DNA of 56,488 nucleotides from NCBI RefSeq assembly GCF_900114615.1, contig NZ_FOTS01000033.1, positions 1-56,488 of the forward strand, read 5' to 3'. The stretch's first letter is position 1; each line of letters opens with the position of its first letter. The DNA comes from Pelosinus propionicus DSM 13327 (lineage in GTDB: Bacteria > Bacillota > Negativicutes > DSM-13327). The position numbers were made by a program, and so were the translations under genes. Below are positions 1-56,488 of this stretch, one piece after another. The notes beneath the pieces were generated by a model, which searched no databases, had not been told where the DNA came from, and saw only the letters and a list, made by a program, of their open reading frames with translations.

Positions 1-59
1 TAAGTAGTTTGCTATGTAGTCATGATATAGAGCTAAAAATTATTTGAGGAGGGGTTAGC

Positions 60-707
60 TTGATACCTAGAATTAATGTATTGCAAAAATTGATGCAGTC
101 AGGGGTAGTTGCTGTAATTCGAGCACAGAATTCTGAGCAGGCCATTAAGATCACTGAGGCATGTATGAAGGGTGGTATTGCTGCCATTGAAATTACCTTT
201 ACTATTCCAGAGGCAGCCCAAGTGATTACGGATTTACGGAAGGTATATTCGCCGGAAGAAATGATTATTGGGGCAGGAACGGTGCTTGATCCTGAAACAG
301 CTAGAATTGCCATTTTAGCAGGCGCTCAATATATTGTCAGCCCATCACTAAACCTGGAGACAGTTAAGTTATGCAATCGTTACCAAGTTCCTGTCATGCC
401 TGGAGCTATGACCATTGCTGAAGTTATTGCCGCCATGGAAGCGGGTGCTGATATCGTAAAAATATTCCCAGGTGATGCCTTTGGACCATCTTTTATTAAA
501 GCCATTAAAGGACCAATTCCACAAGCACCACTCATGCCAACTGGCGGCGTGAATTTAGAGAATGTGGGAGAATGGATTAAAGCCGGTTGCGTCGCAGTTG
601 GCATCGGCGGAAATTTGACAGCGGGTGCTAAAACTGGTGATTATCAGTCTATTGAGGAGATTGCGAAACAATTTATTGGAAAAGTACGTGTTGCTCGCGG
701 TTTATAA
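60..707 (+). CDS. eda: KDPG/KHG aldolase
   Basis: Class I aldolase splitting 2-keto-3-deoxy-6-phosphogluconate into pyruvate and glyceraldehyde-3-phosphate (or 4-hydroxy-2-oxoglutarate), the last step of uronate catabolism; cytoplasmic. The 215-residue length fits the family. Visible hallmarks are VVAVIRAQ near residue 17, the AIEITFT strand, GAGTVLD, a VMPGAMT segment and the Schiff-base lysine region ADIVKIFPGD, then a phosphate-binding MPTGGV loop. Start is TTG at 60, behind a GAGGAGGGG ribosome binding site at 46-54. It is followed after 23 bases by a broken uronate reductase gene, so it was probably part of a galacturonate/tagaturonate operon. Intact and recognisable; exact substrate preference is inferred. 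Confidence 0.92.
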   Translation: MIPRINVLQKLMQSGVVAVIRAQNSEQAIKITEACMKGGIAAIEITFTIPEAAQVITDLRKVYSPEEMIIGAGTVLDPETARIAILAGAQYIVSPSLNLETVKLCNRYQVPVMPGAMTIAEVIAAMEAGADIVKIFPGDAFGPSFIKAIKGPIPQAPLMPTGGVNLENVGEWIKAGCVAVGIGGNLTAGAKTGDYQSIEEIAKQFIGKVRVARGL

Positions 708-730
708 AACATATATTTTAGGGGGAATTA

Positions 731-983
731 ATGGTGGAAAAATTAAATAGTTCATTAGTAAATGGGGATTTTTCATTTACAAATGATTTAAAAGTACAAA
801 AATATCCAGGGGATTTGCCTGAACGTGTAATACAGTTCGTTGAAGAGAATTTTTCTAAGAGCTCTTGCTGATTGGATGATTCGTTTATTAAATCAACAAA
901 ATTTGTTTAATGATCGTGTTATAGTGGTGCAACCCATTAAAGAAGAACTTGCTGATATGGTCAATGAACAGGACGGCTTATAA
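731..983 (+). pseudogene. uxaB: uxaB (tagaturonate reductase) 5' remnant
   Basis: Remnant of a mannitol-dehydrogenase-family uronate reductase (tagaturonate to altronate, NADH-dependent). Reading starts at ATG 731 with a GGGGGA ribosome binding site and gives LPERVIQF..ENF. The frame then breaks at the T5 run 850-854; removing one T restores FLRALADWMI and continues to VVVQPIKEELADM.NEQDGL, the conserved N-terminal part of UxaB. Translation of the corrected frame stops at 983, about 85 residues into a protein that is normally nearly 500 residues, so the remainder is lost. Family assignment rests on the LPERV-QFGEGNFLRAF-DWMI and VVVQPI signatures from memory; UxuB-like relatives are less likely. 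Confidence 0.72.
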
Positions 984-1377
984 AATAAAGTCAAAAAGGA
1001 ATGTGTCAGAGAAACAATCTAAAATGAAACGAGGGTGTACCCCTTCTGTTACTTCTATCACCGAAGATGGAAGAAAAATTAGTAATGAGCAAATTAAAGA
1101 ATGTTCTTACGAAAAGAAAAGCTTCCGTCAGTGCAGAGGTCTCTTTGTCCTTGGTTAGCCTATAACCTAAAATGAGTCAGGAATATCCTCGGAAGCAAAG
1201 AACTCATAAGACGCTGCCAGTAAAAAATAACAAAGAGAAGTTACTTATAATCAAGTTTGTTACTCAATCATAAGTAGCTTCTCTTTATTTTTTGCAAATT
1301 AGTTTTTCTGATGTTGCTTTAGTGAATCAGGTTTCCTTTAATTCAAGGGGCTTGCTGATTCTAGTGACAAGTCAAAT
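984..1377. other. degraded intergenic region
   Basis: No supported gene. A 69-codon open frame at 949-1158 overlaps the uxaB remnant in another frame and has no ribosome binding site; its TPSVTSITEDGRKIS-like stretch may be debris of a deleted gene, but I cannot assign it. The 1232-1293 hairpin is listed separately. Confidence 0.5.
1232..1293 (+). terminator. rho-independent terminator
   Basis: A 20-base arm (1232-1251) pairs with 1267-1286 with only two wobble positions, and is followed by ATTTTTT. It would end transcription from the eda/uxaB-remnant unit. Confidence 0.75.
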
Positions 1378-1426
1378 ACCACCCAGAATTAATACCATTC
1401 TCATAATGGTATCAATTCTGGGTGGT
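1378..1426. repeat. long near-perfect inverted repeat
   Basis: ACCACCCAGAATT at 1378-1390 mirrors AATTCTGGGTGGT at 1414-1426, and an inner ATACCATT/AATGGTAT pair extends the stem to about 21 bp around a short loop. No T tract follows on either strand. It abuts the end of the minus-strand remnant (stop at 1427-1429), so it may have been that gene's terminator or an mRNA-stabilising structure. Confidence 0.6.
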
Positions 1427-1800
1427 TCAGAAAGAAAGATTACCTCCGATAATTGTAATTGCTAGTATTGAGGTAGATGCCTTACCAGCTTCGGTATTGG
1501 ATAAAATATAGATTCAGAGGAAAAATGCTAATGCTGAAGCTAATACGCCATCATATAGAAGATAAGCTATTGCGTAGAATCCCCACTGTACGGTACCATG
1601 TTCAAACAAAGCTGAATAAAAGGAAATAGGATAGCTCCTTAAGCATTGTTGCATATTGCAAGGCATCACAGTGCTGCAATTTTAATTTGACCAGAATACT
1701 TGGGATTCTCCAAGCAACGGCACCTGAAAGTGTTAAAGCAATAATCCACCAGGCACCCCCACTATTTACGACACCTTCATTGTTTTCGATTTCCCTCTAC
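1427..1800 (-). pseudogene. remnant of a multi-pass membrane protein
   Basis: Reading the minus strand from about 1775 gives a hydrophobic, protein-like stretch (GGAWWIIALTLSGAVAW, then LKLQHCDALQYATMLKE). It loses frame near 1617-1630 and resumes in another frame as FEHGTVQWGFYAIAYLLYDG, with an in-frame TGA at 1514-1516 and a final stop at 1427-1429. Two lesions in an otherwise continuous membrane-protein-like sequence indicate a pseudogene. It lies tail-first beside the rha regulator and may once have been a permease of the island; I do not recognise the family. No start codon can be defined. Confidence 0.5.
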
Positions 1801-1809
1801 AAGTTGAGT

Positions 1810-2565
1810 TTAAAAAATTACTTGAATATTATGCTCTTTAAAGAGATCCATCCAATTGGCGGCAGGTTCACAGTCCGTAATTACATAATCAATATAGCTA
1901 AAATCAAAAAGTTTTACAAACGCGGTTTTATTAAATTTAGTATGGTCTGCTAGTAGAATGACTTTTTCTGCTTGTTTGACCATACTTTTTTTTAATTCAC
2001 TTTCAGGTTCATTTGACTCCATAATACCTTTATCTAAGGAAAGTGCCTTACAACTCATGATTGTCATATCAACGTAATAGTTTTGGAATGTATTGTGGGC
2101 GACGGATCCTACCAGTGCAAGAGAGAAAGCGCGGAGTGTTCCACCCGTCGAAATAATATTGAAATCTGAATTGCTAAAATCATGAGGAATTTTAATTGAA
2201 TTCGTAATAATGGTTATATTCATTTTGTCCTGAAGGATAGGTAGGAGTTCTAAACAAGTGGTACTTGTATCCATCATAATAGTGGAACCATTATTGATTA
2301 GCAGAGCAGCTTTTAGGGCAATTTTTTGTTTAAGATCACTATTGATTGATTTTCTTGCGGGAAAGGATAAATCTTCGTTTGTATGTTGGTTGAGGACAGC
2401 ACCTCCGTAAGTACGAGTCAGCATATTATCATTTTCTAATTTTTCCAAGTCGCGGCGAATGGTTTCTTCTGTGACATCAAATAATTGACTCAAATTTGAT
2501 ACATGTACTTTTCTGTCTGTTTGAATAATTTCGACAATCTTCTGCCGACGTTCTATGGCAAGCAT
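1810..2565 (-). CDS. DeoR-family transcriptional regulator
   Basis: A 251-residue DeoR/GlpR-type repressor. Residues 1-57 carry the winged helix (ERRQKIVEII, VSNLSQLFDVTEETIRRDLEKLE, then TRTYGGAVL). The C-terminal sugar-phosphate-sensing domain follows, with MMDTSTTCLELLP and ISTGGTLR/SLALVGSVA motifs resembling phosphosugar isomerases. Start ATG has an AAAGGAG ribosome binding site. It is divergent from rhaB across about 320 bases that contain a promoter for each direction and an 11-bp inverted repeat, so it is the obvious candidate regulator of the rhamnose operon, probably responding to rhamnulose-1-phosphate. The effector is inference from the family and context. Confidence 0.88.
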   Translation of the reverse strand: MLAIERRQKIVEIIQTDRKVHVSNLSQLFDVTEETIRRDLEKLENDNMLTRTYGGAVLNQHTNEDLSFPARKSINSDLKQKIALKAALLINNGSTIMMDTSTTCLELLPILQDKMNITIITNSIKIPHDFSNSDFNIISTGGTLRAFSLALVGSVAHNTFQNYYVDMTIMSCKALSLDKGIMESNEPESELKKSMVKQAEKVILLADHTKFNKTAFVKLFDFSYIDYVITDCEPAANWMDLFKEHNIQVIF

Positions 2566-2605
2566 AAAGGTTTCTCCTTTACATTCAAATATGGCACTTA
2601 TTTAT

Positions 2606-2634
2606 ATTATAACGGTATAGTGACTGTATATCAA
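2606..2634 (-). promoter_or_regulatory. sigma-A promoter of the deoR-type gene
   Basis: On the minus strand TTGATA (2634-2629) and TATAAT (2611-2606) are separated by 17 bases, about 45 bases upstream of the regulator's start codon. Confidence 0.7.
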
Positions 2635-2711
2635 ACAAAAACAAACATATAAATAAAAGCACCCAAAGAAAGAAAAAACAAATAAAATCAACAAAATAAT
2701 CTGTTTTTATA

Positions 2712-2739
2712 TTGACAAAAAAGATTATGATGATAAGAT
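2712..2739 (+). promoter_or_regulatory. promoter of the rha operon
   Basis: TTGACA (2712-2717), a 16-base spacer and TAAGAT (2734-2739) give a plausible sigma-A promoter about 145 bases upstream of rhaB. Confidence 0.6.
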
Positions 2740-2764
2740 TAAAGTAGAAGTTTCAGAAAATAGT

Positions 2765-2789
2765 AATTAAATCAACAATTGATTTAATT
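2765..2789 (+). promoter_or_regulatory. operator-like 11-bp inverted repeat
   Basis: AATTAAATCAA (2765-2775) and its exact complement TTGATTTAATT (2779-2789) flank a 3-base centre, about 20 bases downstream of the predicted transcription start. A related half-site (AAAATCAACAAAAT) lies just upstream of the -35 box near 2686. Position and symmetry suggest the DeoR-type regulator's operator; binding is inferred. Confidence 0.55.
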
Positions 2790-2885
2790 TAAGAAACGTT
2801 CTAATTGTGGAAAAACAACATAAATAAACAAGAAGGTATAGTGCTAAAGCTCATTATATAATTCGTCGCAAATAAGGGAGTGCAG

Positions 2886-4340
2886 ATGAAAAAACATATT
2901 GCAATTGATATTGGTGCATCAAGCGGACGCTTGGTGAGTGGAAGTCTCAATAATGGAAAAATTGAATTACAAGAAATTTATCGTTTTGATAATGGGGTTA
3001 TTGGTCAAAATGGAAACTATTTTTGGAATATTGATAAATTGTTTGATGAAATTATTAATGGTTTGAAAGTGGCTAAAGAAACAGGTGTCGAAGAATGTAC
3101 TCTAGGCATTGATACTTGGGCAGTAGATTATGTTTTGATAGATGCACAAGGCAACCGTATACAAGAAGTTTATGCATATCGTAATGATCGTGTTAAAACA
3201 GCCATGATGGACATAGAAAAACAAATATCTCTTACGGATATCTATGAAAGAACGGGAATCCAGCTTTTGCACTTTAATACGTTGTTTCAATTGTATATGC
3301 ATGATAAGGAAGAATTAAAAAAAGCACATAAAATACTGTTAATACCGGATTATTTGTATTATCGCTTATCAGGAAAATTAATTAGTGAGAAAACCAATGC
3401 ATCAACAACCCAACTAATGAATCTTGCTACTAAAGAATATGATAATGATTTGTTAAATCTGATAGGTGTAAGGCGCGAACAGTTCGCTATGTTAACTGAG
3501 CCAGGTGCATCTATAGGAATGATGCCTGCATCCCTACGGGAACAGTATAATTTACCTCAATGTGAGCTAGTCTGTGTAGCAAGTCATGATACCGCCTCCT
3601 CTGTTCTGGGAGTTCCAGGGGCAGGTAAGCACTTTGCTTATCTTTGTAGTGGAACTTGGTCTCTTATGGGAGTAGAAAATGCTTACCCCATCGCGAATGC
3701 ACAGTCCTATTCCATGAATTTTACGAATGAATGGGGAGCTTATGGAACCTATCGATTTTTAAAAAATATTATGGGACTTTGGCTGATTCAGGAAGTGCAT
3801 CGTGATTTAGGTACAGAGTTTTCCTTTGCCGATCTTATGATGGAAGCTGAAAAAATTATACCTTTCCAGTTCTTAATTGACTGTAACGATGATTGTTTTT
3901 TGAAACCGGAGAATATGATCAGCGAAATTCAAAACTATTGCAGCCAAACAGGGCAATTAGTACCAAATACAAGGGGAGAGCTTGCCAGGTGCATTTTTGA
4001 TAGTCTTGCCTTAATGTACCATAAGACACTAGAGGAACTTGTCACGATCACTGGACATTCGATTGATTTTTTACATGTAGTTGGAGGAGGCGTGCAAAAT
4101 GAACTGCTTTGCCAAATTACAGCAAATGTTCTACAAATTCCAGTGATTGCAGGTCCAGTAGAATCAACTGCACTAGGTAATATTTTGGTGCAGATGATTA
4201 GTAAGGGGGAAGTGAATACTATTGCTGAAGCTCGAAAAGTGATTATGAAATCTTTTGCTATAAAAACATATCAACCTACTAAAGTCGAAAATTTAGATGA
4301 AGTGTATAAAAGATTTAACCAGTTAATAAGAACATGCTAA
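2886..4340 (+). CDS. rhaB: rhamnulokinase
   Basis: FGGY-family kinase phosphorylating L-rhamnulose to L-rhamnulose-1-phosphate with ATP; cytoplasmic. About 484 residues, normal for RhaB. The N-terminal nucleotide-binding lobe has AIDIGASSGR, followed by LGIDTWAVDYVLID and the ASHDTASSVLGVP/YLCSGTWSLMGVE signatures; the C-terminal lobe has LHVVGGGVQNELLCQITA. I take ATG 2886 as the start because the AAGGGAG ribosome binding site (2874-2880) overlaps the GTG at 2880 and is correctly spaced for 2886. First gene of rhaB-rhaA-rhaD-rhaM, downstream of the predicted promoter and operator. Confidence 0.95.
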   Translation: MKKHIAIDIGASSGRLVSGSLNNGKIELQEIYRFDNGVIGQNGNYFWNIDKLFDEIINGLKVAKETGVEECTLGIDTWAVDYVLIDAQGNRIQEVYAYRNDRVKTAMMDIEKQISLTDIYERTGIQLLHFNTLFQLYMHDKEELKKAHKILLIPDYLYYRLSGKLISEKTNASTTQLMNLATKEYDNDLLNLIGVRREQFAMLTEPGASIGMMPASLREQYNLPQCELVCVASHDTASSVLGVPGAGKHFAYLCSGTWSLMGVENAYPIANAQSYSMNFTNEWGAYGTYRFLKNIMGLWLIQEVHRDLGTEFSFADLMMEAEKIIPFQFLIDCNDDCFLKPENMISEIQNYCSQTGQLVPNTRGELARCIFDSLALMYHKTLEELVTITGHSIDFLHVVGGGVQNELLCQITANVLQIPVIAGPVESTALGNILVQMISKGEVNTIAEARKVIMKSFAIKTYQPTKVENLDEVYKRFNQLIRTC

Positions 4341-4423
4341 TTATATTAATTTTAAAATAGTAGGTTATGATCTATAAGAGCATTTTTAATAAAAATATAG
4401 AGTTGTAGAGGGAGAAATATAAA

Positions 4424-5677
4424 ATGGAAAATTTGCTGAACAGACGATATGAAGAAGCAAAAACAATTTACGCTGCAATAGGAATTGATGTGGAAGCAGT
4501 GCTCACTAAACTGGCACAAGTAAAACTTTCACTGCATTGCTGGCAAGGAGACGATGTGCATGGTTTCCTTAGAAATGAAGCATTATCAGGTGGCATTTCA
4601 GTTACAGGTAATTACCCAGGAGCAGCTCGCACCCCTCAAGAGCTCCGTCAGGATTTAGAAAAAGCACTTGTGATGATTCCCGGAAAGCATAAGGTGAATT
4701 TACATGCCATTTATGCCGATACTGATGAAAAAGTTGATATAGATGCATTAGAACCGAAGCATTTTACACCTTGGGTAGACTGGGCAAAAGAACATGGGCT
4801 TGGTTTGGACTTCAACCCAACTTGTTTTTCCCACCCTAATTTCCAGAATGGATTCACTATAAGCCATCTTGATCGCAACATTCGAAATTTTTGGATAAAA
4901 CATTGCAAAGTATCTCGCAGAATTGCTGAATATTTTGGTAAAGAATTAAAGCAGACTTGTGTTACGAATTTCTGGTTTCCTGATGGATTTAAAGATGTAC
5001 CTATTGACCGCATGGCACCTAGAAAACGGATGAAAGAAGCACTTGATGAGGTGTTTGCTGAGAAAATAAGTTGCCAATATATTGTGGATGCAGTGGAAAG
5101 CAAGTTGTTTGGCATTGGTTCAGAAAGTTACGTAGTAGGCTCCCATGAATTTTGCTTGAATTATGCGATTCAAAATAAGAAGGCAATTTGTTTAGATGTA
5201 GGTCATTTTCATCCGACAGAAACCATATCAAACAAGCTTTCTGCTATAGCGTTGTTTGATACTGAAATTTTGCTGCATGTGAGTCGTCCAGTTCGCTGGG
5301 ATAGCGATCATGTTGTTATTATGGATGATGAATTACAGGAAATAGCCAAAGAACTTGTACGTAATGATTTGTTAGGTAAAGTTCATATAGGGCTAGATTA
5401 TTTTGATGCTAGCATTAATCGCATTGCTGCATGGGTAATTGGATCGCGTAATATGCTTAAAGCATTGCTTCGTGCGTTGCTTGAGCCGACTGAAATGCTA
5501 AAAGAAGTTGAAAATAAAGCTGATTTTACAACCCGCTTAGCTATGTTAGAAGAAATGAAATCCTATCCTTTCGGTGCAATCTGGGATTACTATTGCGAAA
5601 CAATGGATGTTCCGATTCGAGAATCATGGTTGGCAGATGTAAAGAAATATGAAATAGACGTATTGCTAAAACGATAG
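4424..5677 (+). CDS. rhaA: L-rhamnose isomerase
   Basis: Interconverts L-rhamnose and L-rhamnulose, a metal-dependent (Mn/Zn) TIM-barrel enzyme of the cytoplasm. The 417-residue length matches RhaA. Diagnostic stretches are [16 protein letters not shown] near residue 37, [45 protein letters not shown] and [15 protein letters not shown]; several of the Asp, Glu and His residues in these are metal ligands in the known structures. Start ATG follows a GAGGGAG site at 4408-4414. It sits 83 bases after rhaB and 62 before rhaD in one operon, and supplies the substrate of RhaB. Confidence 0.96.
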
Positions 5678-5739
5678 GATTAGGATAAGTAATTGCATGC
5701 CATAATAATGGCTGCTAGTCAAGGAATGGAGGAATAAAT

Positions 5740-6573
5740 ATGGGATTAATTACAACACAACATAAAATTCCCTTTGTAAATGAGATGATGGAAGTTACTC
5801 GCAATATGTGGGAACTAGGCTGGGATGAACGTAATGGTGGCAACCTCAGTTATCTTCTAACAGAGAATGAGGTGGAAAAATATATCGATATAAATGATGT
5901 AAAGCGGACTCTTTCTCTTGAATTCCCAGTCAAAGAGTTGAGCGGCAAATATTTTATTGTAACTGGAACGGGTAAATTCTTTAAAAATGTGGCTGCCAAC
6001 CCGGAAGAGAATCTTGGGGTTATTCGTGTAACAAAAGATGGAAATGGGATTGATATTTTATGGGGATACGACGATGGTAGTCGACCCACTAGTGAATTAG
6101 CAGCACATTTTATGAGTCATAGTGAACGCCTGCAGAAAGATCCAGATCATCGTGTTATCATGCATGCTCATGCTACAAATACACTGGCGATGACTTTTGT
6201 GCATGATCTTGATGAGAAGATTTTCACCAAAACTTTGTGGCAGATGTGTACAGAGTGTTTGGTTGTTTTTCCCGATGGCATTGGTGTCGTTCCCTGGATT
6301 GTTCCGGGAACGAATGAAATAGGTCAAAGAACAGCAAAAAAAATGAAAGATTATCGGTTGGTTATATGGCCACAACACGGAATCTTTGGCGCAGGTACAA
6401 CAATGGATGAGACCTTTGGCTTGATCGAAACTGTGGAAAAGGCAGCGCAAATTTATATGCTGATTAGTTCTCATCAAGGAGGAGTGAAACAAATTATTAC
6501 AGAGCAGCAACTTACTGATTTGGCCAGATTCTTCGGGGTGAATCCAGTAGAAGGAATACTCAATGCAAAATGA
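5740..6573 (+). CDS. rhaD: rhamnulose-1-phosphate aldolase
   Basis: Class II zinc aldolase cleaving L-rhamnulose-1-phosphate into dihydroxyacetone phosphate and L-lactaldehyde. 277 residues, the usual RhaD size. It shows RNGGNLSY near the N terminus, [12 protein letters not shown], the zinc-ligand motif [10 protein letters not shown] around residue 141-150, and the [10 protein letters not shown] segment with the third zinc-binding His. Start ATG is preceded by GGAATGGAGG. The lactaldehyde product is normally reduced to 1,2-propanediol or oxidised to lactate; no gene for either lies in the immediate operon, though a LUD-domain (lactate-utilisation-type) gene occurs at 11805. Confidence 0.96.
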
Positions 6574-6609
6574 AAATAAGTTTTCACAGTAAAGAAGGGA
6601 GGGAAAGAA

Positions 6610-6924
6610 ATGATTCGTAAAGCATTTCTGATGAAACTATTTGATAACTGTTATGAAGAATACAAAAAACGTCACGATGAGATCTGGCCAGAAATGGTTA
6701 AGATGCTAAAAGAACATGGGGCATGCAATTATTCGATTCATTTTGATCCCAATACCAATTCATTGTTTGCGTACCTTGAAATTGAAGATGAAAGTCAATG
6801 GCGTAAAAGCAGCGAAACATTGGTTTGCCAGGAATGGTGGGCTTATATGAAGGAGGTGATGGAGACTCATTCTGATAATTCTCCGGTGACAGTTAACTTG
6901 CAAGAAGTATTCTTTTTAAAATGA
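6610..6924 (+). CDS. rhaM: L-rhamnose mutarotase
   Basis: Small dimeric mutarotase (104 residues) that interconverts alpha and beta anomers of L-rhamnose, supplying the anomer used by RhaA. The conserved YKKRHDEIWPEM motif (with the catalytic-region His) lies near residue 18, and the C-terminal half has WWAYMKEVMETHSDNSP, the usual end motif of the family. Start ATG follows GAAGGGAGGG. Last of the four contiguous rha genes, 18-33 bases before the GH105 gene, so the pathway and the oligosaccharide hydrolase are likely cotranscribed. Confidence 0.93.
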   Translation: MIRKAFLMKLFDNCYEEYKKRHDEIWPEMVKMLKEHGACNYSIHFDPNTNSLFAYLEIEDESQWRKSSETLVCQEWWAYMKEVMETHSDNSPVTVNLQEVFFLK

Positions 6925-6957
6925 CTATAAAGTGGAAAAGGAGTGTTAATTAAATTT

Positions 6958-8067
6958 ATGGCAAATAGTTTGAAGGGCGTTGGAAGAAGAGATATAGTAC
7001 ATAAAATAAATTTACTTATGGATAATTTAATCAATATTAAAGACGAAACTGGAGAGTTTCTATTAAAGCTCGACGATGGAAGGATTATAGATACGAAAGG
7101 CTGGGGCGGCTGGGAATGGACCCATGGAATTGGGTTATATGGAATGTATAAGTACTATGAATTAACCCAAGACGAAAAAGCTTTATGTATTATAAATGAG
7201 TGGTTTACTGCTCGGTTTGCAGAGAGGAGCACAACAAAAAATGTCAATACAGTGTCGCCTTTCTTGACCTTAGCTTATTTATATGAAGATACAAAAATTA
7301 AATCCTATCTGCCTTATTTAGAGCAATGGTTGGATTGGGTCATGTATGAAATGCCTAGAACAGACGAAAATGGTCTGCAGCATATTGTTTATAATAGTGA
7401 AAATAAGCAACAAATTTGGGATGATACCTTAATGATGTGTGTGTTGCCCTTAGCAAAAGTAGGTAAGCTTTTCAATAATCTTGCGTATATAGAAGAAGCA
7501 AAAAAACAATTTTTATTACATATCAAGTATTTGGCAGACAAAAAAACGGGGCTTTGGTTTCACGGCTGGAATTTTGAAGGGCGGCATAATTTTGCAAATG
7601 CTTTATGGGCAAGAGGAAATTGCTGGATAACAATAGCTATACCTGAATTCTTAGAGCTTTTGGACTTGAATGAGGATGATTCTATAAAAGAGTTTCTTCT
7701 AGATGCATTAAAAAATCAAGTAGAAGCATTGGCTAAATGTCAGGATGAACATAGTGGCTTGTGGCATACCATATTGGATGATGATACTTCTTATTTAGAA
7801 GCTTCGGCTACAGCTGGTTTTGCTTATGGCATATTGAAGGCAGTTCGCAAGCGTTATATTGATAAGAAATATGAAGAGATAGCGATTAAAGCAATACAGG
7901 GGATTTTGAATAATATCAGCGAAGATGGCGAGCTACAAAATGTCTCTTTTGGAACCCCTGTCTTTAATACTATTCAAGAGTATAAAGATATACCTCTTAC
8001 CTCTATGCCTTATGGACAATCTCTTGCAATATTATGTCTGTCAGAATATTTACATAGTTATATTTAA
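6958..8067 (+). CDS. GH105 unsaturated rhamnogalacturonyl hydrolase
   Basis: Family 105 glycoside hydrolase (YteR/RhiN-like), which removes the delta-4,5-unsaturated galacturonic acid left at the non-reducing end of rhamnogalacturonan oligomers by lyases. An alpha/alpha-barrel of about 370 residues. Family segments seen are WGGWEWTHGIGLYGMYKYYE, QIWDDTLMMCVLPLAK (containing the catalytic Asp region), FANALWARGNCWI and LDDDTSYLEASATAGFAYG. There is no signal peptide, so it acts in the cytoplasm on imported disaccharides. Start is uncertain: GTG 6943 overlaps the AAAGGAG site at 6937-6943, so ATG 6958 is preferred although its spacing is long. It links the lyases at 12.5-16 kb with the rha genes upstream. 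Confidence 0.9.
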   Translation: MANSLKGVGRRDIVHKINLLMDNLINIKDETGEFLLKLDDGRIIDTKGWGGWEWTHGIGLYGMYKYYELTQDEKALCIINEWFTARFAERSTTKNVNTVSPFLTLAYLYEDTKIKSYLPYLEQWLDWVMYEMPRTDENGLQHIVYNSENKQQIWDDTLMMCVLPLAKVGKLFNNLAYIEEAKKQFLLHIKYLADKKTGLWFHGWNFEGRHNFANALWARGNCWITIAIPEFLELLDLNEDDSIKEFLLDALKNQVEALAKCQDEHSGLWHTILDDDTSYLEASATAGFAYGILKAVRKRYIDKKYEEIAIKAIQGILNNISEDGELQNVSFGTPVFNTIQEYKDIPLTSMPYGQSLAILCLSEYLHSYI

Positions 8068-8270
8068 TACGCTTATTTTAGTAGTACTTCGTAATGTTAC
8101 CTACTTTCCAATCATTATATCATTTTTTTATAATTTTGATTTTAGACCTATTACAGCTAAATATACTTTTCAATTGATGAAATTAGTGGAGAGAAGGAAG
8201 GCTTTTATTGTTGTTGCTGGGTAAAACAATGTAATTGGACTAATCATATTTTGAAAGGAAGAGTGTTTAT

Positions 8271-9845
8271 ATGATTGGAGAAGAGCGAAAATTAAAATTT
8301 ATCAATTATTTTTCCTATGGTATAACCGATTTTATAGGCGCGGGAGCCTTTGCATTAACGAGCGCATGGTTATTATATTTCTATACTACATTTTGTGGAT
8401 TAACATTAGTAGAAGCTAGCTCTATATTTGCATTGGCGCGTATTGTTGATGCAGTGGCTAGCCCTACAATGGGTTTTATAACCGATAATTTTCACAAAAC
8501 TCGATTGGGCAGAAAATTTGGCAGACGCAAATTTTTTTTACTGATCAGTATTCCCTTGGTTATTTGTTATTCATTCATATGGATGACTGGCTTTTCCTAT
8601 CTATATTATCTGATGACATATATCATATTTGAAATTGTATACACTATGATATTAATCCCTTACGACACATTAGCAGCGGAAATGACATCAAATTATAAAG
8701 TGCGTGCAAAACTTACCAGTGCCAGAATGTATTGTGCTCAGTTTTCGGCATTTGTAGCAGCATTCTTGCCAGGGAGATTAATCAACGCTTTGGGAAAAGA
8801 ATCTTCTGGATCTTTTTTATATGCAGGAGCCATTTTTACCGGCATTTTCATAGTTGTGCTAATACTTGTATATAACTTTACCTGGGAAAGATCGTTAGAA
8901 GAAATAAAATCCACAGAGTCTAAAGAGCCAAAAGTAAAATTGGGTATTGGACAGAACATACAAAAAATTTATATCGATTTAATCACAACTCTTAAAATTC
9001 AAACATTCAGAGCTCATTTGGGAATGTACATAGGCGGATATCTAGCACAAGACACTTTCAATGCCGTATTCACTTACTTTATCGTGTTTGCTCTTTTTAA
9101 AGATGCGGTTTTAGTGTCAAATTTGCTGGCTATCATGTATATATTTCAAATTGCTGGTGTGGGAATAGCCACATATGTGACATTGAAAGTGAGTCCAGGA
9201 TCAGCCTTTAGAATTGTATCTTCTCTGTTTATGCTAAGTATTTTTGGGTATTTGGCTATATATGGTGTTGGTGCTGATAGTGTAATTGCCTTGTATGTAG
9301 TGTCAGCTGTTGCTGGGCTTGGAAGAGGCGGGATTAACTTTATTCCTTGGAACAATTATACCTTTGTCCCTGATGTAGATGAAATTGTATCTGGTGGTAG
9401 AAGAGAAGGTGTTTTTGCTGGATTTATGTCTTTTTTAAGGAAAGCTTCACAAGCACTTGCAATCTTTGTGGTTGGGATTATATTGCAAGAGTTTAATTTT
9501 GTCTCTGGCATAAAGCAACAGTCTCATGAAGCCTTGACAGCTATGGTGGTTATATTGGTACTGGTACCTTTAGCATTCCTCATTGTAGGTATTATAGGGT
9601 CATATAAATTTAAAATTACAGATGCATCACATTCTATACTCAAAAAAGAAATTGAAAGAATAAAAAATGGCGGTCTTAAAAGCGACGTAGATGATATAAC
9701 TCGCAGTACTGTTGAGGTTTTAACGGGATGGAAGTATGAAAATTTATGGGGCAATAATCCGGTGGGGTATGAAAATTGGAAAAAGTACAATAGAGTAGAA
9801 AAACCATTGATATCTAATTCTACCCCCAAAAATATAGCCGATTAA
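8271..9845 (+). CDS. GPH-family sugar:cation symporter
   Basis: A 524-residue transporter of the glycoside-pentoside-hexuronide (MFS) family with about 12 membrane segments. The characteristic loop after helix 2 reads GFITDNFHKTRLGRKFGRRKFF, which matches the GPH consensus of D-x-T-x-x-G-R-R-R. AAEMTSNYKVRAKL and GRREGVFAGFMSFLRKASQA also fit. The cytoplasmic C-terminal tail after residue 445 is hydrophilic. Start ATG has AAAGGAAGAG. Placed between GH105 and the SLH porin, it probably imports unsaturated rhamnogalacturonan disaccharides or rhamnose-containing oligomers. Its paralogues are at 16114 and (broken) 19660. Substrate is inference. Confidence 0.88.
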   Translation: MIGEERKLKFINYFSYGITDFIGAGAFALTSAWLLYFYTTFCGLTLVEASSIFALARIVDAVASPTMGFITDNFHKTRLGRKFGRRKFFLLISIPLVICYSFIWMTGFSYLYYLMTYIIFEIVYTMILIPYDTLAAEMTSNYKVRAKLTSARMYCAQFSAFVAAFLPGRLINALGKESSGSFLYAGAIFTGIFIVVLILVYNFTWERSLEEIKSTESKEPKVKLGIGQNIQKIYIDLITTLKIQTFRAHLGMYIGGYLAQDTFNAVFTYFIVFALFKDAVLVSNLLAIMYIFQIAGVGIATYVTLKVSPGSAFRIVSSLFMLSIFGYLAIYGVGADSVIALYVVSAVAGLGRGGINFIPWNNYTFVPDVDEIVSGGRREGVFAGFMSFLRKASQALAIFVVGIILQEFNFVSGIKQQSHEALTAMVVILVLVPLAFLIVGIIGSYKFKITDASHSILKKEIERIKNGGLKSDVDDITRSTVEVLTGWKYENLWGNNPVGYENWKKYNRVEKPLISNSTPKNIAD

Positions 9846-10213
9846 GATGTGCTTAAAATATCGTAAATATGAACAGCTTAAAATCTGATTAATTATATTT
9901 TAAAACAGGGGAGAAAATAATAAAAATTGAAAATATATGACAATTTGCTCTGATTATAACATCTGGGATTGATCGCATTGGGGTGTTGCTTGTACACCTT
10001 AAGTAATCCTTTTGGTAATGTTCGAATTTGACATATAATTCAATGTTTATTACTAGAAGGACTGTCGGAGGAAAGGGAGGGATTTTAAGCTTCCGCTGCT
10101 AGTCTAGTTCTTGTAGTTTGCGATAGATATGAGCATTGTTGGGGAAACAATGGACGCTCAGCTTACATTTTCTAGTTGACTTAGAAAAAAGTCAATAACT
10201 TAGGAGGGATAAG
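9846..10213 (+). other. leader/intergenic region upstream of the SLH porin
   Basis: A 368-base gap. TTGACA at 10028-10033 followed at 17 bases by TACTAG is a weak promoter candidate. The downstream transcript contains a hairpin (CATTGTT/AACAATG, roughly 10134-10154) inside an outer GAGC/GCTC pairing, then the AGGAGGGA ribosome binding site at 10202. No known riboswitch class was recognised. Confidence 0.4.
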
Positions 10214-11620
10214 ATGAAAAAGGGTTTGATTATTACATTAGCACTAGTATTTATGCTTAGTATTGCTGGTACAGCTTTTGCTGCCAAGCGTACTTTTGAT
10301 GATGTTCCGCATACTGATTGGTCATATGGCGCTGTTAACAAATTGTTGCAAGCTGGTATCATTGATGATTATGATGATAAAACTTTCAAAGGTGAAAAAA
10401 TTGTTACCCGTTATGAAATGGCTCTGATTGTACGCAGAGCTATCGAAAAATCAGAAAAAAATAAAAATATAGATGATGAATCAAAAGCACTTATAAAGAA
10501 AATGACCACCGAATACGGCAGCGAACTCAAGGACTTGGGTGTTGGCTTTCTAGCTACTTCTGAGTCATCTTCAAAAAATAAAAAAGGGAATGTCATAGAT
10601 TGGAGTGGTTCAAACTTTCGTATCCGATCTGACCGTAAATATACAACAACAAGTACGGGTACAACAACCTCCAGTTCGCGCCCGAAAGATTTCAATTACA
10701 ATTTTGAATTGGTAGGCCGTTCAGAATTTGCTCCAGGTTGGACTGCGGAAGTTAGATTAGAAGGCAACAAAGATTCTAATGGTGTTGATACTGCTGCGGC
10801 TGATAACCTTTCTGGTGATTTTGATATTGAACAAATGTTTATTACAGGACCTGTTGGTTCAGGTACTTTGGAAGCGGGGAGATTTAAGAATAATCCTATT
10901 TTTGGCTTTGTAAACAAGGAGTTTGGAGAAGGGTTTCGTTATAGCTTTGGTAAGGTAGTAAAAACAAATATAAGTTGGGCTAAAAATGACAGTAAATATA
11001 CATATGTTAAGACAAAGACTGTTACATCTAGTTCTGCTGGGCTTGCAGGAGAATCAAGTCTTAATCCTGGTTATGGCACGAATGTAGCTACTATAGATTT
11101 CAAATATTCTCTAGACAAGACAACTGATTTATTTGGTGCAGTTTATCTTACCAATAGTTCTAACTCAACGTATAAATCAGGTAGAATTTTCGAGGGTGCT
11201 TTTGCTAAAAAGCTCACTTCCGATGTTACATTGCGAGGAGATTATGCCCAAAGCAATCGCGACGACAACAATCACGCATATTATGCCAGCATAAGCTATA
11301 AGAAAGCTGATCTTGCTAAAGTCAGATCTTATGGCTGGGTTTTTGAAGTAGTAAGGAATGAGGCTAAGGCTACCATTAAGACAGATTCTGATATCAAAGA
11401 TTATGCATATGATTCTACAAAAACAGGTTTAATGACTAATTCAGGGGAAACTCTTTCCAGTATTACGAATGGACAAAAGGGATTTGATATTGTATATCAG
11501 TATGTTCCTGTTAAAAACATGAAATTTACTGGCAGATATCTTTATGCTATGCCTATTAACGGAGATACTTATGATCATAAAACGCAAATTCGATTGCAAC
11601 TGGAAGTCTTCTTTAATTAA
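10214..11620 (+). CDS. SLH-domain outer-membrane porin
   Basis: 468-residue OmpM/Mep45-like protein. A signal peptide covers about residues 1-23 (MKKGLIITLALVF, cleavage after AFA). A single SLH domain follows (TFDDVPHTDWSYGAVNKLLQAGIID, VTRYEMALIVRRA), which in Negativicutes anchors the protein to peptidoglycan. After a linker with a charged segment, residues 140-468 look like an amphipathic beta-barrel with short alternating strands, aromatic-rich, ending in LQLEVFFN. It would provide passage of oligosaccharides through the outer membrane. Its place inside the rhamnogalacturonan island, next to two symporters and the exported lyase, suggests a pectin-oligomer porin; that specificity is inferred. 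Confidence 0.88.
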   Translation: MKKGLIITLALVFMLSIAGTAFAAKRTFDDVPHTDWSYGAVNKLLQAGIIDDYDDKTFKGEKIVTRYEMALIVRRAIEKSEKNKNIDDESKALIKKMTTEYGSELKDLGVGFLATSESSSKNKKGNVIDWSGSNFRIRSDRKYTTTSTGTTTSSSRPKDFNYNFELVGRSEFAPGWTAEVRLEGNKDSNGVDTAAADNLSGDFDIEQMFITGPVGSGTLEAGRFKNNPIFGFVNKEFGEGFRYSFGKVVKTNISWAKNDSKYTYVKTKTVTSSSAGLAGESSLNPGYGTNVATIDFKYSLDKTTDLFGAVYLTNSSNSTYKSGRIFEGAFAKKLTSDVTLRGDYAQSNRDDNNHAYYASISYKKADLAKVRSYGWVFEVVRNEAKATIKTDSDIKDYAYDSTKTGLMTNSGETLSSITNGQKGFDIVYQYVPVKNMKFTGRYLYAMPINGDTYDHKTQIRLQLEVFFN

Positions 11621-11664
11621 AAAAGTTGAATCATTGTAATATCATTTTGAGCTTCTTCAGTTCT

Positions 11665-11701
11665 TGCTTTGAAAACAACATAATTTGTTGTTTTCAAAGC
11701 A
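11665..11701 (+). terminator. hairpin after the SLH porin gene
   Basis: A perfect 16-bp stem (11665-11680 with 11686-11701) and 5-base loop, 45 bases past the porin stop. No strong T run follows, so it may be a weak terminator or a 3'-end stabiliser. Confidence 0.55.
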
Positions 11702-11804
11702 TTATGAGAATTATTGAATAAATTTAAAGTTATTTTTTTTAGAAAAGTCATCTTCAAGTTGTCAGCAAACTGCTAAGCTAAATGGAAAGGAGAACAATGT
11801 TAGT

Positions 11805-12443
11805 ATGAGTGACATGAAAAAATGGCAGCATGAAGAAAGCGCAAAGTATATGGTTGCTGTATTAGAGCGTAAAGGTTTTGAGGCATATTGTGTAACTGAT
11901 TTAGAAGAGGCAAGAAATAAAGTTCTAGATATAATACCAGAGAATGTATCTATAGGTCTTGGTGGTTCTGTAACCCTGGAAAAGATGAACATATTAGATA
12001 CGCTAAGGTCTGAAAAGTACAGCCTGATTGATCGTTATCAAAAAGGTTCTTCAGAACAGCATATTAGATTTTATAAAGAGGCCTTACTGGCTGATTACTT
12101 TTTAACAGGAGCAAATGCTGTTACCAGAAATGGAGAAATTGTATGTACTGATTGTTCAGGTAATCGAGTTGCTGCTATGATTTTTGGACCAGAAAAAGTC
12201 ATAGTGGTGGTTGGAGCAAATAAACTTGTAGAAGATATTGATGAGGCATTAAAGAGAATAAAAAAAATTGCTCCAATGAATGCAAAAAGAAACAATCATC
12301 AAACACCTTGTACATTTACAGGAAAATGCGAAAATTGCAATCATCCGGAGCGTATGTGTAATTACACAGCGATCATACACAATGGAATGAAGGTTAAGGG
12401 GCGAACAACTGTAATCGTTATAGCAGATGAGGTTGGATTTTGA
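11805..12443 (+). CDS. LUD-domain (LutC/YkgG-like) protein
   Basis: 212-residue LUD-domain protein (formerly DUF162), the family of LutB/LutC of lactate oxidation. The N-terminal part reads YMVAVLERKGFEAYCV, then IGLGGSVTLEKM, LTGANAVTRNGEIVCTDCSGNRVAAMIFGP and VVVGANKLV, all typical. The C terminus carries a cysteine-rich tail (C-TFTGK-C-EN-C-NHPERM-C), which could bind a metal or cluster. ATG 11805 follows GGAAAGGAG. It overlaps or directly precedes the first RG lyase. Since RhaD produces lactaldehyde, a role downstream in lactate metabolism is possible, but this single-gene form lacks LutA/LutB, so the function is unknown. Confidence 0.75.
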   Translation: MSDMKKWQHEESAKYMVAVLERKGFEAYCVTDLEEARNKVLDIIPENVSIGLGGSVTLEKMNILDTLRSEKYSLIDRYQKGSSEQHIRFYKEALLADYFLTGANAVTRNGEIVCTDCSGNRVAAMIFGPEKVIVVVGANKLVEDIDEALKRIKKIAPMNAKRNNHQTPCTFTGKCENCNHPERMCNYTAIIHNGMKVKGRTTVIVIADEVGF

Positions 12444-12504
12444 GATTTCCCCAATGGTTAATCGGCAAAGGCAACTAATAAAAATGGTCAATGGAAGTGA
12501 AAAA

Positions 12505-14199
12505 ATGGAATTTGATGTTGAATTGATAACTTGTGGCTTGAAAGCCAAGTTATCAAATGGAATTATAACTGTCGAATTTGATGAAAACGCTATGGTAACG
12601 TCGCTGACTAAAAATAATATAGAACTGGTTAAAAACTTAAGTGGTGCAGCTACAGACCCGGATAAAGATCATACATTTTATCTTGACTATCATGCGGAGG
12701 GCAAATTTAGAAATATTACAGTGAGCAATTTGAAAGTGCTTAAGAATACTAAAGATGAGGCTCATATTGCTTATATTGATACAACAGGCTTGCTGCATAT
12801 TGAGTATAACATACTCATGAAAAAAGGGGAAAGCGGGCTGCATTCCTATGTTGTTGCCAAAAACAATACAGAAAAACAATTCAAACTTAGTGAATTGCGG
12901 ACGGTTTATCGTTTGGATTCTGGTATTTTTGATCATGCTTATAATTCGGAACGAAAAGGCAAACAACCTGTGCACAGCCATTTATGCCAAGGGAAAAAAA
13001 TCCAGGATGAAACTTATGAATTGCCGGATGGTGAAGAATATACCAATGGCAAAATATATTCCAAATATGATTATGCTGGCTATTATAAGGACAATCCTTT
13101 TTGGGGGCAGTACGGAAACGGTTTTGGGTTTTGGTTTATTCCGGTAAGCAATGAGTATTATCCCAGCGGTCCTTTAAAGCAGGAATTATTAGTACATTAT
13201 AACGCGATTATCTTAAATTATATGACTGGCGCTCATTTTGGCACAGGTGATTTTTATGTACCGCCAAGCTGGCAGAAATTATACGGGCCCTGGTATCTTT
13301 ATATAAATTGCGGCAACGAGGAAGAAATGATTTGTGATGCCGCAGTAAAAGCTGCTGCTGAAGAACAAAAGTGGCCGTACGATTGGGTTAATGAATCTCT
13401 ATATCCTATGATTAGAGGCGCTGTCACAGGAAAATTAACAATTACTCACAAGCGGTCCAGCAACAGGATGATGGTTGTTTTAGCAAAACCCGGTGGTGAT
13501 TTTATCAGGCAAAAAGCGGATTATATTTTTTATTCACAAGTTGATAAAAATGGGAATTTCAAATTAAATAACGTCAGGGCGGGGACATATACATTGTATG
13601 CCTATGCTACGCAAGGCGACATAACTAGTGAATTTCAAAAAGATAATATAGTTGTTAAAGATGTTGATATACATCTAGGTGAAATCATTTGGGATCCAGT
13701 TTATCGCAAAAATAAGCTCTGGCAAATTGGCAACGCTAATCGTACTGCAACAGGATTTAAATTTGGCAATGAATTAAGAAATTATAAATGGCACTGTATG
13801 GTTCCGGGACGGTTGGATTATGTAATAGGGAAAAGCCAAGAGAGTGAAGATTGGTATTATGCACAAGCGAAACCGGGAGACTGGAACATACGCTTTCTGA
13901 TGAAAGATGTTGCAGCTAAGAAATATTATTTGACAGTAGCCATTGCAGCAGCTACAAAAGGCAAAATTGATGGAGCCGAAGATCCTGATGTAATTATCAA
14001 AGTGAACGACCATGTAGTAAAAGCTCTTTCTTATTCTAGTGATACTACGATTTATCGTTCAGCGACTCAAAGCGGCTGGTATCATTTGCAGGAGATTGAA
14101 TTGGATGCAGCTATGTTACATACTGGGGAGAATATCGTTACTTTTACCAACAACCATAGCGCCATAATGTATGACACAATTTTATTAGAAAGTGATTAA
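12505..14199 (+). CDS. rhamnogalacturonan lyase, PL4 type, without signal peptide
   Basis: Beta-eliminating lyase cleaving Rha-(1,4)-GalUA bonds of rhamnogalacturonan I and leaving unsaturated GalUA ends, RhiE-like. Domain order: N-terminal catalytic beta-sandwich (to about residue 300, with FWGQYGNGFGFWFIPVS and GAHFGTGDF), a fibronectin-like domain (GKLTITHKRSS to GTYTLYAYAT), and a C-terminal carbohydrate-binding-like domain (LWQIGNANRTA, ending HSAIMYDTILLES). Several in-frame starts exist (12427, 12454, 12484, 12505). I choose 12505 because GGAAGTG lies 5 bases upstream and it aligns with the mature part of the paralogue at 14258; 12427 would overlap the LUD gene by 17 bases. No choice yields a signal peptide, so it is probably cytoplasmic. 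Confidence 0.88.
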   Translation: MEFDVELITCGLKAKLSNGIITVEFDENAMVTSLTKNNIELVKNLSGAATDPDKDHTFYLDYHAEGKFRNITVSNLKVLKNTKDEAHIAYIDTTGLLHIEYNILMKKGESGLHSYVVAKNNTEKQFKLSELRTVYRLDSGIFDHAYNSERKGKQPVHSHLCQGKKIQDETYELPDGEEYTNGKIYSKYDYAGYYKDNPFWGQYGNGFGFWFIPVSNEYYPSGPLKQELLVHYNAIILNYMTGAHFGTGDFYVPPSWQKLYGPWYLYINCGNEEEMICDAAVKAAAEEQKWPYDWVNESLYPMIRGAVTGKLTITHKRSSNRMMVVLAKPGGDFIRQKADYIFYSQVDKNGNFKLNNVRAGTYTLYAYATQGDITSEFQKDNIVVKDVDIHLGEIIWDPVYRKNKLWQIGNANRTATGFKFGNELRNYKWHCMVPGRLDYVIGKSQESEDWYYAQAKPGDWNIRFLMKDVAAKKYYLTVAIAAATKGKIDGAEDPDVIIKVNDHVVKALSYSSDTTIYRSATQSGWYHLQEIELDAAMLHTGENIVTFTNNHSAIMYDTILLESD

Positions 14200-14257
14200 T
14201 ACCAAATATCCAGAAAAAATTGAAATATTAAAAAATATATTTTATGGAGGGATATGA

Positions 14258-16048
14258 ATGTATAGACGCTTGCTATGGGTATTTCCAATTATCTTGTCAA
14301 TCTTATTTTGTTCTTTGGAACCAGTTATGGCTGCTCAACGTTCGAGTGCAATAGATGAAAAGACATCGAAGGAGATTGGACAAGATGTTCAGTTAACGGT
14401 TGATGGTTTGAAAGTTAGAATATCAAATGGATTATTGACCGTCGAATTTAAGGAGAACGGTACAGTTCAGTCGTTAGTAAAAAATAATGTGGAGCTAGCT
14501 CACAATATTGTAGATGGTAAAGATACTTTTTATGTGGACTATTACGCAGAAGGTAAAGCTAGACCGTTAACTGTGGCTGAGTTGAAGGTCATCTCAAATA
14601 CTGCAGATGAAGCTCATATTGCTTATATTGATAAAACGGGTATGCTCTACGTTGAGTATCATACTATTATGAAAAAAGGAGAAAGTGGAATTTATTGTTA
14701 TACGGTTGTAAAAAATAATTTTGGGAATGAATTTAAGCTTAGCGAGTTGCGATCAGTGTATCGACTAGACACTGGTATTTTTGATCATGCTTATAATGCA
14801 GAACGAAAAGGTAGGCAGCCGCTGCGCAGCTATATGATCCAGTACAAAAAAATCCAAGATGAAACCTATGAATTACCGGACGGTGAATTATATACCAACG
14901 GTAAGATATATTCGAAGTATGATTATGCTGGTTATTTTAAAGACAATCCTTTCTGGGGGCAATATGGTAATGGCTTTGGCTTTTGGTTTATTCCAGTCAG
15001 CACGGAATATTACCCGAGCGGTCCTTTAAAACAAGATCTTTTAGTGCATTATGATGCCATTACATTGAATTATATGACAAGTGCTCATTTTGGAACAGGT
15101 GATTTTACAGTTCCGGCTAATTGGGAGAAATTATATGGTCCATGGTATGTTTATGTAAATGCTGGAAATGAAGATGAAGTGATTCGTGATGCCAAGGAAA
15201 AAGCGATAACCGAGGGAAAAAAATGGCCATATGCTTGGATGACTGAGCCACTATATCCTATCCAGAGAGCCTCTGTTACAGGGAAATTAGCTATGACTCA
15301 TAAACGGTCCAGTGAAGGAGCAATGGTCGTTTTAGCTAAATCCGGCGGCGATTATATCAGACAGAAAGGGGATTATATATTCTATTCCCAAGCTGATAAA
15401 GATGGAATTTTCAAATTGAATAATGTTAGGCCTGGAACATATACTTTGTACGCTTATGCCACAAAAGGATATATAACTAATGAATTAAATAAAGATAACA
15501 TAGTTGTGGAGAAAGCTAATATGAATCTGGGAACGATTAGTTGGGATCCACCCTATCATAAAAATAAGTTATGGCAAATTGGTGTGGCCGATCGTACTGC
15601 AAAGGAATTTAAGTATGGTAATGAATTAAGAAATCATAAGTGGCAAGCTGATGTTCCTGAAAAATTAGATTATGTGGTGGGTAAAAGCAAGGATAGCGAG
15701 GACTGGTATTATGCGCAAACCAAATCGGGAGATTGGAATGTACGATTTAATATGCAGAATGTCAATGAGAAAAAATTCTATCTGACGGTAGCTATGGCGG
15801 CTTTTACTAAAGGCGGCATCTATGGAAAGAATGGGAATTTAGCCATTACAGTGAATGGACATACTGTTAAAACCATTACATATACCAATGACAGCACTAT
15901 TTATCGATCTGGTAACAAAAGTGGCTGGTACCACATGGAAGAAATAGAGATTAGTTCCGATTTGTTACAAGCAGGTGAAAATGTTATTACTTTTACTAAT
16001 AATAACAGTGCCATAATGTATGACACGATATTGTTAGAGAGTGATTGA
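14258..16048 (+). CDS. rhamnogalacturonan lyase, PL4 type, exported
   Basis: 596-residue close paralogue of the preceding gene, highly similar along the whole length (same FWGQYGNGFGFWFIPVS, FGTGDF, GTYTLYAYAT, LWQIG..DRTA and MYDTILLESD blocks). The difference is at the front: residues 1-26 form a signal peptide (RR, hydrophobic core, PVMAAQ), so this copy goes to the periplasm or outside. Start ATG follows TGGAGGGA. The pair suggests extracellular depolymerisation by this enzyme and trimming of imported oligomers by the other. Tandem arrangement indicates local duplication. Family as above; secretion is read from the sequence, the division of labour is inferred. Confidence 0.9.
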   Translation: MYRRLLWVFPIILSILFCSLEPVMAAQRSSAIDEKTSKEIGQDVQLTVDGLKVRISNGLLTVEFKENGTVQSLVKNNVELAHNIVDGKDTFYVDYYAEGKARPLTVAELKVISNTADEAHIAYIDKTGMLYVEYHTIMKKGESGIYCYTVVKNNFGNEFKLSELRSVYRLDTGIFDHAYNAERKGRQPLRSYMIQYKKIQDETYELPDGELYTNGKIYSKYDYAGYFKDNPFWGQYGNGFGFWFIPVSTEYYPSGPLKQDLLVHYDAITLNYMTSAHFGTGDFTVPANWEKLYGPWYVYVNAGNEDEVIRDAKEKAITEGKKWPYAWMTEPLYPIQRASVTGKLAMTHKRSSEGAMVVLAKSGGDYIRQKGDYIFYSQADKDGIFKLNNVRPGTYTLYAYATKGYITNELNKDNIVVEKANMNLGTISWDPPYHKNKLWQIGVADRTAKEFKYGNELRNHKWQADVPEKLDYVVGKSKDSEDWYYAQTKSGDWNVRFNMQNVNEKKFYLTVAMAAFTKGGIYGKNGNLAITVNGHTVKTITYTNDSTIYRSGNKSGWYHMEEIEISSDLLQAGENVITFTNNNSAIMYDTILLESD

Positions 16049-16113
16049 GCGATTCTTAGGATACGTTTGGATAAAATAGTTAATTATAATGTATTTTGAG
16101 GGGAGAATATAGG

Positions 16114-17652
16114 ATGGAAAAACCTGTTCGTGAACTAAAGTTAATCAATAAATTGGGGTTTGCGTGTTATCAAATGTCCACAGTGACAGATACGCTAGTT
16201 AATGCCTGGCAAATGTATTTTTACACAACATTTTGCAATATATCCATTGTTATGATTACCTCTGTACTTGCTGCGAGCAAACTGATTAGTGCCTTTCTTA
16301 CTCCAGTGATGGGGTCAATTAGTGATAATCTTTATAAAACGAAGTTTGGCAGAAGATTTGGAAGAAGAAAAGCTCTTCTCCTCATTTCCATTCCTTTCAA
16401 AGTACTTACTTTCCCACTTTATTGGATACCGGATATGCCGACAATTTATTATGCAACATTACTGATAGTAACCGCGTTTGTTAATCCGCTAGCAATTGTT
16501 TCTCAAGGTACTTTTGCCGCAGAAATGACAAGAACACCCTCTGAACGGGCACAATTAGCAGGGCTGAATCAGGTTGGTGCGGCCATTGCAGGTATATCTT
16601 CGTCTATGGCTACCGTATATTTCTTTAGCGTTTTCGGTGACAAGAATCCTATGACATTTTTCATCGCCGCAATCGTTTATGATTTAGTATCACTTGTCAT
16701 GCTGGTACTATTTTATCTATCGGTATTTGAACGTCCGATAGATGAAACATTATTGCAAGTAGCTCAGCCAAGACCGTCCCTGCTCCAGCATTTTGTGACG
16801 ATTGGTCGTGATTTTTCTTCTGCTATCAAGCTAAGAGCTTATCGATTGTATTTGGGGATGTATTTATCAGAGCAGATGTTTCGGTCATTAGCTGGCACAA
16901 TCAATACTTATTTTATTGTTTTTGTATTAATGCTAAATCCAAAAGTGGTTTCGGTATCCACAAGCATGGGCTTTGTGTTTGGAATTGCATTCTTGACATT
17001 CCATATATGGCTAACCGCTAAGACTAACGGTAATGTTACCTATCGCTTAGGAGGAATTGGCGCTATCATTGTTCTCTTAGGGTTCCTCTATCTTGGCGTA
17101 GTAAAACCAGCGCATATGGAAATATTATTGATTACGTTTATCGTTGCTATGAATTTCGGCAAGGCAGGTTTAGTTAACGCCATGCAGTATACATTTGCAT
17201 TCATACCTGATATTGATGAAGTAATGACAGGCAGAAGAAGAGAAGGGGTATACTCAGGGGTTAGTAACTTTTTGGATGTACTCTTTACTACTCTTGAAGT
17301 ATTAATTGTTGGAGTGCTGTTAGAAGCAACTGGCTTTGTCAAGAATTCGGCCAGTCAGCCTCAAAGCACAATCGACGCACTGCTGATATTATATACCATT
17401 GTTCCTATTATTATGATTATTATTGGTATAGCAATTTCATTTAGATTTAGATTAGATAGAAAAGTTCATAAGATATTGGCTGAAGAGGTACAAAGATTGA
17501 AAAATGGTGGTTCTAAAGCAAACGTTTCTAATGAGGCTAAAGCGGTTGTAGAAGATTTGACGGGTTTTGCTTATGACAAATGTTGGGGTAATAATGATTT
17601 ACTCTGCTGCGAAGTTAAAAATCAGCCAGATCATTCTACTGTAGTAAAGTAA
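16114..17652 (+). CDS. GPH-family sugar:cation symporter (second copy)
   Basis: Second glycoside-pentoside-hexuronide symporter, about 512 residues, 12 predicted membrane segments. Same family loop (GSISDNLYKTKFGRRFGRRKAL), AAEMTRTPSERAQL, and GRRREGVYSGVSNFLDVLFTTLE near helix 11. ATG 16114 is chosen because GAGGGGAG (16098-16105) is 8 bases upstream; the TTG at 16096 lies before that site. It is 65 bases after the exported lyase and probably imports its products. It differs substantially from the copy at 8271, so they likely take different oligomers. Followed by a large chemoreceptor gene. Confidence 0.87.
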   Translation: MEKPVRELKLINKLGFACYQMSTVTDTLVNAWQMYFYTTFCNISIVMITSVLAASKLISAFLTPVMGSISDNLYKTKFGRRFGRRKALLLISIPFKVLTFPLYWIPDMPTIYYATLLIVTAFVNPLAIVSQGTFAAEMTRTPSERAQLAGLNQVGAAIAGISSSMATVYFFSVFGDKNPMTFFIAAIVYDLVSLVMLVLFYLSVFERPIDETLLQVAQPRPSLLQHFVTIGRDFSSAIKLRAYRLYLGMYLSEQMFRSLAGTINTYFIVFVLMLNPKVVSVSTSMGFVFGIAFLTFHIWLTAKTNGNVTYRLGGIGAIIVLLGFLYLGVVKPAHMEILLITFIVAMNFGKAGLVNAMQYTFAFIPDIDEVMTGRRREGVYSGVSNFLDVLFTTLEVLIVGVLLEATGFVKNSASQPQSTIDALLILYTIVPIIMIIIGIAISFRFRLDRKVHKILAEEVQRLKNGGSKANVSNEAKAVVEDLTGFAYDKCWGNNDLLCCEVKNQPDHSTVVK

Positions 17653-17771
17653 TGTCGCGTTTGAAAAATATGTTCAAAATTTTAACAATGTCATTTGAAT
17701 GCTGCGGGAAATTGAGTTTATGAGATCATAAAGAAGATACATATAATAGTTACATTATAACTAACTTATAA

Positions 17772-17812
17772 ACCCTACTCAAAAAAATATTGTCGCAATT
17801 ATTGAGTAGGGT
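17772..17812. repeat. 11-bp inverted repeat upstream of chemoreceptor gene
   Basis: ACCCTACTCAA (17772-17782) and TTGAGTAGGGT (17802-17812) form a perfect stem around a 19-base loop, ending 28 bases before the ribosome binding site of the next gene. No T tract follows on the plus strand. It may be a terminator of the symporter unit or an operator. Confidence 0.45.
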
Positions 17813-17857
17813 AAGTCACTATACTAATATATTCTCTTATAAGGAGTAGTGAATTTA

Positions 17858-19582
17858 ATGAACTGGTTAAATAATTCTAGAATGGCGATTAAGTTAACTT
17901 TATTGATTTCTGTATTTATGATTTCATTAGCTGCGGTAGGATGTACAGGTTACTATTATTTATTAAAAGCCAGTAATGAGATGAATTCAATGTATAATGC
18001 GTATATGTTGCCAGTACAGTGGCTAAATGATAACCGTAATCAGTCACGGAAAATTGAAGCAGAAATGTTCGATTTGATGATTACTAAAGAAGATAAACAA
18101 AAGAAGCATATAATAGCTGATATTGATTCCCGGGAAAAATTGGCAATTTATAAAAACCTTGAATCCTATGAGAAAATCAGATTGGATGATTTTGAGTCTG
18201 AGACATTAAAGCAGACTTACAGCAATTTAGAAAAATACCGTGTGATAAGGCAGGAGGTTATTAACCTTGCTGTGCAGGACAAAAAAAGCGAAGCATATGA
18301 GTTATATACAAAAGAAGCTCGTCCTGTATTTGATAAACTAAGCATAAATTTACGCGACCTTACCGATTATAGGGAAGAAGCTGCTGATGGAATTAACAAA
18401 CAAAATAAAAATGATTTTGAAAAGGCAATCTTGTGGTTTATTTCCATAATTATAATTGCTATGATAGCGGGAATAGCAGTGGGGTGGATTATTACACGTT
18501 CAATTACCAGGTCGCTTAGTGATGCGGTAGATTTCATAAGCGAATTGGCCAGCGGTGATTTTTCTAAAAAAGTATCGACAAGGAATATGAGTTTGGATAA
18601 TGAATTTGGCAGATTAGCGCAAGCTGTTGATAAAATGAATAAAAATATCGGTGGTTTGATTAAACAAATCTCTCACACTTCTGAACAAGTCGCGGCATCA
18701 TCCGAGCAATTAACGGCCAGTGCTGAACAATCCGCTCAAGCATCCAATCAAGTCGCCATATCAGTGAATAAAGTGGCGCAAGGTGCTGATAATCAACGGT
18801 GCTTAGTTCATTCAACAACAGAAGTTATTGAACAAATGTCCAAGGGAATTAATCAAGTTGCCGAAAATGCTACAGTGGTATCGGCGTCAGCAGAAAGGAC
18901 GGCAAAGGCGGCGAATGATGGTGAACACGCTGTAGAAAAAGCCGTAAAACAAATGGTGATAATTGAGCAGAAAACAAATGCTACCTCCAATACAATTGGC
19001 GAGTTGGAAGAAAAATCAAAACAAATTGGCCAGATTGTTGAAGCCATCTCCAGTATTTCTGGACAAACCAATCTTTTGGCTTTAAATGCAGCGATTGAAG
19101 CGGCTAGAGCAGGAGAAGCTGGCAAAGGTTTTGCGGTTGTTGCCGATGAAGTTCGCAAATTGGCAGAACAATCACAAAAAGCTACGCAACAAATCGCTGA
19201 TTTAATTGGTGAAGTTCAGGAAAAAACCATTGATGCAGTTGTTTTTATGAATGATGGCAAAAAGGAAGTTAATATTGGAACTGAAGTGGTAAGTCTAGCC
19301 GGAAAAAGTTTTCGCGAGATTATTATGATGATTCGAGAAATATCAAACCAAATTCATGAAATATCAGCTGCCATTCAGCAGATAACCAATAGTAGTCAAC
19401 ATATGGTAGGATCTATACAAGAGGTTGATAAAGAAAGCAAGAGTACGGCTGAACAAACACAGACAGTGTCAGCAGCAACGGAGGAGCAGTCTGCATCTAT
19501 TGAAGAGATTGCATCCTCAAGTCAGTACCTGGCAAAGATGGCGGAAAATTTACAAACTGCTATTAATAAATTCAAAATATAA
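17858..19582 (+). CDS. methyl-accepting chemotaxis protein
   Basis: Transmembrane chemoreceptor, about 574 residues. A first membrane helix at residues 10-33, an extracytoplasmic helical domain of the 4HB_MCP type to about residue 190, a second membrane helix ([20 protein letters not shown]), a HAMP segment, and a long signalling coiled coil with the hairpin-tip motif [37 protein letters not shown] split across the usual place. ATG 17858 is preferred: AAGGAG (17841-17846) is too close to GTG 17849. Position between the symporter and hydrolase genes suggests sensing of pectin or rhamnose derivatives; the ligand is unknown. Confidence 0.92.
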
Positions 19583-19659
19583 AGTAATACAAAAGAAGTT
19601 TATGATTTTATCCTTGTCGGTCAAGTATTTCGCATAGGAGATTATAAGGAGATTGTCCT

Positions 19660-20150
19660 ATGGAAATTAATAAAAACTTGAATGGAAAAATATAATAAGG
19701 TCTTCTATGTATAATTTTGCTGGCGGCACAGATATGATTGCTGCTGTATGGTTAATGGTATTTTTATACCACTTTCTGTGACGTTATCCATTATAGCAGT
19801 TGCAATCTTAACAGTTACTAGATTTCTGACTTCTTTGCTTAGTCTGATTGTGGGACATATCAGTAATAATTTTTTATAAAAACCCATTAGGGAGAAGAGT
19901 TGGACGAAGAAAATTTTTCTTATTAATATGTATCCCCTTAAGGGCTATGATCATTCCATTAATATGGTGGCCTGGTCAATCTACATTGTATTACTGCATT
20001 GTGTGTGTGCTGGGGTCGTGTATCGGATTACTTTATTTAATTCCTGCCAAAGCTTTATTAGCTGAGATGCCTAGAAGCTTAGATGAAAAGGTGAAAATAA
20101 CCGGTTTGACACAATTTGTGTCAAACTTAACTTCCATTTCAGTCTCTGCA
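19660..20150 (+). pseudogene. truncated GPH-family symporter
   Basis: Third GPH symporter, reduced to its N-terminal part. ATG 19660 has AAGGAG, but the frame meets two TAA codons after 11 residues. It resumes as MYNFAGGTDMIAAVWLMVF, shifts frame near 19768, continues as TLSIIAVAILTVTRFLTS, then shifts again at the T run near 19875 before the family loop YKNPLGRRVGRRKFF. Sequence matching the transporter runs through AKALLAEMPRS and VSNLTSISVSA, then stops abruptly at about 20150, where it joins GH4 sequence. At least three lesions plus a deletion of the C-terminal two thirds make this a clear pseudogene. Confidence 0.8.
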
Positions 20151-21095
20151 AGGCATGGGTTCTTAGTTATACTAATCCTATGTCGGTATGTACAAGAACA
20201 TTGTTTGAAATTTTTCCAGAAATTAAAGCCTTTGGCTGCTGCCATGAAGTTTTCCATGTTCAGAAACTATTTACGCAAATGCTGGAAGATATGGAAGGTA
20301 TTAAGGATATAAAGCGTAAAGAAATAAAAATAAATGTGATTGGTATTAATCATTTTACCTGGAATTAGTGAAGCATCCTATCAAGGAAGAGATTTAATGC
20401 CACTATATGAAAGATTTGCTGATAAATATTATGAAGCAGGGTTCGAACCGTACAAAGATTTTTGGAAATCTAGTTCTTTTGAAAGTGCCCATCGGGTAAA
20501 ATTTGATTTATTTAAGCAATATGGGCTCATTGCAGCAGCTGGCAACCGGCATTTGGCTGAATTTATGCCGCCTAATTATTTACGGGACAAAGAAACGATT
20601 GCTTCCTGGAAAATGCAATTAACGTCGGTTGATTCTCGGATGAAAACCTTAAAAGAAAAAATCAGTGATACTAAAAAAATAATTGCAGGCGAAAAGGACA
20701 TAGAAGTAAAGCCATCAGGTGAAGAAGGCGTTGAAATTATTCTAGCATTGCTAGGCTTAAAAGATACAGTCAGCAACGTAAATATACCTAACAAAGGGCA
20801 AATAGGCAATCTTCCATTAGGCAGCATAGTTGAAACAAATGCGCTAATACAAAGAAATAGCATTAGACCTGTCTATGCTGGCAAGCTTCCATTAGATATA
20901 TTAAACATTGTACAACGGCATGCGATCAATCAAGAATCAATTGTAAAAGCAGCATTAACTAAAGATAAAAAATTAGCATTTAATACTTTTGTAAATGAGC
21001 CATTGGTTAGCATTTCAAGAAGCCAGGCTGAAAAATTATTTGCAGAAATGCTTAATAACACAAATAAATATTTGAAAGAATGGGATTTATCGTGA
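20151..21095 (+). pseudogene. GH4 glycosidase (alpha-galacturonidase-like) lacking its N terminus
   Basis: C-terminal two thirds of a family 4 NAD- and Mn-dependent glycosidase. From 20150 the frame reads KAWVLSYTNPMSVCTRT, then GCCHEVF (metal-binding Cys and His), INVIGINHFTW. It then breaks: one extra A near 20363 turns TWISEASY into a TAG stop. In the next frame it runs to 21095 (ASYQGRDLMPLYERF ... EWDLS). The Rossmann-type NAD-binding region of roughly 150 residues is missing, having been deleted together with the end of the upstream transporter. In a pectin island this GH4 is most likely the LplD-like alpha-galacturonidase group, but alpha-glucosidase-type GH4 cannot be excluded. Not expected to be functional. 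Confidence 0.8.
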
Positions 21096-23563
21096 TGTTA
21101 GAAAAATTAAAGCAGGAATTTTCTAGTCCCAACGAAGAGTTTTCATTGATTCCTTTTTGGTTTTTAAATAGCTCCTTAGATAAAGAAGCACTGTTAAAAA
21201 AAATAAAAGAGTTTAAAAGTAAGGGATTAGACGGATTTGTAATTCATCCTCGAATAGGATTATCAAAAGATATTTCTTATCTAGGGGAAAAATATATGCA
21301 TTTTGTTAGATTCATAGTTGAAGAGGCAAAAAAACTGAACATGAAAGTAGTATTATACGATGAAGGAATGTATCCGTCAGGTTCTGCCCATGGGAAAGTG
21401 GTAGAAAATAATCCGGAATATGCAGCTCGTGGTCTACGGATGGCTCAGCATAAATGCCAAGGTTATACTGAGATATACGAAGAAATAGAAGGTGATGAAG
21501 AGTGTATTTTAAGTGTAGCTGCCAAGAAAACAGCAGAAAATACAATAGATTTTCAAAGTGCCATAAAGTTGTATTCAAATGATAGAAAAGTTGTTTTTAC
21601 TCCGACAGATATGGGAGAGTGGGTAATCATTTCCCTGATAGCAACGTTTTCTGAGGGAACAATACGTGGTATTCATTTTGGTGAAGACGATGGTGAAAGA
21701 GATGCGCCGCTAGCAGCTGATTTACTAAATGAAGATGCTATGAAGAAATTTATTACGGTGACTCATGAAGCTTATTATGCTGTTTTAAAAGAGCATTTTG
21801 GTAATACTGTTATTGCTATGTTTACAGATGAACCTAATATTTTGGGCAGATGTGTGGATGGAAATAAGATAAAACCTTGGACGACAGGTTTTATGGATTG
21901 GTATAAAAGCCAGGGAAATGAAGAGCTGGATGTCCTGGCGTTATGGTTTGATGTTGGCGTAGATAGTGAATTGAAAAGAAGAAATTTCAAAAAAGCTGTC
22001 AATAAAAAATTGGAGTTCTCGTATTACAAACCGATTTCTGATTGGTGTGAAAAGCATAATATAGCATTAACTGGGCATCCTGAGGCAAGTGATGATATAG
22101 GTTGTTTGAAGTATTTTCAAATTCCTGGACAAGATGTTGTTTGGCGTTGGATTGGTCCAGAAGATAATAAAGGCATTGAAGGGCAACATAGTACCATGGG
22201 AAAATGTGCTTCTGATGCCGCTAGGCATCTAGGCAGACGAAGGAACGCCAATGAATGTTTTGGATGTTGTGGGCCTGACGGACGTCAGTGGGAATTTTCA
22301 GCTGATGATATGAAGTGGTTTATGGATTGGTTATTTGTCAGAGGAACTAATCTTTTATATCCACATGCCTTTTTGTACTCCATTGAGGGAGACAAGAGAA
22401 CTAATGAGCGCCCGCCAGATGTAGGACCGAATAACTTGTGGTGGAAAGATTATAATATTATCGCAACGTATGGCAAAAGAATGTCTTGGCTTATGACTGA
22501 CAATGTGAATGTTACTTCGGTAGCTGTATTGTGCGAAGAGGATCATTTGCCCTGGCATATAGTAAAACCTTTATATCAAAACCAGATAGAATTTAATTAC
22601 CTGGAAGACAATGTACTAATAAATAGCTGTATATTATCTAAGGAATTTATTAAAATTCAGGAACAAAATTATGATACGGTGATAATAGAAGACCTAAGTA
22701 AATTAGATAGCAAGCTAAACGAGATCTTGAATCGTTTTTCCCAAAATGGAGGTTGTATTATAGTATATAACCCTAATAATAAAAAACATGCATTAAAAAA
22801 TGCAATCGAGATAGAAAAATATGAGGATGTAGTTAACTGTCTAGGGGAAATGGGTAAAAAACATATTTCATTGCTGCCGTATAATCCTGATTTGCGGGTA
22901 AGCCATGTTATAAAAGAGGGGATCGATTTTTACTTATTGGTAAATGAAGGTGAAAAAACTATCGAAGGTGAACTCTCAATCAGAAATATTGGATATTTTG
23001 AAAAATGGGATTCTTGGAGTGGTAAAATAGAAGAATTGGAATTAGACAGGATAGATACAGAGAACTCAGTAATTCCTATACACATCAAAAGGCGGGATTC
23101 TATTATAATATGTGTCAATAAAAGAAGAGAGGCTAAGTTCGCTAAAAAAAAGGAAGTATTAGAAGCTAAAACTGTGGATATAAATGAGGCATGGACTTTA
23201 AAAAGACCTTCAATGGAGAATATTATATGTGGGAAATTAATATCATGGACGGAATATGAGGATATGAAATGCTTTTCAGGAGAAGCAGTTTATGAAACTT
23301 CGTCTAAGGTAGAAGACGTTTCACAGATAAAAAAGGCCCTGTTAGATTTAGGTGAAGTGTGGGAAATCGCAAAAGTCTATATCAATGAAAAAGAAGTAGG
23401 AATTAAAATGTGGGCTCCGTTTGAATATGATGTTACTAATTTTATGACATCCACAGAATTTAAATTGAAGATCGAAGTAACGAATAGTATTAGTAATAAA
23501 ATTTCAAAAACACAAGTTAAGTCAGGGTTTTTAGGACCAGTTACATTAAGATTGTTTTATTAG
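21095..23563 (+). CDS. GH106-like glycoside hydrolase (putative alpha-L-rhamnosidase)
   Basis: 822-residue protein resembling family 106 alpha-L-rhamnosidases. The N-terminal barrel begins SLIPFWFLNSSLDKEALLKK, then GLDGFVIHPRIGL, VVLYDEGMYPSG and AMFTDEPNI; the middle part contains NECFGCCGPDGRQW and LYPHAFLYSI; the C-terminal part is a beta-sandwich/galactose-binding-like fold (DLGEVWEIAKVYINE, APFEYDVTNFM). No signal peptide, so cytoplasmic. I choose ATG 21095, which overlaps the stop of the GH4 frame as TGATG, over ATG 21080. It probably releases rhamnose from oligomers to feed the rha pathway. Intact despite broken genes on both sides; activity is inferred from family and context. Confidence 0.78.
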   Translation: MLEKLKQEFSSPNEEFSLIPFWFLNSSLDKEALLKKIKEFKSKGLDGFVIHPRIGLSKDISYLGEKYMHFVRFIVEEAKKLNMKVVLYDEGMYPSGSAHGKVVENNPEYAARGLRMAQHKCQGYTEIYEEIEGDEECILSVAAKKTAENTIDFQSAIKLYSNDRKVVFTPTDMGEWVIISLIATFSEGTIRGIHFGEDDGERDAPLAADLLNEDAMKKFITVTHEAYYAVLKEHFGNTVIAMFTDEPNILGRCVDGNKIKPWTTGFMDWYKSQGNEELDVLALWFDVGVDSELKRRNFKKAVNKKLEFSYYKPISDWCEKHNIALTGHPEASDDIGCLKYFQIPGQDVVWRWIGPEDNKGIEGQHSTMGKCASDAARHLGRRRNANECFGCCGPDGRQWEFSADDMKWFMDWLFVRGTNLLYPHAFLYSIEGDKRTNERPPDVGPNNLWWKDYNIIATYGKRMSWLMTDNVNVTSVAVLCEEDHLPWHIVKPLYQNQIEFNYLEDNVLINSCILSKEFIKIQEQNYDTVIIEDLSKLDSKLNEILNRFSQNGGCIIVYNPNNKKHALKNAIEIEKYEDVVNCLGEMGKKHISLLPYNPDLRVSHVIKEGIDFYLLVNEGEKTIEGELSIRNIGYFEKWDSWSGKIEELELDRIDTENSVIPIHIKRRDSIIICVNKRREAKFAKKKEVLEAKTVDINEAWTLKRPSMENIICGKLISWTEYEDMKCFSGEAVYETSSKVEDVSQIKKALLDLGEVWEIAKVYINEKEVGIKMWAPFEYDVTNFMTSTEFKLKIEVTNSISNKISKTQVKSGFLGPVTLRLFY

Positions 23564-23660
23564 ATCCCAATCACAATTTGGTTTCTGAAAGCTGAGATGA
23601 AGCTATAACATCAGCATTTTCTGACATAGATTAGTAAAAATAGTTTAGGGAGATATAGAA

Positions 23661-24881
23661 ATGGCTAAAGAAAAACAGCGAGAATTTAAAGTTTTGGATT
23701 ATGGAGCTAAGCCTGATGGAAAAATTCTTTGTACAAATTCAATTCAGAATGCAATCGATAGAGCAGCTACAGCTGGCGGAGGGGTTGTTGCTTTTTCAAA
23801 AGGAATATACCTGACTGGAGCCATATTTTTAAAATCTAATGTAGAGATGGTAATTGATGAAGGTGTTGAGATAAGAGGAGTGGTAGATGAAACAGCTTAT
23901 CCTACTATTTGGTCAAGAGTTGCGGGCATCGAAATGGATTGGCCTAGTGGTTTGATAAACGTATGTGGCCAGAATAATGTTAAAATTACCGGGGCAGGAC
24001 TTATAAATGGGCAAGGAGAATATTGGTGGGATAAGTATTGGGGAGAGGATAAATTAGGTGGTATGAGAAAGGATTATACTGCTAAAGGGGTACGATGGGC
24101 TGTAGATTATGACTGCGAAAGACCAAGAAACATTATAGTTTTGAACTCTTCAGAAGTTATACTGGAAAAATTTAATTCAATTCGCTCTCCATTTTGGAAT
24201 ATACATATATGTTATTCTGACAAAGTTCATGTGGATGGGTTAAAGATAAGAGAAAATAAAGGTTCTAGCACCGATGGAATTGATATAGATTCTTCTTCCA
24301 ACGTTCTTGTAGAAAATTGTTATATAGAGTGCAATGATGATAATTTGTGTATAAAATCCGGAGGAGATGCTGATGGTCTGCGTGTGAATAGAGTGGCAGA
24401 AAATATTGTGATTCGAGGTTGTGAGACGGGTTTAGGAGGAGGAATCACTATAGGGAGTGAAACTTCTGGAGGCGTTCGTAATGTAGAAATATACAATATT
24501 AAAGCCAAAGGTACAGAGAATGGCTTGAGATTTAAATCTGCAAGGACGCGAGGAGGAGTTATTGAGAACATACATGTTCATGACGTAGAGATGATAGATG
24601 TTCCTAATCCATTTTCATTTCAGCTTAATTGGAATCCAAGCTATAGTTATGCTGTAATCCCAGAAGATTAGGATGGAGAGGTACCTGCTCATTGGAAAGT
24701 GTTAGCTAAAACCGTGGAGCCACCAGAGATGGGGATTCCTGAATTTAGAAATATCAACATTAACAATATAGAAGTTAAAAGCTTTAGTAAAATATCTGTT
24801 AAAAAAGAGAATAAAAAGCAACCGTTTTCTACTAAATGCAAAAGATTGGATAATGGGAAATGTTATACTGCGAACAGCTAA
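23661..24881 (+). pseudogene. GH28 polygalacturonase-like gene with in-frame TAG
   Basis: Right-handed beta-helix GH28 family. Intact frame from ATG 23661 (KVLDYGAKPDGK, GGGVVAFSKGIYLTGAIFLKS, GAGLINGQGEYWWDKYW, GSSTDGIDIDSS, NDDNLCIKSG, GGGITIGSETSGGVRNV, RFKSARTRGG) to a TAG at 24669-24671. The same frame then carries on as family-like sequence (DGEVPAHWKVLAKTVEPP.GIPEFRNI) until TAA at 24881, where the C terminus is lost. The catalytic-region His of classical polygalacturonases (GHG) is replaced by Gly, as in some rhamnogalacturonan-type members. No signal peptide. Most likely a decaying gene; translation to 24671 would give 336 residues. Confidence 0.78.
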
Positions 24882-24888
24882 CCAAGGT

Positions 24889-25075
24889 TCAATCTTGACC
24901 AATAATAGCCGCTCCTATGGCAAGACCTGCATCAACGGCCCCGACCAAACTCCCTTCGATACTCTCATGGATGATCTGATGGCTGCCATTTTTCTCACAA
25001 GCAGTATATGCTTTATAAAAATCAGCAACAAAGACCAAAAATACAGGGGGCTTGTGCAATCCAAGGTTGCCCTCC
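24889..25075 (-). pseudogene. NfsA/NfrA-type nitroreductase, internal fragment (inverted)
   Basis: On the minus strand the reading gives KPPVFLVFVADFYKAYTA followed by SLVGAVDAGLAIGAAII, which matches the central part of NfsA/NfrA flavin reductases (PVFLVFCAD, then LVGAVDAALAAQNA). It ends at 24889 by running into the boundary with the GH28 remnant, without the expected AESLGLG continuation, and has no own start. The matching C-terminal piece of the same family lies next door on the opposite strand, which implies an inversion inside a former gene. Assignment is by motif recognition. Confidence 0.55.
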
Positions 25076-25239
25076 TGTCCATTCAGCATGAATATGATGC
25101 TGTCATGTCGAAATATTATAGTGAGCGTGGCGATAAGGATACAAATTGGAGCAAACAAGTCGCAAATGCATATAAACAGGTATATTTTCCCGATGTTTAT
25201 CCAACCATGAAGAAACAAGGATTTACGAATGATAAGTAA
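25076..25239 (+). pseudogene. NfsA/NfrA-type nitroreductase, C-terminal fragment
   Basis: On the plus strand the reading HEYDAVMSKYYSERG, DTNWSKQVANAY and MKKQGFTNDK matches the C-terminal end of NfsA/NfrA nitroreductases (YD-VM--YY--R, WS-Q, L-KQGF). It stops naturally at 25239. The 128-codon frame starting at 24853 upstream is not coding in this sense before about 25045-25075. No ribosome binding site. It belongs with the opposite-strand fragment at 24889-25075. Confidence 0.55.
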
Positions 25240-25294
25240 ATTCTTCTTAGTGTTAACTGAATACTGCTAGAGAAGGTACATTAATTGGTAATAA

Positions 25295-25338
25295 AAAAGG
25301 ATATACATTCAAGGATGTCTCTGAGTGTATATCCTTTT
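25295..25338. terminator. bidirectional terminator
   Basis: AAAAGGATATACATTC (25295-25310) pairs with GAGTGTATATCCTTTT (25323-25338) with one G-T wobble. A/T runs on both sides let it serve both the nitroreductase fragment and the convergent gene at 25357. Confidence 0.75.
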
Positions 25339-25356
25339 CATATAAACCAAAGCTGT

Positions 25357-26172
25357 TTACTGCCAGATGATCTGAAGCGGTTTTCGCTCGACAAGCCGTT
25401 TATATGTATATTTGGGGTAGCCGACCATGATGCCCCCAGTAACCGCCATACCTTCAGGCAATTTCAGAAGATCGAGCAGGGGCTGATAACCGGATAAAGC
25501 ACAGGCTTCAAAGAATCCTGCCCAACAGGTTCCTAATCCAAGTGTCGGTGCATATAGTTCAGCATATCCCAAGGAAAAGTGAGTATTATCACGACCGCGA
25601 GGCATAAAGTCTCGTGGAGCAATGGCTGCAACTAGACAGGGAGCACCGCGGAGGATACCGTCATGGCCTGTTTTGCGATATTTGTTCACAATCCCTTTGA
25701 AGTAAGGAGCCATTGGGGAAGCTGCCTTAACGGCTTCTTCCATCCACTGGATGGTTGCAGCGGTAATACCTTTTAGCGTATCAGGGTTATCGATCACGCA
25801 ATAGGTGAGCCCTTGGGAATTGCCGCCCGTTGGTGCCAGTCTGGCTACGTTGAGAAGCTGCAGCAGTTTCTCTTTTGGGACTGCGGATGACTTATAGCAG
25901 CGGATCGAACGTCGAGAGCGCAGGAACGTTGCGGCGGTCTTTGCATCGAGTACAGGAGGGCCTTCTAAGGATACTTGATTCGATAAAGGGGCTTTTAAAT
26001 TATTTAAAGCTTCTCGCGGACAGACGGCCACGCAGTGACCACAGGCAATACAGTGGTTTCCTGTGTCTTCCGGGCCATGTTTTCCCATTTGGATAACATC
26101 TGTGGGACATACGCTGGTACAGATACTGCAGCGGATACATTTTTCTTGGTCGACTTGAATGATGGAGTCCAT
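25357..26172 (-). CDS. ferredoxin-domain nitroreductase
   Basis: 271-residue flavoprotein fusion. Residues 1-55 are a bacterial 2x[4Fe-4S] ferredoxin with C12-x2-C15-x2-C18-x3-C22 and C41-x2-C44-x2-C47-x3-C51. Residues 75-271 are an FMN-binding nitroreductase fold (SRRSIRCYK, VARLAPTGGNSQ, LGLGTCWAGFFEACA, VGYPKYTYKR). Such fusions are common in anaerobes and transfer electrons from the clusters to FMN; the physiological acceptor is generally unknown. Start ATG at 26172. It is divergent from the LysR gene at 26451, which may control it. Function beyond redox is not assigned. Confidence 0.88.
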   Translation of the reverse strand: MDSIIQVDQEKCIRCSICTSVCPTDVIQMGKHGPEDTGNHCIACGHCVAVCPREALNNLKAPLSNQVSLEGPPVLDAKTAATFLRSRRSIRCYKSSAVPKEKLLQLLNVARLAPTGGNSQGLTYCVIDNPDTLKGITAATIQWMEEAVKAASPMAPYFKGIVNKYRKTGHDGILRGAPCLVAAIAPRDFMPRGRDNTHFSLGYAELYAPTLGLGTCWAGFFEACALSGYQPLLDLLKLPEGMAVTGGIMVGYPKYTYKRLVERKPLQIIWQ

Positions 26173-26450
26173 AATGATGATTCCTTCTTTCTATCGTTTT
26201 TTCCCAAATCTTCAGCCTTTATCTTTGCAGGTATGCAATTAGCTTGCTTTTTAGCAGTTGAAATATGCAGGGCTATAATCTGTCGGCAGAAAATTTAGCT
26301 TATCATTACTATAACATAGAATGGAAAACAAGAATATGCGCATTTCATAGGAGGTAGACTTTATTTGCATTTTACGATACTATACTATTAACCCAAGTTG
26401 AAATCGGCAGAGAGCACGTTCTGCCAGTTTGTGAGAGGAAGTGATAGGAT
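26173..26450. promoter_or_regulatory. divergent promoter region of nitroreductase and LysR genes
   Basis: A 278-base AT-rich gap between divergent genes, the usual site for LysR-type operator control. I saw no unambiguous promoter or T-N11-A site that I would place exactly. Confidence 0.35.
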
Positions 26451-27338
26451 TTGGAATTTCGTCAGCTAAAGACGTTTATGAGTATAGTAAATTTAGGGAG
26501 CTTCTCACAAGCAGCCCAATTTTTAGGGTATACGCAATCGAGTGTAACGACTCATATTCAGCTTCTGGAGAAAGAATTAAATACGATTCTTTTTGAACGG
26601 TTCGGGCATCAGCTGATGCTGACAACAGATGGGGAAAGACTCTATGATTATGCAGAGAAAATTACCAAGCTGGCTGATGATGCTAAAAATGAGTTTGATC
26701 ATTTTGAAATTCCCCGAGGACCAATCATGATTGGCATGCCAGAGTCTTTATGTGTATATTATTTAACCGATTTGCTGCAGGAATATACATTGCTGTATCC
26801 AGATGTTCAATTAAAAGTGAAGTTCGGCATAGGCAGTGATTTTCGAAATCTCCTGCGAAAAAATATGATGGATTTTGCTTTTTTTCATGAGAAAGATTCA
26901 TCCGATACCGATTTGATCAGTACATTATTATGGGATGAACCCATGGGAATGCTGGCGTCACCAGATCATGCTCTTGCAGCCTGTCATAACGTGCAGATCA
27001 AAGATTTGCAGGAACAGCGACTGATTTTTATGGAATCGGGAACGGCTTATCAAACTGCTTTGGAAGAAGGTTTGGCAAAAGCTGAAATTGTTCCTAAAAC
27101 CATTTTGGAAATCTGTCATATTCAAACGATTAAGCAAATGGTAATTAATAATTTAGGAATTACCGTATTGCCTTTAGCTGCTGCAGCTGAAGAGTTAAAA
27201 GCAGGTATATTGATTCAACTGCCGTGGCAGGGAGTCGAGCTTGAGACAAATGCATATTTAGCGTATCATAAGGATAAGTGGCTCTCTCATGGAATACGAG
27301 CTTTTATTCGCCTGATGGAAGAACGATTGCTTAAATAA
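26451..27338 (+). CDS. LysR-family transcriptional regulator
   Basis: 295 residues, standard LTTR size. Winged helix-turn-helix at residues 1-60 (MEFRQLKTFMSIV, GSFSQAAQFLGYTQSSVTTHIQLLEKEL), linker helix, then a periplasmic-binding-protein-like effector domain (PIMIGMPESLCVYYLTDLL, MGMLASPDHALA, LGITVLPLAAA). The start is TTG at 26451, consistent with the family's usual N terminus and with GAGAGGAAG upstream. Lying between a divergent nitroreductase and the pxp genes, it could regulate either; control of pxpB-pxpC 136 bases downstream is my inference. Confidence 0.9.
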   Translation: MEFRQLKTFMSIVNLGSFSQAAQFLGYTQSSVTTHIQLLEKELNTILFERFGHQLMLTTDGERLYDYAEKITKLADDAKNEFDHFEIPRGPIMIGMPESLCVYYLTDLLQEYTLLYPDVQLKVKFGIGSDFRNLLRKNMMDFAFFHEKDSSDTDLISTLLWDEPMGMLASPDHALAACHNVQIKDLQEQRLIFMESGTAYQTALEEGLAKAEIVPKTILEICHIQTIKQMVINNLGITVLPLAAAAEELKAGILIQLPWQGVELETNAYLAYHKDKWLSHGIRAFIRLMEERLLK

Positions 27339-27409
27339 TACAGCAGGTCTTGTTTTTCAGATGATCCTATGGTAAAGTGATTTCATAATTTAGCAAACGA
27401 ATAGCGATG

Positions 27410-27445
27410 GAGCTATAAATGCATGCATTTATGGCTCTCTTTCTT
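27410..27445 (+). terminator. leader hairpin with T-rich tail before pxpB
   Basis: GAGCTATAAATGCA (27410-27423) pairs with the adjacent TGCATTTATGGCTC (27424-27437) with one wobble, followed by TCTTTCTT. It either ends the LysR transcript or is an attenuator in the pxpB leader; a CATAAT box at 27384-27389 would put the transcription start just before it. Confidence 0.6.
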
Positions 27446-27473
27446 ATAAGTAAAGAAATGGAGTGAGCTGGAA

Positions 27474-28217
27474 ATGGCTGAATATATCAATTCTGTTCGG
27501 ATGCTGGTGGCTGGTGAACATGGTTTGGTAATTGAATTTGGGAATCAAATTTCACCTGAAATCAATGAACGAGTTCAACGATTTGCTAAGCTGCTCCATT
27601 TAGAGCAAATTCCTGGCATCATTGAGGTGATTCCCACCTATCGATCTGTGACTACTTATTTTGATCCTTTGGTGATTACGCGTCAAGAGCTTGCAAAATC
27701 AGTGATTCAGCTCTTGGGAAGGATTGAAAATAAATGCATTGAAGAATTGCTCCCGCCTAGGGTGGTGCATGTCCCGGTTTGCTATGGAGGTGTGTTAGGG
27801 CCGGATTTGGAATTCGTGGCGCGATATACAGGAATGTCACCGCAGGAAGTGATTTCTCTTCATACTTCCAAGCCCTTTTTGATCTATATGCTAGGCTTTA
27901 TACCCGGTTTCCCGTATCTGGGAGGGATGCCTAGCGAGATTGCAGTGCCTAGGCAGGAACGACCCCGGGAGAGGATTCCTGGAGGATCGGTTGCGATTGG
28001 CGGCAATCAGACGGGATTTTATCCGATTGAAAGTGCAGGAGAGTGGTGGCTGATTGGGCGTACTCCTATAAAAGCCTTTCATCTTACGAGTGATAAGCCA
28101 TTTTTATTTTCAGTGGGGGATTATCTGCATTTTCGAGAAATTTCGATTGAGAGATATTTTGCAGTTCGCAGATCGGTTGAAGAAGGGACGTATGTACCTG
28201 AGATTTCTTATCTGTAA
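27474..28217 (+). CDS. pxpB: 5-oxoprolinase subunit B (KipI-like), copy 1
   Basis: 247 residues. PxpB with PxpC and PxpA hydrolyses 5-oxo-L-proline to glutamate using ATP. The cyclophilin-like fold carries VIEFGNQISPEINERV near residue 20, VPVCYGGVLGPDLEFVA, FLIYMLGFIPGFPYLGGMP, and GSVAIGGNQTGFYPIES, all family blocks. ATG 27474 with TGGAGTGA upstream. It is 15 bases before pxpC copy 1, and a second PxpB is at 30188. Sequence divergence between copies is marked, so they are not a recent duplication. B. subtilis KipI, a homologue, inhibits sporulation kinase KinA, but the context here favours 5-oxoproline metabolism. Confidence 0.9.
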   Translation: MAEYINSVRMLVAGEHGLVIEFGNQISPEINERVQRFAKLLHLEQIPGIIEVIPTYRSVTTYFDPLVITRQELAKSVIQLLGRIENKCIEELLPPRVVHVPVCYGGVLGPDLEFVARYTGMSPQEVISLHTSKPFLIYMLGFIPGFPYLGGMPSEIAVPRQERPRERIPGGSVAIGGNQTGFYPIESAGEWWLIGRTPIKAFHLTSDKPFLFSVGDYLHFREISIERYFAVRRSVEEGTYVPEISYL

Positions 28218-28232
28218 TGGGAGGTGAAACGT

Positions 28233-29177
28233 ATGATCACAACGATAGAGCCGGGGTTGTTTACGACCATTCAGGATCAGGGACGCTGGGGATTTCAGGC
28301 ATATGGTATGCCCATTTCTGGAGCGATGGATCGGTATGCCAGCCAAGTAGCGAATTTGCTGGTGGGCAACTGTTTGGATGCTGCTGTGCTGGAAATGACG
28401 GGCAGCGGAGGAACGTTCAAGTTTGATGAAGAACAGACTGTGGCTGTTTGCGGCGGGGATATGCAAGGTCTTATCAATCATACGCCGATTTCGAATTGGT
28501 CGGCCTTCACTGTTCCTAAAAGAGGCGTACTTCGCTTCAATGCTGTTAGCCGCGGATATCGAATGTATTTGGCTGTTCGGGGTGGTTTTGACGTTTCAGT
28601 TGTTTTAGGAAGTCGTTCCACTTGTACTCCAGTGAAAATCGGAGGGCATGAAGGAAGAGTACTGCGTCAGGGAGATGTACTGCATGTGGGACAAGATGTG
28701 GAGAGGACAATACAGATTGGTAAGTTGTCCAGTACATACATTCCCCAGTATGGTAAAGAGGTACAACTGCGAGTGCTTTTAGGACCTCAGGATGTGATGT
28801 TTGGGTCAGCCGTGCTGGATACTTTTTTCGGCAGTTCTTATAAGGTAACCAAGCAGTCCGATCGGACGGGATATCGGCTGAAAGGTCCCAAGATCAAACA
28901 TCTTGGTAATGCTGATATTATATCAGAAGCTGTGTGGCTAGGTGCGATTCAAATACCTGCTGATGGCATGCCTTTTATTATGACGGCTGATCATCAAACG
29001 ACAAGAGGATATGCCAAGGTAGGATCTGTGATTCGAGGAGATTTGCCTAAGCTGGTTCAGACAAAGCCCGGTGACAGCATTCGCTTTCGATGCTGCACAG
29101 AAGAAGAGGCAATTAAAGCTTTACAAGATGAGCAGGACCGTTATAAAAAGATTATATCTGCATGTAAAAAGGAGTGA
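28233..29177 (+). CDS. pxpC: 5-oxoprolinase subunit C (KipA-like), copy 1
   Basis: About 314 residues, PxpC/KipA, often annotated as biotin-dependent carboxyltransferase because of homology to the second half of the allophanate/urea amidolyase module. Motifs: EPGLFTTIQDQGRWGFQAYGM, SGAMDRYASQVANLLVGN, LEMTGSGG, YLAVRGGFDV, LGSRSTC, QSDRTGYRLKGP and TRGYAKVGSVI. I place the start at ATG 28233 since GGGAGGTG (28219-28226) is 6 bases upstream; GTG 28224 lies inside it. It ends in a strong terminator, so copy 1 of pxpBC is a separate unit from the operon that follows. Confidence 0.9.
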   Translation: MITTIEPGLFTTIQDQGRWGFQAYGMPISGAMDRYASQVANLLVGNCLDAAVLEMTGSGGTFKFDEEQTVAVCGGDMQGLINHTPISNWSAFTVPKRGVLRFNAVSRGYRMYLAVRGGFDVSVVLGSRSTCTPVKIGGHEGRVLRQGDVLHVGQDVERTIQIGKLSSTYIPQYGKEVQLRVLLGPQDVMFGSAVLDTFFGSSYKVTKQSDRTGYRLKGPKIKHLGNADIISEAVWLGAIQIPADGMPFIMTADHQTTRGYAKVGSVIRGDLPKLVQTKPGDSIRFRCCTEEEAIKALQDEQDRYKKIISACKKE

Positions 29178-29212
29178 GCAGGGTTTCTCATTCCTTGCTA
29201 TCACTTAGGAGC

Positions 29213-29253
29213 AGGGCACTTTCGATAAAATTGAAGTGCCCTATTGTTTTTTT
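29213..29253 (+). terminator. rho-independent terminator of pxpBC copy 1
   Basis: AGGGCACTT (29213-29221) pairs with AAGTGCCCT (29234-29242), followed by ATTGTTTTTTT. Confidence 0.85.
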
Positions 29254-29257
29254 CAAT

Positions 29258-29287
29258 TTTACAAAAGAAGTTATAGGGTGATATGAT
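29258..29287 (+). promoter_or_regulatory. promoter of the pxpA operon
   Basis: TTTACA (29258-29263), 18-base spacer, TATGAT (29282-29287). It would start a leader of about 115 bases before pxpA. Confidence 0.5.
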
Positions 29288-29338
29288 AAATCACAAGTTA
29301 ATCGTTGGGTTCATGGCAACTCAGTGAGCAGAGGAAGC

Positions 29339-29387
29339 AAAGGCGCTTCAGACAAAGGTAACTCTTTGTTTGATGCGTCTTTTTGTT
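29339..29387 (+). terminator. leader attenuator-like hairpin before pxpA
   Basis: A 19-base arm (29339-29357) pairs with 29364-29382 with one mismatch and two wobbles, then TTTTTG. An alternative hairpin, GAAGC (29334-29338) with GCTTC (29345-29349), would use part of the same left arm and so exclude the terminator. This is the geometry of a transcription attenuator. Confidence 0.6.
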
Positions 29388-29409
29388 ATTGCTTTGAAGG
29401 AGGGACTAT

Positions 29410-30174
29410 ATGTATCGAGTGGATTTGAATTGCGATTTAGGAGAAAGTTTTGGTGCGTATACCATGGGAACGGATGAGCTGATTCTGCCCTTTCTTACAT
29501 CGGCGAATATAGCTTGCGGTTTTCATGCAGGTGATCCTCATGTGATGTTCAATACAGTGAAGCTTGCCATACAGAATGATGTGGCGATCGGTGCTCATCC
29601 CGGGCTGCCTGATCTCAACGGCTTTGGCAGGCGGAACATGGATATATCTGCCCAGGAAGCCTATGAGATGGTTGTTTATCAAATCGGAGCACTTTATGGA
29701 TTTGTAAAAGCAGCAGGAGGAACGATGCGGCATGTAAAGCCCCATGGTGCTCTTTATAATATGGCGGCAAAGCGGCAAGATCTTGCCGAGGCGATTGCAG
29801 AAGCTGTATATAAGGTCAATCCAGAACTTATTTTATTTGGCCTATCTGGCAGTGAGCTGGTTACTGCCGGAGAAAAAATCGGACTGATAACCGCTCATGA
29901 AGTATTTGCGGATCGTACGTACCAAGCCGATGGAACCTTGACCCCGAGAAAAGAGGCAGGGGCTATGATTACCGATCAGCAGCAGGCTGTGTCTCAGGTG
30001 GTTCGTATGATAAAAGAAGGCGTTGTACGATCGCAGCAGGGCAAGGATATTGCGATTAAGGCAGATACTGTGTGTATCCATGGTGATGGTGCTCATGCCT
30101 TAGCATTTGCCTCTCAGATTCGCAGCTTTTTAGAAGAGTCTACCATTGCCATTCGTGCAGTAAGTGGAAGATAG
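29410..30174 (+). CDS. pxpA: 5-oxoprolinase subunit A (LamB/YcsF)
   Basis: 254-residue LamB/YcsF protein, the PxpA subunit of prokaryotic 5-oxoprolinase. It begins with the diagnostic [19 protein letters not shown], then [55 protein letters not shown] and CIHGDGAHA. Start ATG has AAGGAGGG 6 bases upstream. First gene of a seven-gene operon. Only one PxpA is present against two PxpBC pairs, so it would either combine with both or one pair has another task. Confidence 0.94.
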
Positions 30175-30187
30175 CGAGGTGAAAAGC

Positions 30188-30943
30188 TTGAGTGAAAGCA
30201 TTAAGAATGAGATTTCGGATGCCAAGATTCTTCCATTTGGTGAATCAGCGATCCTAATTGAATTCGGTAAAGGAATTGACCCGGAAATACACAGCAGGGT
30301 TAAAGTGTTTACGGAAGATCTGGATTTGAATCCTTTACCGGCAATGATTGAATATGTATCGGCATTTTCTAGTGTTACTATATTTTATAATCCGATGAAG
30401 GTCAGGAAGATGCAAAAAGATGTTCCTGAAGAAAAATCACTGCTTACGTTTGAAATTGTTGCAGCCATGGTAAGAGAGAAGTTGTGCAAATTGGAGCGTG
30501 GAGCAGATTATACACCACGGATCGTGGAGATTCCGGTTTGTTATGGTGAGGAGTTTGGACCTGATCTACAGTATGTAGCTGAATGTAACAAGCTTACGGT
30601 TGACGAGGTAATCCACATTCACAGTCATGGTGAGTATTTGGTATATATGATTGGATTTGCTCCCGGATTTCCTTATTTGGGCGGAATGTCCGAGACGATT
30701 GCAACTCCTCGGAGGCAATCGCCCCGCATGTCCATTCCTGCGGGTTCTGTTGGAATTGCTGGCATGCAAACGGGGGTATATCCAATTGCTACACCTGGCG
30801 GCTGGCAGCTTATCGGCAATACGCCAGTAGAGCTTTTTAGACTTCAGGACAATCCGCCCACTCTGCTGCAGTCAGGGGATCGGATACGATTTTATCCCAT
30901 TTCTCGTAAGGAGTATGAAGAATATAAGGGAGGAAGATCATGA
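30188..30943 (+). CDS. pxpB: 5-oxoprolinase subunit B, copy 2
   Basis: About 251 residues. It shows family motifs ILPFGESAILIEFGKGIDPEIHSRV, VEIPVCYGEEFGPDLQYVAE, YMIGFAPGFPYLGGMSETIA, and GSVGIAGMQTGVYPIATPGGWQLIGNTP. The last is closer to the family consensus than copy 1. I choose TTG 30188: GAGGTG at 30176-30181 is 6 bases upstream, while GTG 30164 would overlap pxpA and lacks a site. The stop overlaps the ATG of pxpC copy 2 (ATGA), so the two are translationally coupled. Confidence 0.9.
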   Translation: MSESIKNEISDAKILPFGESAILIEFGKGIDPEIHSRVKVFTEDLDLNPLPAMIEYVSAFSSVTIFYNPMKVRKMQKDVPEEKSLLTFEIVAAMVREKLCKLERGADYTPRIVEIPVCYGEEFGPDLQYVAECNKLTVDEVIHIHSHGEYLVYMIGFAPGFPYLGGMSETIATPRRQSPRMSIPAGSVGIAGMQTGVYPIATPGGWQLIGNTPVELFRLQDNPPTLLQSGDRIRFYPISRKEYEEYKGGRS

Positions 30944-31950
30944 GTATCAAAGTTCTTAGCCCCGGTCTTCTGACCAGTATACAGGATTTGGGAAGATACG
31001 GGTACCAGAAGTATGGCGTGATTGTCAGTGGTGGCATGGATACCTACGCTTTGCGCCTTGCCAATCTTTTAGTTGGAAATAAAGAGGGAGAAGCAACGCT
31101 TGAAATGACTCTTATGGGACCTTCGCTTCTTTTAGAAGCCGATCTTCTCTTGGCTATTACCGGAGGCGATTTGTCACCAACTATCAATGGAGAGTCAGTA
31201 CCTCAGGGCAGGCCGGTTTTGGTTCGAAAGGGAAGTGTTTTAAAATTTGGTGCTTTAAAATCCGGCTGCCGTTCTTATTTAGCCGTTCGAGGCGGTTATG
31301 ATATACCCGAGGTAATGGGCAGTAAGAGTACTTATTTGCGGGCGAAGATTGGCGGTTACCAAGGCAGAGCGTTATTGCAGGGAGATATCCTTCCTGTACG
31401 ATGTTCTTCTCCCTTGTCCCTTGCAGAGTCTTTAGAAAAGACTATGGGTTCCCGTTCTTTTGCTTTTCCATCCTGGTATGTCGGAAAATCGTATGTTTCA
31501 GAAACGTCTCAGGAATATAAAGTTCGCGTTATACCAAACAGTCAGTTTCCCTTATTCAGTCCAGACAGCAGAAAACAGCTTTTTCAGCAGCCCTTCCAGG
31601 TTACCACGCAATCGGACAGAATGGGATATCGTCTTTCAGGAGCATCTTTGCAGCTGACAGAGCCTTTAGAAATGGTTTCTGAAGCAGTGGCCCTTGGAAC
31701 CATTCAGGTACCGCCAGATGGCAATCCTATTATACTGCTGGCAGATCGGCAAACCGTAGGAGGATATCCCAAAATTGCCCAAGTAGCGGGTGCGGATATT
31801 TCTACAGTAGCGCAGATTAAACCGGGGAGCAGAATTTGGTTTGTGGAGATTTCTTTGGCAGAGGCCGAAAGATTATATGCTGCCAGAGAAGCGGATATAC
31901 AGCGCATTACCATTACGGTTCAATCGCAGTTAGCTGGAATTACAACGTGA
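30940..31950 (+). CDS. pxpC: 5-oxoprolinase subunit C, copy 2
   Basis: 336 residues. Motifs LSPGLLTSIQDLGRYGYQKYGV, SGGMDTYALRLANLLVGN, LEMTLMGP, YLAVRGGYDIPEVMGSKSTY, QSDRMGYRLSG and GGYPKIAQV. The start ATG overlaps the preceding stop. Compared with copy 1 it contains an insertion of about 20 residues in the middle (around AESLEKTMGSRSFAFP). It stands directly before accB, which brings to mind the link to biotin carboxyl carrier proteins long implied by the carboxyltransferase name of this family. Confidence 0.9.
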   Translation: MSIKVLSPGLLTSIQDLGRYGYQKYGVIVSGGMDTYALRLANLLVGNKEGEATLEMTLMGPSLLLEADLLLAITGGDLSPTINGESVPQGRPVLVRKGSVLKFGALKSGCRSYLAVRGGYDIPEVMGSKSTYLRAKIGGYQGRALLQGDILPVRCSSPLSLAESLEKTMGSRSFAFPSWYVGKSYVSETSQEYKVRVIPNSQFPLFSPDSRKQLFQQPFQVTTQSDRMGYRLSGASLQLTEPLEMVSEAVALGTIQVPPDGNPIILLADRQTVGGYPKIAQVAGADISTVAQIKPGSRIWFVEISLAEAERLYAAREADIQRITITVQSQLAGITT

Positions 31951-31986
31951 CTTTGCCCATGATAAAAAGAACAAGGAGTGAAAGTA

Positions 31987-32457
31987 ATGCTTACATTTGA
32001 TGAGATAAAAGAAGTGATACGCATGGTAGAGCAGTCATCGATACAGCATTTTGAATTAGAACAGGAAACGAGTAAAATTGTAATTTCAAAAGCTGGGGTT
32101 CATAGAGTGCAGACTGATTCCCGCGTGTCCTTGGAGGCACTGCAAGCGGTGCCTACGGCTGCTAAAGGCGAGCAGCATCTGGCAGAGGAGATTCCCGATG
32201 TCCAGGCAGAGCCGCTGCACACCATTGTATCTCCCACAGTCGGGACCTTTTATATGGCTTCTGAGCCAGGGGCAGATTCATTCGTTAAGGTAGGGGAAGA
32301 AGTAGAGTGCCACACGATTGTCTGTGTATTAGAAGCCATGAAATTATTCAATGAAGTCGTTGCAGGCGTAAAAGGTACGATTGTAGAGCGATTGGTTAAT
32401 GATGGAGACTTTATTGAATATGGACAGCCGTTATTCTTAGTGAAAATTGAGTCATAG
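31987..32457 (+). CDS. accB: biotin carboxyl carrier protein
   Basis: 156-residue BCCP. N-terminal residues 1-75 form a helix and an Ala/Glu-rich linker (LTFDEIKEVIRMVEQSS). The C-terminal biotinyl domain has SPTVGTFYMASEPGADSFVKVGE and the biotin-acceptor EAMK with Lys119, in CVLEAMKLFNEV. ATG 31987 is used: AAGGAG (31973-31978) is 8 bases upstream and overlaps the GTG at 31978. It lies between pxpC and the DUF969 gene. The carrier is normally carboxylated by AccC (the last gene of this operon) and passes the carboxyl to a carboxyltransferase; no accA/accD is present. Confidence 0.93.
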   Translation: MLTFDEIKEVIRMVEQSSIQHFELEQETSKIVISKAGVHRVQTDSRVSLEALQAVPTAAKGEQHLAEEIPDVQAEPLHTIVSPTVGTFYMASEPGADSFVKVGEEVECHTIVCVLEAMKLFNEVVAGVKGTIVERLVNDGDFIEYGQPLFLVKIES

Positions 32458-32483
32458 AGAAAATACGTAAAGGGGCGAGGAAC

Positions 32484-33194
32484 ATGTTGACACTTCTAGG
32501 TATCGCAGTTGTTATTATTGGATTTGTATTACGGTTTAATCCCTTGCTGGTTGTTGTCGTTGCAGGCATTGTAACGGGTATCGCTGGAAATTTGCCATTT
32601 GATAGGATTCTTACTATTTTTGGTGAAGCATTTATAAAGAATCGGTATTTGTCTTTATTCATTCTTACCCTACCAGTTATTGGACTATTGGAAAGGAACG
32701 GTCTAAAGGAGCAGGCTCAAGAGCTGATTGGAAAAATAAAAGCGGCTACGACTGGCCGTGTCTTGATACTGTATTTATTCATCCGTGAAATTGCAGCAGC
32801 AATTGGTTTGACAGCCTTAGGCGGCCATGCACAAATGGTGCGTCCTCTGATTGCACCAATGGCAGAGGCGGCAGCCGAGAATAAGCATGGAGAATTACCG
32901 GAGGATACCCGTAATAAGATTAAAGCGTTTGCGGCATCTGCCGATAATGTAGGGGTATTCTTTGGTGAAGATATCTTTATTGCTTTTGGTGCTGTATTAC
33001 TTATGAAGGGATTTTTTGAACAAAACGGTATTATACTAGAACCTTTGCATATTGCTCTATGGGGTATTCCTACAGCGATTGCTGCTTTTATCATTCATGG
33101 TGTGAGGTTGTATTTATTGGATCGCAAGATTGCCCGGGAAGTAGAACAAAGTGCTTCTAGTCATGGAAAAGCAAAGGAAGGTGCAGCATTATGA
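32484..33194 (+). CDS. DUF969 membrane protein
   Basis: 236-residue integral membrane protein of the DUF969 family, with about five or six hydrophobic segments (MLTLLGIAVVIIGFVLRF, LLVVVVAGIVTGIAGNLPF, LSLFILTLPVIGLLE). Conserved-looking polar patches are EAFIKNRYLSLF, GGHAQMVRPLIAPMAEAAAE and SADNVGVFFGEDIFIAFGA. It overlaps the next gene by 4 bases (ATGA). DUF969 and DUF979 occur together and are often next to pyroglutamate (5-oxoproline) genes, so a two-part 5-oxoproline permease is the reasonable guess; transport is not proven by the sequence. Confidence 0.85.
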   Translation: MLTLLGIAVVIIGFVLRFNPLLVVVVAGIVTGIAGNLPFDRILTIFGEAFIKNRYLSLFILTLPVIGLLERNGLKEQAQELIGKIKAATTGRVLILYLFIREIAAAIGLTALGGHAQMVRPLIAPMAEAAAENKHGELPEDTRNKIKAFAASADNVGVFFGEDIFIAFGAVLLMKGFFEQNGIILEPLHIALWGIPTAIAAFIIHGVRLYLLDRKIAREVEQSASSHGKAKEGAAL

Positions 33195-34144
33195 TTATCA
33201 GCCTTACTTATATTTATTATATTGCAGGGATATTTGTCGCTCTGATTGCACTATTGGCAATGAATGATAAAGGGAATTCAAAACGGATTTTAACAGGTGC
33301 ATTTTGGGGAATCTATGCTGTCTCCTTCTTGTTTGGTACTGTTATTCAACCGATGCATGTAGGCATAATGGTAATTGTTATGGCGGTTATTGCCGGATTT
33401 GGCGGCGTAGGCATGGGAAAACATGAGGAAGCGACAGGAGAGCAGCGTATTGCTCAATCCCAAAAACTAGGAAATTGGTTATTCATGCCGGCACTTCTCA
33501 TTCCGATCATTACTGTATTTGGGACCCTTGGACTTAAAGATGTAAAGCTAGCTGGTTTAGACTTGTTTGATAAGGCGAATCTTACTCTTGTCAGTTTAGG
33601 TGTTGCCTGCGTAGTTGCCCTGCTGGCAGCTATAATGTTGACCAAGGAAAAAGGAATGCAGCCTGTTAAAGAATCACGGCGTTTAATCGATGCTATTGGC
33701 TGGGCGGCTGTGCTGCCACAGATGCTGGCAACTTTGGGTGCTTTATTTGCTGCTGCAGGTGTTGGGCAAGTTGTTTCCGATCTGGTAAGCGCAGCTATTC
33801 CTGTTGATAATCGGTTCTTGGTTGTTTTTGCCTATACGGTAGGAATGGCACTCTTTACTATGGTCATGGGAAATGCCTTTGCTGCTTTTCCTGTCATGAC
33901 AGCTGGGGTTGGACTGCCGTTAATTGTAAAACTTCACGGCGGTGATCCGGCAGTTTTATCAGCAATTGGCATGTTTTCAGGCTATTGTGGAACCTTGATG
34001 ACACCTATGGCTGCCAATTATAATATCGTACCGGCAGCATTACTGGATTTGCCCGACAAGAACGGCGTTATTAAAGCCCAGGTGCCGACAGCTCTCATGT
34101 TATTGACGGTAAATGTATTTTTAATGTACTTTCTTGTATTTTAA
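33191..34144 (+). CDS. DUF979 membrane protein
   Basis: 317-residue, largely hydrophobic DUF979 protein with about nine membrane segments. Long conserved stretches include VIAGFGGVGMGKHEEATGEQR, AIGWAAVLPQMLATLGALFAAAGVG, and MGNAFAAFPVMTAGVGLPLIV, then a glycine-rich GMFSGYCGTLMTPMAANYNIVPAALLDL. The start ATG overlaps the stop of DUF969. The final motif resembles membrane-embedded loops of ion-coupled permeases. Partner of DUF969 in a presumed 5-oxoproline transporter. Confidence 0.85.
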   Translation: MIISLTYIYYIAGIFVALIALLAMNDKGNSKRILTGAFWGIYAVSFLFGTVIQPMHVGIMVIVMAVIAGFGGVGMGKHEEATGEQRIAQSQKLGNWLFMPALLIPIITVFGTLGLKDVKLAGLDLFDKANLTLVSLGVACVVALLAAIMLTKEKGMQPVKESRRLIDAIGWAAVLPQMLATLGALFAAAGVGQVVSDLVSAAIPVDNRFLVVFAYTVGMALFTMVMGNAFAAFPVMTAGVGLPLIVKLHGGDPAVLSAIGMFSGYCGTLMTPMAANYNIVPAALLDLPDKNGVIKAQVPTALMLLTVNVFLMYFLVF

Positions 34145-34191
34145 GAAGAAAGATGTGTTAGAACAATAATCATGCCAAAGGGGAAAACGTG

Positions 34192-35550
34192 ATGTTTAAG
34201 AAAGTCATGATTGCAAATCGGGGAGAAATTGCGGTGCGAATCATCCGGGCCTGCCGCGAGATGGGCATTGCAACTGTTGCAGTGTATTCAACAGCAGATG
34301 AAAAAGCTAGCCATGTAAAATTGGCAGACGAAGCATATTGTATTGGCCCTGCCTCTTCTAAGGATAGTTATTTAAATATAAACAGGCTGCTGAGTGTTGC
34401 TCAATTTACTAAAGCAGATGCCATTCATCCCGGCTATGGCTTCTTGGCAGAAAATCCGGATTTTGCGCAAGCTTGTGCCAATTATCAGATTGCCTTCATC
34501 GGTCCTGAATCTGATGCGATTTGCAAAATGGGAGCGAAAGCCGTTGCCAGAGAAACGATGGAAAATGCAGGTGTTCCGATTGTTCCAGGTACTGATGGCA
34601 TTATTGAGGATGTAAATACAGCCATTGGAGTGGCCAGAGAGATTGGTTATCCTGTCATTGTCAAGGCAACAGCCGGTGGCGGCGGAAAAGGGATGCGTGT
34701 AGCTCAAGATGAGGAAGACTTAATCAAAGGAATTCGTCAGGCCCAGAAGGAAGCGGCGATTACCTTCGGCAATGCAGGTGTGTATTTGGAGAAGTATTTG
34801 GAGGATCCTAGGCATGTAGAGGTTCAGCTTATGGCTGATCAATATGGAAATGTGGTGTATCTTGGTGAGCGGGATTGTTCCGTTCAGCGCCGGCATCAAA
34901 AGCTGGTAGAAGAAGCTCCTTCCCCTGCTCTTGATCAGGCATTGCGCAAGCAGATGGGAGATGCTGCCGTATTGGCGGCAAAAGCCGTGAAGTATCAAGG
35001 AGCAGGAACGGTAGAATTTTTGCTAGATAAACACGGTCGGTTTTATTTTATGGAAATGAATACTCGCATTCAGGTTGAGCATGGAGTCACAGAGGCGATT
35101 ACAGGAATCGATCTGATTCGAGAGCAGATTGCGGTTGCTGCAGGAGAGCCGCTGTCCTTTTCTCAGGAAGACGTAAAAATCAATGGCTGGGCTATTGAAT
35201 GCCGAATTAATGCGGAAAATCCAGCAAATCATTTTATGCCATCGCCGGGGAGAATCGAGGCATATCTGCCTCCAGGCGGGTTTGGCGTGCGAATTGATAG
35301 TGGGGTATATGCAGGCTATGAAATCTCACCTTTTTATGATTCTATGGTGGCAAAGGTGATCGTTTGGGGTAAAAGTCGGCAAGATGCGATCGATAGAATG
35401 AAACGAGTACTGGGTGAATTTGTTATTGAAGGAATTTATACTACCATCCCTTTTCATCAGCAATTATTGAATCACAGTGTGTTTGTTGAGGGAGAATTTA
35501 ATACTGGCTTTCTGGAAAAATACAAGTGCGATTTTGATATGTCGTTGTAA
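34192..35550 (+). CDS. accC: biotin carboxylase
   Basis: 452-residue ATP-grasp biotin carboxylase that carboxylates biotin on BCCP with ATP and bicarbonate. N-terminal MFKKVMIANRGEIAVRIIRACREMGI, HPGYGFLAEN, the ATP-loop KATAGGGGKGMR, ERDCSVQRRHQKLVEEAPSPAL, EMNTRIQVEH, and the C-terminal INAENPANHFMPSPG, YDSMVAKVI. After EMNTRIQVEH the usual Pro-Val-Thr-Glu is Gly-Val-Thr-Glu. ATG 34192 follows AAAGGGGA. It is the last gene of the pxpA operon and 48 bases downstream of DUF979; its carrier is accB at 31987. Whether it serves a housekeeping acetyl-CoA carboxylase or the 5-oxoproline pathway is open. Confidence 0.94.
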   Translation: MFKKVMIANRGEIAVRIIRACREMGIATVAVYSTADEKASHVKLADEAYCIGPASSKDSYLNINRLLSVAQFTKADAIHPGYGFLAENPDFAQACANYQIAFIGPESDAICKMGAKAVARETMENAGVPIVPGTDGIIEDVNTAIGVAREIGYPVIVKATAGGGGKGMRVAQDEEDLIKGIRQAQKEAAITFGNAGVYLEKYLEDPRHVEVQLMADQYGNVVYLGERDCSVQRRHQKLVEEAPSPALDQALRKQMGDAAVLAAKAVKYQGAGTVEFLLDKHGRFYFMEMNTRIQVEHGVTEAITGIDLIREQIAVAAGEPLSFSQEDVKINGWAIECRINAENPANHFMPSPGRIEAYLPPGGFGVRIDSGVYAGYEISPFYDSMVAKVIVWGKSRQDAIDRMKRVLGEFVIEGIYTTIPFHQQLLNHSVFVEGEFNTGFLEKYKCDFDMSL

Positions 35551-35597
35551 AATAAGAAGATCTTGCAATCTGAAGATCCATGGATGAGGTGAAGAGA

Positions 35598-36446
35598 GTG
35601 TCAAATCTTTCGGGGCGGGAAATCGTAAAGATGTTTACAGAACTGGCACCTTATATCAATGAAATATTTGTCGAGGATGTAGGCGTGTCAGTGATTCAGG
35701 ACGGAATGTATACGGCGTATGTTCCAGGTAAGAGTTTCGATTTAGGTGTTAGAGCTGGCGAGCCGATGAAGGGGCAGGCATGTGAACAATGCATCAATAC
35801 GGGAAGTCGTGTGATCCGCATGATTTCTCGGGAACAGTCAGCTTTTGATATTCCTTATATTGCCTGCGCAATTCCGATAAAAGACGGCAATCAGGCAATT
35901 GGATGTCTGATTACAACGCAGGCTGTTGTGAATCAGGAAAAAGTTCATACTATAGCCGGAACTCTAGCCAATTCTTCGGATGAATTCACGGCGAGTATGG
36001 ATGCGCTGGCTGCAGGAGCCAAAGAATTGTCAAATATTTGCAGTGACCTGGGTGCGTTAAGCAAAGAGTTGGCTGATACGATTCATAAGACGGATGAAAT
36101 TGTGGATTTTATTAAAAACGTATCCAATCAGACCAATTTGCTGGGGCTTAACGCTGCAATTGAAGCGGCCCGCGTTGGGGAAGCCGGCAGAGGGTTTAGC
36201 GTAGTTGCCGAAGAAATTCGCAAATTGGCTTCTGTAAGTGCTCAGTCGGTACAGAATATTAATTCTTCCTTAAAGCAAACGCAGGATTCTATCGAGAGCA
36301 TGAATCGCAAAGTCGTGAATATTGATCAGACGGTTCAAAGCCAGGCAAGCTCCATTCAGGAGATGGCTAAAGCCAGTCAGGGGCTGGCATCTATGGCCGG
36401 AGAATTATCCAGTGTTTCTGAGAATATGATACAAGGAATGAAATAA
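35598..36446 (+). CDS. soluble methyl-accepting-type signalling protein
   Basis: About 282 residues without membrane helices. Residues 1-125 form an unassigned sensor domain ([48 protein letters not shown]) with a CEQC pair and a further Cys. Residues 130-282 are a chemoreceptor signalling hairpin ([34 protein letters not shown]). GAGGTG at 35586-35591 favours GTG 35598 over ATG 35580. It lies 47 bases after accC with a strong terminator behind, so it is likely the end of the pxp operon. The dicysteine suggests metal, cluster or redox sensing; the ligand is unknown. Confidence 0.85.
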
Positions 36447-36449
36447 AAG

Positions 36450-36502
36450 AAGCCCCAAAGATCGTTGGCAGGCGAATGCTGTCAGGATCTTTGGGGCTTT
36501 TG
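36450..36502. terminator. bidirectional terminator
   Basis: AAGCCCCAAAGATC (36450-36463) pairs perfectly with GATCTTTGGGGCTT (36486-36499), with T's after and A's before. Shared by the convergent genes. Confidence 0.85.
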
Positions 36503-36521
36503 CATGTTTGTTACACTATGG

Positions 36522-37475
36522 CTAGGTTTTAAAGTTTGTCTTTTCTTCCGTTATTTTGCGACTGCTCCAGTAGCCTGCGAGGATGCTGCCGCTGAAGTTG
36601 TGCCAAACGCTGAAGATTGCACCGGGGATCGCTGCGATAGGGTCAAGGTGTGCCATTGCTAAAGCAACAGCCAGACCAGAGTTTTCCATGCCGATTTCGA
36701 AAGAAATGGCTCTGGCTTTGCCTTCACCCATTCCTACGCTTTTTGAAGTAATATAACCTAGGAAAAGGCCGATGGAGTTGTGAAGAATAACAGCTAAAAA
36801 GGCCATTCCTGCTATGGTTACCAGCTTGGTTGCATTCAGTGCCACTACTGCCGTAATAATCATAATGATAGCTACCACAGAGAAGGCAGGGATGGCTTTG
36901 TTAAAGGACTCAACAAATGACGAGGCTAGCATGCGTAGGGCGATGCCTAAGAATACTGGCAGCAGAACAATTTTTAAAATATCTACCAGTAAAGCACCTG
37001 CTTGAATAGGGATCATGGTTCCAGCAAGGTATAGGAAGATAAAAGGGGTGAGAAGAGGGGCTAAAATCGTATTGAAGCTAGATACGGTAACGGATAAAGC
37101 CGTATCTCCTTTAGCGATGAAGGTCATTACGTTGGAGGCAGTGCCGCTGGGGCAGGCTCCTACTAGTATCAGCCCTGCCGCTAAGGCTGGCGGCAGGCTG
37201 AGTAATTTGGCTACTCCAAAGGCAACTGCGGGCATAATCAAGTAGCGCAGCAGTATACCGAAGAAGACGTCTTTGGGGCGGGTAAGTACCAATTTAAAAT
37301 CGTTTAATGACATGGTAAGTCCCATACCTAACATAATAAGCCCAAGCAAATAAGGAATATAGGTTCCAATGGGTTTAAAGGGAGCAGGCTGAAAAAATGC
37401 GGCTGCTGCAAACACAATAACCCATAGGGGAAAATATTGAGTTATGAGCTTGGAGAGCCTTTCAATGAATGCCAT
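36522..37475 (-). CDS. bile acid:sodium symporter family (PanS-like) transporter
   Basis: 317-residue BASS-family transporter with about ten membrane segments. Family blocks: YLLGLIMLGMGLTMSLNDFKLVLTRP, RYLIMPAVAFGVAKL, GLILVGACPSGTASNVMTFIAKGDTALSVTV, and a later EIGMENSGLAVALAMAHL. This GTASN-rich form is similar to bacterial PanS/YocS, for which ketopantoate/pantothenate transport has been described. It follows ilvD by 15 bases with its own TAAGGAGGTC site and probably shares ilvD's T-box. Since ilvD makes 2-ketoisovalerate, the precursor of ketopantoate, transport of a branched-chain keto acid is plausible; substrate is inferred. Confidence 0.82.
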   Translation of the reverse strand: MAFIERLSKLITQYFPLWVIVFAAAAFFQPAPFKPIGTYIPYLLGLIMLGMGLTMSLNDFKLVLTRPKDVFFGILLRYLIMPAVAFGVAKLLSLPPALAAGLILVGACPSGTASNVMTFIAKGDTALSVTVSSFNTILAPLLTPFIFLYLAGTMIPIQAGALLVDILKIVLLPVFLGIALRMLASSFVESFNKAIPAFSVVAIIMIITAVVALNATKLVTIAGMAFLAVILHNSIGLFLGYITSKSVGMGEGKARAISFEIGMENSGLAVALAMAHLDPIAAIPGAIFSVWHNFSGSILAGYWSSRKITEEKTNFKT

Positions 37476-37490
37476 AGACTTTTGACCTCC

Positions 37491-39143
37491 TTATTTTAAT
37501 ACAGCACCTGTATTGGCTGAAGTGACTAGGCGAGCATATCGGGACAAATAACCAGTTTTAATCTTAGGTTCAGGCTGTACCCATTTGTGGCGGCGTGCAG
37601 CCATTTCTTCGTCACTGATTTTTACGACTAAACTGCGATTTGGAATATCAATAGCGATTTGATCTCCATTTTCTACTAGAGCAATAGGACCGCCCTCCAT
37701 GGCTTCCGGAGAAATGTGACCGATGCAGGCTCCCTGGGTCGCACCGCTGAATCTTCCATCTGTGAGAAGTGCTACTTTCAGTCCCATCCCTGTAATAATA
37801 GCAGTAGGGTTGAGCATTTCTTTCATGCCGGGACCACCTTTTGGCCCTTCGTAGCGGATGACAACAACTTCTCCGTCTTTGACTTCTTTTGCCAGCAACG
37901 CTTCAATGATGGCTTCTTCGGAGTCAAATACATGAGCAGGTCCTTCGAAGACTAGCATATCTTCTTTTACCGCGCTTTCTTTGACAATAGCATTGTCAGG
38001 AGCCAGATTGCCAGAAAGAACAGCAATGCCGCCTGTGTTTCGATATGGGTTTTCAATGGTATGAATCACATCATCACGGGTAATCTCAGCATTGGCAATG
38101 CGGTCTTCTACCAATCCGGTGACGGTAAGAGCGTCCGTATGAATGACCCCTGCCTTAGTGAGTTCTTTCATAACTGCATTAATACCGCCGGCTTCATTTA
38201 AATCTTGCATATGGTGAGTGCCGCTTGGGCTTAACTTTGTAATATATGGAGTTTTGGCACTGATGGTTTCAAATAAGGATAGAGGCAACGCAATACCTGC
38301 TTCATGGGCTATAGCAGTTAAATGCAGTACGGTGTTGGATGATCCGCCAATTCCCATATCTACGGCTATGGCATTTTCAAAGGCTTTGCTTGTCATGATA
38401 TCCCGAGGCCGGATATTATTCTTGATTAAGTTCATGATTACGGATCCTGCTCTTTTAGCAAGAGTTTTTCGTGCTCCTGTATAGGCAGCCGGAATTGTAC
38501 CGTTGCCGGGAAGTCCCATGCCCAGTACTTCCGTCAAACAGTTCATCGTATTTGCTGTGAATAGTCCCGCGCAGGACCCACAGCCAGGACAAGCGGATTT
38601 TTCCATGGTATCGAGTTCGTCGGCAGTGATTTTTCCCGCTTCAAACTTTCCTGCTGCTTCAAACATGGTACTTACACTGATATCTTTTCCTTGGTAGCGT
38701 CCTGCCAACATTGGGCCGCCGCTTACGACTACACAGGGAATATTGATTCTTGCAGCTGCCATAAGCATAGCAGGAACAATTTTGTCACAGTTTGGCACCA
38801 GGATCAAACCATCAAATGCATGACCTCCGGCTACAGCTTCAATCGAATCGGCGATAAGCTCACGGCTGGGCAGAGGATATTTCATCCCCTTATGTCCCAT
38901 GGCAATCCCATCACAGATACCAATCGCCGGAAATTCCATGGGAGTTCCGCCAGCAGCAGCAACGCCTAATTTGGCAGCTTGTACAATGTCCTTTAGGTGT
39001 CCATGACCAGGAATAATTTCGTTAAAGGAATTCACAATACCGATGAGCGGTTTGTTCAAGTCCTCTTGGTCATATCCCATGGCATAAAATAAAGAACGAT
39101 GGGCTGCTCTGGTTGAACCTTTTTTTACAATGTTACTATGCAT
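37491..39143 (-). CDS. ilvD: dihydroxy-acid dehydratase
   Basis: 550-residue IlvD/Edd-family enzyme converting 2,3-dihydroxy-isovalerate and 2,3-dihydroxy-3-methylvalerate to the keto acids of valine, leucine and isoleucine synthesis. It contains an iron-sulfur cluster and Mg. Signatures are [55 protein letters not shown] with the cluster cysteines, [17 protein letters not shown], and the C-terminal [22 protein letters not shown]. Start ATG follows AAAGGAGG. It is preceded by a T-box leader, so it is induced when a branched-chain amino acid is short. It heads an operon with the PanS-like gene. Confidence 0.96.
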
Positions 39144-39194
39144 AATAATAGCCTCCTTTTAATTATAGATAAAAAAAATAAACCCACGCCTCCT

Positions 39195-39483
39195 AAAAAA
39201 GGGGCAAGAGGTTTCTCTCGCGGTACCACCCTTGTTGTATTCAAAAAGTATGAATACATCTCTCTCATCAGGTCTATTGCTAAACCCTAGCAAGTTAACG
39301 GCTGCGTTCCATTAGGAACTGATTCCGGCGCGGCCTACTCAATGTTTTCAGCCTTGCAGTTCAGGAGTGACTCAAGAATATACATATGCTGCCGGCTCCC
39401 ACCTTACCCGGCTCTCTGAAGCATAGGGGTACTTCTTTTTCTCCATCATCACTTTTAAAGTGTAAAGTTGTAAACGTATTGTT
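39195..39483 (-). promoter_or_regulatory. T-box riboswitch
   Basis: Minus-strand leader of ilvD. The T-box sequence GGTGGTACCGCGAG is at 39230-39217, followed by the terminator hairpin (GCGAGAG with CTCTTGC, 39221-39204) and TTTTTT at 39200-39195. Stem I has basal helix GGAG (39444-39441)/CTCC (39367-39364) and upper helix AAGAA (39437-39433)/TTCTT (39378-39374). The 3' side of the specifier loop between them reads GAGTCA, so the triplet GTC (39371-39369), valine, is the best specifier guess. The apical part has the typical GAGAGCCGG and GGTGGGAGCCGG. Confidence 0.88.
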
Positions 39484-39489
39484 AGACTT

Positions 39490-39517
39490 ATTATAATGGT
39501 TTTTTTAAATATGTCAA
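39490..39517 (-). promoter_or_regulatory. promoter of the ilvD T-box leader
   Basis: Minus strand TTGACA (39517-39512), 16-base spacer, TATAAT (39495-39490), consensus sigma-A. Confidence 0.85.
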
Positions 39518-39756
39518 CAGTAAAAATACAACATTGCATATTGATAATACTTCATGTAATAATTGATGCGAAAAAAGTAGAAAAAGAACATAATATGTTA
39601 CTTGTAGTTTTTGGTTGTTTATTAGATAGAATTTGTCATTCTTGACTTATTTCGACAAAAAAATCACAAAAAGCTGTATATAATAAAGTGAATTATGAAA
39701 AAATTCACGCAGTTTACCAATCGTTGTACTGCGGCAAAGAAAGAGGGAGTGGAAAA

Positions 39757-41040
39757 GTGGATAGGCGAGGTTTTTGGGGAATACGAAATAGGTTAATTGC
39801 AGCTTTTATTGGGGTTACACTAGTTCCGTTAGTACTGATTAGTTTCTTTGGGATGACGATGCGATTGCAGAATCAAGAAGACGTTAGCGGTGTAATTATA
39901 GCAGTAGCATTGCTATCCATAGGATTCGCATTTACGGCAGCGTTATTTGTTTCCAGATATTTTTCACGGCCTCTTATTGCCGCGATTACTCATATTGGTG
40001 AATTTGGAGCTGGTAACTTTAAGACAAACGTATTACAATCTTTTAACACTCGTACAGACGAGCTGGGGGAATTGTCTAATGTGATCCTGAAAATGCAAAA
40101 CGATATGATCATCTTATTGTGCCAAGTACAGCAGATCAGTCAAGGTGTTGAAAGTAATTCGGATAAAATGAAAGCTGTAGCCGAAAAAAATAGTCATTCC
40201 ATTAAAGAAGTGGGGCTGTCTGTGGGACAGATCGCAAGCGTATCTGTGAATCAATCTCAAGAGATGGAGTCTGGTGTAGGGCGTATGCATGAGCTTGCAA
40301 GTCATGTCAAGGCCGTTCAGCTTTATACGGATGAGATGGGGCAAAGCTATGGGGAGATGTGCAGTTTAAATGATAAAGTGGCAGGGATTATATGTTCACT
40401 GACCGAAAAGATGACTGAAGGCAGAGAGGCCTCTCAGGATGTAGATATTGTAGTACGAAAAGTAAATGAAATGATTGGACAAATTGGTTCCATCACTACT
40501 GTCATCGAGCAGATTGCTGCCCAAACCAATTTGCTGGCGTTGAATGCCTCTATTGAAGCTGCGCGAGCAGGAGAGCAGGGGCGAGGATTTGCTGTAGTGG
40601 CAGAAGAAGTTAGGAAATTGGCGGAGCAATCGGGCAGCGCGGTTAACGATATTAAGGCATTGATTCAAGATGTTCAGCAACAGTCTAGAGTTGCAGTATC
40701 TTCTATTGAAAAGGCCCAGCAGGTTGTAAGTGATCAGGAGGAAACGGTGAATGCAACATGGACTATTTTTGAAGAGATTGCGGCAGCCGTTGAGGCTCTT
40801 ACGGATAAGATGTCTGAAATGCAGAGTCGATTTACGGTTATGAGCAGCAAAAGCGATGAAATTGTAACTGTATTTAGTAATATATCAGCAGGATCAGAAG
40901 AAACTTCTGCTATTACCCAGGAGGTTCATACGGTCACGGAAAAGCAGATCCTCGACATGGATGAGACGATTGTTTGTGTCACTGAGCTGCGCAATATGGT
41001 AGGACAATTACAGGATAAAATGTCAAAATTTGCTCTATAG
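39757..41040 (+). CDS. methyl-accepting chemotaxis protein
   Basis: Chemoreceptor of about 427 residues. Two membrane helices near the N terminus ([20 protein letters not shown] and [20 protein letters not shown]), separated by only about 15 residues, so there is practically no extracytoplasmic sensor. A HAMP-like region and the signalling hairpin follow, with [38 protein letters not shown] prefer GTG 39757, 7 bases after GAGGGAG (39743-39749), to the GTG at 39688, which lacks a site. Absence of a sensor domain points to internal or membrane-state sensing (for example aerotaxis-like); this is inference. Confidence 0.88.
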
Positions 41041-41178
41041 TGATGATTTAGGCACAAAAAGTGATGAACACGAAGAGGGTTGCGATTTCTTCGTGTTTTT
41101 CGCGTATTCGCGTTTCAAAATACGTTTTTTACTGGTCGTAGCATTTTTTGCGAAGAAAATAAATATTTTTAAAAAAAC

Positions 41179-41220
41179 TTGATATAAATCACAGATAAGA
41201 TGAAAATTATGGGGTATGAT
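41179..41220 (+). promoter_or_regulatory. FNR/CRP-type box and class II promoter
   Basis: TTGATATAAATCA (41179-41191) fits the TTGAT-N4-ATCAA box except for the final base. The -10 box TATGAT lies at 41215-41220, putting the box centre about 42 bases before the predicted start, the classical activator distance. Downstream gene starts at 41248. Confidence 0.6.
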
Positions 41221-41247
41221 AAAGATAATATTTGAGGAGGTGGCACA

Positions 41248-42204
41248 ATGTTACCTAAAGGTGCTAATTTACAAAAGATTCATAATGGAAATCGTACGTA
41301 TGCTATAACACCCCATTTGCCTGGAGGTTTTATAAAACCAGATGTTATGAGAAAGTATGCTGATATAGCTGAAAAATATCATGGAGTCTTGAAGCTGACA
41401 TCTGCGCAGCGGGTGATGATTACAGGACTTAAGGCCGAAGATATCGATAAAATATGGGAAGAACTTGGTATGCAGCCTGCCATGGGCTTTGCCAATTGCG
41501 TGCGCAGTATCAAAATATGCCCTGGAAATATCTTCTGCAAGAGAGGCAAGCAGGACAGCATTAAACTAGGCATGGAACTTGACAAGCTGTATCATAAAAA
41601 AGAAATGCCTTCTCGCATGAAATTTGGTGTAGCAGGCTGTGCCAATTCTTGTTCAGAGGTGCATGTAAAAGATATTGGTGTCATGGGAAGTGATATTGGC
41701 TGGGATATTTATGTGGGCGGTACGGCTGGTGCCCATCCTCGTTTGGCAAATCTTTTAATAGAAGGTTTGGAATACGATGAGGTGATACGTATTGTAGATG
41801 TTATCGTTCAATATTATCAAAAGAACGCGGATATAGAGAGAATGGGACAATTTATCGATCGTGTTGGCTTTAAAAAGTTTAGAGCGGATGTGCTAGCTGC
41901 TTTTTACCAAGGAGTAAGCCAAACCACAGAACCCCTAGTGCCTCAATCAGCAGAAGGAAAAGTGATTGTTCCTGTAGCAGGTGGTCTCACAGAAGGAACA
42001 TTGGTAATTGGTGATAAAATTACAGAAGAGAGTGTAATTAGTGATATTATCAGGGTTTATCCACAAACGGTTCCTGTATTCCGCTCCTTTGGTATGGGAT
42101 GCTTAGGATGCCCATCCGCCACTGGAGAGGCGTTAGAAAAGGCGGCGGGGATTCATGGTCTAGATGTAAAAGAAATTATAGCAGGTTTAAATAAAGTAAT
42201 TTAG
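41248..42204 (+). CDS. small siroheme nitrite/sulfite reductase-like protein with DUF1858 tail
   Basis: 318 residues. Residues 1-230 are one nitrite/sulfite reductase unit (ferredoxin-like half domain LTSAQRVMITG plus the siroheme-[4Fe-4S] region), with cluster/siroheme cysteines C91-x5-C97 and C131-x3-C135 (CPGNIFC, CANSC). Residues 250-318 form a DUF1858-type domain (VISDIIRVYPQTVPVFRSFGMGCLGCPS) with a CxxC. Full assimilatory reductases have two repeats, this one only one, as in the small clostridial/methanogen reductase-like proteins. Start ATG is preceded by GAGGAGGTGG. It is expressed from a likely FNR-controlled promoter, and pairs with the unknown gene at 42215. Substrate is not known. 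Confidence 0.85.
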   Translation: MLPKGANLQKIHNGNRTYAITPHLPGGFIKPDVMRKYADIAEKYHGVLKLTSAQRVMITGLKAEDIDKIWEELGMQPAMGFANCVRSIKICPGNIFCKRGKQDSIKLGMELDKLYHKKEMPSRMKFGVAGCANSCSEVHVKDIGVMGSDIGWDIYVGGTAGAHPRLANLLIEGLEYDEVIRIVDVIVQYYQKNADIERMGQFIDRVGFKKFRADVLAAFYQGVSQTTEPLVPQSAEGKVIVPVAGGLTEGTLVIGDKITEESVISDIIRVYPQTVPVFRSFGMGCLGCPSATGEALEKAAGIHGLDVKEIIAGLNKVI

Positions 42205-42214
42205 GAGGCTCATC

Positions 42215-42886
42215 ATGAGTGCATTTTTAGGTCATATTCATTACTGGTTATATCATAAAATCGGACGGGTAGTTGAACGCGAGCAGCTGATTTTTCAGAA
42301 GGCTGAGGAAATGTGCGGAGCTGCGGCAGAGGAGCTGCAGTCTCAGGTTTGGCAGATTTATGGTCAGCCTTTGCCGGATACAGAGCTTGGCGAGTTAATT
42401 GATCATTCCAATATTCATGGCTGGCTGCAGCGTCAGATTACAATTGCAGAGACCAGGGAAGCTGCTTTCATTAAAGAACTGCTGGATACTTGCGGCGGCG
42501 CCGCTCAAGATATTGTACTATCCGCCTATGCTGAACATGGCAAGCTGTGCGGTGAACACGCCAAATCCCAGGAAAAATATGATGGACAAAGAGCAGCGGG
42601 GATTTATCAGGCAGTCAATGACTATATACTAAATGGCATGCCTTGTGATCAGGGAGATGTAGTAACCGTCAATGAAGCTGATACGGTTATATGGGAAGGT
42701 GAAACCTGCCTGCAGGAACGGAATTGGACGAAAGCTGGCGTGGATAAAGCCTTTATGAAAGAATGCTATCAGAAATGGTTTGTTGGCTTTGTGAAAGCTC
42801 TTAACCCTGCATTTACGTATAATCAAACGGCTGATACCTTAAAAGGTGGTCCGGTAAATCGACACCAAATTCTAAAAGAAGCATAG
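42215..42886 (+). CDS. conserved protein of unknown function, partner of the siroheme protein
   Basis: 223 residues, unrecognised. It is soluble, without signal peptide, rich in helix-forming residues. It starts FLGHIHYWLYHKIGRVVEREQL and contains scattered His and Cys (HSNIHGWLQ, LDTCGG, AEHGKLCGEHA, MPCDQGD, GETCLQE, MKECYQKW). These could bind metal or heme. It begins 10 bases after the siroheme gene with its own TAGGAGG site, so both are made together. Possibly a redox partner or maturation factor of that protein. I do not assign a function. Confidence 0.75.
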   Translation: MSAFLGHIHYWLYHKIGRVVEREQLIFQKAEEMCGAAAEELQSQVWQIYGQPLPDTELGELIDHSNIHGWLQRQITIAETREAAFIKELLDTCGGAAQDIVLSAYAEHGKLCGEHAKSQEKYDGQRAAGIYQAVNDYILNGMPCDQGDVVTVNEADTVIWEGETCLQERNWTKAGVDKAFMKECYQKWFVGFVKALNPAFTYNQTADTLKGGPVNRHQILKEA

Positions 42887-42896
42887 TGCAACGAGA

Positions 42897-42928
42897 ATAA
42901 GGACTGCCAAATTGTTGGCAGTCCTTAT
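42897..42928 (+). terminator. terminator of the siroheme operon
   Basis: A perfect 14-bp stem (42897-42910 with 42915-42928) around ATTG. Only a short T-rich tail follows. Confidence 0.75.
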
Positions 42929-43047
42929 CTTTGGTGCTAGCCTATCCCTCTCTGCGGTTCGGTCTTTTATATGTTTTTTCGGTCTTCGCGGTGGAAACGG
43001 TTTTTTGAAAAAAGCATGAGAAATACGAGTATAGGGTAGGATAATAT

Positions 43048-43076
43048 TTGACATTTTAGATAGGTAAACATATAGT
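43048..43076 (+). promoter_or_regulatory. promoter of prfC
   Basis: TTGACA (43048-43053), 17 bases, TATAGT (43071-43076); near-consensus sigma-A promoter 58 bases before the start codon. Confidence 0.8.
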
Positions 43077-43134
43077 AATAGAAGAGTAATTTTGTATAGT
43101 CTAGGTATGAGTGTAGGGGGTTTTTTACGATACA

Positions 43135-44739
43135 ATGGAAGATTTAGAATTGACGATTAATAAACGGCGAACATTCGCGATTATTTCCCATCCGGATGCT
43201 GGGAAAACAACATTAACGGAGAAATTATTGTTATACGGCGGTGCCATCCGTTTGGCAGGATCAGTAAAGTCACGTAAGGCAGCAAAGCATGCTGTTTCTG
43301 ACTGGATGGAGATTGAAAAGCAAAGAGGTATTTCTGTAACGTCTAGTGTACTGCAGTTTGATTATGATGGATATCGGGTGAATATCTTGGATACACCTGG
43401 TCACCAAGATTTTAGTGAAGATACATACCGTACTCTTATGGCCGCAGATAGTGCCGTAATGCTGATTGACGTGGCAAAAGGGGTAGAGGATCAGACAAAA
43501 AAGCTGTTTCATGTATGCCGTCAGCGGGGGATTCCTGTATTTACTTTTGTGAATAAGCTGGATCGCTATGGCAAGAATCCTTTTGAACTCATGGAAGAAA
43601 TTGAACAGGTTTTAGGGATACGAGCATATCCTATGAATTGGCCTGTAGGTATCGACGGCAATTATGTTGGCGTTTATAATCGCCAACAGGCACAAGTGGA
43701 ATTGTTTGCTAAAGATGGTGCCCATGGGCAATCTGTGCTGCCTTCCACGATGGGAAGCGTTAGTGATCCTGCTTTTCGCGATCTGTTAGGTGAGAGCGTT
43801 CACACGTCATTGTGTGAAGATATTGAACTGTTAGATATGGCCGGCGATGCTTTTGATTATGATCTGGTAGCTGCCGGTGAGCTCACTCCAATGTTTTTTG
43901 GTAGTGCTATGACTAATTTTGGAGTAAGGCCTTTTCTCGAGGAATTTTTAAAACTGGCACCTGCTCCTGTAGCACGTATGTCTAGTGAAGGAGAAATTAA
44001 TCCTGCAAGTGAGGATTTTTCTGCTTTTGTCTTTAAAATCCAGGCCAATATGAATCCAGCCCACCGTGACCGTTTGGCATTTATTCGTATCTGTTCTGGT
44101 AAATTTACTAGAGGGATGTCTGTATATCATGCCCAGTCAGGCAAAGCAATTAAATTAGCACAGCCACAGCAATTTCTGGCTCAGGAGCGTACCATTATTG
44201 ATGAGGCGTACCCTGGTGATATTATCGGTTTATTTGACCCAGGTATTTTTGGAATTGGAGATACGTTGTGTAAGGAAGGAGCTAAATTTACCTTTCAAGA
44301 TTTTCCCGTATTTCCTCCGGAGCAGTTTGCCAAGGTTCAGCCTAAGGATACAATGAAGCGGAAGCAATTTGTTAAGGGAATGACCCAATTGACCCAAGAA
44401 GGGGCAGTGCAGGTCTTTCGTCAGAGTGAATTTGCATCCGAAGCCTTTATTATTGGTGTAGTTGGCTCCCTGCAATTTGAGGTGCTGGAATATCGATTGA
44501 AAAATGAATATGGTGTAGAGCTGCTTATGGATCGCTTATCCTTTAGTGTTGCTCGCTGGTTATCTGGCGATGAACAGGCTATTAAATCGATGAAGAGCAT
44601 TGACAGCGGTATGATGATACGTGATATCAAAGATCGTCCAGTGCTTCTGCTTAGCAATGAATGGGCAATTCGCTGGGTTAGCGAGCGAAATCCCGGTGTG
44701 GAGTTTCTCGAAATTCCACCAGACACTGCAGCCTTTTAA
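43135..44739 (+). CDS. prfC: peptide chain release factor 3
   Basis: 534-residue translational GTPase RF3, which recycles RF1/RF2 from the ribosome after termination. GTP-binding motifs: SHPDAGKTTLTEK (G1, residues 18-30), DTPGHQDF near residue 86 (G3), NKLDRYG (G4). Switch I region has ISVTSSVLQFDYDGY. The C-terminal part carries the family's GVVGSLQFEVLEYRLKNEYG. Start ATG follows GTAGGGGG. Monocistronic between a promoter and a terminator. Confidence 0.96.
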   Translation: MEDLELTINKRRTFAIISHPDAGKTTLTEKLLLYGGAIRLAGSVKSRKAAKHAVSDWMEIEKQRGISVTSSVLQFDYDGYRVNILDTPGHQDFSEDTYRTLMAADSAVMLIDVAKGVEDQTKKLFHVCRQRGIPVFTFVNKLDRYGKNPFELMEEIEQVLGIRAYPMNWPVGIDGNYVGVYNRQQAQVELFAKDGAHGQSVLPSTMGSVSDPAFRDLLGESVHTSLCEDIELLDMAGDAFDYDLVAAGELTPMFFGSAMTNFGVRPFLEEFLKLAPAPVARMSSEGEINPASEDFSAFVFKIQANMNPAHRDRLAFIRICSGKFTRGMSVYHAQSGKAIKLAQPQQFLAQERTIIDEAYPGDIIGLFDPGIFGIGDTLCKEGAKFTFQDFPVFPPEQFAKVQPKDTMKRKQFVKGMTQLTQEGAVQVFRQSEFASEAFIIGVVGSLQFEVLEYRLKNEYGVELLMDRLSFSVARWLSGDEQAIKSMKSIDSGMMIRDIKDRPVLLLSNEWAIRWVSERNPGVEFLEIPPDTAAF

Positions 44740-44746
44740 TAAAACG

Positions 44747-44782
44747 CCTCAAAGTCAGCAAATGCTAACTTTGAGGTTTTCT
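44747..44782 (+). terminator. terminator of prfC
   Basis: CCTCAAAGT (44747-44755) and AGC pair with GCT and ACTTTGAGG (44764-44776), followed by TTTTCTT. Confidence 0.85.
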
Positions 44783-44808
44783 TAAAAAAGAATCTTTTTT
44801 GGGAGACA

Positions 44809-44835
44809 TTGACAAGCTATAGGGCATGCTATACT
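44809..44835 (+). promoter_or_regulatory. promoter of the CYTH-CHAD gene
   Basis: TTGACA (44809-44814), 15-base spacer, TATACT (44830-44835). The spacer is short but both hexamers are good. Confidence 0.55.
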
Positions 44836-44880
44836 CTGGGATAAAGAGAATATGACGATTATGGTAGGATGGTGATCGAA

Positions 44881-46410
44881 TTGCCAAATCATATCGAGAC
44901 GGAATTGAAGCTGGGGTGCTCCGACGAGAGTGTCTGGGAAGAAATCATGTCAGCAGAAGCACTGGTGTCAGTTACTGTTTCTGGATCGGAGAATATCCAG
45001 CAATTAGAAGCTCGTTACTTTGATACGCCTAGTCATGCACTGCAAAAAGCACAATTGGCATATCGGCTGCGCCGTGAAGGTGAAAATTGGATTGCGACCG
45101 TGAAGGGCGGCGGTTCTTCGAAGGGCGGACTGCATGCTAGGTTAGAATGGAATGTAGTTGTTTCCAGCAATGAACCTGATATAGGAGTCTTTGCGCATAC
45201 GGAAATTGGTGAACGACTGCAGGAAGTCATAGGTGATGAAATCGTAGAGCCGATCCTGATTACTTTCTTTGAACGGCGAATGGTAGATGTTGTGATGCCT
45301 GATAGTAGTACGATTGAAGTTGCAGCCGATAAAGGTGCTATTATTGCAGGTGAGAAGACAGCTCCTATCTTAGAAATTGAATTAGAATTAAAAGCAGGCG
45401 ATCCTAAGACACTCTTTATGCTAGGTGCTGCTTTATCCAGGGAGCTTCCTTTGCTGCCAGAATCAGATAGCAAATTTTATCGAGGACTTTTGCTGGCAGG
45501 TTTATCTACTGTACAGCAAAAGAAAAATCCTGTACCGCAAGTGGGTACGGCCAAGCCTGTTAGTGAGGCTATATCCGAATTGCTGATAGACCTGATTCAT
45601 CATATTTTAACAGCACAGCGCGCTTTTCTTGAAAACCCTCAGCTGCCGGAATTGGTCCATGAATTGCGCATTGGCTTACGGCGTCTGCGATCTGTTATGG
45701 AGTTTGCTGAGCCCTTGAATGTGATCAAACAATACACTTGGTATCAGGATGAGCTAAAAAAGATTAGTCAAAGGCTGGCTGCCCTGCGAGAGTTAGATGT
45801 AGCGTATGCCAGTTGGCGTCAGCTGCAAGAGCATCAGTCTGAGGAAAGAGGCTCCAAGGTTTGGTTAGGAGATGTTCTGGCAGAGAGTCGTAATCAGGAA
45901 ATGGAGAAGATTGTAAGCGAGTTCAATTTTGGTTTAACAACACCCGTACTGCTTGGTCTGTGGGGGGAACTGTTAGATAACGACTGGCGGGGATCTATTG
46001 TTTCCGATTCTACGGCAGAAAAGTTTGTTAGCAATGGATTAGTCAATTGGATCAAGAAAGTGAGAAATGGGGCAGAATCTGTAGTTTGGTCCGATGTTAG
46101 CGATGTACATAATTTCCGGCTAGGTATCAAGAAACTTAGGTATGTAGTAGAAGTAATGCAGCCGCTGCTTGGTGATAGAGCTTCTATTGAAGAACAACTG
46201 GAAAAATTGCAGGACACTCTTGGGAATATAACGGATGTTCGTAGTACGGAGCTTTTACTAAAGGATTTATTGCGTAGTAAATCCAGCAGGGCAGTGCATT
46301 TGGAGGCAGGTATGCTGATGGGCTGGCAGATGCGTGAACAGCTGCTGCTGCAGAAGAAAGCAAATAAGAATTGGAAAAAATTCAATCGTGCAGCGAAAAA
46401 GTGGAAATAG
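44881..46410 (+). CDS. CYTH and CHAD domain protein
   Basis: About 509 residues. The N-terminal CYTH (triphosphate tunnel metalloenzyme) domain starts with the ExExK signature HIETELKLG (E6, E8, K10), then ARYFDTP, YRLRREGENWIATVKG, and EIELELKAGD. A C-terminal CHAD domain begins near residue 235, with basic repeats LVHELRIGLRRLRSVMEF and VHNFRLGIKKLRYVVEVMQ whose conserved His and Arg/Lys bind polyphosphate. I choose TTG 44881: AGGATGGTGATC upstream matches the anti-Shine-Dalgarno closely, and the ExExK motif is at the N terminus as in relatives. ATG 44869 adds four residues. Likely inorganic triphosphate hydrolysis with polyphosphate binding; CYTH-CHAD specificity varies. Confidence 0.9.
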   Translation: MPNHIETELKLGCSDESVWEEIMSAEALVSVTVSGSENIQQLEARYFDTPSHALQKAQLAYRLRREGENWIATVKGGGSSKGGLHARLEWNVVVSSNEPDIGVFAHTEIGERLQEVIGDEIVEPILITFFERRMVDVVMPDSSTIEVAADKGAIIAGEKTAPILEIELELKAGDPKTLFMLGAALSRELPLLPESDSKFYRGLLLAGLSTVQQKKNPVPQVGTAKPVSEAISELLIDLIHHILTAQRAFLENPQLPELVHELRIGLRRLRSVMEFAEPLNVIKQYTWYQDELKKISQRLAALRELDVAYASWRQLQEHQSEERGSKVWLGDVLAESRNQEMEKIVSEFNFGLTTPVLLGLWGELLDNDWRGSIVSDSTAEKFVSNGLVNWIKKVRNGAESVVWSDVSDVHNFRLGIKKLRYVVEVMQPLLGDRASIEEQLEKLQDTLGNITDVRSTELLLKDLLRSKSSRAVHLEAGMLMGWQMREQLLLQKKANKNWKKFNRAAKKWK

Positions 46411-46414
46411 GAAA

Positions 46415-46461
46415 AGAACCTCCAGTGCAAAATTAAATGCACAGGAGGTTCTAGTTTTTTA
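46415..46461. terminator. bidirectional terminator
   Basis: AGAACCTCC-A-GTGCA (46415-46429) pairs with TGCAC-A-GGAGGTTCT (46438-46452), then AGTTTTTTAT. Shared by the convergent CYTH-CHAD and ppdK genes. Confidence 0.85.
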
Positions 46462-46468
46462 TAACGAC

Positions 46469-49126
46469 TTATTTTGTTCCGTAATTTTCACCTTTGCTGA
46501 TGGCAGATTGTGCGGCAGCTAAGCGGGCAATGGGAACTCTATAGGGAGAGCAGCTGACGAAGTCAAGGCCAATTTGGTGGCAGAATTCGATGGAGCGAGC
46601 TTCGCCGCCATGTTCGCCGCAAATACCAATCAGAATGTCGGGTCTGGTTTTCCGCCCACTTTCTACAGCGATTTGCATTAACTTTCCTACGCCTTTGCGA
46701 TCGAGAGTGATAAAGGGGTTATCCGATAAAAGTTTCATATCTAAATAATCATTCAGGAATTTTCCTTCTGCATCATCGCGGCTAAATCCTAGGCAGGTTT
46801 GTGTTAAGTCATTCGTACCAAAGCTAAAGAACTCCGCTGCTTCTGCTAATTCGCCAGCTAAGAGGGCTGCCCGCGGCAATTCAATCATAGTACCTGAAGT
46901 ATAATGGAAGCTTACTTTATATTTTTCCATCGTATCGTTAGCAATGGTATCAATTTTTTCTTTGAAGAAATTCATTTCTGCGCTGCCGATGGTTAATGGA
47001 ATTTCAATTTCAGGTAAGACTTTCAAGCCTTCGACGGTGAGTCGGGCAGCTGCATTGCAAATGGCTTGTATTTGCATTTCGTAGATTTCTGGGAATGTAA
47101 TGCCAAGACGGCAGCCCCGATGTCCTAACATTGGGTTGGATTCATGGAGAGCACGTACTTTTCGAAGCAAGGCTTCTTTTTGCGCGAGGAGAGTCATATT
47201 TTCTTGTGTAATTTGCAGGGTAGTTGTTTCAATCAGCAGCTCGTTCATACTGGGAAGGAACTCATGAAGGGGCGGATCTAAGAGACGAATGCAGACGGGA
47301 TATCCGGCCATAACTTTTAAGATACCATAAAAGTCTTCTTCCTGCATTGGCAGTAAATGAGTTAAGGCAGTTTGACGTTCTTCAAAGTTCTCAGCCAAAA
47401 TCATTTCCTGCACATGGGGCAGGCGATCCTGGCCCATAAACATATGCTCTGTACGAGTTAATCCAATGCCTTTGGCTCCAAACTCTAAGGCTTTTTGTGC
47501 ATCTGCAGGATTGTCTGCATTGGCTCGAACTTCTAGTTTTTTGTACTTATCAGCCCAATTCAATAGGGTTAGATATTCCGTAGATAGTTCAGGATCTTTC
47601 ATAGGGACAACGCCTGCGATGACCCGCCCTGTTGCGCCGTCAATGGAGATGAGATCGCCTTCTTTTATCATTGTGTCCCCAATGGTGAAGGTTTTAGTAT
47701 GATAGTTGATTTTTACTGCTTCACAGCCGCATACGCAAGGTTTTCCCATGCCTCGAGCAACTACCGCTGCATGGCTGGTCATGCCTCCTCGGCTGGTTAA
47801 GATACCTTGTGCTGCAATAATACCATGAATATCGTCAGGAGTAGTTTCGGTTCTCACCAGCATTACTTTTTGTCCTTTTTTGCCAAGATCTTCAGCATGA
47901 TTGGCGTCAAAGACAACAATGCCAGAAGCGGCACCGGGGGATGCTGGTAAACCCGTAGCCATTATATCAAGCTTGGCACTAGGGTCGATTTGACGATGCA
48001 GCAGCTGATCAAGCTGGCCCGGTTCGATCAATAGCAAAGCTTCTTGTTTAGTAATCAAGCCTTCTGCCGCTAGATCATGAGCGATTTTAATACTTGCTTG
48101 AGCAGTACGTTTGCCATTTCTAGTTTGCAGTATATATAAAGTACCTTTTTCAATAGTGAATTCAATATCCTGCACATTTTTATAATGTTTTTCTAAGATT
48201 TTAGCTGTTTTTGCAAATTGGGCATAAACTGCAGGCATTTCTGCTTCTAATTTTGCAATGGGCTGAGGCGTACGAATACCGGCGACTACATCTTCTCCTT
48301 GGGCATTTGTTAAGTATTCTCCATATAACAGATTTTCACCATTGGATGGATTTCTGGTAAAGGCTACACCGGTACCGCAGTCGTTTCCCATATTTCCAAA
48401 TACCATCGACTGAATATTAACAGCAGTACCCAGATCATGATCAATCTTATTCAGATTGCGATAGATAAAGGCTCGGTCATTGTTCCAAGAGCGAAATACC
48501 GCTTCAACCGATAAGAATAATTGTTCCATTGGATCTTCAGGGAAGATGGAACCCGTTTTTTCTAATACGAGTTCTTTATAACTGTCAATTACTGCACGCA
48601 GGGTATCAGCAGACATTTCTTGGTCAAAGGTAACGCCTTGCTTTTTTTTGTGCTGCGTCAAAATTTGTTCAAATTCATATTTGTGGATTTCTAAAACAAC
48701 ATCGCCAAACATTTGAATAAAGCGGCGGTAGGAATCGTATGCAAAGACCAAATTGTTTGTACTTTTAGCTACGGCTTGTACCGTTTTTTCGTTTAGGCCA
48801 AGGTTCAAGATGGTATCCATCATGCCAGGCATTGAAAATACGGCTCCAGAACGAACCGAAACTAACAGGGGATTGGTTACATCTCCTAGTTTTTTGCCAA
48901 TGCTCTTTTCCAGGTGAGCCAAATTCTGGCGTATCTCTTCAATAATTTGGTTTGGAAGCTTTTTGCCGTTTTCATAGTATTCTTTGCAAGCATCTGTGGT
49001 AACGGTCATGCCTGGTGGTACAGGCAGACCAATATTAGTCATTTCTGCCAGATTTGCTCCTTTGCCTCCTAATAGTGAACGCATATCGGCACTGCCCTGG
49101 TCAAATAAATATACGAATTTTTTCAT
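46469..49126 (-). CDS. ppdK: pyruvate, phosphate dikinase
   Basis: 885 residues, full length. Interconverts pyruvate, ATP and Pi with PEP, AMP and PPi. N-terminal nucleotide domain starts VYLFDQG..GGKGANLAEMTNIGLPVPPG. The central phosphohistidine domain has TSRGGMTSHAAVVARGMGKP with the catalytic His around residue 451, and the neighbouring Thr-Ser is the regulatory phosphorylation site. The C-terminal PEP/pyruvate barrel ends with GICGEHGGEARSIEFC and FVSCSPYRVPIARLAAAQ, with the catalytic Cys near residue 859. It overlaps the regulator gene by 4 bases. In anaerobes PPDK can run either as a glycolytic or a gluconeogenic enzyme. Confidence 0.97.
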   Translation of the reverse strand: MKKFVYLFDQGSADMRSLLGGKGANLAEMTNIGLPVPPGMTVTTDACKEYYENGKKLPNQIIEEIRQNLAHLEKSIGKKLGDVTNPLLVSVRSGAVFSMPGMMDTILNLGLNEKTVQAVAKSTNNLVFAYDSYRRFIQMFGDVVLEIHKYEFEQILTQHKKKQGVTFDQEMSADTLRAVIDSYKELVLEKTGSIFPEDPMEQLFLSVEAVFRSWNNDRAFIYRNLNKIDHDLGTAVNIQSMVFGNMGNDCGTGVAFTRNPSNGENLLYGEYLTNAQGEDVVAGIRTPQPIAKLEAEMPAVYAQFAKTAKILEKHYKNVQDIEFTIEKGTLYILQTRNGKRTAQASIKIAHDLAAEGLITKQEALLLIEPGQLDQLLHRQIDPSAKLDIMATGLPASPGAASGIVVFDANHAEDLGKKGQKVMLVRTETTPDDIHGIIAAQGILTSRGGMTSHAAVVARGMGKPCVCGCEAVKINYHTKTFTIGDTMIKEGDLISIDGATGRVIAGVVPMKDPELSTEYLTLLNWADKYKKLEVRANADNPADAQKALEFGAKGIGLTRTEHMFMGQDRLPHVQEMILAENFEERQTALTHLLPMQEEDFYGILKVMAGYPVCIRLLDPPLHEFLPSMNELLIETTTLQITQENMTLLAQKEALLRKVRALHESNPMLGHRGCRLGITFPEIYEMQIQAICNAAARLTVEGLKVLPEIEIPLTIGSAEMNFFKEKIDTIANDTMEKYKVSFHYTSGTMIELPRAALLAGELAEAAEFFSFGTNDLTQTCLGFSRDDAEGKFLNDYLDMKLLSDNPFITLDRKGVGKLMQIAVESGRKTRPDILIGICGEHGGEARSIEFCHQIGLDFVSCSPYRVPIARLAAAQSAISKGENYGTK

Positions 49127-49956
49127 TGTTCAACGACTCCTTTTCGATAAAAATCCAGAACTCTTTCAGCAGTTTCTTCTGTTGCTTTATTTGTGATGTC
49201 AATGACGGGACAACCGACTTTGCGCATGATATCCTGAGCGTAATCCAGTTCTTCAATAATACGTTCTAAATTGGCATAGTTGCTGGACGGCTGCAATCCC
49301 ATTGCTTTTAGCCGCTCTCTGCGAATTTCGAATAATAAAGACGGTTTAATAGTAAGCCCGACAACTTTATGAGAAGCCACCTGAAATAGCTCGGCCGGCG
49401 GCGGAATTTCTTTCACTAAAGGTACATTGGCAGCTTTAATTCCTTTATGAGCCAGGTACATGCATAACGGTGTCTTTGATGCTCGTGATACACCTGTAAT
49501 GACAATATCTGCTTGCAAGAGGCCACGAGGATCTTTACCGTCATCAAATTTTACAGCAAATTCAATGGCTTCAATTTTGGTGTAGTATGCTTGATCAATT
49601 TTGCGAATGAGACCCGGTTCGTTGCGCGGGGACAAGTGAGTAACTGCTTGCAGGCCATCGATGACAGGTCCCATAATATCGACATGTGTTATTCCTAATG
49701 TATGTGCTTTGGTCTCTAAGACCTCTTTCAAATCCGGACGAACTAAGGTATAGAAGATCGCTCCGTTTCTTTGTGATGCTTGTTCTACTATCGCATCAAT
49801 TTGTGCAGCAGATTTTAAATACGGCTTGCGTTCAAACTCGATGTTCGCACCATTAAACTGACTAATTGCTGCTTTTACAACCAATTCGCCTGTTTCCCCA
49901 ATCGAGTCCGAGAGTATGTATACAACGGGAACCTGGCTGTTATGTAGAATATTCAA
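49123..49956 (-). CDS. PPDK regulatory protein (kinase/phosphorylase)
   Basis: 277-residue DUF299-family bifunctional protein, which inactivates PPDK by ADP-dependent phosphorylation of the threonine next to the catalytic His and reverses it by phosphate-dependent dephosphorylation. It starts VVYILSDSIGETGELVVKAA, contains the P-loop-like GVSRASKTPLCMYLA, and ends VIDITNKATEETAERVLDF, all family features. Overlapping ATGA with ppdK proves translational coupling of the enzyme and its regulator. Start ATG 49956 follows AAGGAGGTCC on the minus strand. The substrate could also be PEP synthase in some relatives, but the neighbour is PPDK. Confidence 0.93.
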   Translation of the reverse strand: MNILHNSQVPVVYILSDSIGETGELVVKAAISQFNGANIEFERKPYLKSAAQIDAIVEQASQRNGAIFYTLVRPDLKEVLETKAHTLGITHVDIMGPVIDGLQAVTHLSPRNEPGLIRKIDQAYYTKIEAIEFAVKFDDGKDPRGLLQADIVITGVSRASKTPLCMYLAHKGIKAANVPLVKEIPPPAELFQVASHKVVGLTIKPSLLFEIRRERLKAMGLQPSSNYANLERIIEELDYAQDIMRKVGCPVIDITNKATEETAERVLDFYRKGVVEQ

Positions 49957-49993
49957 AAGAGGACCTCCTTTGTCTTAGAAGTTGAATGAATGA

Positions 49994-50629
49994 TTACTTT
50001 TCTGCTAATTGAACAAAAAGTCGTGTGATATTCGTTTTCGTAAAACGACCAACTACCTGATACTTTGTGATTCCACCATTCTTTATGATTTTAACTACCG
50101 GAAGAGCGTCTACTTGATGATACAGAAGTTTCTGAGCAGCAGACAGCACGGATTCCTCTGGCGTTGTTAAGATGATCTTTGGCATTCTCGTCATGATAAT
50201 ATTGACGGGAAGATCATTGTTATTTTTTCCTCCCATTGCTGCCTTTAATAGATCTTTTCGTGAAAGGGCCCCTTCTAAGAAGTTGTCTTCAGATACTACG
50301 AAAATCGTTCCGACGTCTTCTGTAAATAAGGTAAGAATTGCATCATAAACGGTGCTGCTTTCTCTCACCACAATAGGTGCAGAAAGGGTATCGGCAATGA
50401 GAATGGCATCAAAGGACATGGTATTTAGCTGCTGCAGGTCGCGGCCTGTAAAGTAATAGCCAACTTTCGGTTTCGCACTGACGAGTTTGGACATCGTCAA
50501 AATAGCTAAATCAGAACGAAGAGCTGCTCGGCTGAGATTAAGTTTTTCTGCGATTTGACTGCCTGTAATTGGACCAAGGATTTGTATGATTTCCAGAATG
50601 TTAGTCTGTCGTATGGTAAGTTGTATAAT
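49994..50629 (-). CDS. CcpN-like HTH-CBS transcriptional repressor, ATT start
   Basis: About 211 residues if read from ATT at 50629-50627. The shorter frame from ATG 50500 (168 residues) lacks the DNA-binding domain. The upstream in-frame extension reads NILEIIQILGPITGSQIAEKLNLSRAALRSDLAILTMSKLV, a complete helix-turn-helix closely like B. subtilis CcpN, followed by two CBS domains (DTLSAPIVVRESSTVYDAILTLFTEDVGTIFVV and VNIIMTRMPKIILTTPEESVLSAAQKLLYHQ). AAGGTGAT (50640-50633) stands 7 bases before the ATT. There is no ATG, GTG or TTG in that frame near it. CcpN regulates gluconeogenic genes in Bacillus; together with ppdK and its regulator this forms one PEP/pyruvate control unit. The ATT start is inferred. 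Confidence 0.82.
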   Translation of the reverse strand: MIQLTIRQTNILEIIQILGPITGSQIAEKLNLSRAALRSDLAILTMSKLVSAKPKVGYYFTGRDLQQLNTMSFDAILIADTLSAPIVVRESSTVYDAILTLFTEDVGTIFVVSEDNFLEGALSRKDLLKAAMGGKNNNDLPVNIIMTRMPKIILTTPEESVLSAAQKLLYHQVDALPVVKIIKNGGITKYQVVGRFTKTNITRLFVQLAEK

Positions 50630-50644
50630 AAAATCACCTTCTAT

Positions 50645-50668
50645 AACATATAGTGCGCACTATATGTT
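50645..50668. promoter_or_regulatory. perfect 24-bp palindromic operator
   Basis: AACATATAGTGC (50645-50656) and GCACTATATGTT (50657-50668) form a gap-free palindrome. It lies just downstream of the predicted transcription start and ends 5 bases before the ribosome binding site of the CcpN-like gene. Good candidate for autoregulation. Confidence 0.65.
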
Positions 50669-50676
50669 GAAATTGT

Positions 50677-50703
50677 ATTATATAGTATACTACATTGATT
50701 CAA
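50677..50703 (-). promoter_or_regulatory. promoter of the CcpN-like/ppdK unit
   Basis: Minus strand TTGAAT (50703-50698) and TATAAT (50682-50677), spaced 15 bases. A second palindrome TAGTATACTA (50683-50692) occupies the spacer. Confidence 0.5.
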
Positions 50704-51123
50704 TAATACCTGCTTATATATGCACAAAGTATAAATTTTTTTATTTATAATCCTCTGTGTGCTCGGAGATTATTTCATTCTGTTTGCGATGACGGCAAGA
50801 CGTAACAGCGTTATCTTATAACTTGCGATCGATGAGGTTCTATAGATGTACTTTACTATTTATATGCAGATGCCAGTACAAATACTATTCGTATTATTTC
50901 CACTGTTGGTGTACTAGACTGAAAGGCCAGCATTAGAGGCTAAGTTATTTTCTCTTATTAGGGGAATTTACTTGGTGTCTTTATTTTATTTCGGCGGGAA
51001 AGAAAATAAGCGGTCTATAAAACGATCTTACTCCATAAAGAATGATAAGGAAAAAATAGGGGAAGCGAATCGACCGTAATCCGTAATACAAGGAATTCAT
51101 ACTGCATGAGAAAGGGAAATAGA
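50704..51123. other. intergenic region without recognised genes
   Basis: About 420 bases between divergent units. Beyond the ribosome binding site AAAGGGA at 51110-51116, I see no open frame with support, no strong hairpin and no promoter I would assign. Confidence 0.5.
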
Positions 51124-51762
51124 ATGATAAATGAGAGTATTGCATATCTATTACTCAATATTGATAAATATTATGATGCTGTCATTATACACATAGAGAT
51201 TAGCTTGGCTGCGATTGCTGTTAGTTTTATGATTGCCGTTCCCTTAGGAATCTGGTGCTCAAAAAATGGCAGAATATCCTACTCGGTGATCAATGCGTTT
51301 ACTATTTTGCGCATCATACCTAGTTTGGCGGTGTTGGTTCTTGCGATGCCCATATTAGGTACGGGTTTTGTACCTGCTTTGTTTGCGCTTACGCTACTGG
51401 CAATTCCGCCGATATTGATTAATACATACTCGGGTTTTAGAAATATTGACCCTTCTGTGCTGGAATGTGCGACAGGGATGGGAATGAATGCAAGCAGGAT
51501 TTTAGTTGGTATTGAAATTCCTTTAGCGATGCCCCTCATATTGACAGGATTGCGGACCTCTGCTGCGGAGGTTATCGCTAGTGCCACATTGGCATCCTAT
51601 ATCGGTGCCGGAGGACTAGGAGATTTTATCTTTACTGGCATTGGAATGAATGATGTAAGGATAGTATTGATTGGAGGGATGTCAGTAGCATTATTATCCG
51701 TTTTGACGGAGATATCCTTAGCAGCTGTACAGCATATGGTTACGAAGTATCAGCGGGATTAA
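51124..51762 (+). CDS. osmolyte ABC transporter permease (OpuBB/OpuCB-like)
   Basis: About 212 residues, inner-membrane permease with five or six helices of the glycine betaine/carnitine/choline (OpuB/OpuC) type. The N-terminal IEISLAAIAVSFMIAVPLGIW, the LRIIPSLAVLVLAMPILGTG segment, and the EAA-like loop (LECATGMGMNASRILVGIEIPLAMPLILTGLRT) fit. ATG 51124 is chosen because AAAGGGA is 7 bases upstream; ATG 51106 precedes it. First of four genes (permease, binding lipoprotein, ATPase, permease). Confidence 0.88.
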   Translation: MINESIAYLLLNIDKYYDAVIIHIEISLAAIAVSFMIAVPLGIWCSKNGRISYSVINAFTILRIIPSLAVLVLAMPILGTGFVPALFALTLLAIPPILINTYSGFRNIDPSVLECATGMGMNASRILVGIEIPLAMPLILTGLRTSAAEVIASATLASYIGAGGLGDFIFTGIGMNDVRIVLIGGMSVALLSVLTEISLAAVQHMVTKYQRD

Positions 51763-51780
51763 AACATAGGAGAGTGAAAA

Positions 51781-52701
51781 ATGAGTAAAAGAATATCGAG
51801 ATTCAGAATGTTTTTGTTGTTATCCATGGCAGCCGTATTACTGGTTGTAACAGGATGCAGCAGCAACCCTGCCAGCTCTGATCAAGTAAAAGAGAAAAAG
51901 GTGACGATAAAGGCAGGCTCAAAGGATTTTACCGAATCCCTGATCTTAGGTGAGTTATATAGCTTAGCTTTAGAAAATGCGGGCTATACAGTCGAGCGTA
52001 AGTTAAACTTAGGCAGTGCGATTGTTCATAACGCCCTTACCAATGGTGATATTGATTTTTATCCTGAGTATACGGGGACAGGTTTGCTAACGGTATTAAA
52101 AGAAACCCCTAAATTTGATTCGAAAGAAGTCTATCGTGAAGTTTCTGCTAAGTATAAAGAAAAATTTAAACTGATTTGGCTGGACCCTTCTGCTGCCAAT
52201 GATTCTCAAGGTCTAGTGATGAATAAAAGAGCAGCGGAGCAATATCAGATCCGAACAATCTCTGACTTGCAGAAACATGCCAGTCAGATTCGGTTTGCTT
52301 CCCAAGGCCAATTTGATGAGAGAGCAGATGGACTGCCAGCCCTGGTCAAGGTATATGGTTCTTTTGATTTTAAAGACCGCAAGCTATATGACAATGGCAT
52401 TAAATATGATGTACTTCACAATGATAAGGCAGATCTGGCGGTAGCATATACCACAGAAGGAGAGTTGAGCAAGGATGAATTTGTTGTATTGGAAGATGAC
52501 AAGCATGTATGGCCGCCATATAATATTGCTCCTGTTATCAGACAGGATGTAGTGGAAAAGTACCCTGAGATAAAGGATATCTTGAATAAAGTGACGGCAA
52601 AACTGGATAACAAAACAGTGATCATGCTAAATGCTGAGGTGGATATTAAGAAACGGGAATACAATGAGGTAGCAAAGGAGTTTTTTAATACGATCAAATA
52701 A
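51781..52701 (+). CDS. osmolyte-binding lipoprotein (OpuBC/OpuCC-like)
   Basis: 306-residue substrate-binding protein. A lipoprotein signal ends in LLVVTGC with lipidated Cys26, followed by a Ser-rich linker. The mature domain is of the OpuAC-type family (KAGSKDFTESLILGELYSLALENAGY, IVHNALTNGDIDFYPEYTGTGLL, DLAVAYTTEGEL). It captures quaternary ammonium compounds such as choline or betaine; exact substrate cannot be read. AGGAGAGTG precedes the start. Confidence 0.9.
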   Translation: MSKRISRFRMFLLLSMAAVLLVVTGCSSNPASSDQVKEKKVTIKAGSKDFTESLILGELYSLALENAGYTVERKLNLGSAIVHNALTNGDIDFYPEYTGTGLLTVLKETPKFDSKEVYREVSAKYKEKFKLIWLDPSAANDSQGLVMNKRAAEQYQIRTISDLQKHASQIRFASQGQFDERADGLPALVKVYGSFDFKDRKLYDNGIKYDVLHNDKADLAVAYTTEGELSKDEFVVLEDDKHVWPPYNIAPVIRQDVVEKYPEIKDILNKVTAKLDNKTVIMLNAEVDIKKREYNEVAKEFFNTIK

Positions 52702-52750
52702 ATCAGGCAGCAGCGCCAAGACTTGGGAAATGAGAAAAGGAGGTAATAAA

Positions 52751-53728
52751 GTGGCTAGAACTGCAATCGAGTTTCGTAATGTAAGTAAGCAGTATGCCAA
52801 TACGTCTCAATACGCTGTAGCAGGTGTCAATATGCGTATTAGCGAAGGAAGCTTTATTACTATTTTAGGAACTTCGGGATCTGGCAAGACGACTCTTTTA
52901 AAAATGGTGAATCGAATTTATGAGGCAACATCCGGTGAAATCTTGTATTTCGGAGAGCACATTCATAACTTAAATTTAGAAGAGTATCGGCGTAAAATTG
53001 GGTATGTGATTCAGCAGGTTGGTTTATTTCCTCATATGACAGTTGAAGAAAATATTGGAACCATTCCTCAACTTTTAAAGTGGGATACAGATACAATTGC
53101 CAAGCGTGTAGATGCGCTCTTAGAGTTGGTATGCCTTTCGCCTCTGGATTTTAAAAAGCGGTATCCCAGACAATTATCGGGAGGCCAGCAGCAGCGGGTC
53201 GGTTTGGCTAGAGCGATGGCAGCTGATCCGGGCATTATGTTAATGGATGAGCCCTTTGGTGCAATTGATGCCATCACGAGGCAGAACTTGCAGGAGGAGC
53301 TGATTCGCATTCAAAGGAAGTTGAATAAAACCATACTCTTTGTGACCCATGATGTTAATGAAGCATTTAAGCTAGGTGAAAAAGTGGTGATTATGCACGA
53401 GGGAACAATTCAGCAGTTTGACACGCCTTATGGCATTATTACAAAGCCCGCTAATGGATATGTTGCTCGCTTGATTGAAACCCAGGATATTGTGCAGCGA
53501 TTAAAAGTACTAAAGGCACAATCAGTAATGCTTCCAGTTGATCCCCAACTCAGTGATTGTGCTTTTCGTGTGGGTACAGAAGAATCCTTGCATAATATTT
53601 TGACTTATTTCTTAGAAAATGACCAGAAGCATGTATTGGTAGAGGATAATAGAAGAGGTATAGTAGGTAAAATCACATGGGAGCAGCTTAAAGGGAGTAC
53701 CAGACAGGGGAAAGTTTTATCTGCTTAA
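52751..53728 (+). CDS. osmolyte ABC transporter ATPase (OpuBA/OpuCA-like)
   Basis: About 325 residues. Walker A GTSGSGKTTLLKMVNR, Q-loop IGYVIQQVGLFPHMTV, signature LSGGQQQRVGLARAMAADP, Walker B IMLMDEPFGAID, and the switch His in LFVTHDVNEA. A C-terminal extension of about 80 residues resembles a CBS-domain remnant, which in OpuA/OpuC senses ionic strength. GTG 52751 follows AAAGGAGGT (52736-52744) at 6 bases; ATG 52730 lies before this site. Confidence 0.92.
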   Translation: MARTAIEFRNVSKQYANTSQYAVAGVNMRISEGSFITILGTSGSGKTTLLKMVNRIYEATSGEILYFGEHIHNLNLEEYRRKIGYVIQQVGLFPHMTVEENIGTIPQLLKWDTDTIAKRVDALLELVCLSPLDFKKRYPRQLSGGQQQRVGLARAMAADPGIMLMDEPFGAIDAITRQNLQEELIRIQRKLNKTILFVTHDVNEAFKLGEKVVIMHEGTIQQFDTPYGIITKPANGYVARLIETQDIVQRLKVLKAQSVMLPVDPQLSDCAFRVGTEESLHNILTYFLENDQKHVLVEDNRRGIVGKITWEQLKGSTRQGKVLSA

Positions 53729-53746
53729 TGAATAAGGTGGCTGCAT

Positions 53747-54394
53747 ATGATTACGTATCTATTAAAATATTATGATCAAATGTTAATGCTGCTATTAGAG
53801 CATTTGTATTTGGTTTGTTTAAGTATGCTGATTTCTCTCTTAGTGGCAATACCAATTGGATTGTTTCTTTCAAGGTCAAAATGGCTGTCCGCGGCTGCAT
53901 TATCGTTCTTTGGCGTTGTTTACTCCATACCCAGCTTAGCCTTGTTTTCTTTTTTGATTCCAGCATTCGGTTTGGGAAAGATGACGGCTATTGCTGTGTT
54001 AGTCATCTACAATCAATACATTTTGGTCAGGAATACAGTAGCGGGCTTTCAGTCCATCGATGCATCTATTATCGAAGCAGGATATGGGATGGGGCTTAGT
54101 GCCAAATATATGTTTTTAAAAATACAGCTGCCTCTAGCCTTACCGATTATTTTAGGAGGTATTCGTATCGCAACTGTTTCTACCATTGGTATTGCAACCA
54201 TTGCAGCCGTAATTCATGCAGGGGGATTAGGCGTCCTGCTGTTTGACGGGTTACGGATGAATTATTTGCCCAAGATTTTCTGGGGGACGATTTTGTCCTC
54301 CCTTTTGGCTTATCTGACCAACCATATTTTCTTGTCTTTTGAGACAAAAGCCATAGAAAAGGCGAGGGGGGAATGCAGGGGAGATGAGGTTTAG
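53747..54394 (+). CDS. osmolyte ABC transporter permease (OpuBD/OpuCD-like)
   Basis: 215 residues, second permease, six hydrophobic helices (YLVCLSMLISLLVAIPIGLFLS, VVYSIPSLALFSFLIPAFGLGKMTA) with the coupling loop SIIEAGYGMGLSAKYMFLKIQLPLALPIILGGIRIA. It closes the four-gene osmolyte transporter operon, 18 bases after the ATPase. Confidence 0.9.
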   Translation: MITYLLKYYDQMLMLLLEHLYLVCLSMLISLLVAIPIGLFLSRSKWLSAAALSFFGVVYSIPSLALFSFLIPAFGLGKMTAIAVLVIYNQYILVRNTVAGFQSIDASIIEAGYGMGLSAKYMFLKIQLPLALPIILGGIRIATVSTIGIATIAAVIHAGGLGVLLFDGLRMNYLPKIFWGTILSSLLAYLTNHIFLSFETKAIEKARGECRGDEV

Positions 54395-54490
54395 ACGGCT
54401 AGGAAATTATTTCTGTGAGTTATTTTGTGCCAGATATGATAGAATATTCATGAGATGCTACATCATGATGTATTCGATTGGAGGGCTCAA

Positions 54491-55540
54491 ATGGTACATA
54501 GAATGATACTTCGCATAGGAGTGGTTTTTGCTGCAATTGTTTGCATTGTTACCCTGTATGGGGTGCCGTGTGCTCAGGCCGCTATGATTAGCACGAAGAG
54601 TGAAATCAGTATTGGCCGTGATGTAGGCAAGCAGCTTGAAAAAAAATATGGCGTGGTGGATGATCCAGCACTGCAAGAACGGGTAACTAAAATAGGTATG
54701 AACATGGTAGCTGTTAGTGACCGAAAAGATTTACCCTATTCGTTTAAAGTTTTAAACTCGAAAGATGTCAATGCCATGGCAGCACCTGGCGGGTTTATTT
54801 ACATATTTAAGGGTTTAGTGGATCTAATGCCATCTGATGATGAATTAGCTGGTGTAATCGGACATGAAATAGGACATGTGGTCAAACGGCATTCGGTTAA
54901 ACAAATTGAAAAAAATCTACTGCTCAATATTGGTTTTATTGCAGTATTTGGTGATAAGGCCGCGATACTTCAGAATTTAGCCATGAATGCGATTATGGCC
55001 GGCTATAGCCGATCTGATGAGAGAGAAGCTGATTATCTTGGATATCTTCATTCTTCTAAGGCGGGCTATAATCCCTATAGTATGAAAATGGGTTTGATGA
55101 AACTTTCCAGCTTGGAAAAAGGTTCACAAAATGATTTATTCTCCGATCATCCTGAGAGTAAAGAACGAATTGCTCTGGTGCAAAATTTTCTGGATAAGGA
55201 CAAGATCCATCCCAAAGCTCAATTAGCATCTGATGGAACATCGGGCCTGGTTGTAGACGGTAATTGGCAATTGCCGACGATTAGTGCGGAGTATGGCAGC
55301 TACAAGCCATTGTATCGAGCTTATTTTGTAGCTGGCTCCTTATATCGTATCAGTCAGTTGAAAAACTATAATCCGGATAAATATATCTTGGACTATGATG
55401 GAGAAAATGTGATCGTGTGTTATGATGACATTCAAATTGTCACCATTACTCCTGAGGATGCCATGTTTCATAACATGAGTGTCATGGATCTGGCTGGTTC
55501 CCATGTTGATAAGTTAAAGGAATGGAATCCTAAATTATGA
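54491..55540 (+). CDS. M48-family metalloprotease, exported
   Basis: About 349 residues. Signal peptide at residues 1-30 (ILRIGVVFAAIVCIVTLYG, cleaved near CAQAA). The peptidase domain has zinc motif VIGHEIGHVVKRHS around residue 125 and the third-ligand motif SDEREADYLGY. Periplasmic M48 proteins of the BepA/YfgC kind help outer-membrane protein quality control, which would fit a Negativicute with an outer membrane; that role is inference. ATG 54491 is chosen since GGAGGG (54480-54485) is 5 bases upstream and gives a clean signal peptide, unlike ATG 54455. Confidence 0.88.
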   Translation: MVHRMILRIGVVFAAIVCIVTLYGVPCAQAAMISTKSEISIGRDVGKQLEKKYGVVDDPALQERVTKIGMNMVAVSDRKDLPYSFKVLNSKDVNAMAAPGGFIYIFKGLVDLMPSDDELAGVIGHEIGHVVKRHSVKQIEKNLLLNIGFIAVFGDKAAILQNLAMNAIMAGYSRSDEREADYLGYLHSSKAGYNPYSMKMGLMKLSSLEKGSQNDLFSDHPESKERIALVQNFLDKDKIHPKAQLASDGTSGLVVDGNWQLPTISAEYGSYKPLYRAYFVAGSLYRISQLKNYNPDKYILDYDGENVIVCYDDIQIVTITPEDAMFHNMSVMDLAGSHVDKLKEWNPKL

Positions 55541-55548
55541 GTTATATT

Positions 55549-55588
55549 AAACTAGACAGCCATTGATCTATGGCTGTCTAGTTTTTTT
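55549..55588 (+). terminator. terminator of the M48 gene
   Basis: A perfect 15-bp stem, AAACTAGACAGCCAT (55549-55563) with ATGGCTGTCTAGTTT (55570-55584), followed by further T's. Confidence 0.9.
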
Positions 55589-55812
55589 ATAAGTATGAGC
55601 GTATCCGTTCTTAGATAGTGTAGAGATTTTTGAATGGAATATCTATAAATTGTTATGCTGTTGTTACGAAGCTGTCACATTAGCAGTTTATAATTAAAAT
55701 ACGTATTAAAAGAGGAGGCGGAAAAGCTAACAAATTTCATACTGTAAAAGGCTTACTAAAAAAGTGCATAGAGACGATACATTTTTTAAGATAGATAAAG
55801 GTGGAATGATTT

Positions 55813-56160
55813 ATGAGAAGCATAACAAAGAAAATGATGATATATTCTCTTGCGGGCATGCTGCAGCTTGGTTTTGGTGCATCCATAATCGAGGCTTCGC
55901 CGCTACATAATGAAGATATGCCTCCGATGGGGCAATATGAGCAATATGATCAACGTGGTCCGGGACCGAATCCTTATGAACGCGATCGCATGGAACGTGA
56001 AAGACATGAGCGGGAACGGTCTGAAAATGAGCGACATGAACATGAGATGAAACGGCGTCCTCATGAGAGTAAAAAAGCGTGGCATAAAAGACAGCAAAAA
56101 GAGATTGAACGACATGAAAGAGCTTTGCGGGAAATCCGTGAACATCGCGACCATCGGTAA
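55813..56160 (+). CDS. small exported His/Arg/Glu-rich protein
   Basis: 115 residues of unknown function. Residues 1-29 look like a signal peptide (KKMMIYSLAGMLQLGFGASIIEASP). The mature part is extremely charged: a Pro/Gly/Tyr-rich stretch, then repeated ER-H and R-E-R-H units (ERDRMERERHERERSENERH) and a basic C terminus ending REHRDHR. This predicts a helical, highly charged rod that could bind metal through its many histidines. AGGTGG precedes the start. The insertion sequence begins directly after its stop codon, so the native 3' end could have been cut. Confidence 0.7.
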   Translation: MRSITKKMMIYSLAGMLQLGFGASIIEASPLHNEDMPPMGQYEQYDQRGPGPNPYERDRMERERHERERSENERHEHEMKRRPHESKKAWHKRQQKEIERHERALREIREHRDHR

Positions 56161-56192
56161 GGAAAGGGGCTGTCGCACTAGCCCTAAAAAAC

Positions 56193-56228
56193 AAAAATGG
56201 CAACCGGCAGTAGCCGGGAGCCATTTTT
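56193..56228 (+). terminator. hairpin inside the IS left end
   Basis: AAAAATGGC and CCGGC (56193-56208) pair with GCCGG and GCCATTTTT (56213-56228) around AGTA. It terminates incoming transcription, protecting the transposase gene from readthrough. Confidence 0.75.
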
Positions 56229-56254
56229 TTGTGTAAAATCAAGTTTGTTGGAAC

Positions 56255-56488
56255 ATGAAAATACAAGCAAATTATATAACAGACACAAATATATATCAAC
56301 TAGTCTTGCCGATGGACATCGGCGAGATGATCCCAGAAGATGACTCGGTACGGTTACTCAGCGCAGTGTTAGAAAGGCTGGATTATAGCAAACTGTACAC
56401 TACGTACTCCCGAATGGGGAGAATCGAGAGATCACCGAAGCGTCTATTTAAAATTCTTGTCTATGGGTACATGAACGGCATCTATTCA
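56255..56488 (+). CDS. IS1182-family transposase, N-terminal part
   Basis: First 78 codons of a transposase, cut by the window end. The sequence (LVLPMDIGEMIPEDDSVRLLS, LDYSKLYTTYSRMGR, then LFKILVYGYMNGIYS) matches the N-terminal DUF772-type region of IS1182/IS5-like transposases. The catalytic DDE residues lie beyond the window. Confidence 0.85.
   Translation, partial: MKIQANYITDTNIYQLVLPMDIGEMIPEDDSVRLLSAVLERLDYSKLYTTYSRMGRIERSPKRLFKILVYGYMNGIYS

Follow-up and report, generated by a model that had tools for sequence, protein, structure and literature searches.

A predicted two-gene operon in Pelosinus propionicus pairs a one-repeat siroheme-DUF1858 protein with an uncatalogued partner in a gene context that points to nitrosative stress

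The window, the 56,488-nucleotide stretch of Pelosinus propionicus DSM 13327 DNA analyzed here, contains two genes, P1 and P2, that we predict from sequence to be a two-gene operon: 10 nt separate the P1 stop from the P2 start, with a CRP/FNR-type box before P1 and a hairpin after P2 (Table 1). The surrounding gene context, here and in related genomes, points to nitrosative stress. On our preferred reading, which we judge probable, the P1–P2 operon belongs to an anaerobic nitrosative-stress regulon that also includes hcp, and it encodes a siroheme reductase that takes electrons from ferredoxin and acts on nitrite, hydroxylamine, or NO, with P2 as an accessory protein; the substrate of P1 and the role of P2 are the parts that we infer.

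Table 1. Features of the P1–P2 region (window coordinates)
Feature	Position	Strand	Details
CRP/FNR-family operator, class II position (predicted)	41178..41193	+	TTGATn4ATCAC core TTGATATAAATCAC at 41179-41192, centre 41185.5
-10 element TATGAT	41215..41220	+	inferred transcription start near 41227; operator centre at about -41.5
P1: one-repeat NirB-type siroheme/[4Fe-4S] protein, C-terminal DUF1858	41248..42204 incl. stop (coding 41248-42201)	+	318 aa
PF03460 NIR_SIR_ferr half domain of P1	41284..41469	+	residues 13-74, Pfam E 3.3e-17
PF01077 NIR_SIR 4Fe-4S/siroheme domain of P1	41491..41895	+	residues 82-216, Pfam E 1.1e-27; Cys 91, 97, 131, 135
DUF1858 (PF08984)/TIGR03980 redox-disulfide domain of P1	42019..42180	+	residues 258-311, Pfam E 8.4e-18; C285-x2-C288
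P2: 223-aa protein, uncatalogued family, predicted H-NOX/V4R/TRAPP-like fold	42215..42886 incl. stop (coding 42215-42883)	+	Pfam, NCBIfam, PDB searches; model
P2 invariant GMPCD loop, candidate ligand/cofactor site with H9 + H68	42635..42649	+	residues 141-145; low model confidence
Terminator-like hairpin	42897..42928	+	14-bp stem; fold of 42888-42940 -28.8 kcal/mol, z -8.1; weak U tract

The domain matches of P1 bear out an earlier note on this DNA, which had described a one-repeat siroheme reductase-like protein fused to DUF1858: PF03460, PF01077, and PF08984 are all present, and TIGR03980—the hybrid-cluster-protein-associated redox disulfide domain—scores 75.8 bits over residues 258–315, above its cut-off of 44.95. 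The Fe-S ligands (C91-x5-C97 ... C131-x3-C135) do not vary across 14 aligned P1 sequences, this P1 included, and neither does the DUF1858 pair C285-x2-C288. The top curated family for the siroheme half is NirB (TIGR02374), matched below cut-off (184.6 versus 578.35 bits) and over profile positions 552–760 of 794 only. P1 has the NirB-like single SIR repeat with four Cys ligands and aligns to solved siroheme enzymes; it differs from NirB in carrying DUF1858 instead of the NAD/FAD part, and a Pfam search of its 318 residues returned no N-terminal FAD/NAD(P)H module. Nor does P1 have the two-repeat layout of SiR, NirA, and CysI, since Pfam marks a single PF03460 and a single PF01077 stretch. The one-repeat architecture is not in itself unusual, and the earlier note's contrast with two-repeat or alpha/beta-subunit reductases is mistaken on this point: NirB, going by the NirB and AsrC structures, is also single-repeat, and a close relative in an open frame of <400 aa occurs in 44 of 398 Bacillota genomes.

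P2, by its sequence, is a new family. It has zero Pfam matches, one chance-level NCBIfam match (E 0.13; 11.7 bits versus a cut-off of 140), and nothing among PDB sequences at E ≤ 10; its profile likewise found nothing useful in the PDB (E 1.8 to an unrelated capsid protein). The partner had been called a protein of no known family, which these searches uphold, and also His/Cys-rich, which was loosely worded: Among 18 diverse P2 proteins the only invariant His and Cys residues are H9, H68, and C144.

The predicted fold of P2 offers a further lead. All 50 Foldseek matches listed for the AlphaFold model (pLDDT 89.9) belong to the H-NOX/V4R/XylR_N (PoxR, MopR)/TRAPP (Bet3) group, with probabilities up to 1.00 and a best E of 1.9e-3, none reaching E ≤ 0.001. 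VIA-align placed 50 of the 50 matches listed in the H-NOX/V4R/TRAPP group (Z up to 8.9; 1wc9 at rmsd 3.9 over 145 aligned residues). For a second model, of the 190-aa P2 at locus L047 (pLDDT 74), every Foldseek match had an E of 2.6 or higher, and the VIA-align Z did not exceed 5.1, with TRAPP proteins among the rows. Profile comparisons of P2 were nonsignificant for V4R (PF02830; hhalign E 0.014, no Pfam match), for V4R plus XylR_N (E 0.071), and for XylR_N alone (E 0.47), against reversed or unrelated controls at E 0.039–0.76; for H-NOX (PF07700) the profile E was 0.29, with no Pfam match at E ≤ 1. Such comparisons have low power here, because V4R/XylR_N against H-NOX itself gave only E 0.035. 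The H-NOX/PoxR/TRAPP group is thus the best match for P2 on one good model, with the profiles and the second model unsupportive. Relative to these folds, P2 would add an N-terminal helical part bearing H9 and W11, plus the GMPCD loop.

The pairing itself is conserved. A synteny survey recovered P1–P2 in Negativicutes and in Heliophilum, in line with the tight linkage that the earlier note had proposed. Neighbors were counted by single-pass phmmer, because iterated profiles labeled the SIR proteins of L050 and L087 as DUF1858; L096 and L178, which have no P2 ORF over 100 aa, and seven further P2 loci (L193–L199) were excluded. Genes for SIR (27 clusters), DUF1858 (31), Hcp (7), or hemerythrin (6) lie within 1.5 kb of P2 in 33 of the 47 P2 clusters; the other 14 have none of the four, and no V4R control locus has any (0/19). 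An SIR or DUF1858 gene lies on the same strand ≤60 nt from P2 in 30 of the 47, spanning Bacillota and Fusobacteriota. Arrangements vary: regulator-P1-P2-ferredoxin-hcp at L175, an Hcp-DUF1858 fusion with P2 and hemerythrin at L047, and SIR, DUF1858, and P2 as three separate genes in Cetobacterium. At L051, a histidine kinase gene lies about 2.6 kb from P2. At five loci (L047, L052, L053, L081, and L091), P2 stands with DUF1858 plus either hemerythrin or Hcp, and no SIR lies within 4.5 kb; across 398 Bacillota genomes, P2 occurs in 22, a close SIR (E ≤ 1e-35) in 53, and both in 8. Since P2 also occurs without SIR, and in 14 clusters with none of the listed neighbors, we reject the idea of P2 as an obligate SIR subunit. 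The SIR side has a further association: Of 30 Negativicutes H-NOX loci, 14, several of them from one genus, have a one-repeat SIR gene next to H-NOX; such proteins therefore accompany an NO sensor.

The operator upstream of P1 owes its credibility to conservation among orthologs rather than to window statistics. Within the window, the operator pattern is at chance level (8 matches at ≤1 mismatch versus 6.27 expected; 1 exact), and scanning the region for promoters gave 12, against a shuffle mean of 7.9 (SD 3.0), among which the P1 promoter did not stand out; ortholog comparison is what picked it out. From 32 loci entered, two of them without SIR, 23 passed the start-finding filter; 21 of these 23 orthologous upstream regions carry TGTGAn6TCACA with ≤2 mismatches, 74–110 nt before the conserved N-terminal core of P1. 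Nine of the orthologs have 2-mismatch boxes only, a level reached by 11–14% of shuffles. The ortholog comparison supports the CRP/FNR-type control that had been called from the letters. For reference, the FNR consensus is listed as TGTGANNNNNNTCACA (PMC8151001).

A shared type of box links P1 to hcp within the Pelosinus genome. Its 5.41 Mb contain 10 exact copies of TGTGAn6TCACA, at nine places (reversed-pattern control, 4). Five of the nine precede hcp (C38 and C70), an SIR paralog/H-NOX pair (C59), hemerythrin (C128), or a cupin (C69), the last homologous to the cupin that follows P2 in L039 and L042, with its box also facing an asparagine-synthase-like gene; the other four have no evident link. 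The P1 box differs from the exact hcp-type box at 2 positions. A shared operator thus lies upstream of the putative regulon genes, as in hcp-type regulons, the class II distance of −41.5 having been worked out for P1 alone. In L039, L040, L044 (contig shared with L180), L046, and L175, P1 is preceded at 142–567 nt by a same-strand gene for a CRP-type regulator; in L043 the regulator gene lies 238 nt before P2. The Pelosinus homolog of this regulator gene adjoins hcp on C38.

Known systems resemble parts of this arrangement. In the available text of one report, DEACI_1836 of Acididesulfobacillus acetoxydans—300 aa, PF03460 plus PF01077, with an adjoining ferredoxin gene—is a putative ferredoxin-dependent nitrite reductase that rises 16-fold in RNA and 29-fold in protein on nitrate, together with hcp (PMC10949509). 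Of the earlier suggestion that P1–P2 might be an undescribed anaerobic redox system, the nitrogen-oxide theme is supported, and the oddity of a one-repeat protein is not, one being already published. DEACI_1836, like P1, has one NIR_SIR_ferr plus NIR_SIR repeat, its siroheme content and nitrite reduction being putative. Its family would be f26, which we take from GTDB placement to be the Desulfitobacterium/Desulfosporosinus family; f26 relatives of DEACI_1836 size fuse DUF1858 to SIR and are encoded next to ferredoxin, with DUF1858 N-terminal rather than C-terminal as in P1. DEACI_1835 was set aside as a P2 candidate, because P2 is found in 0 of 45 f26 genomes and a small upstream gene looks zinc-ribbon-like in three of the f26 loci printed (L202, L209, and L212).

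Two further systems offer partial parallels. DUF1858-P2-hemerythrin operons, some of them near hcp, resemble a split version of RIC (YtfE/ScdA), in which ScdA_N joins a di-iron protein. P1–P2 in the window differs from RIC: No hemerythrin gene stands beside the pair, Pfam finds no hemerythrin domain in P1 or P2, and ScdA_N matches the P1 DUF1858 below cut-off (E 0.21; 11.7 versus 32.5 bits). HcpR/Crp2-hcp regulons, as described in the accessible part of PMC1274295, group genes for Hcp, ferredoxin, and hemerythrin with a regulator of the CRP/FNR family, and hcp of T. tengcongensis carries a CRP-like site; the box here is TGTGAn6TCACA-like and not the HcpR2 consensus, and that part names neither P1 nor P2. 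The DUF1858 protein gene bsl7085 appears in a table for the denitrification regulator NnrR (PMC6710368, in the part available). Searches of open-access PMC literature returned no paper joining either DUF1858 or Pelosinus with "hybrid cluster protein," and, for siroheme with H-NOX, only papers that in their visible text treat other subjects; P2 has no searchable name.

Under the preferred reading, a CRP/FNR-family regulator would turn on P1–P2 under anoxia or nitrogen-oxide stress. P1 would carry siroheme on its [4Fe-4S] cluster and, supplied with electrons by a small ferredoxin, would reduce nitrite, hydroxylamine, or NO, while its DUF1858 C-x2-C domain could hand on electrons or hold a thiol-bound intermediate. 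P2, with its H-NOX/V4R-like predicted ligand-binding fold and invariant His9, His68, and GMPC(144)D, would be an accessory that binds the same ligand as P1, or an iron or tetrapyrrole cofactor, and acts with the DUF1858 partner. A bolder extension, possible but doubtful, is that P2 founds a new, nonsignaling H-NOX/V4R-like branch—working with DUF1858 proteins, as their catalytic or cofactor partner, to detoxify NO and nitrite anaerobically—and that with P1 it makes a compact nitrogen-oxide reductase, half sulfite/nitrite reductase and half NO- or tetrapyrrole-binding subunit.

Other readings account for some of the same observations. That P1 and P2 are unrelated and merely adjacent could draw on the clusters without any listed neighbor, but the close same-strand linkage in 30 of 47 clusters across two phyla, with none in the controls, reduces its probability almost to nil. 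P2 might instead serve siroheme or haem handling, as a tetrapyrrole carrier or insertion factor loading siroheme into P1, or with P1 in siroheme-to-haem conversion. Proteins of V4R/H-NOX-like fold can bind tetrapyrroles, as BchJ does, and the P2 model resembles the H-NOX fold; the Pelosinus genome has two adjacent siroheme-decarboxylase-type genes; and at L095 two radical-SAM-type genes (the 330-aa one Pfam-checked) lie upstream of a gene for a P2-like protein of 127 aa, which precedes two siroheme-decarboxylase-type genes and adjoins an H-NOX chemoreceptor. The L095 protein, however, is without the N-terminal part bearing H9 and H68, and P2 occurs at the five loci without nearby SIR; we think this role unlikely.

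A sensory role, in which P2 would be a noncatalytic, H-NOX-like NO or iron sensor gating P1 or Hcp, would suit both the model and the SIR/H-NOX adjacency; P2 has no recognizable output domain and no PF07700 match, and at the four loci read gene by gene (L038, L039, L042, and L175) no signaling gene other than the CRP-type regulator stands directly beside it, which leaves this role quite unlikely. Still less probable is sulfur chemistry, in which P1 would be a small reductase of sulfite (or of polysulfide/thiosulfate) and the pair would detoxify sulfite. The top PDB sequence matches of P1 are F420-dependent sulfite reductases, a SulP permease is divergent from P2 at L051, and an SIR protein with a TusA domain adjoins P2 at L088. 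Against this, the top curated family of P1 is NirB, and what recurs beside P2, and makes up half of the box-mates, is the set of Hcp, hemerythrin, DUF1858, ferredoxin, and H-NOX, sulfur genes being outside what was counted.

It is still debated by what route strict anaerobes rid themselves of nitrite, hydroxylamine, and NO, and the true role of Hcp is disputed (PMC12780646 and PMC10949509, in the parts available). Here P1–P2, a conserved and apparently coregulated operon whose second member belongs to an unnamed family, supplies concrete, testable parts. The findings suggest what DUF1858 and P2, both "unknown" families, may do, and also that one-repeat siroheme proteins accompany NO sensors of the H-NOX type.

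The siroheme-type protein P1 and P2, encoded just downstream, form a real and conserved pair (table below). The earlier note's reading of P1 as a one-repeat siroheme-type domain fused to DUF1858 is confirmed by its Pfam domains and by NCBIfam TIGR03980 ("hybrid cluster protein-associated redox disulfide domain"), matched at 75.8 against a cut-off of 44.95. The best curated NCBIfam match of the siroheme part is NirB, at 184.6 bits and under the cut-off of 578.35. Solved siroheme enzymes have cysteines at the positions that align with P1's four cluster/siroheme cysteines, and an alignment of 14 P1 sequences shows these four and the C-x2-C of DUF1858 without variation; judged by sequence, P1 probably carries siroheme and a [4Fe-4S] cluster. 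This genome encodes a second one-repeat siroheme-type (SIR) protein on contig C59 (locus L152, 5217-7903; 39% identical to P1), divergent from an H-NOX chemoreceptor gene with an exact TGTGAn6TCACA box in between, and a third, standalone SIR half on C46 (L153, 7021-7692; 47% identical), near a protein of ferritin-like appearance and with no good operator box seen upstream. Among 30 Negativicutes H-NOX loci (L122-L151), 14 have a SIR gene next to the H-NOX gene.

Features of the P1-P2 locus and exact TGTGAn6TCACA boxes elsewhere in the genome
Feature	Location	Strand	Description
P1	41248-42201	+	318 aa; one NIR_SIR_ferr half domain, one NIR_SIR domain, C-terminal DUF1858 (Pfam)
P2	42215-42883	+	223 aa; begins 10 nt past P1
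Hairpin 3' of P2	42897-42928		-28.8 kcal/mol, z -8.1; strong; weak U tract
Box in window	TTGATATAAATCAC		class II activator-site placement
Exact box	C38 and C70		upstream of hcp on each
Exact box	C59		between H-NOX chemoreceptor and SIR paralog
Exact box	C128		upstream of hemerythrin protein
Exact box	C69		upstream of cupin; also faces asparagine-synthase-like gene
Exact box	C36, C39, C78, C84		no evident link

Clustering of 63 P2 loci at 75% identity gave 47 clusters, with neighbours counted single-pass within 1.5 kb. SIR (27/47), DUF1858 (31/47), hybrid cluster protein (Hcp; 7/47) or hemerythrin (6/47) lies near P2 in 33 clusters and none of them in 14, compared with 0 of 19 control V4R loci having any such neighbour (same class, about 1.5 kb each side). 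The synteny search proposed earlier found the pair conserved: a SIR or DUF1858 gene sits on the same strand within 60 nt of P2 in 30/47 clusters. Most Negativicutes loci and Heliophilum carry a P1-like SIR-DUF1858 fusion; Cetobacterium has SIR, DUF1858, and P2 as three separate consecutive genes; and Paraclostridium, Peptoclostridium, and others hold a DUF1858, P2, and hemerythrin set, sometimes with Hcp. One locus (L175) reads regulator, P1, P2, ferredoxin, hcp, and another (L047) Hcp-DUF1858 fusion, P2, hemerythrin. By genome, P2 is enriched with close SIR proteins (E <= 1e-35; 8/22 P2 genomes vs 45/376 others in the same 398 Bacillota genomes), yet does not need SIR. At L088 (5840-8188), a 782-aa protein beside P2 has one NIR_SIR domain and two stretches of NIR_SIR_ferr, with a TusA domain at its C terminus.

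P2 itself gave no convincing match by sequence to Pfam, NCBIfam, or PDB, in keeping with its description as a partner of unfamiliar family. Of the 40 genomes in the relatives set, this one counted, 30 carry it, as do 22 of 398 Bacillota genomes, 10 of 82 genomes from the class of genome G084, and six plasmid records, two from Cetobacterium (Fusobacteriota). One P2 locus comes from plasmid record NZ_CP128848.1, filed under Streptomyces flavofungini; its gene content resembles Clostridium DNA, and we take it to be a probable contaminant. Eighteen diverse members share invariant F4, H9, W11, L12, K15, I16, G50, L58, I67, H68, W70, L71, E79, R81, A83, L139, and G141-M-P-C-D145.

In the AlphaFold model of P2 (pLDDT 89.9, pTM 0.88), a long helix at the N terminus is followed by a helical core and an alpha/beta C-terminal part; the GMPCD loop has pLDDT < 50. 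The best Foldseek rows were H-NOX (2o09, E 1.9e-3, probability 1.00), PoxR, and TRAPP/Bet3, none under E 1e-3. VIA-align, which re-examines Foldseek's own matches, gave three tied matches—1wc9 (Z 8.9, rmsd 3.9, 145 aligned), 2kil H-NOX (Z 8.8, rmsd 4.2, 165 aligned), and 5fru PoxR (Z 8.1, rmsd 4.2, 146 aligned)—a Z near 9 being only modest. The best 50 rows of each method all belong to the H-NOX/V4R-type/TRAPP group, which is classed as a single ligand-binding superfamily. A second P2-family model was uninformative as to fold, and profile comparison gave no confirmation of this fold type. It is fairly likely that P2 belongs to this group; that it binds haem or NO in any way is doubtful.

The FNR/CRP-type class II promoter claimed before P1 is supported, with the box at the class II position and a similar box before 21 of 23 orthologs. 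Ortholog boxes grade into TGTGA-n6-TCACA, an FNR consensus as given in PMC8151001. Of the 23 upstream regions, four of them close Pelosinus copies, 21 contain this motif with <=2 mismatches and 12 with <=1; those of L041 and L173 have no box. With 300 shuffles made of each region, none of these 12 scores was reached by more than 1.7% of them, and the 2-mismatch scores were reached by 11-14%. The exact pattern occurs 10 times, at nine places, in the 5.41-Mb genome vs four for a reversed-pattern control; which adjacent genes count as related was decided post hoc, after viewing them. The C69 cupin is homologous to a cupin 3' of P2 in two loci (L039, L042). Five loci (L039, L040, L044, L046, L175) have a CRP-type regulator gene 142-567 nt 5' of P1, and L043 has one 238 nt 5' of P2; the two regulators checked, in L039 and L175, have cNMP_binding and HTH_Crp_2 (Pfam). 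The own-genome homolog of the P1-linked regulator adjoins hcp on C38 (E 5.5e-72). HcpR/Crp2 regulons are reported to include hcp, ferredoxin, and hemerythrin genes, with a CRP-like site at hcp in T. tengcongensis (PMC1274295). The C38 hcp product (L158, 5585-6883) is a 432-aa Hcp without about Prismane profile positions 77-161.

At thirteen loci (L200-L212) of family f26, presumably the Desulfitobacterium/Desulfosporosinus family by GTDB placement, the SIR proteins share 46-51% identity with P1. DUF1858 is N-terminal in 12 of the 13 (by eye and separate DUF1858 matches; L212 was the one checked against NCBIfam), so P1's two domains recur in reversed order, and at least 8 of the 13 loci have a convergent ferredoxin gene. 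Homologs of DEACI_1836, a 300-aa one-repeat protein of Acididesulfobacillus acetoxydans, are reported in the Desulfitobacterium/Desulfosporosinus family; its gene is flanked by a ferredoxin and a hypothetical gene, nitrate raises it 16-fold (RNA) and 29-fold (protein) along with hcp, and the paper describing it regards it as a putative ferredoxin-dependent nitrite reductase (PMC10949509). That paper names two domains only; size and relatives suggest that DEACI_1836 may itself contain DUF1858. Elsewhere, DUF1858 protein bsl7085 is entered in an NnrR table (PMC6710368), DrpB of Thermus nitrate respiration is a DUF1858 protein (PMC6282519), nitrate strongly raises hcp1 in Sporomusa ovata (PMC12780646), and NO co-induces RIC (YtfE/ScdA-type di-iron protein), nitrite reductase, and siroheme genes in Bacillus cereus (PMC8151001).

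With the gene pair, its conservation, its shared operator type, and its neighbourhood observed, the context suggests that P1-P2 would be induced under anaerobic or nitrosative conditions, that ferredoxin may donate electrons to P1, and that nitrite, hydroxylamine, or NO may be its substrate; more speculatively, P2 could be an accessory that binds a ligand or cofactor and works together with DUF1858. A less likely reading, the leading rival, places P1-P2 in tetrapyrrole handling. It is kept in play by locus L095 (1943-7679), where a 127-aa P2-like protein, corresponding to the C-terminal part with MPCD, sits within a siroheme-to-haem (ahb-type) cluster, flanked by two radical-SAM-type and two siroheme-decarboxylase-type genes with an adjoining H-NOX chemoreceptor, and by two siroheme-decarboxylase-type genes in the P. 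propionicus genome. The literature searched held no description of P1-P2 as a pair. We judge P1-P2 to be a further form of the known nitrogen-oxide defence linked to siroheme and Hcp, in which P2 is the new element.
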